Part shown: positions 1 through 64,000 of the stretch, one piece after another | Numbering within the stretch: position 1 is the first letter of the stretch | How the letters are laid out: each line of letters begins with the position of its first letter | Origin: a virus | Strand: one strand, 5' to 3' | DNA: 64,000 nucleotides | Virus record (IMG/VR): IMGVR_UViG_3300030101_002380 | Coordinates: 1 to 64,000 of that record | Position numbers and translations under genes: made by a program | Notes under the pieces: generated by a model | The model's database searches: none | Seen by the model: the letters and a program-made list of their open reading frames with translations, nothing else | What the model was told of the DNA's origin: nothing

Positions 1-959
1 GCATCCTGATATTTGTTTTCCATTTGATCACCTATACCTGGACCTTTTCTACCATATGTAGCTCCAATACCTGTTTCTCTAAACTGATCTACATCAAAAT
101 CTTTTACTCTACCATACATATCCTTTCCACCAGCTCCCTCCTTCCTTCTTTGTTTATAGAAGTCCATCATACCTTCTTCTATAATCTCATCCTCAAACTC
201 TTTATTTGTTTTAAGATATTTTCCAGGATTATACATAGCTTTTAATCTATCCTTTGGATCATAAACCATATCCTGATCAGAAACATTTCTTACAGTATAT
301 TTCATATAATCCTCTTTACTACCTGGATCATAATATTGATCAGAACCAAAACTCTTTACACCTCTTTCAATAGCATCAGCTAATTCTAAAATTGGATTAT
401 CTCCTATACCAGAAAGTATAGTTGCTTGATCAGGATTTCTAAAACCTAAATCAGCTTGTTGAGCTTTTAATTGAGCTTTCTCAAGATCAGTTAGCTCATC
501 ATTTTCATCTATTGTTTTATCATCAATACCTTCATTAATATCAGTTTCATTATCTTTCCCTTCCTTATTCTCTTCTACTTCTTCATTATTCCCTTTTTGA
601 TTTTCTTCCTCTTCTTCACTTTCTGTTTTAGTATTATAACTACTTCCATTCCACATAAAAGTTTCTTGACCAGCATCTCTAGCTTGTCTAAAAGCTTGTC
701 TAAAAGTTAAACCTGTTGCAGAATCAACATTACCACTTTCTATTTTCCAATTACCTTGTGGATCTATATTAGCCATCTGAACATTACCATTTTCATCTGT
801 CCAATAAGCAGATCCATCTTCTATCACAGCATTATCTGGAATACCATCTCCATCAGAATCAGTTAAATCAACTTCACTAGATCCTTCATCACCTTGAAAT
901 ATAGGTAATGAACCACCACGCTTAGCTAGCATTAAATATGGGTTGGTAATAAAAAACAT
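1..959 (-). CDS. Partial tail-associated protein, C-terminus beyond left edge
   Basis: An open frame begins with ATG at 959 on the minus strand and stays open to the window edge, so about 319 N-terminal residues are visible. The N-terminus carries KRGGSLPIFQGDE, which resembles the linker-like words in the adjacent 2108-residue protein. A calcium-loop-like stretch (DSDGDGIPDN, around residues 34-43) follows, then a very acidic Glu/Asp/Asn-rich segment (about residues 110-155). No enzyme family is recognised. It is the next gene after the 2108-residue tail protein, with a 47-base gap holding a GTATATTAT word 20 bases before the start. It is probably a virion or tail component; the function is unknown. 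Confidence 0.75.
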   Translation of the reverse strand, partial: MFFITNPYLMLAKRGGSLPIFQGDEGSSEVDLTDSDGDGIPDNAVIEDGSAYWTDENGNVQMANIDPQGNWKIESGNVDSATGLTFRQAFRQARDAGQETFMWNGSSYNTKTESEEEEENQKGNNEEVEENKEGKDNETDINEGIDDKTIDENDELTDLEKAQLKAQQADLGFRNPDQATILSGIGDNPILELADAIERGVKSFGSDQYYDPGSKEDYMKYTVRNVSDQDMVYDPKDRLKAMYNPGKYLKTNKEFEDEIIEEGMMDFYKQRRKEGAGGKDMYGRVKDFDVDQFRETGIGATYGRKGPGIGDQMENKYQD

Positions 960-978
960 ATAATTACAGTTTACTTTA

Positions 979-987
979 ATAATATAC
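979..987 (-). promoter_or_regulatory. Candidate late promoter word GTATATTAT (site 1)
   Basis: The minus strand reads TTTAGTATATTATTAAAG, 20 bases upstream of the ATG at 959. The same nine-base word occurs before five other minus-strand genes. It resembles a -10 type element. This is a sequence-only inference. Confidence 0.4.
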
Positions 988-1006
988 TAAATAATCAGCA
1001 GATATG

Positions 1007-4000
1007 CTAATTATTTGATTGTTCATTCATTGCTTTTATTGTATCCAAAGTATTGCGTCCTGTTTCTTTGGAATCATTATAATACATTCTATTTAATTTA
1101 TCATACAATTTATTAGCAGATTTTTCTTGATTAGTATTTTTATATAAATCATTAACATAATCTTCATAAAATTGTACTTGCTTGTCTAAACCAAACTCAC
1201 CACCTCTTTTAAATTTTGGCCCCACTGGATAGGTATAAGAAGTACCATAAGTATTATAGTTTCCTTTAGTTATTACATTGTCATCAAAATCTTCTATATC
1301 AGATTCTATAAGTTTTACAAATTGCATATTCTTATTAACTAAATTTACATAGTTTTGTCTTGTTTGTTTACTTCCAGTAGGTCTCCATGTTAATGGTAAT
1401 CTATTAAAAATATCAAATCCTGGTGCATTTTTTTCTTCTGTAGGAATTTGAACTTGATATCTATTTGTTAATATTATCATTGTAGCAAGAGCAGATTTTT
1501 CATGATCCATTAATTCACTATTGTCAATTTTATACATATGATATTGAGTAGACATACCTTTTATAGGAACTCCATTTTCATCTCTTGGTAAAAAGACGCC
1601 ACCTTTATAACCATTATTTTCTGCTTTCTCTTTATCTTCTTTTGATAGTGTATTATAGTCTGGGTGATTTCTTACATCATCATAACCACCATTACTCCCA
1701 TTTAAAGGAATAGCAAAGTTAGTTCCAAACTTTTCATCTGCTTTAGCTAATAGCTCTCTTTCTCTAGGATCTGTAAAACCATAACCAACTCTAAGCTGTG
1801 TCCACCCTACACTTTGATCTGGATCATATGCATATCTATATTTACCTACAACAGAACCTGCACCATATTCTTTATCTGAAATAAATTGCATACCCCTTTT
1901 TCTACCTGCTAGAATAGCATCCTCTAAAGGATCATTTATATCACCCATACCACTTTCATTTCCATAAATGCCAAATGCAGTTAAAGCTATATTATTATAT
2001 AAATCACCATCTATATTTAATAAATCCATCAATGGTTTTTTATTTTTAGCTAAAGCATTTAAAAATGGTTTTGTGTTTTGATAATACTCATTACTTAAAT
2101 TATTTTCATTACCATCTGGAATACTAGAATTTTTATATGAATCTATATCAAATTCAAATTGTATAGGTCTGTAGTTTCCAAAATTTGTAGTAACATTGAT
2201 ACCTGGCCCTCCTTCTACAAACTCACCTTCATCTCCACCTTTACCTTCAAATCTTTTTGCATTTTTTACAGTTTTGTAATATCCTTCTTGTGCTCTCTCT
2301 TGATTTTCTTGTGATGTATAAAAATTTAATTTACCATTTTCATATACAAAAGAGCTACCTTCTTTCTCTGGTAATATGTATACCTCAGTACCTTCTCCTA
2401 TATCTGGATTGTCATATAAAGATTGTAGATCAACACACTTTCCATTTATACATCCAGTTGTTAATCTATTGTTTGTTCCAATACCATCATATAAATTTGA
2501 AGTCCTACCTCTTGTTACACCATGTATGGCAAGTGCTTGTTCTATTCCTGCATCACTTACTAAGTTAAATGATGGAACTAATGCACCTCTTGAATCTCCT
2601 CTATATTTTCTACCACCATCTGCATTAGCTGCAGATATTGTATACTTACCTGCACCTGTCATTCTATTACCACCATACTGATCAAAGCTTGCTTGTCTAT
2701 ATCCAGGAACATTTAATAATTCAGGAATAGTTTTAACACCATTATCTTTCATGTGCTCATTTAATTCATCTTGAGATAATTCTTTTCCATTATATGAATA
2801 TGTAGTTACAGTTTTTGTTGCTTGATCTCCTATCATTGTACCTAACAAAATATCATATGAATCTCTTGGTGCATCTTCTCCGGGATATAATAAATGCATT
2901 TTACCTTTTTGTTTATCAACAACTAAATATGGTTTAGATGCACTCTTTTTTATTTTTAATTTTTGACCTACCATAATATTATTTGGATTGTCAATATTAT
3001 TATTATAAGCAATTGAATTAGCTGTTACACCATCTCTATCTCCTGCAATTGAACTTAATGTATCACCTTGTTTAACTGTATAAGTTTCTGTACTAGATGA
3101 GGTGTCTCCATCATTCTTTGCATTAATAATGGTTTCATAATTATCATAAAGATTTATTTCATCCACTCTTTGTTTTTTTCCACCAACAGTGCTATATGTA
3201 CCATCTTCATTCCTTTCTCTAGTAACCCATACTTCATTTATTGGATTAAATTCATTTATAAAAATTGTATCTTCTGTAGTAACAGGTGACTTTGCAATCT
3301 TCTTCTGTCTTTCTGTACTTTCATTTTTAATATATTGTGCATGTTTAGGCATTATTAATTGATCACCAGGATAAATCCTGTTAATTTGATCACCTGTAAG
3401 ATTATTTAATTCTGCTACCTCAGCCAAACTTACAAAATACTTTGAAGCAATTTCACCTAGTGTATCACCTTTTTGAATTGTATATGATAAAACAGGTTCA
3501 TTAGACTCGGCTGCATTTTTAGATTTTTCATCAAAATATACAACCTCACCGGGATATATTGTTGATCTTCTATCTTTAAATTTTGGATTTAAAGCTATAA
3601 TTTCATCTACACTTTTACCATTATCACTTGCAATCTTTCCTAGATAATCTCCTTGCTGTATTGTATATGGTTCAATAGATCCTCCTGTCTGCATTACCAC
3701 AGGTTGTATCAAACCTCTATCCATTAGTTCTTTCCTAACTATACCAGATATTTCTTTACCTTCATTATATAGTTTTAATTGTTGTTTTAATCTACGTAAT
3801 TTTTTACCTATTTCACCACCCAGTTTTAGACCAAGTAATCCCTTATTAAATTTTTCTATATATTCTATTGGTGTTTTGTTTGTTTGATTTACATCATCCC
3901 CATATAAATGTGGAAATACATCAGCTAATGATTTACCATCTCTTATATGATTGCCAATATATTTTCTTGTTCCTTGTCTTCCTAACATGTTTGATAAAGC

Positions 4001-7000
4001 AGCAATCTCTAACTTAGACATACCATGTTCTACATCACTATACTCATTGTATATATCAGTACCATTTTTAATTAAACCAGGAACACCTTCTATTAAACCA
4101 TTAGCTCTATCTTTAAATATCTTTTTTTGATAGTCTAGATCTTCAGAAAAATCCTCTCTAGTACCATCATACATATTTTCAATCTCACTCCACAACTGTC
4201 CATATAAACCTGTAGCTGTAGATTCAGGATTTAACATTAACTCTCCATTCAAACTTTCTGCATATCTAATACCTTTTTCAAGATCTTCAAACTTAACCTC
4301 ATCACCATCTTGTGCTTGAAATAATGCACCACCAGTTCTTCTTTGTGATTGAGGTATATATTCATCAGATTGTCTTCTTGATTGAGGTACATAACCAGTT
4401 CCTGCAACTTCATTAGCAGTAGGTGTACTAACGTCTAGCGTAGGTGGAAGCGGTTGTGGTGGTAATTGTGTATTAGTTGTATTACCTAATAGACTATCAA
4501 TATTACTAACTGTTCTTTTAGGGATTGTTATAGTAGATTGTGGATCTACTAAGAATGGATTTTCTTCTTCTTCTTCAATTTGTGGTATCTCAATCATACC
4601 TCCAGATATTGGATCAATATTACCAAAAGGATCCATATAGTTTTCTCTCTCTATTCTTCTTGATTCTTTATCTGTAAAAGAAGTGTCTACGCCTTGTAAT
4701 TGTGGATAGTTTGGTTGATCCATTTGCCCACTTAATTCAATAAGCTTATTTAAACCAGCTTCATTAATATAACCTTTCATAGACTGTCCTGATGGACCTT
4801 GACCAGGGGTATCATAAGTATATGCACCACTGTTCATAATATTATCTGGATTATAATTTACAAACATAGTTTTACCAGATTTCCTTCCACTAAGCATTGA
4901 TCTAAATTGTTCAGCAACCTTTGGATCTAGACCTCTAGTTCTTTCAATTCTTTTAGCCATATCCTCGTCAATTGCAATTTGACCCATAGGATTTCTTGAC
5001 ATTGACTTTATAGCATAATCAGGTAATGTTCCTAACCCTATTGTAGATCCAAATACATTAGGATTATTCTGTCTAAATTCTTGAAGTCTATAATAGTCAT
5101 CAGAGAATTGTGGGGGACGTTGAGTTTGAGGTATATATTCATTACCACTGTATTGACTTAATACTTGGTTTTGTTCATCAGGTGTTAAATCATTAAATCC
5201 TGGGTATCTATTCTTTATAAATTCTAAACCTGAAGAAGCTTTTGGTAATTCTTTACCATGTCTAGCTAACATACCATCACCACCTTGATCATCCATTGCT
5301 ATTTCATTAAAGTACATTTCCATTTTAGGAAGTACCTCATCTTTCTTTTCTTGAAATATTTCTTGTTGCTCATCAATTTTAGGTTTATAAAAATTATCTA
5401 TTTCTGTTTTTAAATTACCATAAATTGAATTTAGCACACCTGTAGCTCTTTCTTTTTTACGTTTATTTTTTCCATAATAATCATCTAGTAAATCATTATA
5501 AGATGAATATCTTCTCCTCTCTTTTAAATCTTGTTGGCTTAAATTAAATATATTATTAAAAGTATCTTGTGAAATAAATGGATCTATAACATCTTTATAC
5601 CTATCTCTACTAATAGTTGAAGATGTTATATTTTCTATATATCTTATAATATTGTTACTACCAGATTCATATTCACCTATTTTATCTTCATATTCTTCTT
5701 TTATATTATTTAAATCCATATAATTATTTGTAAGGCTATTATATCCCAATGAATTTAATTGGTACTCTGATGGACCACTTGGTAAAAATAGCCCGTCCCC
5801 ATAATTATAATGTTCTAGATCTTTACTTAACAGTTTATTTAAATGTTTTTCACTAAACTTTTCTTTTGTGTTATCCCAAATACCTTTATCATATAATGCT
5901 GCTTCAGTCTCTGCTTTAATAGAACTTATTTCTGCTGGCCTCATAGCCCACTCACCATATTCATTTTTAGATGTGTCAAAATAGTTTTCACCAAATAAAT
6001 TAACAAGCCAATTTTTATACCCTGGAGCTGGCTCTTGATCAAAAACATCATCTGGATCAGTATATAAATCAGCTAAAGGTTTAAATAATGGTGATCTCAT
6101 TGTATTATATGAATGTGCATATTCATGATCTGCTATATCCCGCCAGTCATCAGGTAGAATAACAGAATCTCCAAAAGTATTTTCAGACCAACCTGATCTT
6201 TTATTCCTAGCAATTTGAACAAAATATGGATATTGAGCAAGTTCTGGAATACCTGGACCATACATTTCAGTAGATCTCATTTGCATATACGGATTTGCTG
6301 GTATATATAATCCTCTATAACCCATATATTTTTCTATACCAAATGGCAACCCATAACCAACATTTGTATTTTGTGCTGACCTACTCATAAATGGATTTAT
6401 AAAAGGAGTCTGCGTATACCTTTTTTGATAACCTTCATATATATTATTATTAATTTGACCATGTGAAACATATGGAAATACAACATGAAAATCTGGGCCT
6501 GCTGCAGTAAAATCATATTGAGCATTTATTCTTTCTGTTAATTCATCTTCAGATAATTGTTCTCCTGTTATATTAAAGACTTGTTTAGCATATCTATCTC
6601 TAAATGGTTTTGACTGTAATTTTTTTAGAAGATATTGTTGTTCTTTAGACGTATCTATCTTTTCATAATTTTGAACTACAAAATCATAAATCTCATCAAG
6701 TGTGTAATCTATTCCCTGTGTATCTATAGCACCTGCTTTATTTATTGTAAACTTTGGTTCTTGAACTTCATTACCATCTTGAAATAGAGGAGGATAAGAA
6801 TGGAAGAGAAAAGGAGAAGGAAGTAAGTATGGAGGAGGAAGTAAGTTTCTAATTTTTCTAGTTGTTCTTTTTACTTTTGTATTAAATGATAATACATCAT
6901 CATATAAGTTTGCTAAATTAGTTCTCATTGGATTTAACTTACCATTAGCGTCATAAACTTCAAAGTCTTTCCCATTAAAACCTCCCTTTATAACATATCC

Positions 7001-7333
7001 CTCCATAAGATTATTTAAGATAGGATTATCATGTGATGGTAATTTATATCCTTCTTTTTCATATTGTTTATACTTAACCATAGCATCATTATATATAGAT
7101 TTCATTTGATCCATAAAACCTCCACCATCTTGTGCTAATGGAACTTCAAAGACAGAACTACCAGGAAATGTATAATTAGCACCCGGCATCATAACTCTAC
7201 TATTACCTAAGTTATCCATACCAAACACAGGAAAGTCTACACCTTCCATAGTTATATTACCTGATGGTATTACATTATAAGGATTATTTCTATCCTTACT
7301 ATTCCTTTTATATCCGTCTTTACTAAATTTCAT
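1007..7333 (-). CDS. Giant multi-domain tail/cell-wall-attack protein (zincin, two muramidase-like motifs, three LysM, YkuD-like)
   Basis: This 2108-residue protein combines several modules that are visible in order. A zinc metallopeptidase signature HEYAH is at 403-407, with a plausible third ligand in RPAEISS (Glu468). A muramidase-like motif AESLNGEL..NPESTATGLYGQ lies near Glu1026. Three LysM peptidoglycan-binding repeats start near 1223, 1284 and 1418. A YkuD-type L,D-transpeptidase-like domain spans about 1467-1650, with His1604 and Cys1628 in a TTGCINGKC context. A lytic-transglycosylase-like motif GNESGMGD (Glu1793) is followed by SVGWTQLR. Words of the KGG/AQDG type separate the modules. 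The ATG shares one base with the stop of the upstream 2577-residue gene, indicating a shared transcript. The likely role is penetration of the host cell wall, either from the tail or as an ejected protein. The family assignments are by motif only. Confidence 0.8.
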   Translation of the reverse strand: MKFSKDGYKRNSKDRNNPYNVIPSGNITMEGVDFPVFGMDNLGNSRVMMPGANYTFPGSSVFEVPLAQDGGGFMDQMKSIYNDAMVKYKQYEKEGYKLPSHDNPILNNLMEGYVIKGGFNGKDFEVYDANGKLNPMRTNLANLYDDVLSFNTKVKRTTRKIRNLLPPPYLLPSPFLFHSYPPLFQDGNEVQEPKFTINKAGAIDTQGIDYTLDEIYDFVVQNYEKIDTSKEQQYLLKKLQSKPFRDRYAKQVFNITGEQLSEDELTERINAQYDFTAAGPDFHVVFPYVSHGQINNNIYEGYQKRYTQTPFINPFMSRSAQNTNVGYGLPFGIEKYMGYRGLYIPANPYMQMRSTEMYGPGIPELAQYPYFVQIARNKRSGWSENTFGDSVILPDDWRDIADHEYAHSYNTMRSPLFKPLADLYTDPDDVFDQEPAPGYKNWLVNLFGENYFDTSKNEYGEWAMRPAEISSIKAETEAALYDKGIWDNTKEKFSEKHLNKLLSKDLEHYNYGDGLFLPSGPSEYQLNSLGYNSLTNNYMDLNNIKEEYEDKIGEYESGSNNIIRYIENITSSTISRDRYKDVIDPFISQDTFNNIFNLSQQDLKERRRYSSYNDLLDDYYGKNKRKKERATGVLNSIYGNLKTEIDNFYKPKIDEQQEIFQEKKDEVLPKMEMYFNEIAMDDQGGDGMLARHGKELPKASSGLEFIKNRYPGFNDLTPDEQNQVLSQYSGNEYIPQTQRPPQFSDDYYRLQEFRQNNPNVFGSTIGLGTLPDYAIKSMSRNPMGQIAIDEDMAKRIERTRGLDPKVAEQFRSMLSGRKSGKTMFVNYNPDNIMNSGAYTYDTPGQGPSGQSMKGYINEAGLNKLIELSGQMDQPNYPQLQGVDTSFTDKESRRIERENYMDPFGNIDPISGGMIEIPQIEEEEENPFLVDPQSTITIPKRTVSNIDSLLGNTTNTQLPPQPLPPTLDVSTPTANEVAGTGYVPQSRRQSDEYIPQSQRRTGGALFQAQDGDEVKFEDLEKGIRYAESLNGELMLNPESTATGLYGQLWSEIENMYDGTREDFSEDLDYQKKIFKDRANGLIEGVPGLIKNGTDIYNEYSDVEHGMSKLEIAALSNMLGRQGTRKYIGNHIRDGKSLADVFPHLYGDDVNQTNKTPIEYIEKFNKGLLGLKLGGEIGKKLRRLKQQLKLYNEGKEISGIVRKELMDRGLIQPVVMQTGGSIEPYTIQQGDYLGKIASDNGKSVDEIIALNPKFKDRRSTIYPGEVVYFDEKSKNAAESNEPVLSYTIQKGDTLGEIASKYFVSLAEVAELNNLTGDQINRIYPGDQLIMPKHAQYIKNESTERQKKIAKSPVTTEDTIFINEFNPINEVWVTRERNEDGTYSTVGGKKQRVDEINLYDNYETIINAKNDGDTSSSTETYTVKQGDTLSSIAGDRDGVTANSIAYNNNIDNPNNIMVGQKLKIKKSASKPYLVVDKQKGKMHLLYPGEDAPRDSYDILLGTMIGDQATKTVTTYSYNGKELSQDELNEHMKDNGVKTIPELLNVPGYRQASFDQYGGNRMTGAGKYTISAANADGGRKYRGDSRGALVPSFNLVSDAGIEQALAIHGVTRGRTSNLYDGIGTNNRLTTGCINGKCVDLQSLYDNPDIGEGTEVYILPEKEGSSFVYENGKLNFYTSQENQERAQEGYYKTVKNAKRFEGKGGDEGEFVEGGPGINVTTNFGNYRPIQFEFDIDSYKNSSIPDGNENNLSNEYYQNTKPFLNALAKNKKPLMDLLNIDGDLYNNIALTAFGIYGNESGMGDINDPLEDAILAGRKRGMQFISDKEYGAGSVVGKYRYAYDPDQSVGWTQLRVGYGFTDPRERELLAKADEKFGTNFAIPLNGSNGGYDDVRNHPDYNTLSKEDKEKAENNGYKGGVFLPRDENGVPIKGMSTQYHMYKIDNSELMDHEKSALATMIILTNRYQVQIPTEEKNAPGFDIFNRLPLTWRPTGSKQTRQNYVNLVNKNMQFVKLIESDIEDFDDNVITKGNYNTYGTSYTYPVGPKFKRGGEFGLDKQVQFYEDYVNDLYKNTNQEKSANKLYDKLNRMYYNDSKETGRNTLDTIKAMNEQSNN

Positions 7334-10300
7334 TATCTAAATGATACATTAAGTTTACTATTGTTTAATTTTAATAACATCTTTCTGTTTCCAGAAACTC
7401 TCTTTCTTAGAATTACAGCATTCCAGTAATGTCTAAACTTCTTACGTTGGAATAATGGTTTTGCTAAGTTTATATTAGCTTGATTTAACTCTCTAATATA
7501 ACCGTTCAATTGTGTTATAAATATTGGCTCACTTGTATTAGGATTAAATTCTCCTCTATCAGCAGTAACATCCCAAAACATATTAAATCTATATTTCTGT
7601 TCTTCTTTACTATATAGTATTTGAATATCATTAGGTGTCACAACTGGGAACTGAGTTATCAATGGTGCATTATTTTTAGGACTCAAATTTAATGATAATA
7701 ATCCAGATACTTGCTCTGTATTATGAAGTATTGCTTCATCAAAATTATAATCAAGATCATGGAATCTATCACCACAATCATTCTCTAAGTTACCTCTATA
7801 GATATAAGACTCTAACTGATACTCAATACTTCTAACAGTATTAACAACTTGACCTACAGATTCTATAAGTTCTACCTCCCATGGATAATCTATATTGTAA
7901 TAATTTGCAAATAAATCACATCTAGCATTGTGTTTCCAAATAGCTCCTAATTCATTTTGTGCTGGCACAGCAGTTAGTAAAGGAGTGCACTCAGTATACA
8001 TACATGTAATATCAAATGTATTTGGGTCAAGGAATGAAGTATTATCATCAAATTCTTTAATACAGTCACCTGGTGAAGCTGGCGGATAATTATTAGATGG
8101 ATCATTAAATACCATATCTGTACCTTCTGGACAAGCACAAGATCTTGTTGAATCTTCTGATAGTGGTATAGTTAAACCATCTACACATAAATACTTGCTT
8201 ACATTTACATCATTAGCTGGACTACCATATTCTGTGCCAGCTAACTGTCTTGTAACTTGAATCTTAAAAAAGATATATTCCCAAGATTGAGTAGCTGTAA
8301 ATTCATAATCATATACTACCCATTGATCTATATTAGTAACGTCTGGAGATCTCCATAAAAGTTCAGATGCACCTAAAGTATCAGCTCCATCATAACCAAA
8401 TTGACTACCTCTATAGTTTTGACCTTGAAATCCAGGAGGCTCAGATCCACCCCATATTTCTAATGTAGGGGCAAAGTTTGTAAATGATGCTGTGCTAGGA
8501 TGACTACTAGCTTGTGCTAATGCAACAGAACCTACTAATAGTGTATTAGGGGCTAATGAATTTGGTGAACCATTTCCATTTACAAGCAGTTGCCATACAC
8601 CCTCTTGGTAGTATGTAGGATTAGCACCCTGTCCATCAAAACCACCTAGACCATTACAACCAGAATCAGGATCTCCTGATTGAAGCATTCCTATAAAAGC
8701 ATCTCCTTCATATGGTTGTATTGAGTTAACAGGTGGTAAATTAGTTGGACATGTATCAGGTGACATGACTCCATTAACAAGATCACTTTGATTCTGACAC
8801 AAATAACCATTATTCCAAGGGCTTGGTGTCTGGGACCATCCATAATTATCACCTTGTTGTAAGTTAAATCCTGGATTAGCAAATTGAGATGTACCAAAAC
8901 CTACCACAGGTTCAGTGTCAGTTGCAATAATTGGATCTATAAAACCTACAAAACAACATTGCTCAACACCATTAACTATCTGTGGTGTAGACCCTGGTGG
9001 GCATCCTGGTGGATCACATTGATCTGTTATTGGATTATATGTATAACCTGGTGGACAATAAGGTGTATCTAATGTAATATTTTTTGTTGTAAAGAAATGA
9101 TTCAAACTTGGTATTGTTAAATCAGGATGCCAATCATGAAATGATATCCATGCTCTTGCTTTAGGATCATAACTTACCGTCCATGATACATCTTTAAAAT
9201 ATTGTTCATCTGATAATTCAATAGGTACTGTAGCATCAAAAAATGTAACTGGCTCATATACTTCACAACGGCATTCATAATCATTTACACTATTTCCTGT
9301 AGTTCCTGGTAACTGTGTTAATCCTGGATTACATGGATTAAGTACTGTTCCAGGATCACAAAAATATTCAGGTATATCAAAAATAAATTCATCTGCAATA
9401 ATATCTGCTACCTGTGCACCTTGACCAGGCCCAGCAGAAAATGCATTATTCATAGTTTGAACCATACATCCTACTACATTTTGTGGTGCATTAGCAATAT
9501 TAGGAACATTAGCTGCTGTGCATTGTACTATATATGTTTCTACTCCTTGATTCCATACATCATTTTGAATATTTGTTGTACATCCAAAACAATTTGCGCC
9601 AGTACAAGCACTACCACCACTGTCTGCATCAGTTAACACAATCATAATTCTTCTATAACCTGCTTGTCCTGATCTATCACCTAAACTTGAACCTCCAAAA
9701 TTATCTAATATTGCCATACCTTGGATAATAGCATCATCATATTCATCTCCAGCACCATCTAGAACTGGTTGACCAAAGCCAAACGTTGGTCCATTATTAG
9801 TTGTTATAGAATTTAATAATGTTGAGTCAGTAGTCATAGGTGCCACAGTACCTCTTGATCCTGGAGGACCACTACAATTTCCACAAGCAGCAGTAAATGG
9901 ATCAGCTGTCCATACTCCTAATCCAATTTGAACAGAGTTTTGAGCAGTAGGATTATTAGTTAAACTACCATTTAGTAGAGAATCAATTTGTTGTACAAAC
10001 TGTGTAGCAAATGCATTTCCTGTTTGATGACCTTGTGTGCCGGCTCCAGCTGTTGATCCATTACTACCTGACAAATCTAAAACAATAGCAATATCAATTG
10101 GATTATAACCTGGTACAATACGCTCTGAAGCATCAAAAATTTCTATTTTTTCACACTCTTGTCCTACAGGATTTGAAGGATCATATGTGTATCCATTAGG
10201 ACAACATGGTACAGGAGGAGTTCCATTACACTGAGTTAAGTTATATACAAAACCATTACATGCATCAAAATTTATGCAATCTGGGTTTAATGCTTCATAA

Positions 10301-13300
10301 TCTTTTTTACAAAAATATACTAAGTCATAGTTAGGATCATATACAGATTGACATCCTATACCTGCAACAGGATTGTCATAAAGATTAGGACAATCTTCTA
10401 TTTCAGGATATTGACTTAATAATCTAGAAGGTAAGTATTTATTAAACCATTGCTTCATACCATTATTTGCAATATTCTCCAAACCTTTACCCCCATAATT
10501 AAATATTTTTCCTTGAGCTTGTGATATATAATATAATCCAGAAGGTGTATTTATAACACTTCTAGAACTTTCACATGATCCATACTCATGTGCTTCATCT
10601 GCATTAACAACATTTTGCATTGGTTGACTAAATAGTCCTCCGTCACCAATAGTAAGTTTTGTTCCAAGATCTGTTTTTAGTTGATCTACCCCTTGGAATA
10701 ATGCTGGAGCTAAATTAGGGAATGTAACAAAAGCACCACTCTTTGATATGGGTTTTATTACATTTACTATATTCTTAAAGTCTTTAAAATTCATTGGTAA
10801 GAAGACTCTCCAAAAATCTTTCTTAGCTTCCTTCTGTGCCTGTAATGAATATATTAATCTTTTGGGATAATGCGTGAAACAAGTATCTGCTACAAGCGGA
10901 TCATAATCTCTATCTTGAATTTGACCAAAAGAAATAAGTTGTGTATTAAATCTTGATTTACTTAATGAATAATCATACTTGTAAAAATTATCTTTTCTAA
11001 TAATACTAGAATGATACATAGCTTCAAGATCAGTGTAGTCTACAAAATCATAATGTCTTTTTTCATCTACATCTTCATGATCTCTTAATCCCATGTTTAA
11101 TGTTGACTCTACAAAAAAGTCTTGTGTACCATTACAATGAGTATACATGTATCCATTCTTAACAAGGAATAAACTTCTTGTCTTTTTATCATTAGTAATA
11201 CCATCTGCAGTTAATGCAACACTTTGTGCATCACTATAATCATTATTTGTTTCATTAGGTCCACCAGATCCACTTACACCACCACCTCCAGCAGAACCTC
11301 CACTTCCTGCAACATCATCATTAATAGAATCATCATCAGGTCTATCTAAATAATGTAAATTATTAGGTGTTATAGCTGTCATATCATCATTATTACCTGT
11401 AATAAAAGCAAAACTTGTAATATACCTTACCAACTCTGAAAGATCATATTTAGCAGTATTCATCCAATATTTTGGGCGTGGAACATTAGATCTTAATCTA
11501 TAATCAAATGCAAAACCATCTGGTTGACCAGATAAGAAATCCCAGAAGAAAGGCATAATAACTTTTTCTGTATATCTGTTTATATAACAATCACCTCCAT
11601 AAACTATTCTTGTTTGAAACTCTGCATCACCTACATCTGTTACAGAAAGATCAAATTTAAATTCTCCTGTTTCTTCATCCTTTTCTATATACTCTTGTGT
11701 AAAATAATTAATACAACCTACTGGTATTTGTTTTATCTGATCTAATTGACCATATTGATTTTTAAATGCAACTTTTAATGCAGTATAATGTGCAGCTATA
11801 TCTGCTACTCTCCATTGTGAAGGATTAAACCACCCACCAAAAGTACCAATTTTAAATCTAGAATTGTCCTCAGCACCACTAGGTAATCTAAAACCTAATC
11901 CACCTGGAGGAGCTATACTTGAAACAGCAACTGTAGATGGTCTTTGGAGATTATTAATTCTTATTTCTGCAGTTAGATTCTGAATACTAGGTCCAACATA
12001 TCTTGCCTTATCTACTAACATTCTAAATATATCACCATCAACAGGAGCATTTGTATTTAAATAAAGCCCATGACCACTATACTTATACGCATAATCTTGA
12101 AAGCTAACAAGTTCATATATCATATCAATAATATGCTGACCACCTTCAGAAGTCAATTGCATAAAATTAAATATACCAAATAGTGCCTGTGTTATAGAAG
12201 GTGCTTCTGTAAATCTACCACCTTGATATGTTATTTCTTCACCTGCACCTATATACCCTCTATTAGTTTTTCTAGCTTCATTTGTTAAATTACCCATTTG
12301 TGTAAGGGTTGTAGAATCATAACCAAAACCAGGAGCTTGTTGCCATAGTTTTGGTCCCCCAAGTACTGTCGCTGTTGAGTAAAGACCACCTCTAACTGGT
12401 TCAGAAGTTGCATTTAATGGGTTGAAAGGATTAAAAACATTTTCATTTTGATATGATCTACCAGTAGCGGAACCACTATTCCCCATAAAATGAGCATTAA
12501 CATTCAATGCTTTAGGTGGTTGATTAGCATTAATACCTTGAGGAAAGCCATCTACTTGACCTTCAACACCTAATACATTATCAGTATCATAAGGTGCTAC
12601 ACCTTCATTACCTTCTTGCTGTGTATTGACAGCATACATATAATTAGTATTTGCTAATTGAGCAGGTCCTAAAGCAATTGGATAATCTACTGGAGTGGGA
12701 GTTGAAGTTCCAACATTGGCACCAAGTGCTCCACCAAATGCCCATGGTAATCCAACAGGATTTGCCTTTCTTCCGCCATCTCTTTCATTTGATGTATAAC
12801 CAATACTTAAACCTTTTGGTTTAACTTGTTTCTGCATTTTTTTACCACGCATCTCACCAATAGCATAACCTATACCTACCATGATACCAACCCACATAGC
12901 TAAGTTTCTTAATAGTTTAGCACGTGGATGTTCTTCAGATGGTCTAAATCTTCCTATAGATTTACCCGTGGTCATTCCATATGTTTTTACTTCAAATGGA
13001 GATAAGAATGGTTTATTAAATGATGTTTCTGGTGAGTGAAATGTAAATATAGTATCTGATGTTCCAGCAAGACCTTCTGGATACACATTTACATTTGTTG
13101 GGTTATTATAATTAAATGAAAAGCCAGAATTACTTGTTAAGAATACTTCCTCCTGCGCACTATTAAAAGGATAGTTAGGAATAAAACCTGCATCTACTGT
13201 ACTATCTGCACGTCCTTGTGCATTATCAGGTATATCATACTTCCTCATATTTCTTGATATACCTTTTGCTATAATAGATTTATTACCCTCTCTTGATCCT

Positions 13301-15066
13301 ACAAGAATTTCATATCCTACAATCCCTGGTATAATGGGACCTGTTGGCCTACCTTCGTCAGGTGTGCATAACTCACCCTCACTCTCACTAAATCTAGGCA
13401 TCTTGATATTTTCAAACTTTACACCAAGAACATTTATACTATGACCACTGTCAGAAGCTCTATCTAAAAATCCTCCAGGACCTGATGCTTCAAATGTTTC
13501 ATCTGGCATTTTATGATGTCTGATATACTTTCCACATAAATCAAATCTATCATCCCCATCATTTGTATTATATCTAACAGGATCTTGAGGATACTTTTCT
13601 GTAGATTGCCAATATGCCATATGACCTTCAGCAATAACTTCACCACAATCATCTGTTATTTTATCTCCTTCTACTAGACCCATTGGATCAGTTCCAAATT
13701 GTTGTGATTGATTTGATGCAGTATTATATATTTCAAATACTCTATCTGAACCCTCTGTATCACATAATCCATTTGCTGATGCTTGAGCAGTTAAATCATT
13801 TGAATCACCTGGTAAGTTATCTAATTCATCTAAAATATTTCCATTGGGAGCTCTCCATCCATTCCAAGATAAAGGTCTACCCGGTATATGATATGATCTA
13901 GATTTATCTCCAGTATTATAAACAAATCTAATAAAAAATGCATAAACCTCATCTCTCATAAATGTAGGTTTATTACCTCCTTTCTTGTAGTAATCAGAAG
14001 GAAATTTTGTAACTGTCCAGTGCGTATGTATTCTGTTAGCTATAGGTTGATAATTAAAATCATATTTTTCTGTAGGTCCTTGTCTTATTAGATAATCATT
14101 AACTACATACATCTTATCTGATCTATCAAACACAGGTGTTGTTAATGGTATAGTATTTAAAGGAACCGCCTTTAATGCCTGATTTATAAAATCAATACTA
14201 ATATGAGATTGCTCGGTACTGTATATACCCATCTCTTTAGCTTGTATTTCTCCTTGATTATGACTTAAAATTACTAATTGAAAATGTTCAAAGTTTTTAT
14301 CTAAACCAGATATTTCAATTTCTAAACCAGATAATAAATCTTCATGATCAAATAATGGCTGAATATTAGACATACCATAATAATCACCAATCTTTTGATC
14401 ATTTATTACATATGAAATAAAAGCTTGATATGATCCATTTCTTAATTGACCACCATCATTAGATCTTGAAAGTTTTATACATGGTATATCAACCAGTGGT
14501 GCTAATCTTAATTTTTCACAATCTACACATTCTGTAGTTTCATATTCTATACACTCAGCACCTGGTGGAGATATGACATTTTGTATATAAGGTATATCAT
14601 CTAAGTTTAATGTTCTAGAAGGATTTATACCATCATCCCAATATACTTGCCATGTACAATCAAAATTTTCTTTTGCTGCACCAGTAATTAAATTACTAGT
14701 ATTAAAGTTTAAACAATCACCCCCACATTGTTGATCATTATATACTGTCTCATATAGACATTGACTATCATCCCATGTACCTATTTCACTTTGAGTATTG
14801 TTAGTTGAGTAGATAACCCATTTATCACCATATAAATGTATTGTACCTATTATAGTATAAGGTGCACCACTACATATAATATTTGCAGGTTCATTACCTA
14901 AAGTTCCAACATCACCATCTTTAGAATTATTAATAGCGTTAATGGCATGAGTATAGTTCTCTTTACCCACTAAGGCTGTATTCAAATCCTTAGTCATTCC
15001 TTTAATAGGAATTCTAGTATCTGTAGAACTAGTATTTTGTAATTTAGGGGTTTGCTTCTTAGCCAT
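7333..15066 (-). CDS. Giant virion/tail protein with vWA domain and Cys-rich modules
   Basis: At 2577 residues this is the largest gene here. The N-terminal half has no motif I can name, although its opening resembles large crAss-like virion proteins. A hydrophobic glycine-rich segment (LAMWVGIMVGIGYAIG, near 720) could cross or insert into a membrane. A von Willebrand A domain occupies about 1655-1850, with the metal-binding DLSGS motif at Asp1664 and a later LTDADSGG strand. Cys-rich, EGF-like stretches of the form CPxGYTYxP lie just before the vWA domain and around 1990-2060. A lectin-like or carbohydrate-binding-like segment follows near 2060-2240. The mix suggests host-surface adhesion. 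It is co-transcribed with its neighbours: its stop overlaps the next start by one base. It could be a tail fibre, muzzle or hub protein; which one cannot be decided from sequence alone. Confidence 0.75.
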   Translation of the reverse strand: MAKKQTPKLQNTSSTDTRIPIKGMTKDLNTALVGKENYTHAINAINNSKDGDVGTLGNEPANIICSGAPYTIIGTIHLYGDKWVIYSTNNTQSEIGTWDDSQCLYETVYNDQQCGGDCLNFNTSNLITGAAKENFDCTWQVYWDDGINPSRTLNLDDIPYIQNVISPPGAECIEYETTECVDCEKLRLAPLVDIPCIKLSRSNDGGQLRNGSYQAFISYVINDQKIGDYYGMSNIQPLFDHEDLLSGLEIEISGLDKNFEHFQLVILSHNQGEIQAKEMGIYSTEQSHISIDFINQALKAVPLNTIPLTTPVFDRSDKMYVVNDYLIRQGPTEKYDFNYQPIANRIHTHWTVTKFPSDYYKKGGNKPTFMRDEVYAFFIRFVYNTGDKSRSYHIPGRPLSWNGWRAPNGNILDELDNLPGDSNDLTAQASANGLCDTEGSDRVFEIYNTASNQSQQFGTDPMGLVEGDKITDDCGEVIAEGHMAYWQSTEKYPQDPVRYNTNDGDDRFDLCGKYIRHHKMPDETFEASGPGGFLDRASDSGHSINVLGVKFENIKMPRFSESEGELCTPDEGRPTGPIIPGIVGYEILVGSREGNKSIIAKGISRNMRKYDIPDNAQGRADSTVDAGFIPNYPFNSAQEEVFLTSNSGFSFNYNNPTNVNVYPEGLAGTSDTIFTFHSPETSFNKPFLSPFEVKTYGMTTGKSIGRFRPSEEHPRAKLLRNLAMWVGIMVGIGYAIGEMRGKKMQKQVKPKGLSIGYTSNERDGGRKANPVGLPWAFGGALGANVGTSTPTPVDYPIALGPAQLANTNYMYAVNTQQEGNEGVAPYDTDNVLGVEGQVDGFPQGINANQPPKALNVNAHFMGNSGSATGRSYQNENVFNPFNPLNATSEPVRGGLYSTATVLGGPKLWQQAPGFGYDSTTLTQMGNLTNEARKTNRGYIGAGEEITYQGGRFTEAPSITQALFGIFNFMQLTSEGGQHIIDMIYELVSFQDYAYKYSGHGLYLNTNAPVDGDIFRMLVDKARYVGPSIQNLTAEIRINNLQRPSTVAVSSIAPPGGLGFRLPSGAEDNSRFKIGTFGGWFNPSQWRVADIAAHYTALKVAFKNQYGQLDQIKQIPVGCINYFTQEYIEKDEETGEFKFDLSVTDVGDAEFQTRIVYGGDCYINRYTEKVIMPFFWDFLSGQPDGFAFDYRLRSNVPRPKYWMNTAKYDLSELVRYITSFAFITGNNDDMTAITPNNLHYLDRPDDDSINDDVAGSGGSAGGGGVSGSGGPNETNNDYSDAQSVALTADGITNDKKTRSLFLVKNGYMYTHCNGTQDFFVESTLNMGLRDHEDVDEKRHYDFVDYTDLEAMYHSSIIRKDNFYKYDYSLSKSRFNTQLISFGQIQDRDYDPLVADTCFTHYPKRLIYSLQAQKEAKKDFWRVFLPMNFKDFKNIVNVIKPISKSGAFVTFPNLAPALFQGVDQLKTDLGTKLTIGDGGLFSQPMQNVVNADEAHEYGSCESSRSVINTPSGLYYISQAQGKIFNYGGKGLENIANNGMKQWFNKYLPSRLLSQYPEIEDCPNLYDNPVAGIGCQSVYDPNYDLVYFCKKDYEALNPDCINFDACNGFVYNLTQCNGTPPVPCCPNGYTYDPSNPVGQECEKIEIFDASERIVPGYNPIDIAIVLDLSGSNGSTAGAGTQGHQTGNAFATQFVQQIDSLLNGSLTNNPTAQNSVQIGLGVWTADPFTAACGNCSGPPGSRGTVAPMTTDSTLLNSITTNNGPTFGFGQPVLDGAGDEYDDAIIQGMAILDNFGGSSLGDRSGQAGYRRIMIVLTDADSGGSACTGANCFGCTTNIQNDVWNQGVETYIVQCTAANVPNIANAPQNVVGCMVQTMNNAFSAGPGQGAQVADIIADEFIFDIPEYFCDPGTVLNPCNPGLTQLPGTTGNSVNDYECRCEVYEPVTFFDATVPIELSDEQYFKDVSWTVSYDPKARAWISFHDWHPDLTIPSLNHFFTTKNITLDTPYCPPGYTYNPITDQCDPPGCPPGSTPQIVNGVEQCCFVGFIDPIIATDTEPVVGFGTSQFANPGFNLQQGDNYGWSQTPSPWNNGYLCQNQSDLVNGVMSPDTCPTNLPPVNSIQPYEGDAFIGMLQSGDPDSGCNGLGGFDGQGANPTYYQEGVWQLLVNGNGSPNSLAPNTLLVGSVALAQASSHPSTASFTNFAPTLEIWGGSEPPGFQGQNYRGSQFGYDGADTLGASELLWRSPDVTNIDQWVVYDYEFTATQSWEYIFFKIQVTRQLAGTEYGSPANDVNVSKYLCVDGLTIPLSEDSTRSCACPEGTDMVFNDPSNNYPPASPGDCIKEFDDNTSFLDPNTFDITCMYTECTPLLTAVPAQNELGAIWKHNARCDLFANYYNIDYPWEVELIESVGQVVNTVRSIEYQLESYIYRGNLENDCGDRFHDLDYNFDEAILHNTEQVSGLLSLNLSPKNNAPLITQFPVVTPNDIQILYSKEEQKYRFNMFWDVTADRGEFNPNTSEPIFITQLNGYIRELNQANINLAKPLFQRKKFRHYWNAVILRKRVSGNRKMLLKLNNSKLNVSFR

Positions 15067-15078
15067 TACTATTTATAT

Positions 15079-15990
15079 TTAACAAAATGTTGGATGACTC
15101 TTAAACATATCATAGTAATTATGATATTGAGCTCTTCTATTAACTTCCCATATTTTTCTCATCTCCTCAAATCCAGGAGTATTTATAAATCCAAGAGCAT
15201 TATTTCTTGCAGCTCTAAGTTTCTGTGCAATCAATGCTAATTGTTGTCCAACATTCTCACCCGCAAAAACCATATTCTCAAGTATTCTTTCTTTTAGTGC
15301 ATACTCATAATATTCATTACAATAAGGATGATCAAGAACTAAAAGATTACCATCATCATCTTCCATAGCACCTTGATAGCTTATATATACATGACCATTT
15401 GTAAAGTTAGTAAGTATGTAATTATCTTTTATTTCAGCTATGTATTTAGACTGTATATTTACATTTGGGCAATCACATTGAACTTTATTTGATGTACTAA
15501 ACCTTAAAGGATGATAATCTGTATAATGTCTGTATTGACTAGCACCTACAAATTGTACTACTATATGTTCATTATTATATTTAATTCCTCCTCTTCCTGT
15601 ATCTACAGGACATGTCTGTACTACACAAACATCTTTGCAATCTGTAGGAGTTACACATTGTTCTGGATCACCTGGATCTGGAACATATTTAGTATATGTT
15701 GTATCAACAGTAGTACCAGCCGGCATTGTATTATTTACAGAAAATGAATTACAACAAAATGCATAATTTAAATATGCAAAGTCAGTGGGTAGTTTAGCTT
15801 TACTATGTTCAATATCTACAACAGTTTCTTTAGTTCTATGTATTCTTAATCCAAGATCATAATTAACTCTGGTAGCAACTTTAATTAATTGTTGAGGTTC
15901 AATCATACCCTCTAAAGCATATGTTCTAAAATCTACAGTTACATCCTCTAGTAGTTGATCAAAAGTTCTATATTTATGTGAGACAGCCAT
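15079..15990 (-). CDS. Conserved crAss-like virion protein (ring/neck candidate)
   Basis: The protein has 303 residues. Its opening (MAVSHKYRTFDQLL) and the MIEPQQLIKVATRVNYDLGLRI segment match what I recall of a conserved structural protein in crAss-like phages, encoded beside connector proteins. A central Cys-rich part (CVTPTDCKDVCVVQTC, near 115-130) may bind metal or form disulfides. Its start overlaps the stop of the upstream gene by one base, and only 12 bases separate it from the 2577-residue protein, so it belongs to the same tail/neck transcript. Its likely place is the neck or tail barrel of the particle. No enzymatic motif is seen. Confidence 0.6.
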   Translation of the reverse strand: MAVSHKYRTFDQLLEDVTVDFRTYALEGMIEPQQLIKVATRVNYDLGLRIHRTKETVVDIEHSKAKLPTDFAYLNYAFCCNSFSVNNTMPAGTTVDTTYTKYVPDPGDPEQCVTPTDCKDVCVVQTCPVDTGRGGIKYNNEHIVVQFVGASQYRHYTDYHPLRFSTSNKVQCDCPNVNIQSKYIAEIKDNYILTNFTNGHVYISYQGAMEDDDGNLLVLDHPYCNEYYEYALKERILENMVFAGENVGQQLALIAQKLRAARNNALGFINTPGFEEMRKIWEVNRRAQYHNYYDMFKSHPTFC

Positions 15991-16661
15991 TATCTATTAA
16001 TGTTTATTTTATTATCTGAATCTTCTGAAGGAACTTTCATTGTGTTCAACAATTGATTCATAACTTGTGTTTCTATTTCTGCAAACAAAAATTCTGGTAT
16101 AAAAACTTGTTGCTTATATCTTGGAACACAATCATCTTCTATATCACATGTATATTTAGAAATGTCTCCCTTAAAAATACCCTCTACTTTTATTGCATCC
16201 CATTCTACATTTGGTATGTAGATATAATCATTTAACCACCAATAGTATTTTGTTTTATTATATTTATGTGAAGTTGTTTTTGTCATAGAAGTATATGTAC
16301 CAGGACTAGTTGGTTGAAGTTCTATTGATGTATCTATAGAACTAACAGTTCTAATTAGTGGTCCCCAATAGCCTTCCATAAAGGTAGGTAGTTTATCTTT
16401 TGTTCTTTTAATAGTGCACCCACTTTGGATACCACTACACTTAGCTTCTACTTTATCAACATCTATTAGTTCAACAAAAGGAAGAGACTGCCATACACTA
16501 TTAAACTTCATAAGCTTATTAGCTGAGTCTTGTCTTCTCATAAAAAGTTGTGCATGTTTTTCTATAAGACTATAAATATATCTATCAGTCATAAAAGCAT
16601 CTTGTACTTCTGCTTTTATTGATTGTCTTATTCTTGAAACTACTTCCCCTATTGTTGTCAT
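15990..16661 (-). CDS. Head-tail connector/ring-like protein
   Basis: The protein has 223 residues and begins MTTIGEVVSRIRQSIKAEVQDAF, followed by DRYIYSLIEKHAQLFMRRQD. This helical start resembles connector or ring proteins of crAss-like phages, which stack below the portal. The rest is beta-rich, with several aromatic residues (KYYWWLNDYIYIPNVEWDAI near 145-164). It sits between two structural genes with 1-2 base junctions. I call it a neck protein from resemblance and position; the exact ring cannot be assigned. No catalytic motif is visible. Confidence 0.6.
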   Translation of the reverse strand: MTTIGEVVSRIRQSIKAEVQDAFMTDRYIYSLIEKHAQLFMRRQDSANKLMKFNSVWQSLPFVELIDVDKVEAKCSGIQSGCTIKRTKDKLPTFMEGYWGPLIRTVSSIDTSIELQPTSPGTYTSMTKTTSHKYNKTKYYWWLNDYIYIPNVEWDAIKVEGIFKGDISKYTCDIEDDCVPRYKQQVFIPEFLFAEIETQVMNQLLNTMKVPSEDSDNKININR

Positions 16662-16663
16662 AA

Positions 16664-17200
16664 CTAACTGTTTTTTTTATACATATCAGCCACTCTCTTT
16701 TTATTTTCCATTTTAATATATCTTGTCCACTTTTTTGGATACTCACTTGCAACAGCTCTTTTAAATTGTCTTACTGCAGTAAATTGCCAAAGCTCTCTAT
16801 TTTTAAAACGGTATTTAGTAGAGTAGTTTGTGTAAAATATTTTTGCTACATTACCATCAGTTTCCCAGTTTTTATTCTGTAAAACTTTACCATATTCTTT
16901 TGAAAGTGCATAATTTGTATTTACAGTTTTTGCTGCTGGGCATGTTCCTATAAATATGTAGCCTAAAGAATCAGGCAATTCTACACCATCTCTATTTTTT
17001 ATTACTTCTTCCCATATTCTTCCATTAAATAATTTAATTATATTTTTTAATTTATCATTATCTATATTAGAGTATATAGGATTTTTATCTTTAAATTCAT
17101 TTATTAACTCTGCATTCAAAAGACCCAAGACCTTCTCTCTATATCTTGGGGCATTCAAATTAGGTTTTTTAAAATTATTTATCATAATATTACCATACAT
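16664..17200 (-). CDS. Conserved crAss-like protein of unknown function
   Basis: The protein has 178 residues and is basic. It begins MYGNIMINNFKKPNL; the internal ATG at 17,185 (MINNFKKPNLNAPRYRE) is an equally good or better start. Recognisable words are APRYREKVLGLL, DSLGYIFIGTCPAAKTVNTNY, and ETDGNVAKIFYTNYSTKYRFKNRELW. I recall similar proteins next to neck genes in crAss-like phages, but no biochemical function is known to me. It is two bases from the connector gene and probably a structural or assembly factor. The Arg/Lys-rich C-terminus (KRAVASEYPKKWTRYIKMENKKR) could contact nucleic acid. Confidence 0.55.
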   Translation of the reverse strand: MYGNIMINNFKKPNLNAPRYREKVLGLLNAELINEFKDKNPIYSNIDNDKLKNIIKLFNGRIWEEVIKNRDGVELPDSLGYIFIGTCPAAKTVNTNYALSKEYGKVLQNKNWETDGNVAKIFYTNYSTKYRFKNRELWQFTAVRQFKRAVASEYPKKWTRYIKMENKKRVADMYKKNS

Positions 17201-17234
17201 TATAATTTACAAAAAAAAGGTGATTTATTCAAGT

Positions 17235-18416
17235 TTATTCAGGTGAATATGTAAGTTCACAAATCTCACCTTTATCTGATGTGTGAAGAGATAATACGCC
17301 AGATCTTCTAGATCCTACAAATTTATTGTGATAATGATAATAATCTGTCTTAGATAAACTTGGTAAAATCTTTAATGTAAACCCTGTATTCTCATGCTGT
17401 GTTATATACTCAATTTTTTTCTTATGGTGATAGTGTCCAGTATATAATGTTCTAAATAATGTTCTACCCCATTGTCTTGGATATTCCATAGAATATAACA
17501 TTAAAGAGTTTTTTGTGTTTACATCACCATGCTCAAATGCAAAAAAGTTTTTACCATATACAAATACTTTTCTCTCTAGATAAACTACATCCCACTCTAT
17601 AGTTGGATCATCAAAACACATAGATAGTCCATGGGCTAGATGAAATGATGAAAGTCTATCATGATTGCCTGGTATATAAACTACTTGTAATTTGTCACAA
17701 AATTGTTTTATATAATTAACACTCCATAGTATAGCATCAAAAGCTTGTTTATAAGCCTCTGTAGCTGTCTTACAGTTATCTAAAGGCGTTCCTGATGTGG
17801 TAGTACCACTCCATGTATCCATATTAATTAAATCACCTCCTATAACATAATATATCTTTTCTAAATGATGAGCACTACAAGCTCTATTAACTAGATCAAT
17901 AATAGTTTCTTCAAAATCCTGATCAATAGTTTCATTACCTTCTTTACCAAAGTGTATATCCTGTAAAGACAAAACTCCAGCTGTTTTTACTTGACCTGGA
18001 GTTTTTATTCTTTTTACTTCTTTATATTTTTTAGGCTTAAATTCTTTTAATAACTCTGCAACGTTATCTATTTCATTATCCTTTATCTTTGTAACCATTG
18101 CTGATACACGCCAATGATCACCCATTTGTTTATTCCAATAACTAGATAACTTCCATTGTGTAGTATCTATATTTAAAATATCTATTATTTCTTCAGGTGA
18201 TTTAGGTTCAGATGAACTTATTGTTTCCATTTTTGCTTCACCTTTTTCTATATTATATTCATAAGATGATGATCCTGACTCTTGAAGAAGTCTAGCTTTT
18301 ACCATATCTTTTAATACGTCATAGTCTTCTACTGTCATTTCTAATTTATCTGCACAGTATTCTGATGTTTTTTTCCACTTAAATGATGCTTTAATTTTGT
18401 CTAATAATGATTCCAT
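17235..18416 (-). CDS. Calcineurin-like metallophosphoesterase
   Basis: The 393-residue protein carries the full metallophosphoesterase signature from about residue 160 on: a QDIHFG (D-x-H) motif, GGDLIN, GNHDRLSS, a later FEHGD, and GHYHHKK. The spacing fits the family, whose two-metal centre cleaves phosphoesters or nucleic acid backbones. The first 150 residues are helical and of unknown role, possibly a DNA-binding or oligomerisation part. The gene lies between neck and appendage genes in the late arm, an unusual position for a purely replicative nuclease. It may act on DNA during packaging or ejection, or on nucleotides. The substrate is unknown. Confidence 0.8.
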   Translation of the reverse strand: MESLLDKIKASFKWKKTSEYCADKLEMTVEDYDVLKDMVKARLLQESGSSSYEYNIEKGEAKMETISSSEPKSPEEIIDILNIDTTQWKLSSYWNKQMGDHWRVSAMVTKIKDNEIDNVAELLKEFKPKKYKEVKRIKTPGQVKTAGVLSLQDIHFGKEGNETIDQDFEETIIDLVNRACSAHHLEKIYYVIGGDLINMDTWSGTTTSGTPLDNCKTATEAYKQAFDAILWSVNYIKQFCDKLQVVYIPGNHDRLSSFHLAHGLSMCFDDPTIEWDVVYLERKVFVYGKNFFAFEHGDVNTKNSLMLYSMEYPRQWGRTLFRTLYTGHYHHKKKIEYITQHENTGFTLKILPSLSKTDYYHYHNKFVGSRRSGVLSLHTSDKGEICELTYSPE

Positions 18417-18476
18417 AGTAGTTAATAATAATTAATAAATTGGTTGCAAGATACAAAAAAATATTGTATAAAGAGA

Positions 18477-18502
18477 GAAACCCTAGATTTCTCCAGGGTT
18501 TC
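18477..18502 (-). terminator. Hairpin terminator candidate after the FN3 appendage gene
   Basis: The 8-bp perfect stem GAAACCCT/AGGGTTTC has a 10-base loop and lies just after the stop of the gene at 18,552-19,088 in the direction of minus-strand transcription. The following minus-strand bases are U-rich but interrupted (TCTCTTTATACAATATTTTTTT), so termination may be partial. Confidence 0.5.
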
Positions 18503-18551
18503 CCAACAATTGCAGAGTTAAAACCAACAAACTTTCTCTACTTTTGTTTTA

Positions 18552-19088
18552 CTATAATGTGGTTATAAATAAATCAACAGAGTCATAATCTGTACCACCA
18601 ACTGTAGCAGCTACTTTGAATTGATAATTAGTTGCAGGGGTTAATCCTGTAACTTCATATTCTGTTGCACCTGCACCTAATGTAGCAATTAAACTATATG
18701 CTCCACCAGCATTTGCTTGATGAACTTTAATTGCTGTAACACCGTTTGGTACACCTTGCCACATAAGTTTTACTGTACTATTTGTAAGTGTATCACGGAA
18801 TAAATGAAGAATACTCTTATCCCAATTTGCTGGATATTGAATAAATAATGCAAATCTTTGTAGTATAAAATCAAGTCTTTCACCTTCAGTTACACCAAGT
18901 GTATTACCGCCTTGTGTTACAGAAAATGTTTCTTGACAATAACTTACACATCCAGCACATTGAATATCTTCACATATTTCTGTGGAAGCTCCTCTTTTAC
19001 ATTCTGTATAACTACAAGGAGTTGTTAAGCCATGATCTTGACAAGCACATGGTGATGATTTAGTATGTCCGCATTTTTTACAAGCCAT
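18552..19088 (-). CDS. Cys-rich head plus FN3-domain appendage protein
   Basis: The 178-residue protein has two parts. Residues 1-55 hold many cysteines (MACKKCGHTKSSPCAC, TTPCSYTECKRG, CEDIQCAGCVSYC), suggesting metal binding or crosslinks. Residues about 95-178 form a fibronectin type III-like domain (VKLMWQGVPNGVTAIKV ... YEVTGLTPATNYQFKVAA). This layout recurs in crAss-like phage appendage or baseplate proteins near the capsid genes. It is preceded closely (20 bases) by the 1181-residue appendage gene and followed by a terminator-like hairpin, so it ends a transcript unit. It is probably a surface or tail-appendage protein. Confidence 0.65.
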   Translation of the reverse strand: MACKKCGHTKSSPCACQDHGLTTPCSYTECKRGASTEICEDIQCAGCVSYCQETFSVTQGGNTLGVTEGERLDFILQRFALFIQYPANWDKSILHLFRDTLTNSTVKLMWQGVPNGVTAIKVHQANAGGAYSLIATLGAGATEYEVTGLTPATNYQFKVAATVGGTDYDSVDLFITTL

Positions 19089-19107
19089 TTTTTTTAATTT
19101 TTAACTG

Positions 19108-22100
19108 TTAAGGACATGTTGTATGTCCTGACCAGTATGGTGTAGTTGTGCTATATTTAGCAACTGTAGCACCCGTAGTTCCTGGTCCAGAAGCATACCA
19201 TCTTCCATTAACTAATTCATATTCACTTTGTACATTTACAGCAGCAGAAAGTGTAGTATAAGCTCTCTGTGTAGCGTCAAACTCTACTCCTGATACATTA
19301 TATATATTTCCTAAATTACTTGCTGTCTTAGCTGCAGTACATGCATCATTTGCAGATGTTGAATGACCAGCATAAGTTTTTGTTGCACCCATTCTTTGTG
19401 CACCCAATGAAATAGGTTCACCAGCAGATCCTGAAGGAGCTAATCCAAACATACCTCTAAAGTATGTTGTAATAATACTATTAGTACTACTTGAAAAATC
19501 AGTTCCATTCTCCATATATGCATGCACTGCTAAAGCATAGTTTAAACCTCCTGTATCTTTTAGTCCTACCATTGTATTACCTGCGCCATTAGTTGTTACA
19601 CTATATGGAATATTTACTGGTGCAGTTCCTGCTAATAAATATGCTGATAAATCTAAACCTGCTACACCTACGTATGCTTTAAATCTTTCCAAACCTAATG
19701 CTGTCCCATTATATTCTTGTGTAGTTAATAATGTTGCACCTTGCAATGCTCCATAAGCTTGTTGTGCAACAGATGCTGTTGCTCCTGTTATATCAGAAGT
19801 TATAGTAGCTACTACTTGAGATACTGTAAATGGAATAGATCCTGTTATCCATGGGAAGTTACTTTGTGCTTGACAATTTTGTCCCCATAAACTTGTTGGA
19901 GCTGCTGATGATGTAATATCAATAATAGCATCATAATCTTCTTGATATTGAGCTGCACCCGATCCACTATTTGTAGTAGGCTGACTACCCCAGGCAGCAA
20001 CTGTAGCTGCTCCATATGTTCCATTTGCACTCACTTGATTAACAAATGAAATTACTTTAATATCTGGTGGAAATTCAGCATTTGCTCCTGCCCAGTATGT
20101 TGGAAGTGTATTACCATTTTCCATAATGTCTGTATACCAAGTACCACTACTCGGTACAGTTATAGCTGCTCCATATGATCCTGCACTATTAAATGTACCT
20201 ATATTCTCTACACATCCTTTAACATGCTTTAAATAATCTCCTGATTCACTTCCATTAACAGCTACATAATAAAAATTAGGTTTTTTTGCATTACTAAAAT
20301 TATTTCTAATAGTATTAAATGATTCTTTAATCTTTCTTGCATCATCAATATTAATAGAGTTTTCATCAAAGAAAATAATAACATCTGAAGTAGTATACTT
20401 AATTTCTCTAGCTGGTAAAATAGGAATAAACTTAGTACCTATTGAAGTACCACAGTCATTTGTAAGTGTAACAACAAAACTATCAGAAGACATTGTTGTA
20501 CTATCTTGTGTATATTCATATATTGCTTTTCCTGAAGTAGGTGATCCTGATTTAAATGCTAATGAACCATTTGAAGGTTGTGTTGCTATATTCCACGTAA
20601 ATGTACCGCCACCCTGGGTATATCCTACAGCATCTAATTCAATTTCTATTTTTTCGCTTGTTCTTACATAATAAACAGGTTGCTTAGAATCTATATACAA
20701 ACCATCACATGTACAAGAGAATACAACTTGAATTACTTTATGAGATGCTGTATCAATTGATGCATAAATAAAATATAATTGTCCATTAGGATTTGTTAGT
20801 GTTCCTAAATATTTCCAACCACTTTCTAAATTACTTCTTACAATACCTGTTGGTGCAAGAGGTGATCCCGTTAATCCTGTAATAGTTAATGGAGTAGTAG
20901 TTAATTCGTCATTGATAAATTCACCATTATGCACCCAACCTGTTGTACCTGTTGTAGATGCTTGAGTTATTAAAGGTTGATTTATATTATCAAAACCTGC
21001 TTTCCATTCTGTTTCAGTTGCTCCATCATTATATGTAGCAATAGTAACTGTTTCTGCACCTGCTTGTAAATCATCAGTAGTCATTTTCCAATTAGGGCTT
21101 GCAGATGTATAAACCTTTGTAGAACACACAGGTGATGTAGTTGATACTAACTGCATAGGGCATTCTGTTTTTCTTGTGCTGCCTTCTTGAGTTATTACAC
21201 TTCTTACTTGATATTGTGTGTTAGAATTTAAATTAGTAAAAGATCCAGTTATTGTTGTTCCATGCCAAGTATTAGATCTTGAGTTTACTAAAGTACCTGT
21301 TCTAGTTAAAAGTTCAACTGTAACTATATATCCTTTATTAGCTGGTAATGATGCTGATACTGTAAACGGTATTGTATCTGCAGATACTGTGCCTATTACA
21401 ACAGCACCACATGATAATTCATTTTCTATTGTAAAATTTTGTATCTCTTGGCATGTAGTATCTCCATCAGATGTGCAAAAATCAACACGTACTGAATAGT
21501 TACTACCTAAATCTAAATTACCCATTCCTTGAGTAGACAATGAATAAGCTTTATTATTTTGATAATATGATAGATCTATAAATTTAGTAATTGTATTTAA
21601 TGAAGAATCAGTTATAGTTATTTTTGTACCTCTAGAATTACATTCTGAAAATGTTGCTGGCATAGAAGTTCCTTGAAAATCAAAAACTAATGACTTTACT
21701 GAACCTCCACTATCTTTATTAACAGAACCTTTTACATCATATGTAACATCTGAGCATGATGGTTTTCCAACTGTTTCTGTTAAATTCTCTACTGCATTTC
21801 TTGTGTCATTCATTGTTATCCACAAGTTCTGGAATGACTGAGCCATATTTTTTGGAGTTGTATTCCAACCTCTTATTCCAGCCATAACGCCTGTTCCACT
21901 TAATACTTTTCTTTGTGAGTATGCAGGTGTATATGCTAATGCAGTTGTTAATTCATTTGCCGTACCTAATGCTCTTGTTTGTGCTCCATAAGTTTCATCT
22001 AATGCTACAACAACTGTATCTATTCTTTGTGGTCTATTATTTCCTGTTGAATTAGGTGCAATAACACTTACTGGTGGTGGAGGAGTATCATCACAGCAAT

Positions 22101-22653
22101 TTTGTTCTATATATGTTACTCTTGCATCAATATTATTAATTTGTGTTTGTAATAATGAAATGGCTGATGTGTTGTAACAAATTCTTTCAGCTAAGAAAGT
22201 AGCATAACCTTTTCCTGTTGTAACATCAAATAGAGGTAAACTTACTACAGGACTTTGACTATTCATATACAATTGTGCTGCTTTCCTTAAACATTCAGGA
22301 ATAGGCATTTCACAATCACATGGTCCCAAATTAGGTGATCTAGGATCACTATGTGTTCCTCCATCATCACAACATTTACAAACTTTATCAATTATATTAT
22401 TTAAAAGAGCTTGTATTGTATTAGCTTGACCATACTGTTCTACTAAACAAAGTTGATTAACAGTACTAATATCTATTACACCAGACTGCTCACAACATTC
22501 TACAAGTGAATCACAAAATTTTGCAACTACATCACTTACTGTATCTCCCTCACATACGTTTACACATGTTAGATCTGGACCTTGCCAAACAACACAATTA
22601 GATGATATGTTGTCTGTACATCCGTTATTATTATTAGATTTATTAGGTATCAT
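19108..22653 (-). CDS. Large tail-appendage/receptor-binding candidate with FN3-like domains
   Basis: The 1181-residue protein starts with a Cys-rich attachment region (NGCTDNISSNCVVWQGPDL...CVNVCEGDTVSDVVAKFCDSLVECCEQ) that looks like a particle-docking domain. Beta-rich segments follow, including an FN3-like repeat near 415-515 (GYIVTVELLTRTGTLV ... NLNSNTQYQVRSVI). A segment near 755-830 (VIIFFDENSINIDDARKIK) has a weak vWA-like look but lacks a clean DxSxS motif. The C-terminal third is Gly/Ser/Thr/Ala-rich and of low similarity to anything I know, typical of receptor-binding tips. It is probably a host-recognition fibre. A candidate promoter word lies 43 bases before its start. Confidence 0.65.
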   Translation of the reverse strand: MIPNKSNNNNGCTDNISSNCVVWQGPDLTCVNVCEGDTVSDVVAKFCDSLVECCEQSGVIDISTVNQLCLVEQYGQANTIQALLNNIIDKVCKCCDDGGTHSDPRSPNLGPCDCEMPIPECLRKAAQLYMNSQSPVVSLPLFDVTTGKGYATFLAERICYNTSAISLLQTQINNIDARVTYIEQNCCDDTPPPPVSVIAPNSTGNNRPQRIDTVVVALDETYGAQTRALGTANELTTALAYTPAYSQRKVLSGTGVMAGIRGWNTTPKNMAQSFQNLWITMNDTRNAVENLTETVGKPSCSDVTYDVKGSVNKDSGGSVKSLVFDFQGTSMPATFSECNSRGTKITITDSSLNTITKFIDLSYYQNNKAYSLSTQGMGNLDLGSNYSVRVDFCTSDGDTTCQEIQNFTIENELSCGAVVIGTVSADTIPFTVSASLPANKGYIVTVELLTRTGTLVNSRSNTWHGTTITGSFTNLNSNTQYQVRSVITQEGSTRKTECPMQLVSTTSPVCSTKVYTSASPNWKMTTDDLQAGAETVTIATYNDGATETEWKAGFDNINQPLITQASTTGTTGWVHNGEFINDELTTTPLTITGLTGSPLAPTGIVRSNLESGWKYLGTLTNPNGQLYFIYASIDTASHKVIQVVFSCTCDGLYIDSKQPVYYVRTSEKIEIELDAVGYTQGGGTFTWNIATQPSNGSLAFKSGSPTSGKAIYEYTQDSTTMSSDSFVVTLTNDCGTSIGTKFIPILPAREIKYTTSDVIIFFDENSINIDDARKIKESFNTIRNNFSNAKKPNFYYVAVNGSESGDYLKHVKGCVENIGTFNSAGSYGAAITVPSSGTWYTDIMENGNTLPTYWAGANAEFPPDIKVISFVNQVSANGTYGAATVAAWGSQPTTNSGSGAAQYQEDYDAIIDITSSAAPTSLWGQNCQAQSNFPWITGSIPFTVSQVVATITSDITGATASVAQQAYGALQGATLLTTQEYNGTALGLERFKAYVGVAGLDLSAYLLAGTAPVNIPYSVTTNGAGNTMVGLKDTGGLNYALAVHAYMENGTDFSSSTNSIITTYFRGMFGLAPSGSAGEPISLGAQRMGATKTYAGHSTSANDACTAAKTASNLGNIYNVSGVEFDATQRAYTTLSAAVNVQSEYELVNGRWYASGPGTTGATVAKYSTTTPYWSGHTTCP

Positions 22654-22695
22654 AAATATATTTTTTGTAGCTGCAAATTATTACATGTATACATT

Positions 22696-22704
22696 ATAAT
22701 ATAC
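22696..22704 (-). promoter_or_regulatory. Candidate late promoter word GTATATTAT (site 2)
   Basis: The minus strand reads AATTATGTATATTATAATG, 43 bases upstream of the ATG at 22,653 and in the gap after the upstream gene's stop at 22,747. It is one of six intergenic copies. Confidence 0.45.
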
Positions 22705-22746
22705 ATAATTTTTCATTAACAACCAAGTTGTATGTTATTATATTAA

Positions 22747-23355
22747 CTAAGCACATTGTGTATTAGTTGTACAAATTTCTTTTGTTTTTTCTGGTGTTAC
22801 AGTTATATCTATTCTCTGTTGAGAACATAGTCCTGTAGTAACAAAACAATGACAAAGGTCTAATACATGTTTTGTTACCGCACTTCCATTTGTAAATTGA
22901 TATTTAAAAAAACCATTTGAATCTGTTACACCAACATCTTTCCCATCCACATAAATAGTGTAACATGATACAGCATTACCCAAATCATCTTTTACATATA
23001 TAGATATACACTCATTATCTAAATTAACACCATCTTGAACACACTTTTCATTAAACTGACCACATCCTGCTATAAGCCATGATGGCTGTGGTGAATCACC
23101 AAAGTTCCACTTATAAGTTGAATCTGTAGTCTGATCTTTATATGCTTTTGTTTCTACTGGAATCTTTTGATCATCCCAATCACAAACTTCCTTTTTTATT
23201 TCTAAAGTTTGTAGTTTATCTAAAGGGCAACATGATGTTAAACCATATCTTTTTGATATCATATCCTTGTAAAAAAGATTTGCAAACTCTTGTTCAACAT
23301 TTATCTTTTTTATAATTTCTTCTTCTGTTTTAGTAGTACAAGGCATATTGCTCAT
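22747..23355 (-). CDS. Putative appendage/virion protein with carboxypeptidase-regulatory-like fold
   Basis: This is about 202 residues from the ATG at 23,355 (MSNMPCTTKTEEEIIKK), chosen because it clears the upstream stop at 23,364; an in-frame ATG at 23,373 would overlap it. The N-terminal part is helical with a CCPLDK motif. The C-terminal part (CISIYVKDDLGNAVSCYTIYVDGKDVGVTDSNGFFKYQF, about 125-163) resembles the small beta-sandwich found in carboxypeptidase-regulatory or Big-type domains that decorate phage surfaces. Cysteines are frequent. It lies in the appendage cluster upstream of the 1181-residue protein and is probably an adaptor or fibre-attachment protein. Confidence 0.6.
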   Translation of the reverse strand: MSNMPCTTKTEEEIIKKINVEQEFANLFYKDMISKRYGLTSCCPLDKLQTLEIKKEVCDWDDQKIPVETKAYKDQTTDSTYKWNFGDSPQPSWLIAGCGQFNEKCVQDGVNLDNECISIYVKDDLGNAVSCYTIYVDGKDVGVTDSNGFFKYQFTNGSAVTKHVLDLCHCFVTTGLCSQQRIDITVTPEKTKEICTTNTQCA

Positions 23356-23363
23356 TTTATATT

Positions 23364-23942
23364 TTAACAACAAACATCACAAGTTATTTTCTTTAATTTA
23401 GCTTTTGCAAAATTATAAAGCTCTAAACCTTCATTTGGACTTTGACAATATTCTACTTTTGCTACGGCAGCATCAATAAGAGTTCTTATATATTTCATCT
23501 CTGCCATAACTTGTTGAAATTCTGATGATGGTTGACAAGGTTGTACATCTAACTCACATAACTTTTTATAGTAGGTTGTAAGTATCTCTGTAACTCTAAG
23601 ATGATTGTATTCTACATGAACTTTATCATTTGGAGAAACACTATATTTTATAATATATATACCATCTTTTATAGCTGCTCTAGATGATGAACAACTTGTA
23701 GTTTGTAAACCTAATGAACATGCAGTTAAATTTAATCTACCAAAAGTTTCCCAGTTACCATCAGAATCTTTTACTACTGTAGTCTTTATTAATCTAGGAG
23801 AATTAAAACCAGGACAAGTTATTAATAACTCAGGGCAATCTACCCCAAGATCCTCATTATAATCACTTGTATCTACTATAGGTAATATCTCACAGTTTGA
23901 ACTTTGAGGTATATCTAGACTTAAAATATGTTTACCAGCCAT
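23364..23942 (-). CDS. Virion/appendage protein of unknown function
   Basis: The 192-residue protein begins MAGKHILSLDIPQSSNCEILPIVDTS. The N-terminal half looks beta-rich (LLITCPGFNSPRLIKTTVVKDSDGNWETFG) and the C-terminal half helical (EFQQVMAEMKYIRTLIDAAVAKVEYC), ending in a DVCC tail. The combination of a beta head and a helical coil is common among small tail-attachment proteins. The next gene begins nine bases after its stop. I recognise no family. The pairing with the downstream Cys-rich gene suggests both belong to the same appendage. Confidence 0.6.
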   Translation of the reverse strand: MAGKHILSLDIPQSSNCEILPIVDTSDYNEDLGVDCPELLITCPGFNSPRLIKTTVVKDSDGNWETFGRLNLTACSLGLQTTSCSSSRAAIKDGIYIIKYSVSPNDKVHVEYNHLRVTEILTTYYKKLCELDVQPCQPSSEFQQVMAEMKYIRTLIDAAVAKVEYCQSPNEGLELYNFAKAKLKKITCDVCC

Positions 23943-23976
23943 AAAAAATTGTTTTATATATATACACTATTCACTA

Positions 23977-23985
23977 ATAATATAC
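23977..23985 (-). promoter_or_regulatory. Candidate late promoter word GTATATTAT (site 3)
   Basis: The minus strand reads AAATTTGTATATTATTAGTG, 35 bases upstream of the ATG at 23,942 and just after a terminator on the same strand, a logical place for a new transcript to begin. Confidence 0.5.
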
Positions 23986-24008
23986 AAATTTTACTTGATT
24001 AAAAGAAA

Positions 24009-24040
24009 TAAAAAAGGGGTAGAATTTAATCCACCCCTCT
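24009..24040 (-). terminator. Rho-independent terminator after the 469-residue virion gene
   Basis: The minus strand carries AGGGGT, a 12-base loop, ACCCCT and a run of five or more T. It lies 30-60 bases beyond the stop at 24,068. The strong GC stem and U tract make this the clearest minus-strand terminator in the window. Confidence 0.75.
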
Positions 24041-24067
24041 TCTAATTAATATATATAGTGTTATTTC

Positions 24068-25477
24068 TTAGAAATCACCACCCTTATCTTCAAGTTCTTG
24101 AAAAGTTGAGACAATTCCATCACCAGCTAAAGTAGTTACCTCACATGCAGTTGCTAATTGTTCCCAAAGCTTGTTTAAAGGCCCGATAACAGTTAAAGCA
24201 TCAGCATCATGTTTAACATAAATCTTATAGTGATACTGATCATTATCAAATATACCATTAGGATTGTTAAACCTTGGAATATTGTGTAACAAGTGATATA
24301 CTCTAAATTCACCTTTACAGTCATTATTAGTATTATCTCTTCCTAATTCAGTAACAATACTTGACATACCTTCTTGCTCTCTAAATCTAGAAGAATCTCT
24401 TAGACCTTGATTGTAAGGAGATTGTCTGTAGTTTTCAGTTAATAGAATATCATTAATTGCAGTGTCAGAAGAAGTAGTTCTTTGTTTGAAATCAGTAGTT
24501 GTTTCAATAACAAATCCTTGACATGCTACGCATGGTACTCCAGCTTCATCTTGTAAATCAGCAGATACTTTAAGACCTCCCAATAAATAGAAATCTCTTG
24601 TATCAAATGAACAAGAAGTAAATTGAGTTTGTAACTCACAGCTAGTCTTTAATGTAATAATAACTTTATAAGTATCATCAGCTTGCCATGTACCATCATG
24701 AGTAGTAAGTGCAGTAGTTAAATCACTAATACCTAGTGCACCACCTGCATAAATAGCATTCTCTTCAGCCTTAATTACATCTGCATAAGCACCACCACTT
24801 TTACTAAGTTGTAGTGTAGCAGTACCAAACTGAGATAAAATTGGATCATTGTTAAACTGATCTCTAAAGTTAATAGCTACAATAGATGGAGCAATACCTC
24901 CGTGTGTAGCATCTTGTGTTACACAACACATGTCAACACCATTAGCAGGTAATGTTAATGCACCTGTACCATCTTGAGCATTTGTAGCTGCCATTGGTAA
25001 AGATCCAGATAAAGAACCATATGCATTGTGATTTAACAATCTTAATGCAGCAGTACCTTTAATATCTACTCTCAAGATAGGATCAGATCCACATGGGAAA
25101 CAAGAAAAATTTTCAGCAGTAGGCTTAATTTCTATTACTGCTGTTCCAGCTGTTTCATCTTTTTCCTTAGTAATCCACATATTAGAGACAAACTTAGGTT
25201 TAATAAGTTTTGATTTTGAGCTTTCTTTATAACCTCCATGTCCAGGATTATTACCAATCCTATCATTAGGTTGAAAAGCAGCTTGTGCTATATAGAATCC
25301 AGCTGTCTGACCAGGTATTTGTGAAAGTGGTATAATATCATACTTACCATCTACAATAGCCCAATCACCTACATTAGTTAATGAAGCAGAAGTGTTTTGA
25401 ACATTACCTGCTCCTGTTGGCTTTATGAGATCCTTTGCATAAAAGGACTTACAAAAAGCGTGATTAAAATGTGCCAT
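24068..25477 (-). CDS. Abundant-looking virion structural protein, family not recognised
   Basis: The 469-residue protein begins MAHFNHAFCKSFYAKDLIKPTGAGN. It is rich in Ala, Thr, Gly and Asp and lacks catalytic motifs. Conserved-looking words include DVGDWAIVDG-like text near 35 and FQPNDRIGNNPGHGG near 70. A solo candidate promoter 75 bases upstream and a strong terminator downstream suggest it is transcribed as its own unit, as expected for a protein needed in many copies. Its position between the connector and the appendage genes fits a tail or head-surface protein. I cannot decide between tail-tube-like, fibre or decoration roles. Confidence 0.6.
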   Translation of the reverse strand: MAHFNHAFCKSFYAKDLIKPTGAGNVQNTSASLTNVGDWAIVDGKYDIIPLSQIPGQTAGFYIAQAAFQPNDRIGNNPGHGGYKESSKSKLIKPKFVSNMWITKEKDETAGTAVIEIKPTAENFSCFPCGSDPILRVDIKGTAALRLLNHNAYGSLSGSLPMAATNAQDGTGALTLPANGVDMCCVTQDATHGGIAPSIVAINFRDQFNNDPILSQFGTATLQLSKSGGAYADVIKAEENAIYAGGALGISDLTTALTTHDGTWQADDTYKVIITLKTSCELQTQFTSCSFDTRDFYLLGGLKVSADLQDEAGVPCVACQGFVIETTTDFKQRTTSSDTAINDILLTENYRQSPYNQGLRDSSRFREQEGMSSIVTELGRDNTNNDCKGEFRVYHLLHNIPRFNNPNGIFDNDQYHYKIYVKHDADALTVIGPLNKLWEQLATACEVTTLAGDGIVSTFQELEDKGGDF

Positions 25478-25551
25478 AATTAATAAATTTTTAGCGTTAA
25501 TAAATAAATAAATAATTGTTTACAGTTGTCTCTGGTAGCATAGCTACATAT

Positions 25552-25560
25552 ATAATATAC
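25552..25560 (-). promoter_or_regulatory. Candidate late promoter word GTATATTAT (site 4)
   Basis: The minus strand reads ATTTTGTATATTATATATG, 75 bases upstream of the ATG at 25,477, leaving a leader of roughly 65 bases. An AAGGTATTAA word lies about 18 bases further upstream, and a similar AAGGTTTAAA lies before site 5. Confidence 0.45.
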
Positions 25561-25587
25561 AAAATAATATAATTAATACCTTATATA

Positions 25588-26325
25588 TTAGTTATTTTTT
25601 TCTGCACTAGCAGATCCTCTAACATATTGATTTACATCATTAATGTCACCAGCTATAATTGATACTGCCTCATCAATAATAAGTTCTACAATATCATCTT
25701 TAAATTCTGATTCAATATCAGCTGGAGATACTATAAGTGTATAAGGATCTGTACATCCTTCAAGTTCAATATTTCTTGGTTGTCTATAATATGTCAAAAC
25801 AGGATTAATAATATCAAAATCTCTTTTATATACTCTTATTGTATTTCCTTGAATTGTACAATAAGTTTCTCCCCACTCAAAGTCAGGTCTTTTTAAAGGA
25901 TCTCTCATAATTAAATCAACATTAGCTTCTTCAGCTAAGTATACTGTCATATCTCTACCTCTCTCCATAACACCCAAATGTGTTTTTTCTGTTACTTTAG
26001 GACAACATTCTGTTATTGCTTCAACTGTCATTCTTTTGTACTCAAGATAATTATCAGGAAATAAAGTAGATTGTATATAATCTGGCTGATTTATAAATGT
26101 TAAATTAATCTCTCTCAAAAGGATCTGTAAATCATCTATACGTCTTTTAGACATTTCATCACCTTCCTTATACATATTATTACCATGTAACTGTCTTCTA
26201 CACCATTCAACCTGTGCTTTATTAAAAGCTTCAACAATTTGCCAGCACTCTATATTATCATAGTCATCACTGGCAATCTTGTTAAGCCTTTGTCTAAATT
26301 TTAATTGTAGTGTAGTATTATTCAT
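25588..26325 (-). CDS. Head-tail connector (portal-proximal ring) candidate
   Basis: The 245-residue protein begins MNNTTLQLKFRQRLNKIASDDYDNIECWQIVEAFNKAQVEWCRRQL, a helical opening like the adaptor proteins that bind below phage portals. The middle is beta-rich (DFEWGETYCTIQGNTIRVYKRD) and the end helical (DIVELIIDEAVSIIAGDIND). In crAss-like phages a protein of this type and position forms the first ring under the portal. Two bases separate it from the upstream gene. This assignment rests on position, length and general fold signals rather than a strict motif. Confidence 0.6.
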   Translation of the reverse strand: MNNTTLQLKFRQRLNKIASDDYDNIECWQIVEAFNKAQVEWCRRQLHGNNMYKEGDEMSKRRIDDLQILLREINLTFINQPDYIQSTLFPDNYLEYKRMTVEAITECCPKVTEKTHLGVMERGRDMTVYLAEEANVDLIMRDPLKRPDFEWGETYCTIQGNTIRVYKRDFDIINPVLTYYRQPRNIELEGCTDPYTLIVSPADIESEFKDDIVELIIDEAVSIIAGDINDVNQYVRGSASAEKNN

Positions 26326-26327
26326 AG

Positions 26328-27404
26328 TTACATTTTCCAGTAATATTCAACTTGACTCATAATAGACATCATATGCTCTTCATTCAAAGGATTCTTTAAA
26401 AATTCTAAGCACTGATCAGGAGTCTTACCTAACTTAGTACTTCCTAAATAAATCCAACCATCAGCTTTATTTGAAATAATGCTGTATGAACTTGCATCTT
26501 TAATAACTGCTTTTAGTTTCAAGTCTTCCATTGAAAGTCTTGATGCATCTAAAAATGCTTGTGCAGATCTTCTTTGATTTCTATCATGCCCATCTCCATG
26601 AATAAATGCATCCATGTTTTCATAAATAACATCATTTGCAGTTGAGTTATTATATTGTGAGCTGTTTGCGTCACAAACTTTAGCAACATAGAATAGTTTT
26701 TTATTCTCTGAATCATACATAGATGTCAATGATGCAAGAGCTCTATTTCTTAGTTTAGATAATTCAGTTCTTGTACTTACTGTATCTTCTAGCTTATCTA
26801 AATAAAATTTACATCCTGGTCTACCTTTTGCAGTTCTTAAATTAGGTGCTACAATTGAAAAACCTCCTGCTTCTATTGCATATAATTTTATAAGATCATA
26901 AGGATCTGTTGATGGATCTAAAAATAAAGGTTCATTACCCACTCTAATACTAATCTTTCCCCAAAAGTCATGGTTATCATGCCTTAATAATTTTACTTTG
27001 TTCCAAAACTCTGGATCATTTGGGTCAATTATATTAGCTGCTAGATCTCTTTCTAATACTGCAACAGCCTTTCTAATCTCATTTACTTTTGCCTTTCTCT
27101 TTTGTGGAGAAAGTTTCTTTATTTCAGGCGCAAATTCATTTAATCCTGTAACATATCTTTTAATACCATTCACCTCAAGACATGATAATTCTTCTTCATG
27201 AATAACTCCTTCAAAAAGTGACATACCATAATTTTCTAGACCCATGTTTTCACTGTCTCTATCAAAAAATGTACGTATTGCAATAGATTGATCTTTACCA
27301 CTTTGATACTTTTCAATCATTGTTATTTCAGTAATAGGTTCAACTGCTGGCGTAGGAGTTGTTGTTACTGTTTCTGCTGGTTTTGTATTTTGTGTTTTTG
27401 CCAT
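26328..27404 (-). CDS. Conserved virion protein downstream of the capsid gene
   Basis: The 358-residue protein has a Thr/Pro-rich start (residues 1-30) and then a compact domain with words such as FFDRDSENMGLENYGMSLFEG, LERDLAANIIDPNDPEFW and AYKLY-like helices. The C-terminus (DGWIYLGSTKLGKTPDQCLEFLKNP) resembles a conserved crAss-like virion protein found right after the major capsid gene. There is no catalytic motif. It is read with the connector gene just downstream, two bases away. A role in head completion or as a minor head protein is the most likely inference. Confidence 0.55.
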   Translation of the reverse strand: MAKTQNTKPAETVTTTPTPAVEPITEITMIEKYQSGKDQSIAIRTFFDRDSENMGLENYGMSLFEGVIHEEELSCLEVNGIKRYVTGLNEFAPEIKKLSPQKRKAKVNEIRKAVAVLERDLAANIIDPNDPEFWNKVKLLRHDNHDFWGKISIRVGNEPLFLDPSTDPYDLIKLYAIEAGGFSIVAPNLRTAKGRPGCKFYLDKLEDTVSTRTELSKLRNRALASLTSMYDSENKKLFYVAKVCDANSSQYNNSTANDVIYENMDAFIHGDGHDRNQRRSAQAFLDASRLSMEDLKLKAVIKDASSYSIISNKADGWIYLGSTKLGKTPDQCLEFLKNPLNEEHMMSIMSQVEYYWKM

Positions 27405-27443
27405 TTTAACTATAATTTATTGGTTTAATTTTTTAAAGATATT

Positions 27444-27467
27444 GGGGAGAACCGTTAAGCTCTCCCC
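27444..27467 (-). terminator. Hairpin after the major capsid gene, weak terminator
   Basis: A perfect 7-bp stem GGGGAGA/TCTCCCC with a 10-base loop lies 16 bases beyond the capsid stop at 27,483. The minus-strand sequence after it is AATATCTTTAAAAAATT, poor in U, so it may cause partial termination or protect the capsid mRNA 3' end. Confidence 0.45.
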
Positions 27468-27482
27468 TCTATCAAATGAATA

Positions 27483-29117
27483 TTAGAATGATCCTCCTGT
27501 AATTGGATTCTTCATTACAATTTTCAATACCTTAGTTGGGTCTTTTACCCAAACAGAAGGCATGGTTTGTGTCATCATAACACGGTATCCGTTGAAGTTA
27601 CCTGATGATGCAAATCCTTGAGTTCTTCCCATATAGTCCATAGTACCATTTTGGTAGAACCACTTCAATGCATTATCCCAAGAAAGTTTCAATAAGTGAA
27701 TGTTGTCATTTCCTGACTCAGTGATGTCAAAGATAATAAAGCTGTAAGAGCTTAATGGTCTTCCATCAATAAGTGGGTTTTCAATATCATTAGTATGTAA
27801 GTTATCAAATGCTGGATTTAATACAAATCTTACGTTAGCCAAGAATGGAATAACGTATGAAGTGAATGCATATCCAAAGCCAAGATCCATACCAGATCCA
27901 GTTACAATACCGTTTGCGTCAGCATTAACAACATATTGTGAACCTAATCCTACAGCTTCTTTAGCAATTGCATCATTAACTAATTTCATACCACCAATAC
28001 CTGTTTGAACAATTAATGTTCTTTGTGGGTCTGGTCCTTCTAATTCAACTTTACCTTGGTAGAAGTTATAAAGCTCAGTCTTAAACATATCTAAGCTGAA
28101 AGAAGACTTATTGTAGATTCTCTTGTAAGAGTTATCTAATTGCTTCCAAAGACCTACAGACATTCTAATGTCATCTGGTCCATCTTGTCTTACTCTACCA
28201 CCGTGTCCCCACATTAAGTATGTTTCAATATCACTTGCAATTTTATTCAAGTGAGCTGCCTCTAGATTAGTTAAGAAAGTTCTTGTTAATGAACCATTAT
28301 CAAAAGCTCTCTTTACAAAATCAGCACCCATAATTTCTACCATACTTTCTAATGAAGATACAGATGGATCTACGTCTTGATCAAAAGTTCTCCAGATCTC
28401 AGTAACAGGAATAGAACCGTCAGCATTCATTCCTCCTTTAAGCATTAAGTCTGCTCTTGAAGAAACTGAATAGTGAACGTGTGCTTCAGCTCCTCCTACA
28501 AAGTTGTAGAATTCTCTGAAACCAGTTCCTGTTTCAATATCTGAAAATCTTTCACCGTACTCACCACGTGCAGAACCTTTTCTAAAGAATTTAGTTCCTG
28601 ATGTTAAGTACTTGTCTGCTAGACCTGCTGTATTATCACTGTTAACAAGTTGTACAGTATAAACAAATCCGTCACCTGATGGAAGAATATCTTCTGCAGT
28701 AACGTAAAGTTCTTTACCATTATACTTGTCATAAGTAATAATATCACCATGTCCAAATGCTCTCTTATTTAAGAGAATCTTAAAAGTTTGACCATCTATT
28801 CCTCTGATTACACCGTCAGCGTCTGTAACACCGTCAATTTTACCTAAAGAATAAGGAAGGTCTTGTGCAATAGGAGTTTGCCATTTATACTCACCTCTAG
28901 CATTGTCAACCATAATTGTATTCTGACCACCAAATGAAGCTAACTGATACAAAGGCATTTCTACCTTTTGTGTCATTGCCCATAAATCAACAGGACCCAT
29001 ATCCATAGGTTCTGATGATCCTAACATTGCAGTTAAGTGGTAAGAATCAATATGAGAACTAGCTTTGTAGTTTGTATCTCTAAGGAAAATCCCATTATTT
29101 AAAACTGGAGTTGCCAT
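27483..29117 (-). CDS. Major capsid protein
   Basis: The 544-residue protein matches crAss-like major capsid proteins in length and in words I recognise, especially the C-terminal GSGMDLGFGYAFTSYVIPFLANVRFVLNPAFDN and an N-terminal GPVDLWAMTQKVEMPLYQLASFGG. Such proteins adopt the HK97 fold and build the icosahedral shell. Position also fits: downstream of portal, scaffold-like and decoration genes. GC content and codon choice look slightly higher and more regular than in neighbouring genes, as expected for a heavily expressed gene. The next gene on the strand follows a hairpin. I consider the call secure. Confidence 0.88.
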   Translation of the reverse strand: MATPVLNNGIFLRDTNYKASSHIDSYHLTAMLGSSEPMDMGPVDLWAMTQKVEMPLYQLASFGGQNTIMVDNARGEYKWQTPIAQDLPYSLGKIDGVTDADGVIRGIDGQTFKILLNKRAFGHGDIITYDKYNGKELYVTAEDILPSGDGFVYTVQLVNSDNTAGLADKYLTSGTKFFRKGSARGEYGERFSDIETGTGFREFYNFVGGAEAHVHYSVSSRADLMLKGGMNADGSIPVTEIWRTFDQDVDPSVSSLESMVEIMGADFVKRAFDNGSLTRTFLTNLEAAHLNKIASDIETYLMWGHGGRVRQDGPDDIRMSVGLWKQLDNSYKRIYNKSSFSLDMFKTELYNFYQGKVELEGPDPQRTLIVQTGIGGMKLVNDAIAKEAVGLGSQYVVNADANGIVTGSGMDLGFGYAFTSYVIPFLANVRFVLNPAFDNLHTNDIENPLIDGRPLSSYSFIIFDITESGNDNIHLLKLSWDNALKWFYQNGTMDYMGRTQGFASSGNFNGYRVMMTQTMPSVWVKDPTKVLKIVMKNPITGGSF

Positions 29118-29164
29118 AATTGATTATTTTTAATTTAGTTAATATTAATTTTAAGTTATTTTCT

Positions 29165-29560
29165 TTATGCTATATGCTCTGCATCTAAGTACCCAATAGT
29201 TACCTCTATAATACCTGCAGTAAGTGGGCCAGAAGCTATTACTAGCTTGATCTCTCCCCCTGCTTCAGCAGCCTTTACAAAAGAAACACCACCTGCAAAT
29301 GCATTGTTAGTAATGTAATTTTTAACTACTGTTGCTTTACCTAAAGCTGTAGTAAGATCTCTTCCACCTGCTTGTACTTTAATAGTTGCAGATCCTGTTG
29401 CAGCTGTGCTTTTTTTACAGTGCAATACGAAATCTGTGATTATAGCCCCACCTGGGATATTTGATGTTCTTTTTGGAACAATTGGCGTTGCTCCTCCATC
29501 ATCATCAAAATTATACTCCATACTCACAAATCTCTTTACTGGATTATTTGATTTTGCCAT
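29165..29560 (-). CDS. Head decoration/stabilisation protein candidate
   Basis: The 131-residue protein begins MAKSNNPVKRFVSMEYNFDDDGG and then forms a predicted beta-rich domain (GGAIITDFVLHCKKSTAATGSATIKVQAGGRDLT ... LVIASGPLTAGIIEVTIGYLD). Small beta proteins encoded directly before the major capsid gene commonly cap capsid surfaces or act as head-fibre bases. Spacing to the capsid gene is 47 bases on the same strand. There is no signal peptide or enzyme motif. It could instead be a small scaffold partner. Confidence 0.55.
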   Translation of the reverse strand: MAKSNNPVKRFVSMEYNFDDDGGATPIVPKRTSNIPGGAIITDFVLHCKKSTAATGSATIKVQAGGRDLTTALGKATVVKNYITNNAFAGGVSFVKAAEAGGEIKLVIASGPLTAGIIEVTIGYLDAEHIA

Positions 29561-29602
29561 GATTATAAAATTTAGTTTAGTTAATAATTAATTTAGTTAT
29601 AG

Positions 29603-30886
29603 TTAAATTCTTTTAAATATATTTCTATTTCCTCTCGGTAATTTTCTTGTGGTCCTTTTTGCTGGTTCAGACTCTTGAGTTACAGATGCACTTGCTTTAC
29701 TACTTTGTGCACTCTTTAATTTTCTAACTGTTTTTTCAACAGCTTTTGTCTCACCTATTTTCATAATATTAGCTTTGTATCCTTTTGGATCTGCCAGTAA
29801 CCATAATGCTTCAGTTACTATATTATAGTTTGGTTCTACAAACTGATACTTTTCTAATAAATGACCTAACAAGTTTGTATTCTGCCCACTAATTGATGGA
29901 TATGCTGGATTAACTAAACCGTTATATAAGAATGATTGAACTTTCTTATCTACTTTAATATCACCTACCTTACCATCTTTTAGAGTATTATATACATTTT
30001 GCATATAGTTTTGAGAAGCTTGTTCCTGTTGTTTTCTCTTCATGTCTTGTTCTTGAAGCTTTCTTGCAACAACTTGTTCTTGCATCTTATCTAATTTAGG
30101 TTTAAACTTATTAGCTTGTTGTTCAAGCTTTCCTAAATCACCCCATACTTCAATCTCTTCATCAATCTCTTCCTGTGTTCCATAACCAGTAGCAGATAAA
30201 TATTCTCTTATAATATGCTTCTGATCTTTTACTTGTTTAACATCAAGATCTCTTGTTTCCTCAACAACTGATAATGCTTTAAATATTCCCTTAAGGTCAG
30301 TTCCTCCATCTGCAACATATCTTGCTGCAATTTGAAGCTCCTGTGGTAAACTGTCAAAGAACTGTTTTGGAGTTTCTCTTCTTACTGCATTTGCTTTTTC
30401 ATCTAAATTAGCTTGAATAAGCTCTTGCCAATCTTTTGCAGAATAGTCTTCCAAATCTTTTCCGTCATCAAAAGCTAAAAGTTTTTCTTCATCTATTAAC
30501 TTTTTAAAGACATCTGAAACTCCGCTGATTGGCTTTCTACCTCTCTTCTTTGTTTCAGTTTCTGCTGTTACTTCTTCTTCTTGATTATCTCCTAAGATTT
30601 CATTAATCTGATCAGGAGTAACAGTTTCTTTTTTCTCTTCTTTCTTTTCTTCAGCTACTTCAGACGTTTCTTCTGTAGCTTCTGTTTCTACTTCTTTAGT
30701 TTCCTCAGCTGTTTGTTTGTCAATAAATGACATGTCAACATCTTTTTTTCTACTAAATACATTAGGTTTTTTTGATTCTTCTTCTGGTAACGTTACTGAC
30801 TCCGCTCCTGGAGCCCCGTTAAAGATTTCATCTAGGTTTACCTCAACCTTTTCTACTTTGGTTTCTACTGTTTTTGTTTCAGCCAT
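29603..30886 (-). CDS. Scaffold-like head assembly protein
   Basis: The 427-residue protein has an acidic, Glu/Thr/Val-rich disordered N-terminus (about residues 1-115, with repeated EET/EKKEE words), a helical middle with coiled-coil character (KFKPKLDKMQEQVVARKLQEQDMKRKQQEQ, near 265-295), and a basic C-terminus (AKRTTRKLPRGNRNIF). Acidic, coiled and with a basic tail that could bind capsid subunits, this is the usual profile of phage scaffolds, and it lies between portal and capsid genes. No protease motif is seen. A candidate promoter lies 36 bases upstream. Confidence 0.6.
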   Translation of the reverse strand: MAETKTVETKVEKVEVNLDEIFNGAPGAESVTLPEEESKKPNVFSRKKDVDMSFIDKQTAEETKEVETEATEETSEVAEEKKEEKKETVTPDQINEILGDNQEEEVTAETETKKRGRKPISGVSDVFKKLIDEEKLLAFDDGKDLEDYSAKDWQELIQANLDEKANAVRRETPKQFFDSLPQELQIAARYVADGGTDLKGIFKALSVVEETRDLDVKQVKDQKHIIREYLSATGYGTQEEIDEEIEVWGDLGKLEQQANKFKPKLDKMQEQVVARKLQEQDMKRKQQEQASQNYMQNVYNTLKDGKVGDIKVDKKVQSFLYNGLVNPAYPSISGQNTNLLGHLLEKYQFVEPNYNIVTEALWLLADPKGYKANIMKIGETKAVEKTVRKLKSAQSSKASASVTQESEPAKRTTRKLPRGNRNIFKRI

Positions 30887-30921
30887 AACTATTATTGGTT
30901 TTAATGTTAATGTTTACATAT

Positions 30922-30930
30922 ATAATATAC
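30922..30930 (-). promoter_or_regulatory. Candidate late promoter word GTATATTAT (site 5)
   Basis: The minus strand reads ACTTAGTATATTATATATG, 36 bases upstream of the ATG at 30,886, in the 116-base gap between portal and scaffold-like genes. It would drive the scaffold, decoration and capsid genes. Confidence 0.5.
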
Positions 30931-31002
30931 TAAGTTTTTTTTATTTAAACCTTAAAAATTTGATAATGTGTTAAAGTTTTTTGTAGTATATAGCTAAGTA
31001 TA

Positions 31003-33774
31003 TTATTCTTTGTCCTTATCTTTTGTTTTTGGAGATTTTTGAACATCATACTTGTTCTTATTTTCTCTAGCTATTTCAAGATTTGTTGCTGCAATATCAC
31101 GTTGAGCTTGTAATTTTTGTCTATCAATATCCATTTTTGCTTGATTCATAGAATCTCTTCTAATTGCCTCATCTCTTTTAAAGTCCATTTGCTCTCTATA
31201 CTGTTCTCTCTTTTCCATATCTTGCATTGCATCACGGAAATCACTTTGCTGATTTTGATCAATATCAGTTTGTGCTCCATAACCTGCTGCTCTAATTTCT
31301 GCAACCATGAGATCTTTTCTACGTTCAGCATCATTCTCAGACTTCTGGAACTCACGCTCAGCAGCTTTTTCTTGAGCTTGAGCTTGTAATTGCTGTTGTT
31401 GCATTTGCTGTTGTTGTTGCTGTTCTTGCTGTCTTTGAGCTTGTTGTTTCATTTCAGCACCTTTAAGGATATTAGAAACTTCAGAAATTGAATCAGCCTT
31501 AACAATACTACCAAGATCAAAGATACTTGCTCCAGATGTATTATTAGTCATAGCTAATTGTTTAAGTTGATCTAGTATAGATCTATGATTTGTTCTTGTT
31601 GTACAGAAAATATTAAAGTCTCTCATTAATAACTCTGTACCGTTTATTTGAAAGTTTACTTTTTCTGCCTCACTAGAAATATAATTTAATCTAACACTTG
31701 GTATTTTACTATGGTAGTATTGTGATAGATCTGTTCTCATTTGATGTACCCTTGGCATAAGATTATCAGAGTGCTGTATAAAATACATCTCTGTTTGAGC
31801 GTATGATTGATTCATAGCTTGTGTTACACCTGTTGCTGTTTGTTGTGCAACTGGTGCTCCTAATCTCTGTGGATTAACACCTATTGCATCAAATGCTTGT
31901 TGTTTAAAGTGATTTGCTAATTGTATTCTTGACATTAATCTGCCTGATTGTTCAAGATTTAATGTCTGGTAATGATTAAAGTTTGTAGCATTCTCTGTAT
32001 TTGTTATAGAAGTATCTAATGGTAACATACCAAAGTCCTTCATTGCTACATATGCTTTTGCCATATTGTTCTTACCCCAGTCTTCACCCATAGAGTGACG
32101 TGGTAATGCATTTTGATCAAACATAATTACTGTACCTAACTCATCTACTAGTATATCAGCAATCTGATTATTAACCATATTATACCCTACTTGATATGGT
32201 TTCATTAAATCTACTAAAGAAGTAGATCTTGTATTTCTATCTGAGAATACTCTACCTTCAATAGGTAGCTTACAACCATAAAGATTATTATCACCTTTAA
32301 ATTGAAACTGTACTCTTCCTGGTTTCTTTTTATTAATACCTAGATATATAGGATCAAAGTCTGATGACATCTCTGTTCTCCATGAGTGAGGCATATTTCT
32401 ACCAATCTTAACTCCACCCCAAACTTCATTAATCCAAATCCAATCTACATGCTCTCCTTCTATCAGATTATCTTTTGTTTTCTCTTTAAACAGTTGTGTA
32501 TTATATTCTGGTTTATGTGATTCTTTCCAGTTCTCATCAATTATTAATTGCTCAACTTCACCATCAGGCATAACTCTAGTTAAATGTCCCACCTTTCTTT
32601 GAGTCTTCCAATAAATTGTAGATACTCTTAAAAGATCAGTATTACCATATGAAGCAAGATCCTCACCTTCACCTAAGATCTGTGATACAATATCACCACC
32701 TCCACCTGGAAACTTATTCCAATTACTCATAAATTGTCTGTACCCTAATGAAGGAGAATTAGTATTCCATTTATGTGACTTTGTAGGATCATAGAATGAA
32801 CCATCATTCTGTACAGCTTGATTCATATATATAGCTGATTTAGCCGGATGAATAGACTCTAATGATTCTAATTGTTTCTTAGACATCAAGTATCCATAAT
32901 TATCTATAACATCAGAGATAGTCATCATTTCACATTTACCTGCATAGTTAGAATCAGATATATATCTTGTGTCTGGAGACTTTTGGTAAAAAGTAAGAAC
33001 AGGATTCCATAGCTCACACTCATAATCATCTTCCATCATTTTAAAATGCCAGAACTCTCTATCACATATAAGCATATCACGGAAACCTCTTTCCTCTAAT
33101 TCTTGCATTTTAAATCTTTCTTCATCAACTCTAAGCTGATGAGTAGCCCATTCCTCTACTAAACTTCTATAGTCTTTTTGAAAAAACTCTTCTATTTCAG
33201 GAAGTGATTTTAATTTTTCTGGTGCTAATTCAGCTTGTGCCTCTTCACCCATTGGATCCATTCCCGCCTCAATAAGTCTTTGTTGTACTTGTACTGCAGC
33301 ATCAGTTAATAGATTCTCCTCAATCATAGATCTTTTTTGCTCCATCATTTCATTATATGATAGATCATCTACTGCTCTAAATTGGACCTTGGAAAATCTT
33401 TTAGAAAATTCTCCTGAGAGAACGTTAATTACGTTTGGGATTATAGGATAGAATTTTAACTCTAATGCAGAGTTATCCTCTTCAGTTAATACATCCATTA
33501 ACTCAGAGTATTCATTGTTCTCTTCTACAATGTAATCAGTCTTATCTATAATACCTTTAGCTAATTTATAATTCTTAAGAAGCTTTCTTGCATTTTTTCT
33601 TAAGAACTCCATACCTTGCTCTTCTAACCAATCTAAATTCCATGCTGCCCAATCATTTGTTTTGCGTTTAGCAGATAAAAATTGAACAGGTTGTGTTAAG
33701 CTTGATGTAGCTGGATACTTAGATTCTTTGGCTTTAGCACCATTTTTTAATTGAAGAGCGTTAAATACTTTCAT
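31003..33774 (-). CDS. Portal protein
   Basis: The 923-residue protein fits crAss-like portals in length and place, between terminase and scaffold/capsid genes. The central part includes words such as YWKTQRKVGHLTRVMPDGE, NRTSTSLVD-like text, and LMSRIQLANHFKQQAFDAIGVNPQRLGAPVAQQTATGVTQAM, typical of podovirus-like portals. The C-terminus (about 780-923) is a long charged coiled coil that opens with a Gln-rich stretch of repeated QQ words near 790-805. Portals form the dodecameric DNA gate at the capsid vertex. The Gln-rich coil may form an extended barrel or inner projection. I am confident about the role; the boundaries of the coil are approximate. Confidence 0.8.
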   Translation of the reverse strand: MKVFNALQLKNGAKAKESKYPATSSLTQPVQFLSAKRKTNDWAAWNLDWLEEQGMEFLRKNARKLLKNYKLAKGIIDKTDYIVEENNEYSELMDVLTEEDNSALELKFYPIIPNVINVLSGEFSKRFSKVQFRAVDDLSYNEMMEQKRSMIEENLLTDAAVQVQQRLIEAGMDPMGEEAQAELAPEKLKSLPEIEEFFQKDYRSLVEEWATHQLRVDEERFKMQELEERGFRDMLICDREFWHFKMMEDDYECELWNPVLTFYQKSPDTRYISDSNYAGKCEMMTISDVIDNYGYLMSKKQLESLESIHPAKSAIYMNQAVQNDGSFYDPTKSHKWNTNSPSLGYRQFMSNWNKFPGGGGDIVSQILGEGEDLASYGNTDLLRVSTIYWKTQRKVGHLTRVMPDGEVEQLIIDENWKESHKPEYNTQLFKEKTKDNLIEGEHVDWIWINEVWGGVKIGRNMPHSWRTEMSSDFDPIYLGINKKKPGRVQFQFKGDNNLYGCKLPIEGRVFSDRNTRSTSLVDLMKPYQVGYNMVNNQIADILVDELGTVIMFDQNALPRHSMGEDWGKNNMAKAYVAMKDFGMLPLDTSITNTENATNFNHYQTLNLEQSGRLMSRIQLANHFKQQAFDAIGVNPQRLGAPVAQQTATGVTQAMNQSYAQTEMYFIQHSDNLMPRVHQMRTDLSQYYHSKIPSVRLNYISSEAEKVNFQINGTELLMRDFNIFCTTRTNHRSILDQLKQLAMTNNTSGASIFDLGSIVKADSISEVSNILKGAEMKQQAQRQQEQQQQQQMQQQQLQAQAQEKAAEREFQKSENDAERRKDLMVAEIRAAGYGAQTDIDQNQQSDFRDAMQDMEKREQYREQMDFKRDEAIRRDSMNQAKMDIDRQKLQAQRDIAATNLEIARENKNKYDVQKSPKTKDKDKE

Positions 33775-33780
33775 TGTTTT

Positions 33781-33846
33781 TTACTTTAGGTAATACGTAA
33801 TTGCTATATCACCATATGTTGTTGAGGTTGTCCAATATGATTTCAT
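33781..33846 (-). CDS. Possible 21-residue micro-ORF coupled to terminase
   Basis: An ATG at 33,846 overlaps the terminase TGA in an ATGA junction and opens a 21-codon frame (MKSYWTTSTTYGDIAITYYLK) that ends seven bases before the portal start. It fills almost the whole gap between two essential genes. The tight coupling is suggestive, but the frame is so short that chance is quite possible. No homologue is known to me. Confidence 0.25.
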   Translation of the reverse strand: MKSYWTTSTTYGDIAITYYLK

Positions 33847-36035
33847 TTTATATTTTTAAAAGGTGACTTTTTAAATTTTTTGCTTCCCATACTTTTTTTA
33901 CCCCTACCTAAATTCTTAAAAGGGTTCATAGATAATTTATACAAATTTCTTGAATTATCCAAGTTATTTGCTGACTTATCCTGTTCTTTGCGTTTTAAAT
34001 AACCCCTATTTGACTGTTGTACCTTTGCAAATGCAACTAATGCAGAAAATGCTACAAGCCTATCCACGTTAAGTCCTGGGTAATATTGAGACATTTCTGT
34101 CAATAACATTTGATCTGGTATTCTATCTATTCCAAAAGTTTGAGATATTACTTCTCCGTTATCATCTAACTCTTCATCAATAACTTCTCTTATATATTCT
34201 ATTGCATAAGATATTAAATGATTTTTAAATAATGTTCCTGTATTCTTCCAACCATATTCTTGATAAACAGTTCTATTTGAACCAAGATCTTTTAAGAATA
34301 ATACCTGTTGTTTAGGTACAAGATACTTTTGTTTTCTCTTTGCAATCATGTGTTGAATAAATAGTGATATATTATTTTCCACAATTGTCCATGCTTTATA
34401 CCACTCAATAATCATTTCTAATTGTTCATGAGTTTTATTTATATCATCATATCTACCACACCATGATGCAACAATTTTATCTTTTTCAATAAATGTTTCA
34501 ACACCATCTGGTGTTTCTCTTGTTACTTCTACAGGATTTTTATAAACAAAAATACTACACAATGAATCTGATGTAGTTGTTTTTCCTTCTGACACAGGGT
34601 CAATAGATGCATAATATGTTCCAAAGTCTGGATCTTTAATTGGCCTTTCCCATACCACCACTGATCCTGTCTTATCTTCTAACTTTTTCTTTACAGGAAA
34701 AGTTGTTATAGGTAACTTTTTAGTTCTTTTTGCTATTATACCTTTCTGATCACGTTCAAGTTCTATAAACTCATAAGAGTATTCTTTATCCTCAATCTTC
34801 TTTAGTTGTTTAGCAATAATCCCTTGTGGAAATATTGATGCTTGTCTATATGCAAATGCTTCTGCAATATTTATTGGTTTCTGAGATATACGTAATTGAT
34901 ATTGCTCTGGTGCTAAATCTTTTTCCCACTGTCCTCTTTCATCACTTATAGCTTGTAATGCTTCCTTAATCATAGAATTACCGTATTTATCAATATAAGG
35001 AGGCATAGACCATTGTTCTGGTATAAACAGACCTGCAATACCAATACTACCTTTATCATCCATTAAATCCGTTTCTACAGCGTATATGTCATTTGATTGT
35101 GGATTAAGTATCATTTCTTTTAGAGGGTTACACTGATCAAGATCACCCACAGATCCTGCTGCTATAAACATACCTGTAGTTATCATACCAGAAGACATTG
35201 CTGGTCTAATGTACTCATATGTCTGATCCATCTTTGGTGCAATACCAGCCTCCTCATGAAAGAAGTAAGTACAAGGTCCACCTACACCTGTTGTTGCATT
35301 CTTTTCAAAAGATGCACCTTGTATTTTAGACATAAGTCCTTTGTTGGTTTTTCTATTATTTATTCTTACTTCTATCTTTTGCTCCCATAATAATACCTTC
35401 TCTGGTGTACATGGCCTATACCATGCTGTATGCTCATTAAGAAAAGTTTTATATTCATCTAAAAACTTCCAAGAACCCTTATCATTAATATAATCTTTTA
35501 GTGATGCACCCATTTTACAAATAGATCCTTCTTCAAACCAAAACTGATTAAGTAGTTTTGCCATATGAAAATATGATGAAGCTATCTGTCTTTTCTTTAA
35601 TATAGCTGAATGTTTGTGATGTAACTCTGCAAGTAGCTCATATAGTGCCATATGATACTGAGCATCTCTTACCTTAGCAAAACCATATTTCTTTTCTTCT
35701 TTATCAAAGATTGGTAAAAAGTTTAACCACATGTAGTAGTCTCTAGTAAGATAAAAAACATTTTGTTTGCCATGGTATAATACACCATCCCTGCATTTGT
35801 TTTTTTGATCTTCCCAATACTTTATATAATCTTTAGATCTAAAAGGTTTATCACAATAAAACCCTTGCTCATTAAAAACCTTAGCCTCATTATTAAATAA
35901 CAAAGCAGTCTCATCAAACTGATACTGCCCTGGTTCTTTAAATAATGTTACTATATACTTAGTAAAGTCTTCTTTTGATTCAAAATCAGTTATAGTCCAC
36001 TCACCTTTTTTATATGTAGGTACGCTTTTATACAT
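33843..36035 (-). CDS. terL: Terminase large subunit
   Basis: The 730-residue protein shows an ATPase part with a Walker B-like FHEEAG at about residues 258-263 and a divergent nucleotide-binding region near ILKKRQIASSYFHM (about 143-157), where a classical GxxxxGK is absent, as in crAss-like terminases. The C-terminal nuclease part starts near YASIDPVSEGKTTTSD (about 475), whose Asp fits the RNase H-like active site. The enzyme packages DNA into the head. Its start overlaps the GroES-like gene stop by 8 bases. Position before the portal is canonical. Confidence 0.82.
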   Translation of the reverse strand: MYKSVPTYKKGEWTITDFESKEDFTKYIVTLFKEPGQYQFDETALLFNNEAKVFNEQGFYCDKPFRSKDYIKYWEDQKNKCRDGVLYHGKQNVFYLTRDYYMWLNFLPIFDKEEKKYGFAKVRDAQYHMALYELLAELHHKHSAILKKRQIASSYFHMAKLLNQFWFEEGSICKMGASLKDYINDKGSWKFLDEYKTFLNEHTAWYRPCTPEKVLLWEQKIEVRINNRKTNKGLMSKIQGASFEKNATTGVGGPCTYFFHEEAGIAPKMDQTYEYIRPAMSSGMITTGMFIAAGSVGDLDQCNPLKEMILNPQSNDIYAVETDLMDDKGSIGIAGLFIPEQWSMPPYIDKYGNSMIKEALQAISDERGQWEKDLAPEQYQLRISQKPINIAEAFAYRQASIFPQGIIAKQLKKIEDKEYSYEFIELERDQKGIIAKRTKKLPITTFPVKKKLEDKTGSVVVWERPIKDPDFGTYYASIDPVSEGKTTTSDSLCSIFVYKNPVEVTRETPDGVETFIEKDKIVASWCGRYDDINKTHEQLEMIIEWYKAWTIVENNISLFIQHMIAKRKQKYLVPKQQVLFLKDLGSNRTVYQEYGWKNTGTLFKNHLISYAIEYIREVIDEELDDNGEVISQTFGIDRIPDQMLLTEMSQYYPGLNVDRLVAFSALVAFAKVQQSNRGYLKRKEQDKSANNLDNSRNLYKLSMNPFKNLGRGKKSMGSKKFKKSPFKNIK

Positions 36036-36300
36036 CTTCTATTGCCCATATATCTTGTTGTTTTAAAAGTATATGGTCTTCATCCATGTGATTTACCTTT
36101 ACAGGTTGAATGAATTGATTAAATAATACAACTTCTCCTTCAAATATACCTTTTACATCATCTCCAACAGCAATCACTGTTCCTTTATCCTGCTTTTCCT
36201 GTGAAGATTCTGGAATATATATACCTGTGCTACCATAAGTTTCTTCTGGTTTATGTTGTTTAATTAGGATTCTATCTCCTACTGGTCTTATACTACTCAT
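36028..36300 (-). CDS. GroES-like co-chaperonin (Cpn10)
   Basis: The 90-residue protein matches the Cpn10 family over its length: VGDRILIKQ at the start, a mobile-loop region (ETYGSTGIYIPESSQ, residues 20-34) that in GroES contacts GroEL through hydrophobic residues, then KGTVIAVGDDV and a C-terminal HILLKQQDIWAIEDV. Phage co-chaperonins such as T4 gp31 replace GroES to help GroEL fold the capsid protein, and a location right beside terminase fits such an assembly role. Eight bases overlap the terminase start, so the two are co-translated. Confidence 0.85.
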   Translation of the reverse strand: MSSIRPVGDRILIKQHKPEETYGSTGIYIPESSQEKQDKGTVIAVGDDVKGIFEGEVVLFNQFIQPVKVNHMDEDHILLKQQDIWAIEDV

Positions 36301-36318
36301 AATTTATTAGTTTTAGTT

Positions 36319-36837
36319 TTACATTTGATCATATGCCAAGCCTTGCCCACCACGCACTTGACTTTTTTGTTCATCTTTCATATCATTATATGCACCCTTG
36401 AATGATTGTCTTATTTGCTCAAACTTAGCTGCAGTATTTACTAATGATGTTAAATTACCATCTCTCCCATGCTCTATAGATGTGGTTTCCATATATCTTG
36501 CTAGTCTATCTAACATTGTTTTAATACCCTTATATGCTCTATATGTAGGTGTATGATAAAGATCTTCACAAAGTCTTATAGCATTTCTTATTGTTTCATC
36601 TTCTGGAGATTCTTCTAGACCTACTTCTTCTATAATTAAATCTTCTTTCTCATGCTCAGGCATATTAAAAAACGGATTCATATCAGGATCTGGACATGTC
36701 ATATAGAATACAAATAGATATACTTCCATATACGTATCAGGATACTTATCCATAATACCTTTAAGTGATTTAATAGAATAACAATGTTCTGATGGTATTA
36801 CTTTACCATTTTGTACGTCAAATAGTTTTACTAGCAT
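36319..36837 (-). CDS. Conserved small protein upstream of GroES, crAss-like
   Basis: The 172-residue acidic helical protein starts MLVKLFDVQNGKVIPSEHCYSIKSLKGIMDKYPDTYMEVYLFVFYMTCPDPD and ends VRGGQGLAYDQM. I recall proteins of this kind in crAss-like genomes between a PD-(D/E)XK nuclease and the terminase, without assigned function. It has no catalytic motif. Its start overlaps the stop of the upstream nuclease gene by one base. The location suggests a packaging or head-assembly helper, perhaps a small terminase-like partner, but that is inference from position. Confidence 0.5.
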   Translation of the reverse strand: MLVKLFDVQNGKVIPSEHCYSIKSLKGIMDKYPDTYMEVYLFVFYMTCPDPDMNPFFNMPEHEKEDLIIEEVGLEESPEDETIRNAIRLCEDLYHTPTYRAYKGIKTMLDRLARYMETTSIEHGRDGNLTSLVNTAAKFEQIRQSFKGAYNDMKDEQKSQVRGGQGLAYDQM

Positions 36838-37664
36838 TATAGATTATCTTTTAGCCACATTATAAGACTTGTTATCTCATCTTTTAAATACGGCAGATCA
36901 TACATTTTAATTTCTTTAATAATTGGTTCATCCTGATCATTATACTTAGTGATAGGATAACCATGCTCATTTTCACCTTCTTTTTCAAATGATACATGTT
37001 GTATTTGTAATTTACCTATTTTTAATTTAGGATTATGTTTTTTAATAATATACGCATATAAGCTTAGTTGTAAGTTATAATGTTTTAAATTACAATCATC
37101 TAAATGAGATACAGGACTATATAGCTTAGATGTTATACCTTCCCAATTTGTAAATCCTTTTTCTTTTATTTCTTTATTAGTTTTATAGTCAAGTATATTA
37201 ATCTTACCATTTACAATAGTAACAAGATCTGCTTGACCACATAAACCTAATGATTTTAAATAAACAAAATGTTCAGGATATACTCCATTATCAAGCTTTT
37301 GATCTGGTGCTATCTTAATACCTTTATCATCAGTAATTGGTCTAATTATTGGCACTTCTACACCTTCTCTTTCTATTGTACTAAACTCACATAAATTTTC
37401 TTCTCTTTGATTATGGTACCAGTTACCTAACTCAATAGCTCTTTCAGTCTCAGTATTCCATGCATCAGTAATTTCTTTAGGAGTCATACCATACCACTTA
37501 GATCTTTTATTCTTACTTGACTTAACAGCTTGAGATTTTGCATCAAACTTGGGTTTAAACATACCAATAAAACTAGTTACACTAGTCCACTTAATTTGAT
37601 CTTTCTCAAGTTGCTCATCTAAGCTTTCATATATATGACCTTTTTCTCTAAATATTACTGGCAT
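36837..37664 (-). CDS. PD-(D/E)XK nuclease (RecB/Cas4-like), late-arm copy
   Basis: The 275-residue protein has the core of the PD-(D/E)XK fold: an upstream helix with Glu (ERAIELGNWYHNQRE, near 90), then GLCGQADLVTIVNGKINILDYKTNKEIKEKG (about 150-180), where Asp and the DYKT Asp-x-Lys triad lie, followed by LQLSLYAYIIKKH, the usual Q-motif helix. Such enzymes resect or trim DNA ends. It overlaps the upstream gene by 17 bases and the next by one, so it is tightly coupled to packaging genes. This suggests a role in DNA end processing or head filling. A second, different member lies at 61,555. Confidence 0.75.
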   Translation of the reverse strand: MPVIFREKGHIYESLDEQLEKDQIKWTSVTSFIGMFKPKFDAKSQAVKSSKNKRSKWYGMTPKEITDAWNTETERAIELGNWYHNQREENLCEFSTIEREGVEVPIIRPITDDKGIKIAPDQKLDNGVYPEHFVYLKSLGLCGQADLVTIVNGKINILDYKTNKEIKEKGFTNWEGITSKLYSPVSHLDDCNLKHYNLQLSLYAYIIKKHNPKLKIGKLQIQHVSFEKEGENEHGYPITKYNDQDEPIIKEIKMYDLPYLKDEITSLIMWLKDNL

Positions 37665-38070
37665 CTTTTTTATTTTTTTGATCTTCTAATATTTTTTTAT
37701 TTTGCTCTGCTGCTTTTCTTTTTACTTCAGCTCTATGCTTATCAGTCTCCTCTATGTTTAAATAAATTTGTTTCTTTAATTCATTTTCCATTTCCTCTGG
37801 CATAATAGCTTTCCATCTACCTTTTGGACAATCAGATGACATAGCTCTAATTTTAAGTGCTATACTACAACCACAATCAGCACAGCAAGGTTGTGTTCCG
37901 TTAACTGCACAATGACTTCCTTTTGTATCTAATAATGGACAAACCTTACATTCCATCCATCTCATTTTAGCTACAGCTTCAACATCATCTCTTTTAAAAA
38001 TTCTATTCTTAATACCTTCTGCAATTTGATCTAAATTACCAAGCGCACCTATTAATTTATTTATTCTCAT
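37648..38070 (-). CDS. Cys-rich zinc-binding protein, crAss-like
   Basis: The 140-residue protein carries a dense cysteine core at about 40-83 (CKVCPLLDTKGSHCA ... TQPCCADCGCSIALKIR ... SSDCPKG) that almost certainly binds zinc. The C-terminal 55 residues are a charged helix. The same pattern occurs in hypothetical proteins of crAss-like and other Bacteroidota phages, by recollection. It overlaps the HU/IHF-like gene by 14 bases and the nuclease gene by 17 bases, forming a packed block of small nucleic-acid-related genes. The function is unknown; DNA or RNA binding is the natural guess. Confidence 0.6.
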   Translation of the reverse strand: MRINKLIGALGNLDQIAEGIKNRIFKRDDVEAVAKMRWMECKVCPLLDTKGSHCAVNGTQPCCADCGCSIALKIRAMSSDCPKGRWKAIMPEEMENELKKQIYLNIEETDKHRAEVKRKAAEQNKKILEDQKNKKDASNI

Positions 38071-38419
38071 TTTTAAAATCCTTTTTTTCTCTTATATTAT
38101 GTTCTACTTCAGCTAATAGCTTTTCCATTTTATCTAACTTCTCTTTAACCGGTACTGATTTATCATAACCATCAAAAGTCATCTTTTGTAAATTTCCTAA
38201 TATATCTTTATTTTTTTTAATATTCTTTTTTAACTTTCCAACTCTAATAGAAAACGTACCTAAATTAGGTAAGTTTACTTTAGGGTGTGTTAAATCAGAT
38301 AAATTTTTTCTTACTTTATCATAAAAAAAATAAACAAAGTCTTTTACCAAATCTCTATGTACTTCTGCTTCTTCAGCAATATCATCATAGAATTTTTTAT
38401 AGTTCTTTGGATTCAACAC
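38057..38419 (-). CDS. HU/IHF-like DNA-binding protein
   Basis: The 120-residue protein has the HU/IHF family layout: helical start (YKKFYDDIAEEAEVHRDLVKDFVYFFYDKVRKNL), then VNLPNLGTFSIRVGKLKK (about 47-64), matching the family strand and turn (V.L..LGTF..R), a basic arm (KKNIKKNKD), and a helical tail. HU/IHF proteins bend DNA; crAss-like phages are known to carry IHF-like subunits among structural genes. It overlaps the winged-helix candidate upstream by 23 bases. It may compact DNA or be packaged. Confidence 0.7.
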   Translation of the reverse strand: MLNPKNYKKFYDDIAEEAEVHRDLVKDFVYFFYDKVRKNLSDLTHPKVNLPNLGTFSIRVGKLKKNIKKNKDILGNLQKMTFDGYDKSVPVKEKLDKMEKLLAEVEHNIREKKDFKNENK

Positions 38420-38768
38420 CTAAAATTTTATATTCTAAAAACAATGGACCATCAATCTGTATATTCATATCTGGATTAATAGTTATTGTTTTTTTGTTAT
38501 TACCATTCTTAATAATCAGACCTTTCTTTTCTGCTTTTGTAATAGCATTTCTACAAGACTGTGCACTCTTAAATACACCTCCTTCTGAAACCATATTACA
38601 AAACTTAGTCATTTCAATATTACCTGACATAGCTAATAAATGTAAACAATTTAGATCTGATAAACTTATCTGTATATCATTAAAAAAGCAATGGGTAAGT
38701 ATTTGAAACTTTATAGCCTCATCAATACTTACCTTTGCCTTTTTATCTACTTTGTTAACTAGAGCCAT
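38397..38768 (-). CDS. Winged-helix-like regulator candidate, crAss-like
   Basis: The 123-residue protein (MALVNKVDKKAKVSIDEAIKFQILTHCFF) has a central part resembling a winged helix: LSDLNCLHLLAMSGNIEMTKFCNMVSEGGVFKSAQSCRNAITKAEKKGLIIKNGNNKKTITINP, with a predicted recognition helix at SAQSCRNAITKAEKKGLI and a basic wing. I recall near-identical words in crAss-like proteins of unknown role. It overlaps the cell-wall enzyme upstream by 10 bases and the HU/IHF-like gene downstream. It may regulate late genes; the DNA target is not visible. Confidence 0.5.
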   Translation of the reverse strand: MALVNKVDKKAKVSIDEAIKFQILTHCFFNDIQISLSDLNCLHLLAMSGNIEMTKFCNMVSEGGVFKSAQSCRNAITKAEKKGLIIKNGNNKKTITINPDMNIQIDGPLFLEYKILGVESKEL

Positions 38769-39388
38769 GTTGTTGGAATATCTTTACTCTCAATGAGTGT
38801 ATATGTAAAGCTATTACTCCAAGTATCTCTAGCCTTTCTCATAATCTTCATAAACTTAGTCCAATCATCATTACTAGCAATCACTTGACAACCTGCAGAC
38901 CACTTATCTACTTGTGTAGACTTTTTTCCTGCATACTTAGTAGCTCTATGTATATTAATACCATATAAACCTGTATCTGTTTTTTCAGTATTTAAATTAT
39001 ATACATCATCTCTATTATTATCTCTATATACTGTCACTGGTCTACACTGACCTAAAGCTTCATATCTACCTTGATGCTTTCTAATCTTATGAGAACCTCT
39101 ATATTGCCCTTCTTTAAGAATTGCAACTCCTTTTTCTGGTATCATACAATTTTCTACCCAGTGTGTGCCAGGATCTGTTGTACAATCAAATTCATGGTAA
39201 TTCCATTCTCCACCTATTTTATAACATACTGTTATAAGATCATCAAATTTATTTGTAACTTGATTCTTAGTTAAAGAATTTCTTATACCAACTATATTGA
39301 CATTATAGTCACCATTTTCAAAAAATTTATACCCTTTGTGCTCTAACGCACGTCTTATATGATCTACACTATACACCATTGGATTCAC
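38759..39388 (-). CDS. Cell-wall enzyme with L,D-transpeptidase-like active site (endolysin candidate)
   Basis: The 209-residue protein has the words TDPGTHWVEN, KGVAILKEGQYRGSHKIRKHQGRYEALGQ, PVTVYRDNNRD and, at about 142-167, GLYGINIHRATKYAGKKSTQVDKWSAGCQVIAS. The His...Ser-Ala-Gly-Cys arrangement is that of YkuD-type active sites, and this exact protein type is widespread in phages as a lysis-related gene. It has no signal peptide, so release would need a holin, for which 40,439-40,654 is a candidate. It overlaps the regulator gene downstream by 10 bases and the gene upstream by 20. Hydrolytic rather than crosslinking action is inferred. Confidence 0.65.
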   Translation of the reverse strand: MNPMVYSVDHIRRALEHKGYKFFENGDYNVNIVGIRNSLTKNQVTNKFDDLITVCYKIGGEWNYHEFDCTTDPGTHWVENCMIPEKGVAILKEGQYRGSHKIRKHQGRYEALGQCRPVTVYRDNNRDDVYNLNTEKTDTGLYGINIHRATKYAGKKSTQVDKWSAGCQVIASNDDWTKFMKIMRKARDTWSNSFTYTLIESKDIPTTWL

Positions 39389-39698
39389 GTTTTAAAGTTC
39401 TTTTAATCTGTCTAGCTGCTTCTCTTGCTTCATTCTCTTCATTAAAGTCTTTTTCTATTTGACTTTCTTCACCTTCAGTTGGTGGTTCTGCCATTGTCTG
39501 TGCAATGAACATTTGTGCTTGTAATCTTTCTGCACGTGTCTTCTCAATATCTCTAAGTAATTCTTCATACTTTAATTGAGTTTCTAAATGAGGGATGTTT
39601 GATTTGTAAAAATCAGTCACTTCCCTTCTCTTTGCATCCATTTCTTTTTTAGATGCTGTGTTAGGATCAATGTCCTTTACTTTTGTTTTTGTTGCCAT
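39369..39698 (-). CDS. Charged coiled-coil protein, unknown function
   Basis: About 109 residues from ATG at 39,698 (MATKTKVKDIDPNTASKKEMDAKRREV); an in-frame ATG at 39,728 would add MPLLIKIKIA, which looks like untranslated leader. The body is a charged helix (HLETQLKYEELLRDIEKTRAERLQAQMFIAQTM), then an acidic hinge (EPPTEGEESQIEKDFNEENEAREAARQIKRTLKRES). It resembles small coiled-coil proteins near head genes in other phages, but no family is recognised. It overlaps the endolysin candidate by 20 bases. Confidence 0.55.
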   Translation of the reverse strand: MATKTKVKDIDPNTASKKEMDAKRREVTDFYKSNIPHLETQLKYEELLRDIEKTRAERLQAQMFIAQTMAEPPTEGEESQIEKDFNEENEAREAARQIKRTLKRESNGV

Positions 39699-39771
39699 AG
39701 CAATTTTGATTTTAATTAATAATGGCAAATATATATAAAAAGTTTAAATAAAAAAAGTTTAAAGCATTTTT

Positions 39772-40431
39772 TTAATGATATCCATTTAACATCTCTAATA
39801 ATTCATTTATAGCTTGATGTCTATGTGAATCCTTTAATGTAGTTTTAAAAACATATTTTGATGGTATAAGTTTTGACATATCATGAAAAGCTGAGTGTTG
39901 TTTATCTTTTAAATCTATTTGATATGAATCACCACAAAAAATCATCTTTGATTCTTTACCTAATCTTCCAATACACATTGCTAGCTGTGATTTTGTTAAA
40001 TTTTGGTATTCATCTACAATTACTACTGAGTCATCAAAAGTACGTCCTCTAAAGTGTGCAAGAGATACTAATTCTATTTTTTCTTCTTTTTCAAGCTTCT
40101 GTAGTATTAAAGGTTTGTTATATACCTTACGCATGTTAGATCTGATAGGTACCAACCAAGGCTCCATCTTTTCATGCTCTGATCCTGGTAGAAAACCATT
40201 ATCTTCTGTAGATACTGTTGGTCTTGTTATTATAATTTTATTTACTTGTCTTTTAAATAAAAGATCCAGTGCTATCTGCACAGCAAGTAATGTCTTACCA
40301 CTTCCAGCATTTCCTACTACAAAGTTATAAGGATGTTTTAAAATTTCTGTTTTAGCCTTCTTTTGTTCTGGTGAAAGGCTTAATGAAAACCTAATACTCC
40401 CCTTTGGAGGAGTCTTTTCTTTATTTGCCAT
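39772..40431 (-). CDS. phoH: PhoH-like ATPase
   Basis: This is about 219 residues from ATG at 40,431 (MANKEKTPPKGSIRFSLSL); an upstream ATG at 40,461 overlaps the holin candidate. The P-loop is GNAGSGKT (about residues 38-45), Walker B is VVIVDEYQNL (about 134-143), and SLAHFRGRTFDDS and FCGDSYQIDL are further PhoH words. PhoH-like proteins are P-loop ATPases related to helicases and are very common in phages, where the role is not settled; RNA metabolism or phosphate stress have been suggested. It lies eight bases after the holin candidate. Confidence 0.85.
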   Translation of the reverse strand: MANKEKTPPKGSIRFSLSLSPEQKKAKTEILKHPYNFVVGNAGSGKTLLAVQIALDLLFKRQVNKIIITRPTVSTEDNGFLPGSEHEKMEPWLVPIRSNMRKVYNKPLILQKLEKEEKIELVSLAHFRGRTFDDSVVIVDEYQNLTKSQLAMCIGRLGKESKMIFCGDSYQIDLKDKQHSAFHDMSKLIPSKYVFKTTLKDSHRHQAINELLEMLNGYH

Positions 40432-40438
40432 AGATGAT

Positions 40439-40654
40439 TTATTTACCTTTAATTTTCTCAAATGAGCTTATACCAAAGCTCCCAAGAGTAACAATAACAA
40501 ATGAGTTGTATATAACTTCATTTATTACAAGCTCCATTCCACACCATCCGGTAATAAGATCACATATAGCAAATACTACCATTAGTACAAATGAAGCAAA
40601 GCCTACTATAGCTTTTTCATTGATGTCATTTTCATCTTTAAATAATTTCCACAT
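40439..40654 (-). CDS. Small two-span membrane protein, holin candidate
   Basis: This is 71 residues from ATG at 40,654 (MWKLFKDENDINEKAIVGF), chosen because it starts one base after the upstream stop; the longer frame from 40,717 would lie inside that gene. Two hydrophobic segments are visible (IVGFASFVLMVVFAICDLITGW and VIYNSFVIVTLGSFGI), with a short polar turn and a charged C-terminus (SSFEKIKGK). Size and topology fit class II holins, which open the inner membrane at lysis, and an endolysin candidate lies 1 kb downstream. It could instead be another small membrane protein. Confidence 0.55.
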   Translation of the reverse strand: MWKLFKDENDINEKAIVGFASFVLMVVFAICDLITGWCGMELVINEVIYNSFVIVTLGSFGISSFEKIKGK

Positions 40655-40655
40655 A

Positions 40656-40919
40656 TTAACATTTCCATTTTTTTCTTGCAAGACACGCTCTTTTCTTAGG
40701 AGTCTTTCTGCAGTCAATATTAAACTTCTTAATTTGACCTAAATTTCTAGCACAAAAGGATCTTTTACGTGGTCCTCCTCCAGGCTGTGGTGCCTTAAGT
40801 TTAGAACCAGTCTTTCTATTAATCATCCTACGCCCTTTAGCAGTAAGACCACCTGACTTGCTTTTACAACCATTCTTGATTGAACAGCCTTTCATTCCTC
40901 CTTTTTTCTTGCTAGCCAT
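40656..40919 (-). CDS. Lys-rich, Cys-bearing small basic protein (SKLKAPQPGGGPRKRSFCAR type)
   Basis: The 87-residue protein is strongly basic. The middle word GLTAKGRRMINRKTGSKLKAP, followed by QPGGGPRKRSFCAR, is one I recognise from a small protein family common in phages (DUF6321-like, from memory). Seven cysteines, including a CARK..KWKC end, may coordinate metal. It is one of four consecutive tiny basic proteins that abut or overlap one another. The likely role is nucleic-acid binding; whether it is packaged with DNA is unknown. Confidence 0.65.
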   Translation of the reverse strand: MASKKKGGMKGCSIKNGCKSKSGGLTAKGRRMINRKTGSKLKAPQPGGGPRKRSFCARNLGQIKKFNIDCRKTPKKRACLARKKWKC

Positions 40920-41176
40920 TACTTTCCAACTTTTTTCTGTGCCATCTTATGTGATGCGCTAAATGATGCACCATTTTTCATTGCATCAACCATCATTTGC
41001 ATATGCTTTTTACTGTGATGTACTGAGTGTTTTTTAAGTGTTTTTTGTTGTCTCATTGTTAATGCACATACATCAACACCTTTAACTTTTCCTATACACT
41101 TTTCTCCTCCCTTTTGCATTTTCTTTTTAGGTGGTCTACCTACTGTAGATCCATATGTCCCTTTACCTTGTGGCAT
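40919..41176 (-). CDS. Small basic protein (MPQGKGTYGSTVGRPPKKK type)
   Basis: The 85-residue protein is Lys/His/Met-rich. The opening GKGTYGSTVGRPPKK is a word I recall from tiny proteins of aquatic phages and algal viruses. Two cysteines (KCIGKVKGVDVCAL) and a helical basic tail (TMRQQKTLKKHSVHHSKKHMQMMVDAMKNG) follow. It shares one base with the next gene. GRPPKK resembles a minor-groove AT-hook core, which would suit an AT-rich genome; that is inference. Confidence 0.6.
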   Translation of the reverse strand: MPQGKGTYGSTVGRPPKKKMQKGGEKCIGKVKGVDVCALTMRQQKTLKKHSVHHSKKHMQMMVDAMKNGASFSASHKMAQKKVGK

Positions 41177-41201
41177 AATTTTAAATTTTAATTTGTTAAT
41201 A

Positions 41202-41414
41202 TTATTTTTTCTTTTTTTTCCAACTAATTCTTTTTGGTCCTGTTTTTTTTCTAGATGCAGAATTACATTGTGCTTTAGTTGGTCTACAAGCAGGATACGG
41301 TCTCTTAGATCCGCCTTTTGCTGACTTTCTTCCGCAAGGCTTTCCAGTCTTACAATCTATCCAACCTTTACCTTTGTTTCTACTAAACCATTTATGTAAA
41401 CCTTCTTTGGCCAT
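41202..41414 (-). CDS. Small basic Cys protein (GLHKWFSRNKGKGWIDC type)
   Basis: The 70-residue protein opens MAKEGLHKWFSRNKGKGWIDCKTGKPCGR and has a CRPTKAQC pair and a Lys-rich end (KRISWKKKKK). I recall closely similar short proteins in marine phages and in large algal viruses, all without known function. Its ATG overlaps the stop of the next upstream tiny gene (TAATG). The regular Cys spacing could support one zinc site. It belongs to the basic-protein cassette at 40,656-41,581. Confidence 0.6.
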   Translation of the reverse strand: MAKEGLHKWFSRNKGKGWIDCKTGKPCGRKSAKGGSKRPYPACRPTKAQCNSASRKKTGPKRISWKKKKK

Positions 41415-41581
41415 TATTTCTTTTTCTTTTTAGACTTGTTACCCCAATTAGCAGCCCCCACCTTTCTGCATCTTACAAGTGCCCCTGATGCATAAGCTGA
41501 TGGCCATACGCTATATCTTGATCTTACTTTATTGTAACATGCGTCTCTTTTAGCTTTTTTCTTTTTTTTCTTCTTTGCCAT
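41414..41581 (-). CDS. Tiny Lys-rich protein (YSVWPSAYASGALVRCRKVGA type)
   Basis: The frame of 55 residues runs from ATG at 41,581 to TAA at 41,414-41,416. It begins with a seven-lysine run and ends with five lysines. The core DACYNKVRSRYSVWPS and AYASGALVRCRKVGAANWG is a distinct word found, as I recall, in small proteins of aquatic phages and giant algal viruses. Three cysteine-type positions are reduced to two here. Its stop overlaps the next ATG. The gene is only four bases from the thermonuclease-like gene. Unknown function, likely nucleic-acid contact. Confidence 0.65.
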   Translation of the reverse strand: MAKKKKKKKAKRDACYNKVRSRYSVWPSAYASGALVRCRKVGAANWGNKSKKKKK

Positions 41582-41584
41582 AAT

Positions 41585-41947
41585 TTATCTTTTACCGCCA
41601 TAGTATTCTACTGCATGGCCCATTTCTATTAGTCTTTCATTCAAGCAGCACTCTTGATCTTCTATACTTACGTGCAATCTACCAAGCACACGTCCGTATT
41701 TACCCACCTTCTCACTCTCAACAACAAAGTAATCTTCATCATTGTCTTTTGTCAACAGATCAACTAGTGCCTGCTTTGCTGCCAGTCCACGTTTCTTTTC
41801 TTCTAGATCACGAGTTCTTGACTCAGGAGTATTTATTCCGGCTAGGCGGATTCTCTTATGAACTGTTATATCAAACCCCAAGTCAATGATAGCATCTACT
41901 GTGTCACCATCAACTACTCTGTCTAACTTTGCTTTGTATACGTACAT
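41585..41947 (-). CDS. Staphylococcal-nuclease-like (thermonuclease) protein
   Basis: The 120-residue protein shows the SNase core: VVDGDTVDAIIDLGF (residues 11-25), RIRLAGINTPES (about 32-43), a helix with Lys/Ala (KKRGLAAKQALVDLL), and KYGRVLGRLHV (about 82-92) with the catalytic-type Arg. SNases cut DNA and RNA using calcium. There is no signal peptide, so it acts in the cytoplasm or particle. Its start overlaps the upstream gene by 38 bases. It may degrade host nucleic acid or process phage DNA. Confidence 0.85.
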   Translation of the reverse strand: MYVYKAKLDRVVDGDTVDAIIDLGFDITVHKRIRLAGINTPESRTRDLEEKKRGLAAKQALVDLLTKDNDEDYFVVESEKVGKYGRVLGRLHVSIEDQECCLNERLIEMGHAVEYYGGKR

Positions 41948-42257
41948 TTATTATATCTCTAATTTCAGCGCATTTCTCATACTCTTCAGTATCTACGAAA
42001 TATGCCATCATATTTTCTAACGTATCCATGGTTGGCTCCTCACCAGGCTCATGGGCACATATTGCAGACATTGCGTTTGGGTCCTCAGACTTCTTATCTA
42101 GCAAACTCTCCAATGTATGAGTACCAGTTATAATCTTAAATGAGTTCCTAAACGCTGCGTCTATTATTAATTCCTCTACATGCATCCTTTGTGAGAGAGT
42201 TAATCCATCCATGCCATCCATTCCTTCCATGTCATCAAATGAGTCAAAGTTGTCCAT
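41910..42257 (-). CDS. Small acidic protein with UvrB/UvrC-type motif
   Basis: The 115-residue protein begins MDNFDSFDDMEGMDGMDGLTLSQRMHVEELIIDAAF. Its C-terminal part YFVDTEEYEKCAEIRDIINVRI (about 85-106) resembles the UVR motif, a helical hairpin used for contacts between excision-repair proteins. It is the first gene of the leftward late arm, 56 bases from a promoter-like word. It overlaps the nuclease gene by 38 bases. A role as a small adaptor is inferred; no enzyme activity is evident. Confidence 0.55.
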   Translation of the reverse strand: MDNFDSFDDMEGMDGMDGLTLSQRMHVEELIIDAAFRNSFKIITGTHTLESLLDKKSEDPNAMSAICAHEPGEEPTMDTLENMMAYFVDTEEYEKCAEIRDIINVRIQSKVRQSS

Positions 42258-42312
42258 CTATTTTATTTTTTAAGTGTTTAACAAACCTTTCTATAAAGGA
42301 TCTATGTATACT

Positions 42313-42321
42313 ATAATATAC
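42313..42321 (-). promoter_or_regulatory. Candidate late promoter word GTATATTAT (site 6)
   Basis: The minus strand reads TTTTTAGTATATTATAGTATACATAG, 56 bases upstream of the first leftward gene (start 42,257). This copy stands at the divergence point of the two arms and would drive the longest leftward transcript. Confidence 0.5.
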
Positions 42322-42387
42322 TAAAAATTTTTGGCCTATGGAAATTTTGTGTGTTTTAAGTTGTGAAAGGGTTTATACAATCAGCTC

Positions 42388-42435
42388 CCCGTCTTATCCA
42401 CGGGCAACACCCACCCCCTATATCAAAGTGTGGGT
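42388..42435. promoter_or_regulatory. Divergent control region with DnaA-box-like hairpin
   Basis: Between the two diverging arms lie two GC-rich inverted repeats. The first is CCCGT, loop CTTATCC, ACGGG (42,388-42,404), and the sequence TTATCCACG at 42,394-42,402 differs from the DnaA box TTATCCACA by one base. The second is ACCCAC, 15-base loop, GTGGGT (42,409-42,435), ending 18 bases before the first rightward ATG. Both could be operators, a leader hairpin pair or part of an origin. The phage encodes a DnaA domain IV-like protein (50,207). Confidence 0.4.
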
Positions 42436-42453
42436 ATACTAAAACCAAAAAAT

Positions 42454-42747
42454 ATGACAAAGTCAATTTTTTTCCACAAGATAGTAAATAATACTATCAT
42501 AGTAAAAACTGCCGTGCTAGGAACTAAAAAGTCCACTATCAACGGTGTCACTGTCTATGACAGAGAGCAAGGCTCCGTGACCTACGGTCTACTATGCCTT
42601 ATAGATGAATCAGGCAATTCCCTTGATCCATCTACTCTTGGTCTCAAGAAGAACCAAGAGATTAAAGGCTTCCAGTTGTCATCTAATCCGGTCCTTGACC
42701 AGGAAACAGATGAACCAACTGGTATGTACTGGGCAGAATCTATCTAA
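42454..42747 (+). CDS. First rightward gene, small protein of unknown function
   Basis: This is 97 residues from ATG at 42,454 (MTKSIFFHKIVNNTIIVKTAVLG); a GTG at 42,430 in frame lies inside a hairpin and is less likely. The protein looks beta-rich (GVTVYDREQGSVTYGLLCLIDESGNS) and ends ETDEPTGMYWAESI. I recognise no family. It is the leading gene of the early arm, directly after the divergent control region and directly before the 830-base noncoding region. Its codons for DESGN are part of a 15-base word that recurs at 43,062. Such a first gene is often an immediate-early protein. Confidence 0.6.
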   Translation: MTKSIFFHKIVNNTIIVKTAVLGTKKSTINGVTVYDREQGSVTYGLLCLIDESGNSLDPSTLGLKKNQEIKGFQLSSNPVLDQETDEPTGMYWAESI

Positions 42748-43061
42748 GATTCTGTTCTGTACTTGCTGTAACTCTGCATAGCTACGTTACATTAACACTA
42801 CTATGCACAGTTACACTAACACTTAATGCAATTGAGTGTATAAAAAATTAATTGTGTGCATTAAATTGTGTGTGTGAGGCCTTATTACCCACATATTACC
42901 ACTTTAATCCACAATACAAACTGTTAATCACAGTAATATATAATATAGCTATAAATGCAGCTTACAGGGGTACAGCTGTGAGTATACAAACCAAAGGGTA
43001 TTTACATTAGGAATAATGTTTAAACGTGTTAAGTCCCTAGAACTCTTTAAATGCACACGCT

Positions 43062-43076
43062 GATGAATCAGGCAAT
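43062..43076 (+). repeat. 15-base word shared with the preceding gene
   Basis: GATGAATCAGGCAAT occurs here and at 42,604-42,618 inside the 97-residue gene. After it both copies continue with CCC, with one extra T in the gene copy. Same orientation. A 15-base match within 0.5 kb is unlikely by chance. Confidence 0.7.
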
Positions 43077-43480
43077 CCCAGAGTACTTGTTAGGTATACC
43101 ATTTGTTATTGTGTCTCTTCTCTCTCTATAGGATAAGAGACATAGTAACCGCAAGCTTATAAAATAATTTAACAGAGTAAACTGTTTAAAACAAAAATGA
43201 GTATTCATACGGAGTTCATACTAAGAGTGTAATCAGACTGCAGATAACTGTTACATGCTCACCTACGTATTGTTTCTATGGAGAATACTCATCATAATAT
43301 AAAGAGAGTTGGTTAGTATACATAACCACCATCCTGATACAAGTAAGGCAGTGAAATACAGAAATAAGACTAGGATCTGTACTCTCTTTTATATTCTAAT
43401 AAGGTACAGGTATTTGCTTGATGATGTAAATAGTTCCTGCTAAGTTGATGTTATCCAGCCTTATTTATAATGTATTTCGT

Positions 43481-43539
43481 TAGAAGTAGGAAGGGTGTTC
43501 TTTTTTGTTATATGTTTGTAACATTCCTTTCTACTTCTA
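43481..43539 (+). other. 19-bp bulged stem-loop directly before a gene
   Basis: The arms 43,481-43,499 and 43,520-43,539 pair over 19 bp with one bulged T and two G-U pairs, around a 20-base U-rich loop. The next gene starts 38 bases further. It is the strongest inverted repeat in the window. It may be a processing site, a leader attenuator or an origin hairpin. Confidence 0.6.
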
Positions 43540-43577
43540 CAACAACTCAAACTTAATTATTAATCAAAACTAAAACT

Positions 43578-43847
43578 ATGAATAGATTAAAAAAACTTAT
43601 CCTACCTGTAAAGATATTTGCAGCTTGGGTATTAGCAAATATACTAACAATATTATCTTGGATTACATTATATCCACTATTAGAGTGGGCAAATATAATT
43701 AACCATCCTTCTCAACATCCATATTGGTTAATACCAGTATTAGTGATATATCTTATTGCATCACTAGACTGGTTGTTTAATTTTAAACATATGTATAACC
43801 AATGGGTACAGCATAGATTATGGACTAGAAAACATCGTGGAAAATGA
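43578..43847 (+). CDS. Small two-span membrane protein
   Basis: The 89-residue protein has two hydrophobic segments (KIFAAWVLANILTILSWITLY, about 13-33, and YWLIPVLVIYLIASLDWLFNF, about 49-69) with a positively charged start and a basic tail (HRLWTRKHRGK). It probably sits in the inner membrane with both ends in the cytoplasm. It follows the structured noncoding region and overlaps the next gene in an ATGA junction. Early membrane proteins of this size often mediate superinfection exclusion or host takeover, but no family is recognised. Confidence 0.6.
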   Translation: MNRLKKLILPVKIFAAWVLANILTILSWITLYPLLEWANIINHPSQHPYWLIPVLVIYLIASLDWLFNFKHMYNQWVQHRLWTRKHRGK

Positions 43848-44392
43848 TTGAGTTAGTTAGAAAGCTATGGGAAAGGATCACAGGACGTGGTCCTTCTCAT
43901 AGTCACATAGATAATAATGATCATTTTATTGAAAATCAAAAGATCTTTGCTATTGAACGTGGTAAACAGAATTTGATATCAAGAAGATTAGATATTGTAC
44001 AAGACACAATAATATATAATTGTGTTTATTTTAGTGGAGCTTGTGTACACACTTACTATCCTAAAGATAATAAAACTAATACAAGGTTTACTATAGGAGA
44101 CTGGGACTTGCCAAAGTATTATAAGAATAACTTAGGTAATAATATCATTAAGGTATTACCTTTTAAATATGAAGATTATAACTTTAATGTAACCGCATCC
44201 CAAGACTATATTAGCATAGAGTTTTATAAACTAAATGATGGTATACATTTTATAAATAGTTATGATCACCTGAATATATTGCGTGATCATTCAGAGATAA
44301 AGAGAAAGATTAAGAAGTTTGTTAAAGATAATAAACATCTTAACTATGAGTGCAAAGATAATATTATACAACTGGATATTTCTCACATATGA
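43844..44392 (+). CDS. Early protein of unknown function
   Basis: The 182-residue protein begins MIELVRKLWERITGRGPSHSHIDNNDHFIENQKIFAIERGKQNLISRRLDIVQDT and is otherwise rich in Asn, Tyr, Ile and Lys, with no recognisable motif. Its ATG overlaps the stop of the membrane-protein gene, so the two are translated together and may function together. It lies in the early arm between the structured region and the tRNA. No enzymatic residues stand out; an effector role against the host is possible but unsupported. Confidence 0.55.
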   Translation: MIELVRKLWERITGRGPSHSHIDNNDHFIENQKIFAIERGKQNLISRRLDIVQDTIIYNCVYFSGACVHTYYPKDNKTNTRFTIGDWDLPKYYKNNLGNNIIKVLPFKYEDYNFNVTASQDYISIEFYKLNDGIHFINSYDHLNILRDHSEIKRKIKKFVKDNKHLNYECKDNIIQLDISHI

Positions 44393-44460
44393 GAAACATA
44401 ACAGTACCAGTATATAATTATAGATATTTAATAGTCAGTTATGGTTATTAAGTTTGAGAG

Positions 44461-44493
44461 ATAGTAAGGGTAGTGTAGTGCTACCCTTATTAT
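44461..44493 (+). terminator. 13-bp hairpin before the tRNA, terminator or processing signal
   Basis: Arms 44,461-44,473 and 44,481-44,493 pair over 13 bp with one G-U, around a 7-base loop. The following bases are not a T run, so it may be a processing or stabilising hairpin rather than an efficient terminator. It lies six bases before the tRNA. Confidence 0.45.
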
Positions 44494-44499
44494 CATACT

Positions 44500-44573
44500 G
44501 CACCCATAGCTCAATTGGATAGAGCAACAGCCTTCTAAGCTGTAGGTTGTAGGTTCAAGTCCTACTGGGTGTA
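44500..44573 (+). tRNA. tRNA-Arg, anticodon UCU
   Basis: All four arms fold: acceptor 44,500-44,506 with 44,566-44,572 (first pair G-U), D arm GCTC/GAGC, anticodon stem ACAGC/GCTGT with loop CTTCTAA and anticodon TCT at 44,534-44,536, and T arm GTAGG/CCTAC with loop TTCAAGT. No CCA is encoded after the discriminator A, so the host must add it. The UCU anticodon reads AGA and AGG, and AGA is very common in these phage genes. It is the only tRNA found in the window. Confidence 0.93.
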
Positions 44574-44600
44574 CTAATTATTAATTAAAAAACATTTATT

Positions 44601-44732
44601 ATGAGAAATCTATTAAAATTCTTTAAGGAAGAATGGAAATTCCTTACAAAAGCAATCCTATTATGTAGCTTTACTATTACAGTAGCAATATGCGTGATAC
44701 ATGCAATATTTACATTATGGAACGTAGTATAA
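44601..44732 (+). CDS. 43-residue single-span membrane protein
   Basis: The frame MRNLLKFFKEEWKFLTKAIL, followed by LCSFTITVAICVIHAIFTLWNVV, has a basic amphipathic start and one hydrophobic span. It begins 28 bases after the tRNA and ends inside the start of the next gene (16-base overlap with the ATG at 44,717), which supports coupling. Its size is typical of phage membrane micro-proteins. No family is recognised. Confidence 0.5.
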   Translation: MRNLLKFFKEEWKFLTKAILLCSFTITVAICVIHAIFTLWNVV

Positions 44733-45160
44733 AACTTACTGTACCTCAATTAAAAGTATTGTTATCTGACTTGTTTAATCAAGAAGCTGGTAAATCAGCA
44801 GATGCAGTACTACATATGTTGACTGATGTACAGATAGAATTATTAATGCACATTATGTCTACACCAGATTATATACTTTTAAATAAGAATCAAAAGATTA
44901 AGTTTAAACCTGATAAGTATACATTTGAGAATGTAAACATAGATGTACTACAAGATCTAGGATTTGTAGATGAAGAAGGTTATCATTACGGCAAGATAAC
45001 TGGTGATACATCTTATGGTAGTGATTTTAATCCTACTTACTATAAGATGCACGTAAGATGTGTTACTTTACGTAACAATAAACCTATATCTACAGACATG
45101 GAAGTATATACTAAAGATATTGTAGCAATACCTTTAGACAAATGGAAAGGTTTGGAATAG
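44717..45160 (+). CDS. Early protein of unknown function
   Basis: This is 147 residues from ATG at 44,717 (MERSIKLTVPQLKVLLSDLFNQEAGKSADAVLHML). An in-frame ATG at 44,690 would place MRDTCNIYI inside the preceding small gene, so the later start is preferred. The first 60 residues are helical; the rest is mixed, with YTFENVNIDVLQDLGFVDEEGYHYGKITGDTSYGSDFNP. No motif is recognised. It overlaps the next HTH gene by 19 bases and so belongs to the same early operon. Confidence 0.55.
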   Translation: MERSIKLTVPQLKVLLSDLFNQEAGKSADAVLHMLTDVQIELLMHIMSTPDYILLNKNQKIKFKPDKYTFENVNIDVLQDLGFVDEEGYHYGKITGDTSYGSDFNPTYYKMHVRCVTLRNNKPISTDMEVYTKDIVAIPLDKWKGLE

Positions 45161-45384
45161 TTTCACATGAAGTTATATCTGATCCAAAGCTGTCTCTGAT
45201 AGCAAAGGCTGTATATAGTGTATACTGTATACACGCCAACAAGAGTCGTACTTGTTTCCCAAACAATAGTACTGTAGCTGACATGTTAAATGTTGGTTAT
45301 AGTACTGTTAGCAGGGGTATAAAAGAACTGAAAGATGCAAAATATATTAAGAGAGAAGGTAAAATAATAAGGCTATTAAAATAG
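45142..45384 (+). CDS. Winged-helix DNA-binding protein (HTH_36 type)
   Basis: The 80-residue protein MERFGIVSHEVISDPKLSLIAKAVYSVYCIHANKSRTCFPNNSTVADMLNVGYSTVSRGIKELKDAKYIKREGKIIRLLK has the layout of the HTH_36 family: LIAKAVYSVY helix, CFPNNSTVADMLNVGYSTVSRGIKEL helix-turn-helix with recognition helix at STVSRGIKELK, and a wing. Such domains are common in phage replication initiators and regulators; here it stands alone. It ends 81 bases before the next gene, with a weak terminator-like hairpin in between. It is probably an early regulator. Confidence 0.7.
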   Translation: MERFGIVSHEVISDPKLSLIAKAVYSVYCIHANKSRTCFPNNSTVADMLNVGYSTVSRGIKELKDAKYIKREGKIIRLLK

Positions 45385-45432
45385 ATAGCTATACTTCTCT
45401 TAACAAATATTGTTGTATCAGCAAGAGTATGT

Positions 45433-45451
45433 ATTATCATTGATAATTTTT
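45433..45451 (+). terminator. Weak AT-rich hairpin with T tract
   Basis: ATTATC, loop ATT, GATAAT is followed by TTTTT. It lies between the HTH gene and the next gene. The stem is only 6 bp of mostly A-T pairs, so any termination would be weak. Confidence 0.3.
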
Positions 45452-45465
45452 AATACTTTTGTTAA

Positions 45466-45741
45466 ATGATATACCAATTACCAAACGGCAGAGTTATACA
45501 TCTTAGTCTAGAACAATATCTAGACATGACAGATGATGAGTTGCATGAACTTGCAAGTCTTGGTGATCAGTATACATCAGATCCTGCAGATCCTTTCTAT
45601 AAATCTGCACTACATAGTTCTGGTACTAAAAGACAAAAGCCAGATGATGGTATGATAGAGGAAGATAGAGAACAACCTCTTGATGAAATACCTGATATAG
45701 AAAAGTTCCAGGACAATTACTTTCGTCCTGATGACATTTAA
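45466..45741 (+). CDS. Small acidic protein, unknown function
   Basis: The 91-residue protein MIYQLPNGRVIHLSLEQYLDMTDDELHELASLGDQYTSDPADPFYKSALHSSG is very acidic, with a C-terminus rich in Asp/Glu/Pro (EEDREQPLDEIPDIEKFQDNYFRPDDI). No motif is recognised. Highly acidic early phage proteins sometimes mimic DNA or inhibit host nucleases; the charge makes that worth testing, but there is no direct support. The gene lies 43 bases before the next. Confidence 0.5.
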   Translation: MIYQLPNGRVIHLSLEQYLDMTDDELHELASLGDQYTSDPADPFYKSALHSSGTKRQKPDDGMIEEDREQPLDEIPDIEKFQDNYFRPDDI

Positions 45742-45784
45742 ATTTATTCACACTTTTTATTAATTTTTTAAAACCAATTTAGAC

Positions 45785-46408
45785 ATGACTGAGAATGGTA
45801 AAGTTACTATTGTTGCAGATGACAACGGTAGTGTAATTAGAGTATCCAAAAATAATCCTGAGTTTGGACACGTTAGATTAGTACAGGATACAACAACTAT
45901 TGGTAACGGTAACTGGGTAAAGAAGCAAAGCAGAAGCACCCTAATACACGGTACAGTAGAAGATCTACAAGCTACAGGTTTAGCTGAGGCAAAGACATTG
46001 CCTGGTAAAATTATTGTAAGAGAATCATTTGAACCATTTAGTTCAGATAATCCTGAGAGAGATCTTAAAATAGCGGGGGACACAGGCATAGTATGTGTAG
46101 GTGTTAACCCAGAAACAGGAGAGGTAGACTGTCCTATATACAGAAAATCATTTTATTCTATGGATATGAATGATCATGATACACTTATTGCTCACACTAA
46201 TGGTCAAGCTATTAGAGAAGCTAATGGTGTTGAGTCAAAAGCAGTTAAGTTAACTAAAGAAGAAGTTGATAAGATGACTGCTAATGATGAAGAAGAGAAG
46301 CCTGTTGCCACAAGACGCAATAAAAAGCAGGTGGATCTAGAAGACTCTATTGAAGAAATCCAAGAGGAAGCTGAAGTAGAAGTTGAAGATGAATCATTTG
46401 AATTGTAA
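45785..46408 (+). CDS. Acidic-tailed early protein, ssDNA-binding candidate
   Basis: The 207-residue protein has a beta-rich first part (KVTIVADDNGSVIRVSKNNPEFGHVRLVQDTTTIGNGNWVKKQSRSTLIHG) and a strongly acidic tail (about 170-207) ending EVEDESFEL. An OB-like beta core followed by an acidic tail is the usual shape of single-stranded DNA-binding proteins, whose tail recruits partners. The last three residues (FEL) match those of the protein at 53,438. A clear terminator follows. The SSB idea is inference from shape alone; no OB-fold motif is identified. Confidence 0.5.
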   Translation: MTENGKVTIVADDNGSVIRVSKNNPEFGHVRLVQDTTTIGNGNWVKKQSRSTLIHGTVEDLQATGLAEAKTLPGKIIVRESFEPFSSDNPERDLKIAGDTGIVCVGVNPETGEVDCPIYRKSFYSMDMNDHDTLIAHTNGQAIREANGVESKAVKLTKEEVDKMTANDEEEKPVATRRNKKQVDLEDSIEEIQEEAEVEVEDESFEL

Positions 46409-46430
46409 GATTCATAATACTTGTTTTGAA

Positions 46431-46458
46431 AGAGGGGCCTAGTGTCCCTCTTTTTTTT
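46431..46458 (+). terminator. Rho-independent terminator
   Basis: AGAGGG pairs with CCCTCT around a short loop and is followed by eight T. It lies 22 bases after the stop at 46,408. This ends the first early transcript; the next gene begins at 46,495. Confidence 0.85.
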
Positions 46459-46494
46459 ACTCAAACTTAATTAATAACTTAACACTATACTATT

Positions 46495-46971
46495 ATGCTA
46501 AATGAAAAACAAATTTTAGAACTTAAGAGAGGTAGATTTATAATAAACCTCAAAAAAATAGAGATATATGATGAATATGTATCTCATGATAGGGATATAC
46601 ACTATCAAAAACTAAATCCAAGACAACACTTTATGTTTAAAAGAGTGTTACATGGTCTTAAACTTTATACTAAAGATGAAATAGAGAAGATGCACTGGGA
46701 TAAGAAGAGAAGAATTATCAAGGTATGGAAAAGATCACAGGATGTTATTAATAGATGGAAACAAAAGCTTTGTTACAATGATAGTCAAAAAATTTTTGCT
46801 ATCTTTAAAAGCAGTAAATTAGGTAAGGCATTCTATGATGAGCCTTTCTACTATTTATCAGATTATAATAACAAACTAACGTTAAAAGAACTTGGTATTC
46901 AGTATGAACATGTGATTGTAAAGTTCATTGCTGAAGGTCTTTTACCTAAAAACTTTTTTGATATTAAATGA
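46495..46971 (+). CDS. Early basic protein of unknown function
   Basis: The 158-residue protein is Lys-, Tyr- and aromatic-rich: MLNEKQILELKRGRFIINLKKIEIYDEYVSHDRDIHYQKLNPRQHFMFKRVLHGLKLYTKDEIEKMHWDKKRRIIKVWKRSQDVINRWKQKL. No fold is recognised. It starts a new transcript just after the terminator and overlaps the HNH gene in an ATGA junction. The high positive charge and position beside two nucleic-acid enzymes suggest DNA or RNA binding. Confidence 0.5.
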   Translation: MLNEKQILELKRGRFIINLKKIEIYDEYVSHDRDIHYQKLNPRQHFMFKRVLHGLKLYTKDEIEKMHWDKKRRIIKVWKRSQDVINRWKQKLCYNDSQKIFAIFKSSKLGKAFYDEPFYYLSDYNNKLTLKELGIQYEHVIVKFIAEGLLPKNFFDIK

Positions 46972-47369
46972 AACCAAAGAAGAAACATTGTGCTGGCTGT
47001 GAGACAGATCAGTATATATGGAAAAATCATGAAGGCAATAAATATTGTAGAAACTGCTGGGGTAAACTTGCAGGTAAACCTTTTAAATCAAAAAAGGTTA
47101 AACCCATTAGGGTTAAATCTACAAAGATGCAAAAGCTTGATGCGTTGTATACAAAGTTACGTGGGGTATATTTAACAAAGCATCCAATGTGTCAAGCTGC
47201 ATTGCCTAATTGTACCAAAATGTCCACAGATGTACATCACATGAAAGGTAGGGGTGAGTATCATAATGATACAACAACTTGGCTTTCTGTGTGTAGATCT
47301 TGTCATACATGGATAGAAGAGAATCCAAAGGAAGCAATAGAATTAGAATTATCACATAAAAGAATATGA
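46968..47369 (+). CDS. HNH endonuclease
   Basis: The 133-residue protein has an N-terminal zinc ribbon (CAGCETDQYIWKNHEGNKYCRNC, residues 5-28) and a C-terminal HNH core (CQAALPNCTKMSTDVHHMKGRGEYHNDTTTWLSVCRSCHTWIEENP, about 75-120) with HH, N and CxxC positions. The core is complete, so it should be an active nuclease. It is coupled by ATGA junctions to the gene before and the helicase after. The role might be recombination, genome processing or attack on competing DNA. It is not inserted in a gene, so it does not look like a homing endonuclease. Confidence 0.8.
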   Translation: MKPKKKHCAGCETDQYIWKNHEGNKYCRNCWGKLAGKPFKSKKVKPIRVKSTKMQKLDALYTKLRGVYLTKHPMCQAALPNCTKMSTDVHHMKGRGEYHNDTTTWLSVCRSCHTWIEENPKEAIELELSHKRI

Positions 47370-48460
47370 GAGAAGAAGTACAAAAGCAGGCATTAGATCT
47401 TGCAGTAAATAATAAAAGATGCGGTCTTGGTATATCTATGGGTGTTGGTAAAACTAGAATAGCTATTCAACACTTACAGAAAAACTATGATGCGTTTATA
47501 AGAGCACTAGTTGTTATACCCAAGCTAACTGTAATGGATGCTTGGATGGAAGAACTAATGAAAATGGGTTTATCTGACAAGTTAATAGGTCATATACAAT
47601 TTGTAACATATCTATCTTTAAATAAAAAGAACCCAAATGATTATGATATAGTATATTTAGATGAATGTCATAGTTTATTAGATAGTCATAGTGCATTTTT
47701 ATCAGAGTTTAAAGGTAAGATCCTTGGTCTTACTGGTACACCACCAAGAAAAGGCACAGAGAAATACAAAATGGTCAATAAGTATTGTCCTATTGTATAT
47801 AATTATAGTGTTGATGAAGCTACAGATAGTAATATACTTAATGATTACAAGATTATTGTGCATGAGTTACAACTATCTAAACTTAAAACACATAAAAAGA
47901 AAGCTAAGAATGGTGGTTTCTGGTATACATCAGAAAAGGCAGACTATGATTACTTTACATCACGTGTAGGTGATGCACAGACACAGAAGCAAAAGCAATT
48001 TGCATCTATAATGCGTATGAAAGCTATGATGGATTATCCAACAAAGGAATCATATGCAAAAGGTCTACTTAAAAACATAGATCAAAAGTGTCTTGTATTT
48101 GCTAATACAAAGAAACAAGCAGATAGAATGTGTGATCATAGTTATCACTCTAGTAATAAGAACTCTGAAGAGAACTTAGAACTATTTAGTGATGGTAGAA
48201 TAAATAAGATGTCTTGTGTATTACAACTTAGTGAAGGTATATCTATACCAGATCTAAAACAAGGTATCATAATGCATGCATACGGTAATGAAAGAAAGAC
48301 TTCACAACGTATAGGTAGACTACTTAGGTTGCTACCATATCAACAGTCTATTTGTCATATACTATGTTATGCAAATACAATAGATGTTAAATGGGTTAAC
48401 TCAGCGTTATCTACATTTGACCAAGACAAGGTACATTTTTATAACCCTTTAGATAATTAA
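47366..48460 (+). CDS. SF2 helicase (DEAD/SNF2-like)
   Basis: The 364-residue protein has SF2 motifs: Walker A SMGVGKT (about 24-30), DECH (about 98-101), LTGTP (near 124-128) and the C-terminal QRIGRLLR (near 310). It unwinds nucleic acids or remodels protein-DNA complexes using ATP. The protein is short, as phage helicases of the UvsW/SNF2 type often are. It follows the HNH gene in an ATGA junction, and the pair may act together on DNA. Origin melting or recombination are plausible roles. Confidence 0.82.
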   Translation: MREEVQKQALDLAVNNKRCGLGISMGVGKTRIAIQHLQKNYDAFIRALVVIPKLTVMDAWMEELMKMGLSDKLIGHIQFVTYLSLNKKNPNDYDIVYLDECHSLLDSHSAFLSEFKGKILGLTGTPPRKGTEKYKMVNKYCPIVYNYSVDEATDSNILNDYKIIVHELQLSKLKTHKKKAKNGGFWYTSEKADYDYFTSRVGDAQTQKQKQFASIMRMKAMMDYPTKESYAKGLLKNIDQKCLVFANTKKQADRMCDHSYHSSNKNSEENLELFSDGRINKMSCVLQLSEGISIPDLKQGIIMHAYGNERKTSQRIGRLLRLLPYQQSICHILCYANTIDVKWVNSALSTFDQDKVHFYNPLDN

Positions 48461-48462
48461 TT

Positions 48463-48627
48463 ATGAAATATTTATTAGTATTATTAGTTTTCCTTACATC
48501 ATGTGGTGCTACACAGGAAATAACACACCGTCAGTTACAGATTCAAAAAGAAATAGATATGTTACAGGCTGAGTATTATTATACTGTAGACTCACTTTAC
48601 ATTGAGTATTATAAAAAAGAGCAGTGA
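48463..48627 (+). CDS. Small lipoprotein, outer-membrane spanin or exclusion candidate
   Basis: The 54-residue frame runs from ATG at 48,463 to TGA at 48,625-48,627. It begins MKYLLVLLVFLTSCGA, a hydrophobic signal with the lipobox LTSC, so Cys14 should be lipidated. The mature part (QEITHRQLQIQKEIDMLQAEYYYTVDSLYIEYYKKEQ) is a charged, Tyr-rich helix. Tiny lipoproteins of this form in phages act as o-spanins or block superinfection. It lies 2 bases after the helicase stop and near two other tiny genes, away from the holin candidate. Confidence 0.6.
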   Translation: MKYLLVLLVFLTSCGATQEITHRQLQIQKEIDMLQAEYYYTVDSLYIEYYKKEQ

Positions 48628-48628
48628 C

Positions 48629-48766
48629 ATGGGAAAGATGAAAGAAGTATATCAATCAATGAAAGATGATGATTGGAAAGGTACTGCAGAAGAGTACCTG
48701 AAATGGTGGATAAAGAAGCAGGCAGAGCAAATAGATAAAAAAAATAAAAAAAAGAAAAAGAAATGA
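48629..48766 (+). CDS. 45-residue Lys-rich protein
   Basis: The frame MGKMKEVYQSMKDDDWKGTA, then EEYLKWWIKKQAEQIDKKNKKKKKK, has an amphipathic Trp-bearing helix and a poly-lysine tail. It begins one base after the lipoprotein stop and its TGA overlaps the next ATG (ATGA). Homopolymer A runs encode the tail. It is probably a real small gene because of its tight packing. The function is unknown; peripheral membrane or RNA binding is possible. Confidence 0.5.
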   Translation: MGKMKEVYQSMKDDDWKGTAEEYLKWWIKKQAEQIDKKNKKKKKK

Positions 48767-49152
48767 CAGTAATAGCTTTTATAGTTTTATTTATTACAGG
48801 TATGGCTGCAGGTTTTTACATCTGCACACAAATATCTGACAAACATGCACATAGATTTAATGAAATGAGAACAAAACCAGTAAGGATCTTGGTTTCTTAT
48901 GTAGAACAAGGTCCTGGTAGATTCTATGGTATGTATATATATGATGATATTAAAGATCAGTGGTATTGTAAGTTTAGTTCTTTAGTAGAGGCTAACGCTA
49001 TACTACAATCTTATGGTATTAAGACTCCTTTACCAGAAAGTATTTCTGAAAGAGGATCAACAACTAAGCTTGATATGATAACTAAAAGATTCACTTGGGA
49101 ACATGCAGACTATGTAGAGTTTGATTGGAATCAGTGTATGGATGTATCATGA
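48763..49152 (+). CDS. Membrane-anchored early protein
   Basis: The 129-residue protein begins with a single hydrophobic span (MTVIAFIVLFITGMAAGFYICTQ), which should anchor it in the inner membrane with the rest in the periplasm or cytoplasm. The soluble part (KPVRILVSYVEQGPGRFYGMYIYDDIKDQWYCKFSSLVEANAILQSYG) has no recognised motif. It overlaps both neighbours in ATGA junctions. With the lipoprotein two genes upstream it could form an envelope-spanning pair, as spanins or exclusion systems do; that is inference from order only. Confidence 0.55.
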   Translation: MTVIAFIVLFITGMAAGFYICTQISDKHAHRFNEMRTKPVRILVSYVEQGPGRFYGMYIYDDIKDQWYCKFSSLVEANAILQSYGIKTPLPESISERGSTTKLDMITKRFTWEHADYVEFDWNQCMDVS

Positions 49153-49532
49153 AAGCAAATTTGTTTGCCAACCTAACCAAACGTGATGGTAAGTTGGAGT
49201 ATAATGTCAAGGCACAAGAGACAATATACAATAAGTTTGTAGAAGATTTACCTGAAGGAGCTAAAGTAGAAATATTTGTTAGCATCTCAGGTGACAATGG
49301 CACTAATGCACAGATAGCTAAGATCCATGTAAGTATTAGACAACTTGCAAATGATCTTGGTTATTCCTTTAGTGAGATGAAGTTACTTATAAAAAGAAAA
49401 GCAGGACTCTGTTTCAATAAGAATGGAACTGAGTACTGCAAATCTTTTGGTGACTGTAGTAAAGAAGAATTAAACTCTGTAATACAAGAGATTATAGAAT
49501 TAGGAGATGAAGTTGGATCTAACCTTCGTTAG
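49149..49532 (+). CDS. NinB-like or small recombination protein candidate
   Basis: This is 127 residues from ATG at 49,149 (MKANLFANLTKRDGKLEYNV), which overlaps the previous TGA; an in-frame ATG at 49,125 adds MESVYGCI inside the preceding gene. The middle (AKIHVSIRQLANDLGYSFSEMKLLIKRKAGLCF ... YCKSFGDCSKEELNSVIQEIIELGDEVG) loosely recalls NinB/Orf family recombination mediators that bind single-stranded DNA. The match is not strong. Its end overlaps the tail of the inverted gene by 14 bases. Confidence 0.45.
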   Translation: MKANLFANLTKRDGKLEYNVKAQETIYNKFVEDLPEGAKVEIFVSISGDNGTNAQIAKIHVSIRQLANDLGYSFSEMKLLIKRKAGLCFNKNGTEYCKSFGDCSKEELNSVIQEIIELGDEVGSNLR

Positions 49533-50046
49533 AATTTTGATCTGACTTCTTATCTCTCCATTCTTGCTCTTGCTTTCTAATTTCTTCAAAGTCTGCTTTA
49601 TTATCTTTGAACATTTTAGAAAGATCATCATCACTTGTTTCTTGGATTAGACCCATCATATTATTTAAAGTCTGATCATATTCTTCTTCAGTGATAATAA
49701 CATGACCTTGTTGAACTGCTTGTCTATTAAACTCAGTTTGAATTGTCATTAAAGTCCATAGTGTATTCATTAATGGATTTGCAGGTGCATCTTTAGGATA
49801 ATTTTTAAAGTTATCTTTAATATGATGAAGTGCAATAATCAATTCTTCTTCTTTGTGTATAGAGAATATATAGTTTAATGAATCTTCTATATATCTTCTA
49901 AATCCTCCAGAGAATGGTATATTAATAACAGATTCTGGATCAACAACCATTATCTTATTGTCTTCCATAGCCTTTTTAGCAGCAGCAATGTTAGCTTGTC
50001 TATCTTTCATTGCTTGCTCCTGTAAGTTAATTTTTTTCTTTGCCAT
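49519..50046 (-). CDS. Inverted gene of unknown function inside the early arm
   Basis: The 175-residue protein is on the minus strand among plus-strand genes. It is helical and charged: MAKKKINLQEQAMKDRQANIAAAKKAMEDNK, then a middle (PFSGGFRRYIEDSLNYIFSIHKEEELIIALHHIKDNF) and an acidic end (SDDDLSKMFKDNKADFEEIRKQEQEWRDKKSDQNSNEG). Its start region is divergent from the DnaA-like gene, so 50,047-50,206 may hold two promoters. No family is recognised. An inverted gene opposing an early operon could be expressed at another time. It overlaps the plus-strand gene at its 3' end by 14 bases. Confidence 0.6.
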   Translation of the reverse strand: MAKKKINLQEQAMKDRQANIAAAKKAMEDNKIMVVDPESVINIPFSGGFRRYIEDSLNYIFSIHKEEELIIALHHIKDNFKNYPKDAPANPLMNTLWTLMTIQTEFNRQAVQQGHVIITEEEYDQTLNNMMGLIQETSDDDLSKMFKDNKADFEEIRKQEQEWRDKKSDQNSNEG

Positions 50047-50206
50047 TTGTATATCTTTTAATTAATAACGGGTTTATTTTAACCCTCTGTTTTTTTATTC
50101 TTGGTTCACCAAGTACAACTAATAATTTTTCTGTCAAAAGCAGGGTATTCATATGGCAAATATAGTAAAATTTCTTATATTTGTAAACTTTAAAACCAAT
50201 AATAAT

Positions 50207-50788
50207 ATGTTTCAAGAAGAACATAAAAAAATGACTAAAGAAATTCAGTTATTTATAAACCAATTTGAATTAAAATATAACAAGAAGTTACAAGTGATTG
50301 TAGCAGAAAAACTAGGATCATCTAAAATTAATAACTACACTAAAATGTGGAAGAATGAAATAGATGCACTAGCAAATATAAATATAACCAACAAGCTCAA
50401 AGAACTTGAAGAAATTGTATTACACACAATAAGGCAGATAGATCCATCACTTAGCAATATGGATTCCATGATAGTTAATTCTAGAAGAAGAGATGTTTTA
50501 ATATGGGTACAGTGTTTCTCATATATAGCAAGAAAACTTGGCTTTACTACCACAAGAATAGGAGAGTATATAAATAGAGATCATGCTACTGTATTACACA
50601 CAGTGAAATCAGTACAGAATATGATAGATACAAATCAAACAGATTATATGGTAGTACATAAAGCTGTATTAAAAAACATTAAAGATTATGTGGGAATTAT
50701 TTCAACAAATACTGAAGGAGAAAATGACACCCAATCAATTCTTGATTCTTTACGGAATAAAGAAGAGTCTGTCATTACCATTACCTGA
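50207..50788 (+). CDS. DnaA domain IV-like protein, replication initiator candidate
   Basis: This is about 193 residues from ATG at 50,207 (MFQEEHKKMTKEIQLF); upstream in-frame ATG at 50,153 falls in a region that looks like promoter (TATATTTG, matching the Bacteroidota -7 pattern TAnnTTTG). The C-terminal half (FSYIARKLGFTTTRIGEYINRDHATVLHTVKSVQNMID) closely follows DnaA domain IV, whose RDHATVLHA-type helix reads the DnaA box. The AAA+ ATPase part of DnaA is missing, so this is a stand-alone DNA-binding version. It may bind phage origin sites or compete with host DnaA. Confidence 0.75.
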   Translation: MFQEEHKKMTKEIQLFINQFELKYNKKLQVIVAEKLGSSKINNYTKMWKNEIDALANINITNKLKELEEIVLHTIRQIDPSLSNMDSMIVNSRRRDVLIWVQCFSYIARKLGFTTTRIGEYINRDHATVLHTVKSVQNMIDTNQTDYMVVHKAVLKNIKDYVGIISTNTEGENDTQSILDSLRNKEESVITIT

Positions 50789-51272
50789 TAATCAATCAGA
50801 TGTTCAACAACTTAAGTCATTAGGTTTTATTGAACAAGATGGTTCATTATCTATAAATGCTAATAAAGTAATAGCAAGATTTGAAAACTACTTTATTAAA
50901 GCTAAGAAGAGAACCAGTATCCAGCTTATGGGTAAGGAGTTCTTGAAAAGAATCAATGAATATAGAGATATATTTCCTGCAGGTAAACTACCAAGTGGTA
51001 AGCCTGCACGTGTTAATGTAAAGACATTAGAAAATTCATTTAGATGGTTCTTTGAAAACTATGATTTTAGTTGGGATGAAGTTATAGATGCAACAAGTAT
51101 GTATGTTAATTCATACAGGGACAATGATTATATGTATATGAAGACAAGCCAGTATTTTATTAGTAAACAAGATAAATCTAAAGTCAGGACATCTGATCTT
51201 GCAGATTATTGTGATATGGTAAGAGATGGTGTTGAGCCTGAAGATACTCACTTTAAAGAGAAAGTAGTATGA
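50724..51272 (+). CDS. Helicase loader or initiation-protein candidate
   Basis: This is 182 residues from ATG at 50,724 (MTPNQFLILYGIKKSLSLPLPDN), overlapping the DnaA-like gene by 65 bases; ATG at 50,688 is an alternative. The first 60 residues look like a winged helix (QFLILYGIKKSL ... VQQLKSLGFIEQDGSLSINANKVIARF). The rest is helical, with RVNVKTLENSFRWFFENYDFSWDEVIDATSMYVNSYRD. Its place between a DnaA-like protein and a DnaB-type helicase suggests helicase loading or primosome assembly. It joins the helicase gene in an ATGA overlap. Confidence 0.5.
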   Translation: MTPNQFLILYGIKKSLSLPLPDNQSDVQQLKSLGFIEQDGSLSINANKVIARFENYFIKAKKRTSIQLMGKEFLKRINEYRDIFPAGKLPSGKPARVNVKTLENSFRWFFENYDFSWDEVIDATSMYVNSYRDNDYMYMKTSQYFISKQDKSKVRTSDLADYCDMVRDGVEPEDTHFKEKVV

Positions 51273-52216
51273 AAGAGGCATGGCATGGACAATATCAATC
51301 ATTTAATGAAGCACTTAAATATATGCTTGACAGACAATCCGGCAAGGAGAAGTCTATACAAACACCATGGCCTAAGTTTAATGATGCTGTAACAGATGGA
51401 TTAGAGTGGAATACTCTTACTGTTATTGGCGGTAGACCAGGGTCAGGTAAGACGCTAATTAAAGATCAAATAATTAGAGAGTCATTTGTTCTTAATCCTG
51501 AAGAAAACTACAGAGTTCTTGAGTTTCAATTTGAGATGGTAGGTAGAACCTCAGCATTAAGAGAGTTTAGTTCTATAACCGGTAAGACATACAAACAATT
51601 ATGTAGTGCTGGTCATGTTCTAAGTAAGGATACATTTGATAAATGTCATATGTATGCTAAAGATAGAGTTAAAAGTCCAGTAGATATTATATCTACACCC
51701 ATGACTGTAAATCAAATGCGTGAACAAGTAGACATGTATATGAATGAACACCAGGGTCAAAAGACAATTATAACTCTAGATCATACAATACTAGTAAAAC
51801 GTGCACCTTATCAGAATAACAGATTAGATATGTTATTTGAATTAGGTGAGTTTTTTACACAAGTTAAACGTGAATATCCTTGTATGTTTATAGCACTATC
51901 ACAATTAAATAGAAACATAGATAATCCGGATAGAGCAGTAGATGGTAAGTATGGTAACTATGTACTTGAATCAGATATATTTGGTTCAGATGCAATGTTA
52001 CAACATGCTGATACACTAATAGGTATAAACCGTCCTGCTAAACAAAAGATTAGATTCTATGGTCCTGATAGATATATAATACAAGATGATAAGACACTAG
52101 TTTTACATTTTCTAAAAGCCAGAAATGGTGACACAAGAATGAGTTTTTTCAAAGCTCAGTTTGAGAGAATGCAAATAGCAGAGATGGACACACCACCTCA
52201 GCAAGAAAGAAGATAA
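51269..52216 (+). CDS. DnaB-type replicative helicase (C-terminal RecA domain only)
   Basis: The 315-residue protein has the helicase RecA core: Walker A GGRPGSGKT (54-62), ENYRVLEFQFEMVGRTSALREFSS (H1a-like region, about 77-100), the Walker B-like TIITLDHT (about 167-174), and IALSQLNRNIDNPDRA (H3-type, near 208-223). The N-terminal interaction domain of DnaB is absent. It unwinds DNA at the phage fork. It sits directly after the loader candidate and before the Sak4-like and primase genes, a standard replication module. Confidence 0.82.
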   Translation: MKEAWHGQYQSFNEALKYMLDRQSGKEKSIQTPWPKFNDAVTDGLEWNTLTVIGGRPGSGKTLIKDQIIRESFVLNPEENYRVLEFQFEMVGRTSALREFSSITGKTYKQLCSAGHVLSKDTFDKCHMYAKDRVKSPVDIISTPMTVNQMREQVDMYMNEHQGQKTIITLDHTILVKRAPYQNNRLDMLFELGEFFTQVKREYPCMFIALSQLNRNIDNPDRAVDGKYGNYVLESDIFGSDAMLQHADTLIGINRPAKQKIRFYGPDRYIIQDDKTLVLHFLKARNGDTRMSFFKAQFERMQIAEMDTPPQQERR

Positions 52217-52218
52217 TT

Positions 52219-52749
52219 ATGATAAGTACAAAATTAAAAGATAACATTATGACTCCAGCTGAACGTAAACAAAAAGTAGCCAAGCTAAGGGAAGAGCATG
52301 AAGATTATTTCCAAACTATGGGTATAATTAATGCTTTATATATACCTAAGATGGCCTATAGACCAAGTGGTAAAGATGATCTACATGTATCATTTTTTCC
52401 AAGTGAGTTAGAAAAAGGTAAAGATATTTACACAGAGTTTGTAAGTATACAGTATGAGTCTGAAGATCCTAAAAGAACTTTATATTTAGTTAAACATAAT
52501 CCGCATTGGAAAGAGGAGTATGAACTAATTACAAGTAACTCAGGATTTGAAAGACATCTGATACCTGTTTCAGAGTTAAAAGCTATCAATGATGTAACTA
52601 GTAGAGGACAGAAGTTTACTACTAAGGACATCAAAGAAGATTTTGACAAAATAAAATTACCAGATCCAGAAACTGGTAGAGATATGCTAGATGTACTAAA
52701 AGGTATTGAGAGAGCATTATTAAGTATAAGTAATAAATTAAATAAATAA
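52219..52749 (+). CDS. Replication-module protein of unknown function
   Basis: The 176-residue protein begins MISTKLKDNIMTPAERKQKVAKLREEHEDYF. The start at 52,219 is supported because the 17 bases around it are identical to those at the primase start (54,247), suggesting a shared initiation context. The middle (DDLHVSFFPSELEKGKDIYTEFVSIQYESEDPKRTLYLVKHNPHWKEEYELI) has no known motif; the C-terminus is a helix. It lies between helicase and Sak4-like genes, two bases after the helicase stop, so a replication or recombination accessory role is likely. Confidence 0.55.
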   Translation: MISTKLKDNIMTPAERKQKVAKLREEHEDYFQTMGIINALYIPKMAYRPSGKDDLHVSFFPSELEKGKDIYTEFVSIQYESEDPKRTLYLVKHNPHWKEEYELITSNSGFERHLIPVSELKAINDVTSRGQKFTTKDIKEDFDKIKLPDPETGRDMLDVLKGIERALLSISNKLNK

Positions 52750-52751
52750 GT

Positions 52752-53432
52752 ATGGCACAAAGCGTATTAGTCATTGCAGACTCAGGGACTGGAAAGTCCA
52801 CATCTATTAGGACATTAGATCCTAAAGAAACTTTTATTATTAACATTGCTAACAAGCCGTTACCATTTAAAGGTTGGAAGAAGAATTACATTAATATTAG
52901 TAAAGAAAATCCAAAAGGTAATATGACTTCAGCTTCATCCGCTAATGGTATAGTTAAGGCTATGATGCATGTAAATGATAAAATGCCACACATCAAAACA
53001 TTAGTTATTGATGATTGGCAATATATGTCCAGCTTTGAATATTTTGATAGAGCTAGTGAAAAAGGTTATGATAAGTTTACTCAAATTGCAGCAAACTTAG
53101 CACAGGTTGCTAAGATGCCTAAAGATATGAGAGAAGACTTGACTATCTTTTTCTTAACTCATTCAGAAGATTCAACTGATATTAACGGACACAGAAAGGT
53201 TAAAGCTAAAACTATTGGTAAGATGATAGATAATACTTTAACATTAGAAGGTCTTTTCTCTATTGTTTTATTTGGTAGAGTTAAGAAGAATGAAGACTCA
53301 TTAGAATATGGGTTTGATACACAAAATAATGGAGAGAACACATGTAAGTCTCCAATGGGAATGTTTGATGATTCCTTTATACCTAATGATTTACAATTCG
53401 TAAAGAATTGTATTACAACTTATGAAAATTAA
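52752..53432 (+). CDS. Sak4-like single-strand annealing ATPase
   Basis: The 226-residue protein starts MAQSVLVIADSGTGKSTSIRTLDP, with Walker A DSGTGKST (10-17) at the very N-terminus, the hallmark of Sak4-type RecA-like ATPases. Walker B is LVIDDWQYM (about 79-87), followed by FDRASEKGYDKFTQIAANLAQV and FFLTHSEDS. These proteins promote homologous recombination by single-strand annealing in phages. It is next to a binding-protein candidate whose tail may recruit it. The family call is by motif layout. Confidence 0.75.
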   Translation: MAQSVLVIADSGTGKSTSIRTLDPKETFIINIANKPLPFKGWKKNYINISKENPKGNMTSASSANGIVKAMMHVNDKMPHIKTLVIDDWQYMSSFEYFDRASEKGYDKFTQIAANLAQVAKMPKDMREDLTIFFLTHSEDSTDINGHRKVKAKTIGKMIDNTLTLEGLFSIVLFGRVKKNEDSLEYGFDTQNNGENTCKSPMGMFDDSFIPNDLQFVKNCITTYEN

Positions 53433-53437
53433 TTATT

Positions 53438-54139
53438 ATGAATGAAGTAAAAAGTAAAGTTATGTTTAATACAAAAGACATGTCTGCTGGATCAAGCAGA
53501 CCAAAACCAGTAATGAGTCCAGGTAATCAAGTTATTAGAATTAATTCTATCACATTTGATAAGACACCATATGACTCTGAAGCGTACAATATTACTCTAC
53601 ATGTAGAAACAGAGCCTATTAAAGGAGACTTTGAAGGTTTTTATAAAGACATGGATGACCAATCTAAAGGTAGATATGAAGGCCAGGTTGGCAGAGTTAG
53701 AATGACTCCATATCCATATAAAGATGCAACACTTCCAAGTGGACGTGAGGTATCTAGAGATCAAGAAGTATTAAAGTCTATGATCTTTTTATCTGAGCAA
53801 TTAGGTAAAAGAGATGCACTAGATGCTATTGAGGCAGACACAATAGAAGCTTTTATGACAAAAGCATCAGGATTATTTGCTAATAGTGATTTCTTTAATG
53901 CTTGTATAGGTTCAAGACAATGGGAAAATAAAGAAGGTTATATTAATGATGATCTTTATTTACCTAGACCATCTAAGGATGGAGTTCCTGTAGAGGCTAT
54001 GGATACTGATGCTACTAAGTCTAGACTTATGACATATGATAGGTCTACACATCTTAGAGAGATTGTTAAGAAAGAAACACCAGCTGCTGATTCTTCATTT
54101 GAAGGAACAAAAGGTAGTGGATCTGACTTTGAACTGTAA
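53438..54139 (+). CDS. ssDNA-binding-like partner of the Sak4 ATPase
   Basis: The 233-residue protein has a beta-rich core (GNQVIRINSITFDKTPYDSEAYNITLHVETEPIKGDFEGFYKDMDDQ ... GQVGRVRMTPYPYKD) and a flexible C-terminus ending SGSDFEL. Proteins of this type follow Sak4-like ATPases in several phages and are considered single-stranded DNA-binding partners. The terminal FEL matches the protein at 45,785. The gene lies five bases after the ATPase and before a structured noncoding gap. No OB motif is provable here; the call is from context and shape. Confidence 0.55.
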   Translation: MNEVKSKVMFNTKDMSAGSSRPKPVMSPGNQVIRINSITFDKTPYDSEAYNITLHVETEPIKGDFEGFYKDMDDQSKGRYEGQVGRVRMTPYPYKDATLPSGREVSRDQEVLKSMIFLSEQLGKRDALDAIEADTIEAFMTKASGLFANSDFFNACIGSRQWENKEGYINDDLYLPRPSKDGVPVEAMDTDATKSRLMTYDRSTHLREIVKKETPAADSSFEGTKGSGSDFEL

Positions 54140-54246
54140 ATAATAAAAGGGGTGCTGAATGGTGTAATGTAGTTCCAGACGTGGTCATACCAGCTTAATT
54201 GAGGAGAAAACACTTGCGTTGTCCAACCCTCAGCCCTAATATTATT
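54140..54246 (+). other. Structured gap before the primase gene
   Basis: These 107 bases hold no gene. GGGTGCTGA (54,150-54,158) pairs with TCAGCCCT (54,230-54,237) with one bulged T, enclosing a perfect four-pair hairpin TGGT-CAT-ACCA (54,182-54,192). The words CAGACG and ATACC also occur in the gap at 63.68 kb. It may be a leader RNA element controlling primase. No known riboswitch is recognised. Confidence 0.4.
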
Positions 54247-55218
54247 ATGATAAGTACAAAGAATCTTGTATCTGATGAAAGCAAAGTACCAAGTGCTTGG
54301 GTATTTCAATACTATCTGGATTTACCAGAGAGTTTAACTGGACAAAATGTTAGAATACATTCTATATTTAATCCCGGTGAAAGGACACCAAGCATGTGGG
54401 TCTTTGTTGATAAGAGTACAAGGCAGTATAAATTTAAAGATTTCTCAACAGGAAACTATGGTAACAAGATTGATCTTATTAAAGAGCTTTTCAGTATAGA
54501 CTACTCAAAAGCTGTATTTAAAATGATTAATGATTACAATAAGTTTGCATTAGAAAAAGGTAAATATAACATAGAGGTTAAGGATCATCCTAGATATAAG
54601 GTTGATTATTGCAGTGAACGCCTATGGAATAGATTGGATCAGCAATACTGGTTACAGTTTAACATTGGTAAGTTAACATTAGAGAAATATAATGTAAAAC
54701 CTCTTGAATATTATACTATGTCAAAAGATGATCCTGATGGTGTTAAGACTATTAAGATGGAGTATCCAAAGTTATATGGCTACTTTGACAAGGATGGTAA
54801 AGTTTATAAAATATACCAACCGTCACAAAAAAAATATAAATTCATAAAGATCAATGCACATCTGCAAGGCTTTGATCAGTTAGAATATAATCAACCTTAT
54901 TTGGTTATATGTTCTTCTCTGAAAGATGCAATGTGTCTTAGTCAGTTTGGTTATAACCTTGAGGTTATTGCTCCTGACTCAGAGAATACAGTAATCAAAC
55001 CGTATATAATCCAAAATCTTAAGAATAAATATAAAAAAGTTATAACTTTGTTTGATAATGATGTTGCCGGACATGCAGCTGTAAATAAATATTTACTGCA
55101 TTTTAACATAAAAGGCACATGGTTAGACAGTAGTAAAGACATTGCTGATCTTGTAAAAGAAAAAGGTTTTGATGCTGCTCATAGAGAAATTAAAGTTAAA
55201 CTTAAAAGTATATTATGA
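54247..55218 (+). CDS. DNA primase (Toprim-type)
   Basis: This is 323 residues from ATG at 54,247 (MISTKNLVSDES); a longer frame from 54,199 would be read through a structured gap and is unlikely. The zinc-finger-like start is reduced (FNPGERTPSMWVFVDKSTRQYKFKDFSTG, about 37-65, like the CHC2 core without its cysteines). Toprim motifs follow: LVICSSLKDAMCLSQFG near 219-235 and KVITLFDNDVAGHAAVNKY near 263-281, with DND. The absence of the usual zinc ligands is notable but seen in phage primases. It ends in an ATGA overlap with the resolvase. Confidence 0.78.
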   Translation: MISTKNLVSDESKVPSAWVFQYYLDLPESLTGQNVRIHSIFNPGERTPSMWVFVDKSTRQYKFKDFSTGNYGNKIDLIKELFSIDYSKAVFKMINDYNKFALEKGKYNIEVKDHPRYKVDYCSERLWNRLDQQYWLQFNIGKLTLEKYNVKPLEYYTMSKDDPDGVKTIKMEYPKLYGYFDKDGKVYKIYQPSQKKYKFIKINAHLQGFDQLEYNQPYLVICSSLKDAMCLSQFGYNLEVIAPDSENTVIKPYIIQNLKNKYKKVITLFDNDVAGHAAVNKYLLHFNIKGTWLDSSKDIADLVKEKGFDAAHREIKVKLKSIL

Positions 55219-55661
55219 AATGGTTTATACCGGGGAATGTACCCTCAAGTAAAAATGGTAGAAGGTGGACTGGTAAATATTTTATATCAAGTAAAACTGT
55301 TATGAAATATAGAAAGGACACTACTAAATATTACAAGAAGCATGCAGCTTCCTTTACAAAGGAGTTAGCAAAGCATGATCTTCCTGTAACAATATCATTT
55401 AAATTTTATAGAGGTACACGGCACAAGTTTGATTATATAAATCCTGCACAAACGGTTCAAGATGACATGGTAAAGCATGGTTGGATTGAAGATGATAATA
55501 TGACATTTATGTTGCCGCATTTTGAAGAGTATGTGTATGATAAACAGAATCCGGGTGTTGAAATTAAAATAATTAAAAATGAAAAATCTAACAATAAAAC
55601 AAAAGCTAAAACTAAGAGAACTAAAAGATCTAGGGATAGTAAAAATTCAAATACATTATAG
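55215..55661 (+). CDS. RusA-like Holliday junction resolvase
   Basis: The 148-residue protein begins MKWFIPGNVPSSKNGRRWTGKYFISSKTVMKYRKDT, with the RusA-type PSSKN opening. The acidic core is in FDYINPAQTVQDDMVKHGWIEDDN (about 74-97), where the family has D..N......D.L...G...DD. RusA enzymes cut four-way DNA junctions before packaging. The C-terminal Lys/Arg-rich tail (KNEKSNNKTKAKTKRTKRSRD) overlaps the next gene by 83 bases in another frame. That long overlap is unusual and suggests the tail evolved by extension. Confidence 0.75.
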   Translation: MKWFIPGNVPSSKNGRRWTGKYFISSKTVMKYRKDTTKYYKKHAASFTKELAKHDLPVTISFKFYRGTRHKFDYINPAQTVQDDMVKHGWIEDDNMTFMLPHFEEYVYDKQNPGVEIKIIKNEKSNNKTKAKTKRTKRSRDSKNSNTL

Positions 55662-55959
55662 TGGAGGTGGTGATGATGGTTGCATTGATAGTGCTGATGC
55701 ATATATATTAGATGAAAATGGTAAAGAAAAATGGGATAGAGATATTGTTCCTGTTGACTTTCTTGATATGTTTGAGGAGGTACTTTATAATTTTATAAGT
55801 AAAAATGTTGAGTGGGATTGGGTCAACAATGATGGTGGTTATGGAAGTTTAGAAATTAATGTTGATACAGGAGAATTAACTATTCATCATACTCAAAGGC
55901 ATTCAGAAGACTATGAGTATCCTATAAAGGAAAATCCTATTACTAAAGCTTTGGCATAA
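55579..55959 (+). CDS. DUF6878-like protein
   Basis: The 126-residue protein contains IHYSGGGDDGCIDSADAYILDENGK (about 25-49) and VEWDWVNNDGGYGSLEINVDTGELTIHHTQR (about 77-107). From memory the GGGDxGxID and WxWxNNDGGYG words match the DUF6878 family found in phages and plasmids. It overlaps the resolvase tail by 83 bases and joins the next gene with one shared base. The function is unknown. It begins the accessory block that leads into the vWA/MoxR genes. Confidence 0.6.
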   Translation: MKNLTIKQKLKLRELKDLGIVKIQIHYSGGGDDGCIDSADAYILDENGKEKWDRDIVPVDFLDMFEEVLYNFISKNVEWDWVNNDGGYGSLEINVDTGELTIHHTQRHSEDYEYPIKENPITKALA

Positions 55960-56306
55960 TGGCTCATCCATTATTGCATTCTAAATCTTCTGCAAGGAAG
56001 TTTGGAGGTAAACCTGAAGACTATAACCACATCCATGATTGGATGGATGAAACTAAAAGTTGGTTAGGTTCCTCTATGCACAGAATGTTTAGACATCACA
56101 GTGAAGGTATCTTTGCTTGTGAAGATAGATTTGGTAAATCATTTAAAAATTCAGATGGTAAAACTGTATATACTAGATATGTTGCAGAGCAACATGTAAG
56201 AGAGGATTGTAATAATTACATTCCTACTGCAAAAGAATGGTTAGACATTCTTAATAGTAATAAAACGCCTATATGGGCATTAAAAACAATGAAAATAAAT
56301 GATTAA
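55959..56306 (+). CDS. DUF6915-like protein
   Basis: The 115-residue protein begins MAHPLLHSKSSARKFGGKPEDYNHIHDWMDETKSWLGSSMHRMFRHHSEGIFACEDRFG, and ends with VRYVAEQHVREDCNNYIPTAKEWLDIL-type text. The pattern of SSxxKFGG-PEDYxxIHDWxDESK, RHHxEGIF and EQHVxED is what I recall of the DUF6915 family, common in phages and mobile elements. The many conserved His suggest metal binding or catalysis. It starts one base before the DUF6878-like stop. The function is unknown. Confidence 0.65.
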   Translation: MAHPLLHSKSSARKFGGKPEDYNHIHDWMDETKSWLGSSMHRMFRHHSEGIFACEDRFGKSFKNSDGKTVYTRYVAEQHVREDCNNYIPTAKEWLDILNSNKTPIWALKTMKIND

Positions 56307-56700
56307 ATTAACTTTAGAATTATATTTACAAAATAAAAGATTAATAAACGGATCAGATGAAGATATGCAAATAGGTATATCTAATCTTATAAATATAGAT
56401 GTTTCTGATACGGTGATAATAGCAATAGCTAAGTCATTGGATGCTCAACGTAGAAGTGCTTTTATATCACAACTTAGTAAAGCAGAAAATTGGAATACAG
56501 AAACAGAAGCTTTAGAAAGAATGAGTGATCTTAGAGAAAAGTGTAAACCTTGGAGTGAAGTATTTCAGATTCTTAAAAAGAAATCTGTTTCTGATATAGA
56601 AAAAGAAATAGTAAAGTATGAAATTACCAATCTGTATCTAGTTGGATTAGGAACTGATAAAAATTTTGTAAAGAAAATTAATTTAGAATTAGCATGGTAA
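56299..56700 (+). CDS. Small helical protein before the vWA gene
   Basis: The 133-residue protein (MIKLTLELYLQNKRLINGSDEDMQIGISNLINIDVSDTVIIAIAKSLDAQRRSAFISQLSKAENW) is mainly helical with no recognised motif. It overlaps the DUF6915-like gene by 8 bases and the vWA gene by 7 bases, so it is part of the same operon. The tight coupling with the vWA and MoxR genes suggests it belongs to that complex as a regulator or adaptor. There is no catalytic clue. Confidence 0.5.
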   Translation: MIKLTLELYLQNKRLINGSDEDMQIGISNLINIDVSDTVIIAIAKSLDAQRRSAFISQLSKAENWNTETEALERMSDLREKCKPWSEVFQILKKKSVSDIEKEIVKYEITNLYLVGLGTDKNFVKKINLELAW

Positions 56701-57857
56701 ATATATCAGATATTCTTGCTAGAGCAAGTAAATCTCTAATCTTAGATGAGCCCTATTACGGGCTCTTTTTGATTGGACTAAACAAACAAATACGTAAAGA
56801 CATACCTACTGCAGGTGTGAGTAAAAATGGTATAGGTGTTCAACTATCTATTAACCCAGGTTTCTTTGCTGATCTTAATGAGAAACAAAGAATAGGATTA
56901 CTAAAACATGAATTATTGCACGTGTCTTTTGGACATATAACAATGAGAGATAGATTTAGTAATCATAAACTATTTAATATTGCTGCAGATCTTGAAATTA
57001 ATCAATATATAGCCGCTGATCAGTTACCAGAAGGTGGTTTGACTTTAGATATGTTTCCTGACCTTAATCTTCCTGAGAAAGCTGGTACTACTAAGTATTA
57101 TGAGCTACTTGAACAAGAACAAAAGTCTGGTAGTTGTCCATCATTAGAGTCTTTATTAGATCAAATGGATGGTGATAGTCAGTATTGTCATGGTACATGG
57201 GAAGAATTTGAAGATCTTACAGAAGCTGAACAGAAGCTTGTAGAAAAACAAGTGCAGCATCAAATGAAGGAAACTGCAGAGCAGACTGAAAAGAGACGTG
57301 GTAATATACCAGGAGAGCTTGCAGATCTTATTAGTAGACTTAGACATATTGAACCTCCAAAGTTTGATTGGAAAGGATACTTAAGAAGATTTGTTGGTAA
57401 TTCTAGTGTATCATATACTAAAAAGTTAAGACGTAAGTATAACAAGAGGTATGTAGAAAATCCGGGTCTTAAAATAAAATTCAAGAATAATATACTAGTT
57501 GGTGTTGACACATCAGGATCTGTATCTAATGATGAATTAAAAGAATTTATGAATGAGTTGGTGCATATGCATAAGACTGGTCACAAGATTACAGTTGCAC
57601 AATGTGATACACAATTAAATTCAGTAGAAGAGTTCAATCCAAGAAAGGATTGGGAGATCAAAGGTAGAGGTGGTACAAGCTTTCAACCTGTTATAGATCA
57701 CTTTAATGAAAGAAAGGGAAAATATACAGCCCTTATATACTTAACAGATGGAGAGGCGTACTCTCCTGAGAACTGTCCACATAATACCTTATGGGTACAT
57801 AGTTCTCGTTGCAATATTAATGAAGACTTACCAGGTCTTAAAATACAATTAAATTAA
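56694..57857 (+). CDS. vWA protein with metallopeptidase-like N-terminus (DUF2201 type)
   Basis: The 387-residue protein has a zinc-peptidase-like motif HELLHVSFGH at 72-81 in the N-terminal half and a von Willebrand A domain in the C-terminal third, with the metal-binding DTSGS at 272-276 and LIYLTDGEAYSPEN further on. This is the DUF2201 arrangement, whose members pair with MoxR-type ATPases. Here the MoxR gene follows 5 bases later. MoxR/vWA pairs act as chaperones that insert metals or remodel targets. In a phage the target is unknown. Both active-site motifs look intact. Confidence 0.8.
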   Translation: MVNISDILARASKSLILDEPYYGLFLIGLNKQIRKDIPTAGVSKNGIGVQLSINPGFFADLNEKQRIGLLKHELLHVSFGHITMRDRFSNHKLFNIAADLEINQYIAADQLPEGGLTLDMFPDLNLPEKAGTTKYYELLEQEQKSGSCPSLESLLDQMDGDSQYCHGTWEEFEDLTEAEQKLVEKQVQHQMKETAEQTEKRRGNIPGELADLISRLRHIEPPKFDWKGYLRRFVGNSSVSYTKKLRRKYNKRYVENPGLKIKFKNNILVGVDTSGSVSNDELKEFMNELVHMHKTGHKITVAQCDTQLNSVEEFNPRKDWEIKGRGGTSFQPVIDHFNERKGKYTALIYLTDGEAYSPENCPHNTLWVHSSRCNINEDLPGLKIQLN

Positions 57858-57861
57858 AATT

Positions 57862-59124
57862 ATGGCACAAGTAAATTTAAATATTGATGAATTAAAAGGT
57901 TTTGTTAACCACATAGTAAAGAACAATAGGTTCTTACAAGAAGGAGGTAAGAATCCTGTAGCTGTTGAAGTAGTAGGTGAATCAGGTATTGGTAAGACTA
58001 CTGCTGTATTACAGCTAGCTAAAGAAAACAATCTTAATTTTGTTAAGCTAAATCTTGCACAGATAGAAGAGTTGGGTGACCTTGTAGGTTTTCCAGTTCG
58101 TCAGTTCCAGATGTATAAAGAGAAGCAAGTAGCAAAAAAGATTGATGATCTTAGTTATACTGCAGCACAGAAAGCTGCGGCTGCTGCACAAGTTGGTAAT
58201 GCTGCTGTTACAAAGAAAGTTGGACAGTGGGTTGATGAACTTGCAGTTGAAGAATATCTTAGACAAGGTTGGAAGATGACCGGTAAGAATAGAATGTCTT
58301 ACTGTGCACCTGAGTGGATTGCAGATAAAAAAGATGGAGGTATACTTCTTCTTGATGACTGGAACCGTGCAGATGTTAGATTCATACAGGCTGTCATGGA
58401 ACTTGTAGATAGACAGCAATATATTTCTTGGTCTTTACCAAAAGACTGGCATATTATACTAACCAGTAATCCAGATAATGGAGACTACATGGTTAATAGT
58501 ATTGACTCAGCACAAAAGACTAGATATATTACTGCTAATCTTAAGTTTGATGTAGAAGTATGGGCTCGTTGGGCAGAAGAAGAAGGTATTGATACTAGAT
58601 GTATTAACTTCTTATTACTACACCCGGAGCTTGTGACACAAGAGACTAATGCAAGATCTATTACAGCATTCTTTAATGCTATATCTAGCTTTGAATCTTT
58701 TGAAGACAACTTGTCTATGATCCAGATGATTGGTGAAGGTAGTGTTGGTGATGCATTTGCATCTATGTTCACTACATTTATTAATAATAAGCTTGATAAG
58801 CTTGTAACACCTAAAGATTTATTAACTCATGATAATGAGCAATACATTCTTGGTGAACTAAGAGGTTGTGTTGGTAAAGATGATACATACAGAGCAGACA
58901 TTGCATCAACTCTGGCTACCAGATTGGCAAACTATTCTGTTGTATACTCTAAAGAAAATACTGTTTCACAAAAGATTACTGATAGATTGATTACACTGTG
59001 TACTAAAGATTACTTTACTGATGATCTTAAGTATCTAGTTGTACGTACAATTTTCAATGGTAATAAATCTAAGTTTAATAAAATGATGATGAATCCTGAA
59101 ATCATCAAAATGACTGTAAAATAA
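57862..59124 (+). CDS. MoxR-type AAA+ ATPase
   Basis: The 420-residue protein has Walker A GESGIGKT (39-46), Walker B GILLLDDWNRAD (about 158-169), and sensor LTSNPDNGDY (about 203-212), typical of MoxR ATPases. A helical insertion (SYTAAQKAAAAAQVGNAAVTKKVGQWVDELAVEEYLRQGWK, about 95-135) separates Walker A and B. It lies directly after the vWA gene and directly before two related genes, all within a few bases. MoxR proteins use ATP to remodel partner proteins, usually through a vWA protein. The C-terminal half is less clear. Confidence 0.82.
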   Translation: MAQVNLNIDELKGFVNHIVKNNRFLQEGGKNPVAVEVVGESGIGKTTAVLQLAKENNLNFVKLNLAQIEELGDLVGFPVRQFQMYKEKQVAKKIDDLSYTAAQKAAAAAQVGNAAVTKKVGQWVDELAVEEYLRQGWKMTGKNRMSYCAPEWIADKKDGGILLLDDWNRADVRFIQAVMELVDRQQYISWSLPKDWHIILTSNPDNGDYMVNSIDSAQKTRYITANLKFDVEVWARWAEEEGIDTRCINFLLLHPELVTQETNARSITAFFNAISSFESFEDNLSMIQMIGEGSVGDAFASMFTTFINNKLDKLVTPKDLLTHDNEQYILGELRGCVGKDDTYRADIASTLATRLANYSVVYSKENTVSQKITDRLITLCTKDYFTDDLKYLVVRTIFNGNKSKFNKMMMNPEIIKMTVK

Positions 59125-59125
59125 T

Positions 59126-60169
59126 ATGGCAAGAGCAATACACCAGGAGTTTAATCCTGATGCTATTGAACATTTCTCTATTGACTGTGACCCTTATGGG
59201 GTCATGGTTGATAGAAATGGTACAATAGAAACCGTTTATATTGATGAGTCAGATTATACTTCTAAAAAAATAGAGAGTATTCTTGACAAAAGTGATTGTG
59301 ATGTTCAACCGGACATGACACTATATAAAAAAGCATTTGTACTTCCTAATTGTCCTGTTTCTGTTGACAGAATCAAAGCTGCATTAAAAGAGCATAGTAT
59401 AAGTATTACTAAGGATCTTGATGCTGCTGATGTTATAATATCTCACGGATATCATAGTACATCAACAGATACATGTGAGAATATTAATCATAATTATTTG
59501 TTAAATACTATATATAACCATGATTCTATTGAGGCTGGTTGTATGGAGGTTGATGATTATTGTGCAGCAAATGCAAGAGGTAATGAATTAGCTAGAGTTA
59601 TATACTGTAGTAAAGTTGAAGAGGGATTTGTTGGTAACTACACAGCAAATAGATTAGAGTTTCCATATGATGCACATATGATTTCTGGTCTTGCAGTTAA
59701 TGCTGCATATGCAGTTGAGATGGGTAAACCAATATTTGATGTAGAGAAAGTTATGCATCAGTCAGCTACTAAAGTTAAATTAGATGATAGACTTTTACAA
59801 GATCTAATATCTATGAAGAATAGTGGTTCTGGTGATGACTGGAATATGATTGGAGCTATATTGCCTACTATTGATTATAGATATAATCATCATTTACTAT
59901 GGAAATTATCTTATGAAATGTATAGTAATATGTACATGTATAATAGGAATAAAGATGTTCAGTATTGGAAGAGAGCTTCTGGTATTGATCAGTATTATCA
60001 TAGGTCTGCATTAGATCAAATCCAATGGATGGAAGAAAAGAAGTTTCTTAATAAAGAATCTTTTAAGTATTTAGAATCTATTGTTAGAAAAGAAATAAGA
60101 ATAGATAATAGGGACTTGTACGTATTTAAAGTAAGTGTTAAACCAGAATATAAAAAGTATTTAAAATGA
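59126..60169 (+). CDS. Paired unknown protein A, linked to MoxR/vWA
   Basis: The 347-residue protein starts 1 base after the MoxR stop. A segment near 65-110 (KKAFVLPNCPVSVDRIKAALKEHSISITKDLDAADVIISHGYHS) is paralogous in outline to one in the next gene. It recalls the general shape of a BRCT-like or Rossmann-like unit with an ADVIIS strand, but I cannot fix a family. The C-terminal half (VKLDDRLLQDLISMKNSGSGDDWNMIGAILPTIDY) also aligns loosely with the next gene. It is likely a substrate, adaptor or regulator of the ATPase. Confidence 0.6.
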   Translation: MARAIHQEFNPDAIEHFSIDCDPYGVMVDRNGTIETVYIDESDYTSKKIESILDKSDCDVQPDMTLYKKAFVLPNCPVSVDRIKAALKEHSISITKDLDAADVIISHGYHSTSTDTCENINHNYLLNTIYNHDSIEAGCMEVDDYCAANARGNELARVIYCSKVEEGFVGNYTANRLEFPYDAHMISGLAVNAAYAVEMGKPIFDVEKVMHQSATKVKLDDRLLQDLISMKNSGSGDDWNMIGAILPTIDYRYNHHLLWKLSYEMYSNMYMYNRNKDVQYWKRASGIDQYYHRSALDQIQWMEEKKFLNKESFKYLESIVRKEIRIDNRDLYVFKVSVKPEYKKYLK

Positions 60170-61344
60170 AAAAAATATATAGAATAGATTTAAATTGTTC
60201 TGATAAAGGAGACTTTACGTTTAATGTATGTCACATGGGTTATTTTGTGCGCAGTAAAGATAGTAGAAATTATTCAGATTTAAAGATTGAAGATTATGTA
60301 AAATGTTTACAACCTGATTCTAAATGGCTAACTGCTAATGTTAACAAGATTTATAGATTACCACACCTACAATTATCAAGAGATAAGCTGTCTATGTTAC
60401 AAGAAAAGTGTAAGTTTAAAAATACACGTAAGATAGATGATGCTGATCTTGTTATCGTAGGTAAGAATACTATAGAAAAATTAACAAAAACTAATTGGGC
60501 TGGTACAAGTAAAATGGATACTAATATAAGATCAAGGTTAGTTAGTGCTATTACTTCTTCTAAGATAGATGAAGAACATAAAACTTTAGTTATAAAACAG
60601 TTAGATTCTATAGAGAGTGATGCTTATTTTACTATGTCTTCATGTCATTATTATTATCATGATAAGAATGATTATACAAAGTTTCATGAGGATTTTCTTA
60701 ATTGTTTAAACGTTAAATCAAACTACTTAGATTATATTCCTTTAGATATGTATGATTCATACAATAGTATTATGAATTCTAATTATGATTTTGTTAGTGA
60801 TGAGCATATGAATAAGCTATGTACAGAAGATTCAGTTGTTTTAACTAAAGAAACATTTAAGAATATTCATAAACTTATAACATCTCCTGATAAGGAGAAT
60901 GTTACTGTTGGCATGACTATGATGGCTAATTGTAATGAAGAGGAATCAAAGACATATCTTGCATTATTATTTGCTTTTGATTCTGAAAATATGAAAGTAT
61001 CTAATATATGGAATACTGTTAACTTTAAGTCTTTAAAGAAGTTATATGAACAATATATTAACTTACAACTAGGACAATGGGGTAATGCATATGATCATTT
61101 AATTAAATGGATGTGTAAAGATAAATGTCTTACTATATTTGCATCAAGAGTAATTGCTAATACTATGTTTAAACGTGTATTATCTGGTTATTCTGGTGCA
61201 GGTACAAGAGAGAGTGTCTTTACATTGAGTGCATCTGATCTTAAACTTAAACCAGAGTTTGCAGATCAAATTGTTAGTGATGTAGATACTAATTTAGTAA
61301 ATGTTATTGATAATGCTGGTAGCCATAATGATTTACCTTTTTAG
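60166..61344 (+). CDS. Paired unknown protein B, paralogue of A
   Basis: The 392-residue protein overlaps gene A in an ATGA junction. It has the same outline: NKIYRLPHLQLSRDKLSMLQEKCKFKNTRKIDDADLVIVGKNTIEKL (about 62-108) and later VVLTKETFKNIHKLITSPDKENVTVGMTMMANCNEEESKTYLALLFAF. The order of strand and helix words suggests gene duplication with strong divergence. No motif is recognised. It closes the seven-gene block starting at 55,579, and a long stem-loop follows directly. Confidence 0.6.
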   Translation: MKKIYRIDLNCSDKGDFTFNVCHMGYFVRSKDSRNYSDLKIEDYVKCLQPDSKWLTANVNKIYRLPHLQLSRDKLSMLQEKCKFKNTRKIDDADLVIVGKNTIEKLTKTNWAGTSKMDTNIRSRLVSAITSSKIDEEHKTLVIKQLDSIESDAYFTMSSCHYYYHDKNDYTKFHEDFLNCLNVKSNYLDYIPLDMYDSYNSIMNSNYDFVSDEHMNKLCTEDSVVLTKETFKNIHKLITSPDKENVTVGMTMMANCNEEESKTYLALLFAFDSENMKVSNIWNTVNFKSLKKLYEQYINLQLGQWGNAYDHLIKWMCKDKCLTIFASRVIANTMFKRVLSGYSGAGTRESVFTLSASDLKLKPEFADQIVSDVDTNLVNVIDNAGSHNDLPF

Positions 61345-61364
61345 TTTAGTGTGAATTTACCAGC

Positions 61365-61421
61365 GGTAAGAAAGTACGGGTTAGGTTATAATATCTTGTG
61401 GAAGCCCGTGCTTCTCTTACC
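61365..61421 (+). other. 16-bp bulged stem-loop before a zinc-ribbon gene
   Basis: Arms 61,365-61,380 and 61,405-61,421 pair over 16 bp with one bulged C and one G-U. The loop is 24 bases. It ends 15 bases before the ATG at 61,437, and no T run follows, so it is not a plain terminator. Its architecture resembles the hairpin at 43,481. Confidence 0.6.
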
Positions 61422-61436
61422 ATTTAAATTTTAATT

Positions 61437-61595
61437 ATGAAAGAAAAGGTAAAGGTTATGAAATGTAAGCATTGTAATGTTTATAATTTTAAACCACCAG
61501 GTTATAGTTATAGTGATTGTCTTAATTGTGGACAATCTTTAAATAAAAAACAATATGAAAAAAGATCCAATAAAAGAAGAAGAATTTTACAATAA
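61437..61595 (+). CDS. 52-residue zinc-ribbon protein
   Basis: The frame MKEKVKVMKCKHCNVYNFKP, then PGYSYSDCLNCGQSLNKKQYEKRSNKRRRILQ, has CxxC at 10-13 and CxxC at 28-31 (zinc ribbon) and a basic tail. It overlaps the PD-(D/E)XK nuclease start by 41 bases, a long but common arrangement in this compact arm. It directly follows the bulged stem-loop. It is probably a small DNA- or RNA-binding protein, perhaps a partner of the nuclease. Confidence 0.6.
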   Translation: MKEKVKVMKCKHCNVYNFKPPGYSYSDCLNCGQSLNKKQYEKRSNKRRRILQ

Positions 61596-62541
61596 GGACT
61601 ATAGTTTTAGTTATTCATCATTGAATAAACTATTATTTAGTCCATCACTTTTTTATAAAGATTATATCCTTAAAGAAAGGGAAGAGAAGACAGACAAACA
61701 CCTTATTGAAGGTAAGTTATTACATCTGTTAATTCTTGAACCTGAAAGATTACATGAAAAGTTTTCTATAGTTCCTACTAAAGTACCATCTGAATCGTTA
61801 AAGAAGGTTTTGAAAGTTATAGCTGCCTGTAATATATCAGAGTTATCTATGGTAGATGATAAAGTAATTTCAGATGCATTGCAAGAAGTTGGTTTATATC
61901 AATCACTTAAAGATGAATCTAAACGTATAGCTAAGGTTCGTACTACAGAGTGTGAAGATTACTATGCATTTATGTGTGATACTAGTGGTAAAGATATTAT
62001 AGATAATGACATGTTACTACGTGCTATGGATCGTGTACAGATCATTAAAAATAATAAGCAGGTAATGGACTTATTGTTTCATCAGACTACAGACTTTGAG
62101 CTAGATCCTATTGAAACTCATAATGAGAAATATCTTAAATGTGAGTTAAATGATTATAAGTTTGGCCTTAAAGGTTATGTTGATAGGTACATTATTGATC
62201 ATGAGACAAAACAAATAACTATTGTAGATATTAAAACTACATCTAAAAGTTTGGACAAGTTTGCAGAGACTGTAGACTACTATAACTATTGGATGCAGGC
62301 AGTTATTTACATTACATTGGTGATAAAAAGTTCTGAAAAAGATATTACAGATTATAAAATTAATTTTAATTTTGTTGTAATTGATAACTATGATCAAGTA
62401 TATGTATTTGATGTAAGTGAAAATACACTCAGAGAATGGTATACTGGTTTTCAAAAAACACTAGAAGAAGCCAATTATCATTATGATAAAAGAGATTATA
62501 GTTTACCATATGAATTTGCAAAAGGTAATGTAGTATTATAG
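61555..62541 (+). CDS. PD-(D/E)XK exonuclease (YqaJ/Cas4-like), early-arm copy
   Basis: The 328-residue protein has FSYSSLNKLLFSPSLFYKDYIL at the start, as in RecB/Cas4 nucleases, an EGKLLHLLILEP helix (near 54-65), and the catalytic core GLKGYVDRYIIDHETKQITIVDIKTTSKS (about 203-230) with D and DIKT. The C-terminal WMQAVIYITLV helix is the Q-motif type. It likely resects DNA ends to feed the Sak4-like annealing ATPase. It is not a duplicate of the late-arm nuclease at 36,837; the sequence similarity is limited to the fold. Confidence 0.75.
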   Translation: MKKDPIKEEEFYNKDYSFSYSSLNKLLFSPSLFYKDYILKEREEKTDKHLIEGKLLHLLILEPERLHEKFSIVPTKVPSESLKKVLKVIAACNISELSMVDDKVISDALQEVGLYQSLKDESKRIAKVRTTECEDYYAFMCDTSGKDIIDNDMLLRAMDRVQIIKNNKQVMDLLFHQTTDFELDPIETHNEKYLKCELNDYKFGLKGYVDRYIIDHETKQITIVDIKTTSKSLDKFAETVDYYNYWMQAVIYITLVIKSSEKDITDYKINFNFVVIDNYDQVYVFDVSENTLREWYTGFQKTLEEANYHYDKRDYSLPYEFAKGNVVL

Positions 62542-63104
62542 TGAAAGGACTGTATAAAGAATATTTTCAAAAAAGTAAAGTCTTTCTTTATCCCTTATTA
62601 GGTATTAAGAAAGGAGTTAGGTTTGTTCCTGTACAAACGTATATCAGTTGGGGTGATAGCTACACTGAGTACAGGAACAGGCTTATCTGTCTTTATACAT
62701 TAGATAAGGATAATCTAGATGAGTTTGAAATATTCAGTGATGTATATTTAGAATCTTCAGATCATTTTGCAGCAAAGAATAGAATTAATATGTACAATTT
62801 TATATATGTATTTGATCTAAAAGAATTTAAAACTGACTATACAAAGTTCCTAAAGGGTAAGTATTCTAAATTTAGAAAGAAGACTAAAGATAAGATTATG
62901 AAATTCTTTGGTGAACATAGTTCTACTTCTGAGTATATAGAAAGTTATTTATTTCCAGAATATTATTGGGAAGACTATGCTGAGTTTTTAGCTATCAATG
63001 AAACAGATCTTCAAAAGGTGGGTGAGCTATGTAGTAAACCTGACTTAGATAAGGAAAACTTAACTGAAGATTTGGAAATAATAAAAAAAGAATTAAATTT
63101 GTAA
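62541..63104 (+). CDS. Early protein of unknown function (GTG start)
   Basis: The 187-residue protein starts with GTG at 62,541, sharing one base with the nuclease TAG, which makes the rare start credible. The sequence (MKGLYKEYFQKSKVFLYPLLGIKKGVRFVPVQTYISWGD) is aromatic and charged, with a helical end (KFLKGKYSKFRKKTKDKIMKFFGEHSS). No family is recognised. Its place between the nuclease and the 149-residue gene suggests a replication or recombination helper. Confidence 0.55.
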   Translation: MKGLYKEYFQKSKVFLYPLLGIKKGVRFVPVQTYISWGDSYTEYRNRLICLYTLDKDNLDEFEIFSDVYLESSDHFAAKNRINMYNFIYVFDLKEFKTDYTKFLKGKYSKFRKKTKDKIMKFFGEHSSTSEYIESYLFPEYYWEDYAEFLAINETDLQKVGELCSKPDLDKENLTEDLEIIKKELNL

Positions 63105-63122
63105 ATTAAAAATAAAACTGAT

Positions 63123-63572
63123 ATGGCAAAAAAAGAAAAAAATTATGTAACAGAAAATCCAAAGTCTATGATGTTAGTCAAAAGTGCTTTTGGACAGAAA
63201 AAAAGTTTTAAATTAATTCCTATCACTAATGATTGTCCTTTTGTAGAATGTTTATTTTCACCAGAACAACAAATGATGGTTATTATTAGTAAGTATATGA
63301 AGGGTGCTTATCATATGGTGCAAAAACTAGATGATAATGGAGACCCTATTCCTGTAAAAGGAAAACCTAGATTAAATGGTAACAAGTATAAAGAAGAAAG
63401 AAGACTTGTTGACACTTGTTCTGAACACTATATTCTTACTGAAGAAGAGATCAGAGAGATGATTAAAATGTTTGCAGTTAATCCTGATGCATTAGATCTT
63501 GATGAGTTCTTTTTAAAAGAAAGTGATATAGTAGGTGGATCAGCAGATTTACCTATACTTGAAAAAGTATAA
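63123..63572 (+). CDS. Early protein of unknown function before the terminator
   Basis: The 149-residue protein MAKKEKNYVTENPKSMMLVKSAFGQKKSFKLIPITNDCPFVECLFSPEQQMMVIISKYMKGAYHMV has no recognised motif. The middle part (KLDDNGDPIPVKGKPRLNGNKYKEERRLVDTCSEHYILTEEEIREMIKMFAVN) includes a possible helix near the end. It is the last gene of its transcript: a strong terminator follows 25 bases later. Conserved position next to a nuclease and a polymerase suggests a fork-associated helper. Confidence 0.5.
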   Translation: MAKKEKNYVTENPKSMMLVKSAFGQKKSFKLIPITNDCPFVECLFSPEQQMMVIISKYMKGAYHMVQKLDDNGDPIPVKGKPRLNGNKYKEERRLVDTCSEHYILTEEEIREMIKMFAVNPDALDLDEFFLKESDIVGGSADLPILEKV

Positions 63573-63596
63573 TTAGTTAACAACCCCCAGATTAGA

Positions 63597-63620
63597 GGGA
63601 GCTACGGCTCCCTTTTTTTT
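63597..63620 (+). terminator. Strong rho-independent terminator with UNCG loop
   Basis: GGGAGC, loop TACG, GCTCCC, then eight T. The C(UACG)G loop is one of the most stable tetraloops. It ends the transcript that holds the recombination genes. Confidence 0.92.
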
Positions 63621-63644
63621 GGATTAAAATAACATAAAGATTGA

Positions 63645-63725
63645 GAGAAGGCCAAGTGGGTTGAGGTAGTAGGTCTAAGACCGGCATCAGACGAACCCAA
63701 TTATACCTGCCTCTGGTTCCTTCTC
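63645..63725 (+). other. Structured leader before the polymerase gene, possible pseudoknot
   Basis: GAGAAGG (63,645-63,651) pairs with CCTTCTC (63,719-63,725), CCA (63,652-63,654) with TGG (63,714-63,716), and GAGGTAG (63,663-63,669) with CTGCCTC (63,707-63,713). GGGTT (63,658-63,662) can also pair with AACCC (63,694-63,698), which crosses the last helix. It lies between terminator and polymerase start. It does not fold as a tRNA. It is a candidate regulatory leader. Confidence 0.45.
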
Positions 63726-63744
63726 CTTTCTTTTTTAAAATGAC

Positions 63745-64000
63745 ATGACTATGAACCATTGGATAATGGACTATGAGACTTTGTCAAATTGTTTTGTGGC
63801 CGTATTCAAACACTACAAAACTGATGAGACACATATTTTTTCTGTATGTAAACTACAGAATGATTATGATAAGTTCATAGAATTCCTTAAACAAAATATA
63901 GAAAATAGAGAGTGGCATATATCTTATAACGGATTAGCGTTTGATGCCCAAATAACTCATAATATAATTAAAGACCATGAGAACTTGAAGCTCATGGATG
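63745..64000 (+). CDS. DNA polymerase, N-terminal proofreading domain, partial
   Basis: The frame from ATG at 63,745 (MTMNHWIMDYETLSNCFVAVF; a second ATG follows at 63,751) runs off the right edge after 85 residues. MDYET matches exonuclease motif I (DxE), and ISYNGLAFDAQIT near 70 matches motif II (N...FD) of proofreading 3'-5' exonucleases in DNA polymerases, probably family B or A. It follows the recombination and primase genes, completing the replication module. The exact polymerase family cannot be fixed from this part. Confidence 0.7.
   Translation, partial: MTMNHWIMDYETLSNCFVAVFKHYKTDETHIFSVCKLQNDYDKFIEFLKQNIENREWHISYNGLAFDAQITHNIIKDHENLKLMD

Follow-up and report, generated by a model that had tools for sequence, protein, structure and literature searches.

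Phage genomes leave little spare room, and structured RNAs are found in several of them. The RNase III sites of T7 and the RNAs C and D of T4 are structured RNA parts of early or tRNA-proximal transcripts, and the put element of HK022 is an antiterminator RNA with two hairpins right behind an early promoter. In HIV-1, the short loop of the dimer initiation hairpin contains a palindrome of six bases, frequently GUGCAC. GOLLD and ROOL are phage-encoded structured RNAs of unknown function, which are often near tRNA genes and form kissing-loop oligomers (PMC12286853). A TROVE gene has been found among the early genes of crAss001 (PMC10136315).

The locus described here compares with these systems as follows. 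GOLLD and ROOL are single RNAs (GOLLD members often exceed 800 nt; PMC12286853), whereas here we find separate modules of about 95 to 130 nt, which share no sequence or model match with them (the GOLLD and ROOL covariance models of Rfam gave no match above the gathering score) and for which oligomerization is suggested by palindromic loops only. Unlike the T7 sites and the T4 RNAs, the present locus holds several families with invariant loops, exchanged as units. Its helices P1 and P2 resemble put in being two hairpins directly after a promoter-like block (block A), but there is no sequence match, the P1 apex is hypervariable, and P1 is replaceable by an ORF (L157). The HIV-1 hairpin is an unrelated RNA, and its likeness to the loop of our module C is one of dimerization principle only. 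Bacterial Y RNAs are likewise small RNAs with a long terminal closing stem, and a Rfam match to them is absent here; a TROVE/Y RNA (Ro60) system was rejected, the TROVE protein being found in 0 of 12 genomes (this one and 11 related ones) in a search whose control was positive. Structured phage RNAs such as GOLLD and ROOL are already known, and these families and their exchangeable slot are without a description in the searched literature. The lineage keeps such a slot right behind a conserved promoter-like block. The locus supplies several RNA families that are uncatalogued and backed by covariation; it also offers a candidate promoter for crAss-like transcription, a system about which little is known, and is somewhere to seek RNAs acting on bacterial hosts.

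Noncoding arm junction of a distant crAss-like virus

The window, a 64,000-base stretch of viral DNA, comes from a virus record of 113,624 bases. Portal, TerL, and major capsid proteins match crAss-type PHROG families, and the best public TerL hits come from crAss-like phages, with about 26% identity, which places the virus in a distant crAss-like lineage; the group is known here from metagenomes alone. Up to about 42.3 kb the genes point leftward, and from about 42.5 to 68 kb they point rightward; a tRNA gene lies 1 kb from the noncoding region. The small gene upstream of this region belongs to the preceding transcription unit. A TerL-based search for relatives gave 80 loci, while the proteins encoded at 43578 and 43844, used as search seeds, found no relatives. 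One relative (L003:3227-18358) contains a 5,043-aa ORF, the largest in that genome.

The initial annotation had placed a gene-free region packed with stem-loops at 42748 to 43577. Its limits are correct, as the upstream plus-strand ORF stops at 42747 and the next begins at 43578; internal ORFs are short and unsupported, and tRNA and Rfam scans were empty inside. The stem-loops are also real, and stems of 15, 15, 7+7, 10, and 9 bp were located (Table 1). No intrinsic terminator (G+C hairpin followed by a T run) was found within 42300 to 43900, and the hairpin behind the upstream gene has a terminator-like placement without a T run. In alignments of the relatives with the window, sharp conserved blocks stand out within the noncoding region from a variable remainder.

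Table 1. Features of the arm junction (window coordinates)
Feature	Position	Strand	Remarks
Small upstream gene, 97 aa, no family	42454..42744	+	Similar-sized plus-strand ORF here in relatives
Hairpin 3' of upstream gene, two-part, 7+7 bp	42767..42815	+	z -4.8; conserved in L071, L115, L085
Block A, promoter-like	42845..42952	+	Conserved in 45 distinct sequences
P1 domain, helix from GCUAUAA, hypervariable apex	42948..43102	+	Strongly covarying in relatives
P2/block B hairpin, 15-bp stem, invariant CUCUCUCUAUAGGAU/CUCUCUCUAUAGGAUAA, then conserved ACCGCAA	43105..43149	+	z -5.7
Small hairpin AACAG-AGUAAA-CUGUU	43171..43186	+	Typically a leader element immediately upstream of a start codon in relatives
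Module D, structured RNA, perfect 10-bp closing stem (43197-43206/43283-43292)	43197..43292	+	
Module C, structured RNA, 9-bp closing helix (43301-43309/43381-43389), three inner hairpins	43301..43396	+	
Spacer, no relatives or structure excess detected	43397..43480	+	z -0.6
Long hairpin, 15 bp plus inner 7 bp	43481..43539	+	z -6.4; no homologue, this genome only
A/T-rich leader CAACUCAAACUUAAUUAUUAA of gene 43578	43541..43577	+	Common to L071 and L115
First clear rightward-arm gene, 89 aa, unknown	43578..43847	+	

Folding energy and covariation

A comparison of folding energy with shuffled copies had been suggested for this region. The region as a whole does beat its shuffles (z -3.7 on the plus and -2.6 on the minus strand, matched by none of 100 shuffles on either), but the test does not discriminate, because 24 control windows placed in the gene arms averaged z -2.5 and about nine of them scored lower than the noncoding region. 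Since coding sequence from this genome folds equally well, folding energy is no evidence here, and the argument built on it falls; conservation and covariation do discriminate, because comparison with relatives shows the structure. The covariation check, also suggested at the outset, found compensatory pairs in P1, C, and D, and together with modules recurring in relatives it bears out the proposal of structured RNA. Searched against Rfam at a permissive threshold, the region gave sub-threshold chance matches only, and no module matched in 81 kb of module-rich loci, in line with the earlier remark that no named family fits. The P1 and C helices contain more G-U than A-C pairs (28 versus 14), which modestly favors a plus-strand RNA.

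Block A as a candidate promoter

Block A carries three CCAC boxes about 10 bp apart, starting at 42889, then an inverted repeat, ACTGTTAATCACAGT, at 42920 to 42934, and finally ATATATAATATAGCTAT, which ends at 42952. GGTC, the three boxes, the small inverted repeat, and ATATATAATATAGCTAT are common to all 45 sequences; considered as a DNA hairpin, the inverted repeat has only 53% of cells paired. Block A is present in a single copy in the 113.6-kb genome and was seen in 15 of the 18 TerL relatives (10 kb compared in each), the remaining three (L059, L061, L079) having block B further along the same contigs. In L157, L077, and L044, an ATG follows directly 3' of block A. Upstream of it, a hairpin with a T run occurs in 12 of 41 relatives versus 12 of 300 random places, and we read these terminator-like hairpins as probable ends of the preceding transcription unit in those 12.

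From this layout we infer that block A functions as a promoter and that a new transcription unit begins there in the relatives, with a start likely at about 42943 to 42950. No sigma-70 site (-35/-10 hexamers at a spacing of 16 to 18) was found at block A, where a TATAAT-like hexamer is present on its own. Since the early genes of crAss-like phages are transcribed by a virion polymerase (PMC10136315), an unusual promoter would be unsurprising. Block A could double as a protein-binding replication site. An HTH_36 protein (Pfam) encoded at 45142-45384 is a candidate block A binder, and a 20-bp hairpin is predicted within its coding region (z -7.4 at 45176).

Leader helices P1 and P2

The P1 helix is poorly formed in this genome, with no fold by energy and an apex at z +0.5. 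In relatives, the apex varies greatly in length, and the distance from the block A core to block B is about 64 to 181 nt. Across 18 trimmed sequences, 7 of 14 P1 pairs have changed on both sides, and 0 of 500 shuffles reach the paired fraction or the covariation score; trimming the alignment and placing its 3' arm where pairing was best both favor the helix, so we put weight on the inner, variable pairs. In L157 (8661 ff.), a small ORF stands in place of the P1 helix, ahead of block B. The upstream gene and the P1 apex of the window share a repeat on the same strand, in which 17 of 18 bases of GATGAATCAGGCAATTCC (42604-42621) recur at 43062-43079.

Block B was found in 76 viral contigs and had no genuine match in 257 Gb of cellular genomes; a match in a Woesearchaeota contig (L187), which has no block A and unrelated ORFs, was judged to be chance. 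The density of long inverted repeats downstream of block B is only about 1.8 times that elsewhere.

Modules C and D

Members of module C were found by a pattern scan and then by a covariance model, giving 13 including the window copy, of which L183 and L186 are identical; a covariance-model match in L016 (E 0.74) was judged to be chance. The module was found in 5 of the 18 records, with one copy per genome. The unfitted alignment contains three compensated pairs. In the model alignment, which is fitted to its own covariance model, 9 of 23 pairs have changed on both sides, a result matched by 0 of 500 shuffles, and 95.8% are paired compared with at most 55% when the alignment is slid. In nearly all members, one hairpin has a palindromic loop, which reads GUGCAC in most; in the window it is GUAUAC (43316-43321), changed on both sides relative to GUGCAC, and in L115 it is GUGUAC (wobble). 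The palindromic loop is a lead pointing toward homodimers. In L184, two C-like modules stand in tandem (10141-10253 and 10369-10480), the second with a different palindromic hairpin, GUUCUGCAGAAC.

The core of module D, CAGACUGCAGAUAACU...AUGCUC, is common to seven loci, and over these few sequences 3 of 8 pairs of the inner helix are compensatory. Every locus has an outer stem with perfect or almost perfect pairing, its sequence unrelated between groups, which fits a helix and not a transposon end. On their own, modules C and D each fold at z about -1.5.

Exchange of modules in a proposed early transcription unit

Related viruses exchange the modules as whole units. Module D matches its counterpart in L110 at 97 of 97 positions, from 43196 to 43292, the identity stopping where the closing stem ends, whereas homologous genes share about 61% identity; module C is 90.7% identical to that of L033 over exactly 43301-43396, with genes at 62 to 76%. 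In the closest relative, L071, the segment from 42955 to 43543 is replaced by other modules, block B excepted, while outside it, on the left side, L071 is 86 to 92% identical to the window. Further structured families occupying the slot in relatives are I (ACCAACTAACT...AGUUAGUUGGU), J, K, H, and M.

We assign a probability of about 0.7 to the reading of the junction as an early rightward unit composed of the block A promoter, the P1/P2 leader, and exchangeable structured RNA modules. The rightward (early/replication) transcription unit would then begin in this region, with block A as promoter and operator. The transcript would start near 42945, make the two-helix leader first, and then cross the small self-contained RNAs D and C and the long hairpin before gene 43578. 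The modules are autonomous folding units with long closing stems, swapped as units and rapidly replaced; they are most probably made early and in quantity and act on host or phage factors like small early accessory genes, and module C, perhaps also D, may act as a dimer via self-complementary loops. Rapid replacement in the leading slot of an early unit is a usual trait of genes that interact with the host, which favors trans-acting RNAs for C and D, with cis-acting leaders as a close rival. We infer, from comparison of the genomes, early-transcribed, exchangeable structured RNAs, perhaps trans-acting and dimeric through their palindromic loops.

It is possible, though not our preference, that the modules act on their own mRNA, as RNase III-like processing sites, stabilizers, attenuators, or ligand-sensing leaders for early genes. 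Long stems with internal loops do lie between early genes, hairpins of the 43171 type and module M lie 20 to 60 nt upstream of start codons, a placement compatible with both cis leaders and trans-acting RNAs, and the module tract is immediately upstream of gene 43578. However, modules C, D, and I adjoin different, unrelated ORFs in varying order, the loop sequences are conserved beyond the needs of a processing site, and about 430 nt of modules lie between block B and the gene in this genome. The trans-acting reading also has a far-reaching version, which we consider rather doubtful: the arm's first promoter would be followed by an arsenal of RNAs, in which many unrelated small dimerizing families (C, D, I, J, K, H, and more) would be cassettes swapped under arms-race pressure to block host defense or take over host machinery. 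If true, it would be an RNA counterpart of early anti-defense protein loci.

A replication origin, one of the options listed in the initial annotation, is not upheld as the main reading and seems to us unlikely. The CCAC boxes would be initiator-binding repeats, the A/T stretch a melting site, and the stem-loops aids to initiation. Such an iteron-type layout is indeed seen, with single-copy, directly repeated boxes next to the A/T-rich ATATATAATATA at the skew switch and arm junction, and an operator array would look alike. But the skew merely tracks the direction of the genes, and the two arms differ greatly in length (about 25 versus 88 kb), which makes an origin less likely; the ATG immediately 3' of block A in three relatives also speaks against it, and the downstream structures show RNA-type covariation and are exchanged among phages, which is not how an origin behaves.

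That a single large, ornate phage RNA like GOLLD or ROOL spans the region is quite improbable. About 600 to 800 nt of noncoding phage sequence, the nearby tRNA gene, several helices, and palindromic loops would suit it, but Rfam gave no match and the modules are found apart, in varying order and with ORFs in between; the single long RNA suggested earlier gives way to a promoter-like block and separately exchanged modules. MITE-type mobile DNA, whose terminal inverted repeats would be the closing stems, could explain unit exchange with boundaries at stem ends but is rejected as highly improbable, since the terminal arms of D differ wholly between copies around a conserved core, the reverse of a MITE, and module C has one copy per genome and compensatory changes inside.

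Structured elements in related genomes

Module I is closed by ACCAACTAACT/AGTTAGTTGGT around a variable inner hairpin (L104:9193-9294; L145:2125-2265; also L021, L088, L123, and L138); it lies directly 3' of block B in two genomes and several hundred bases on elsewhere. Module M (L110:1566-1690; also L108, L119, L125, L144, and L145) consists of CUAACARUACCA, two to three covarying hairpins, and an invariant GAGUGAGUAGYGAUURA, and ends shortly upstream of a start codon, in L110 that of a homologue of the window gene 44690-45160. Its architecture suggests a riboswitch-like leader. The hairpin arms of element K (GAAAGGCUGU ... ACAGCGUAUUCCUAAGCAAGAAGAUAAAC) covary between genomes (L071:3129-3207, L130:836-951, L041:657-771, L169:643-689). 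In L164:6093-7893 and L166:8548-10268, a tract of well over 1 kb holds many recurrent structured elements, with loops containing GUGCAC, and one of its elements, ACTCTCATCCAAGCAGG ... GGGTTGCAACCTTGTGAGAGTA, is present in two copies in L166.
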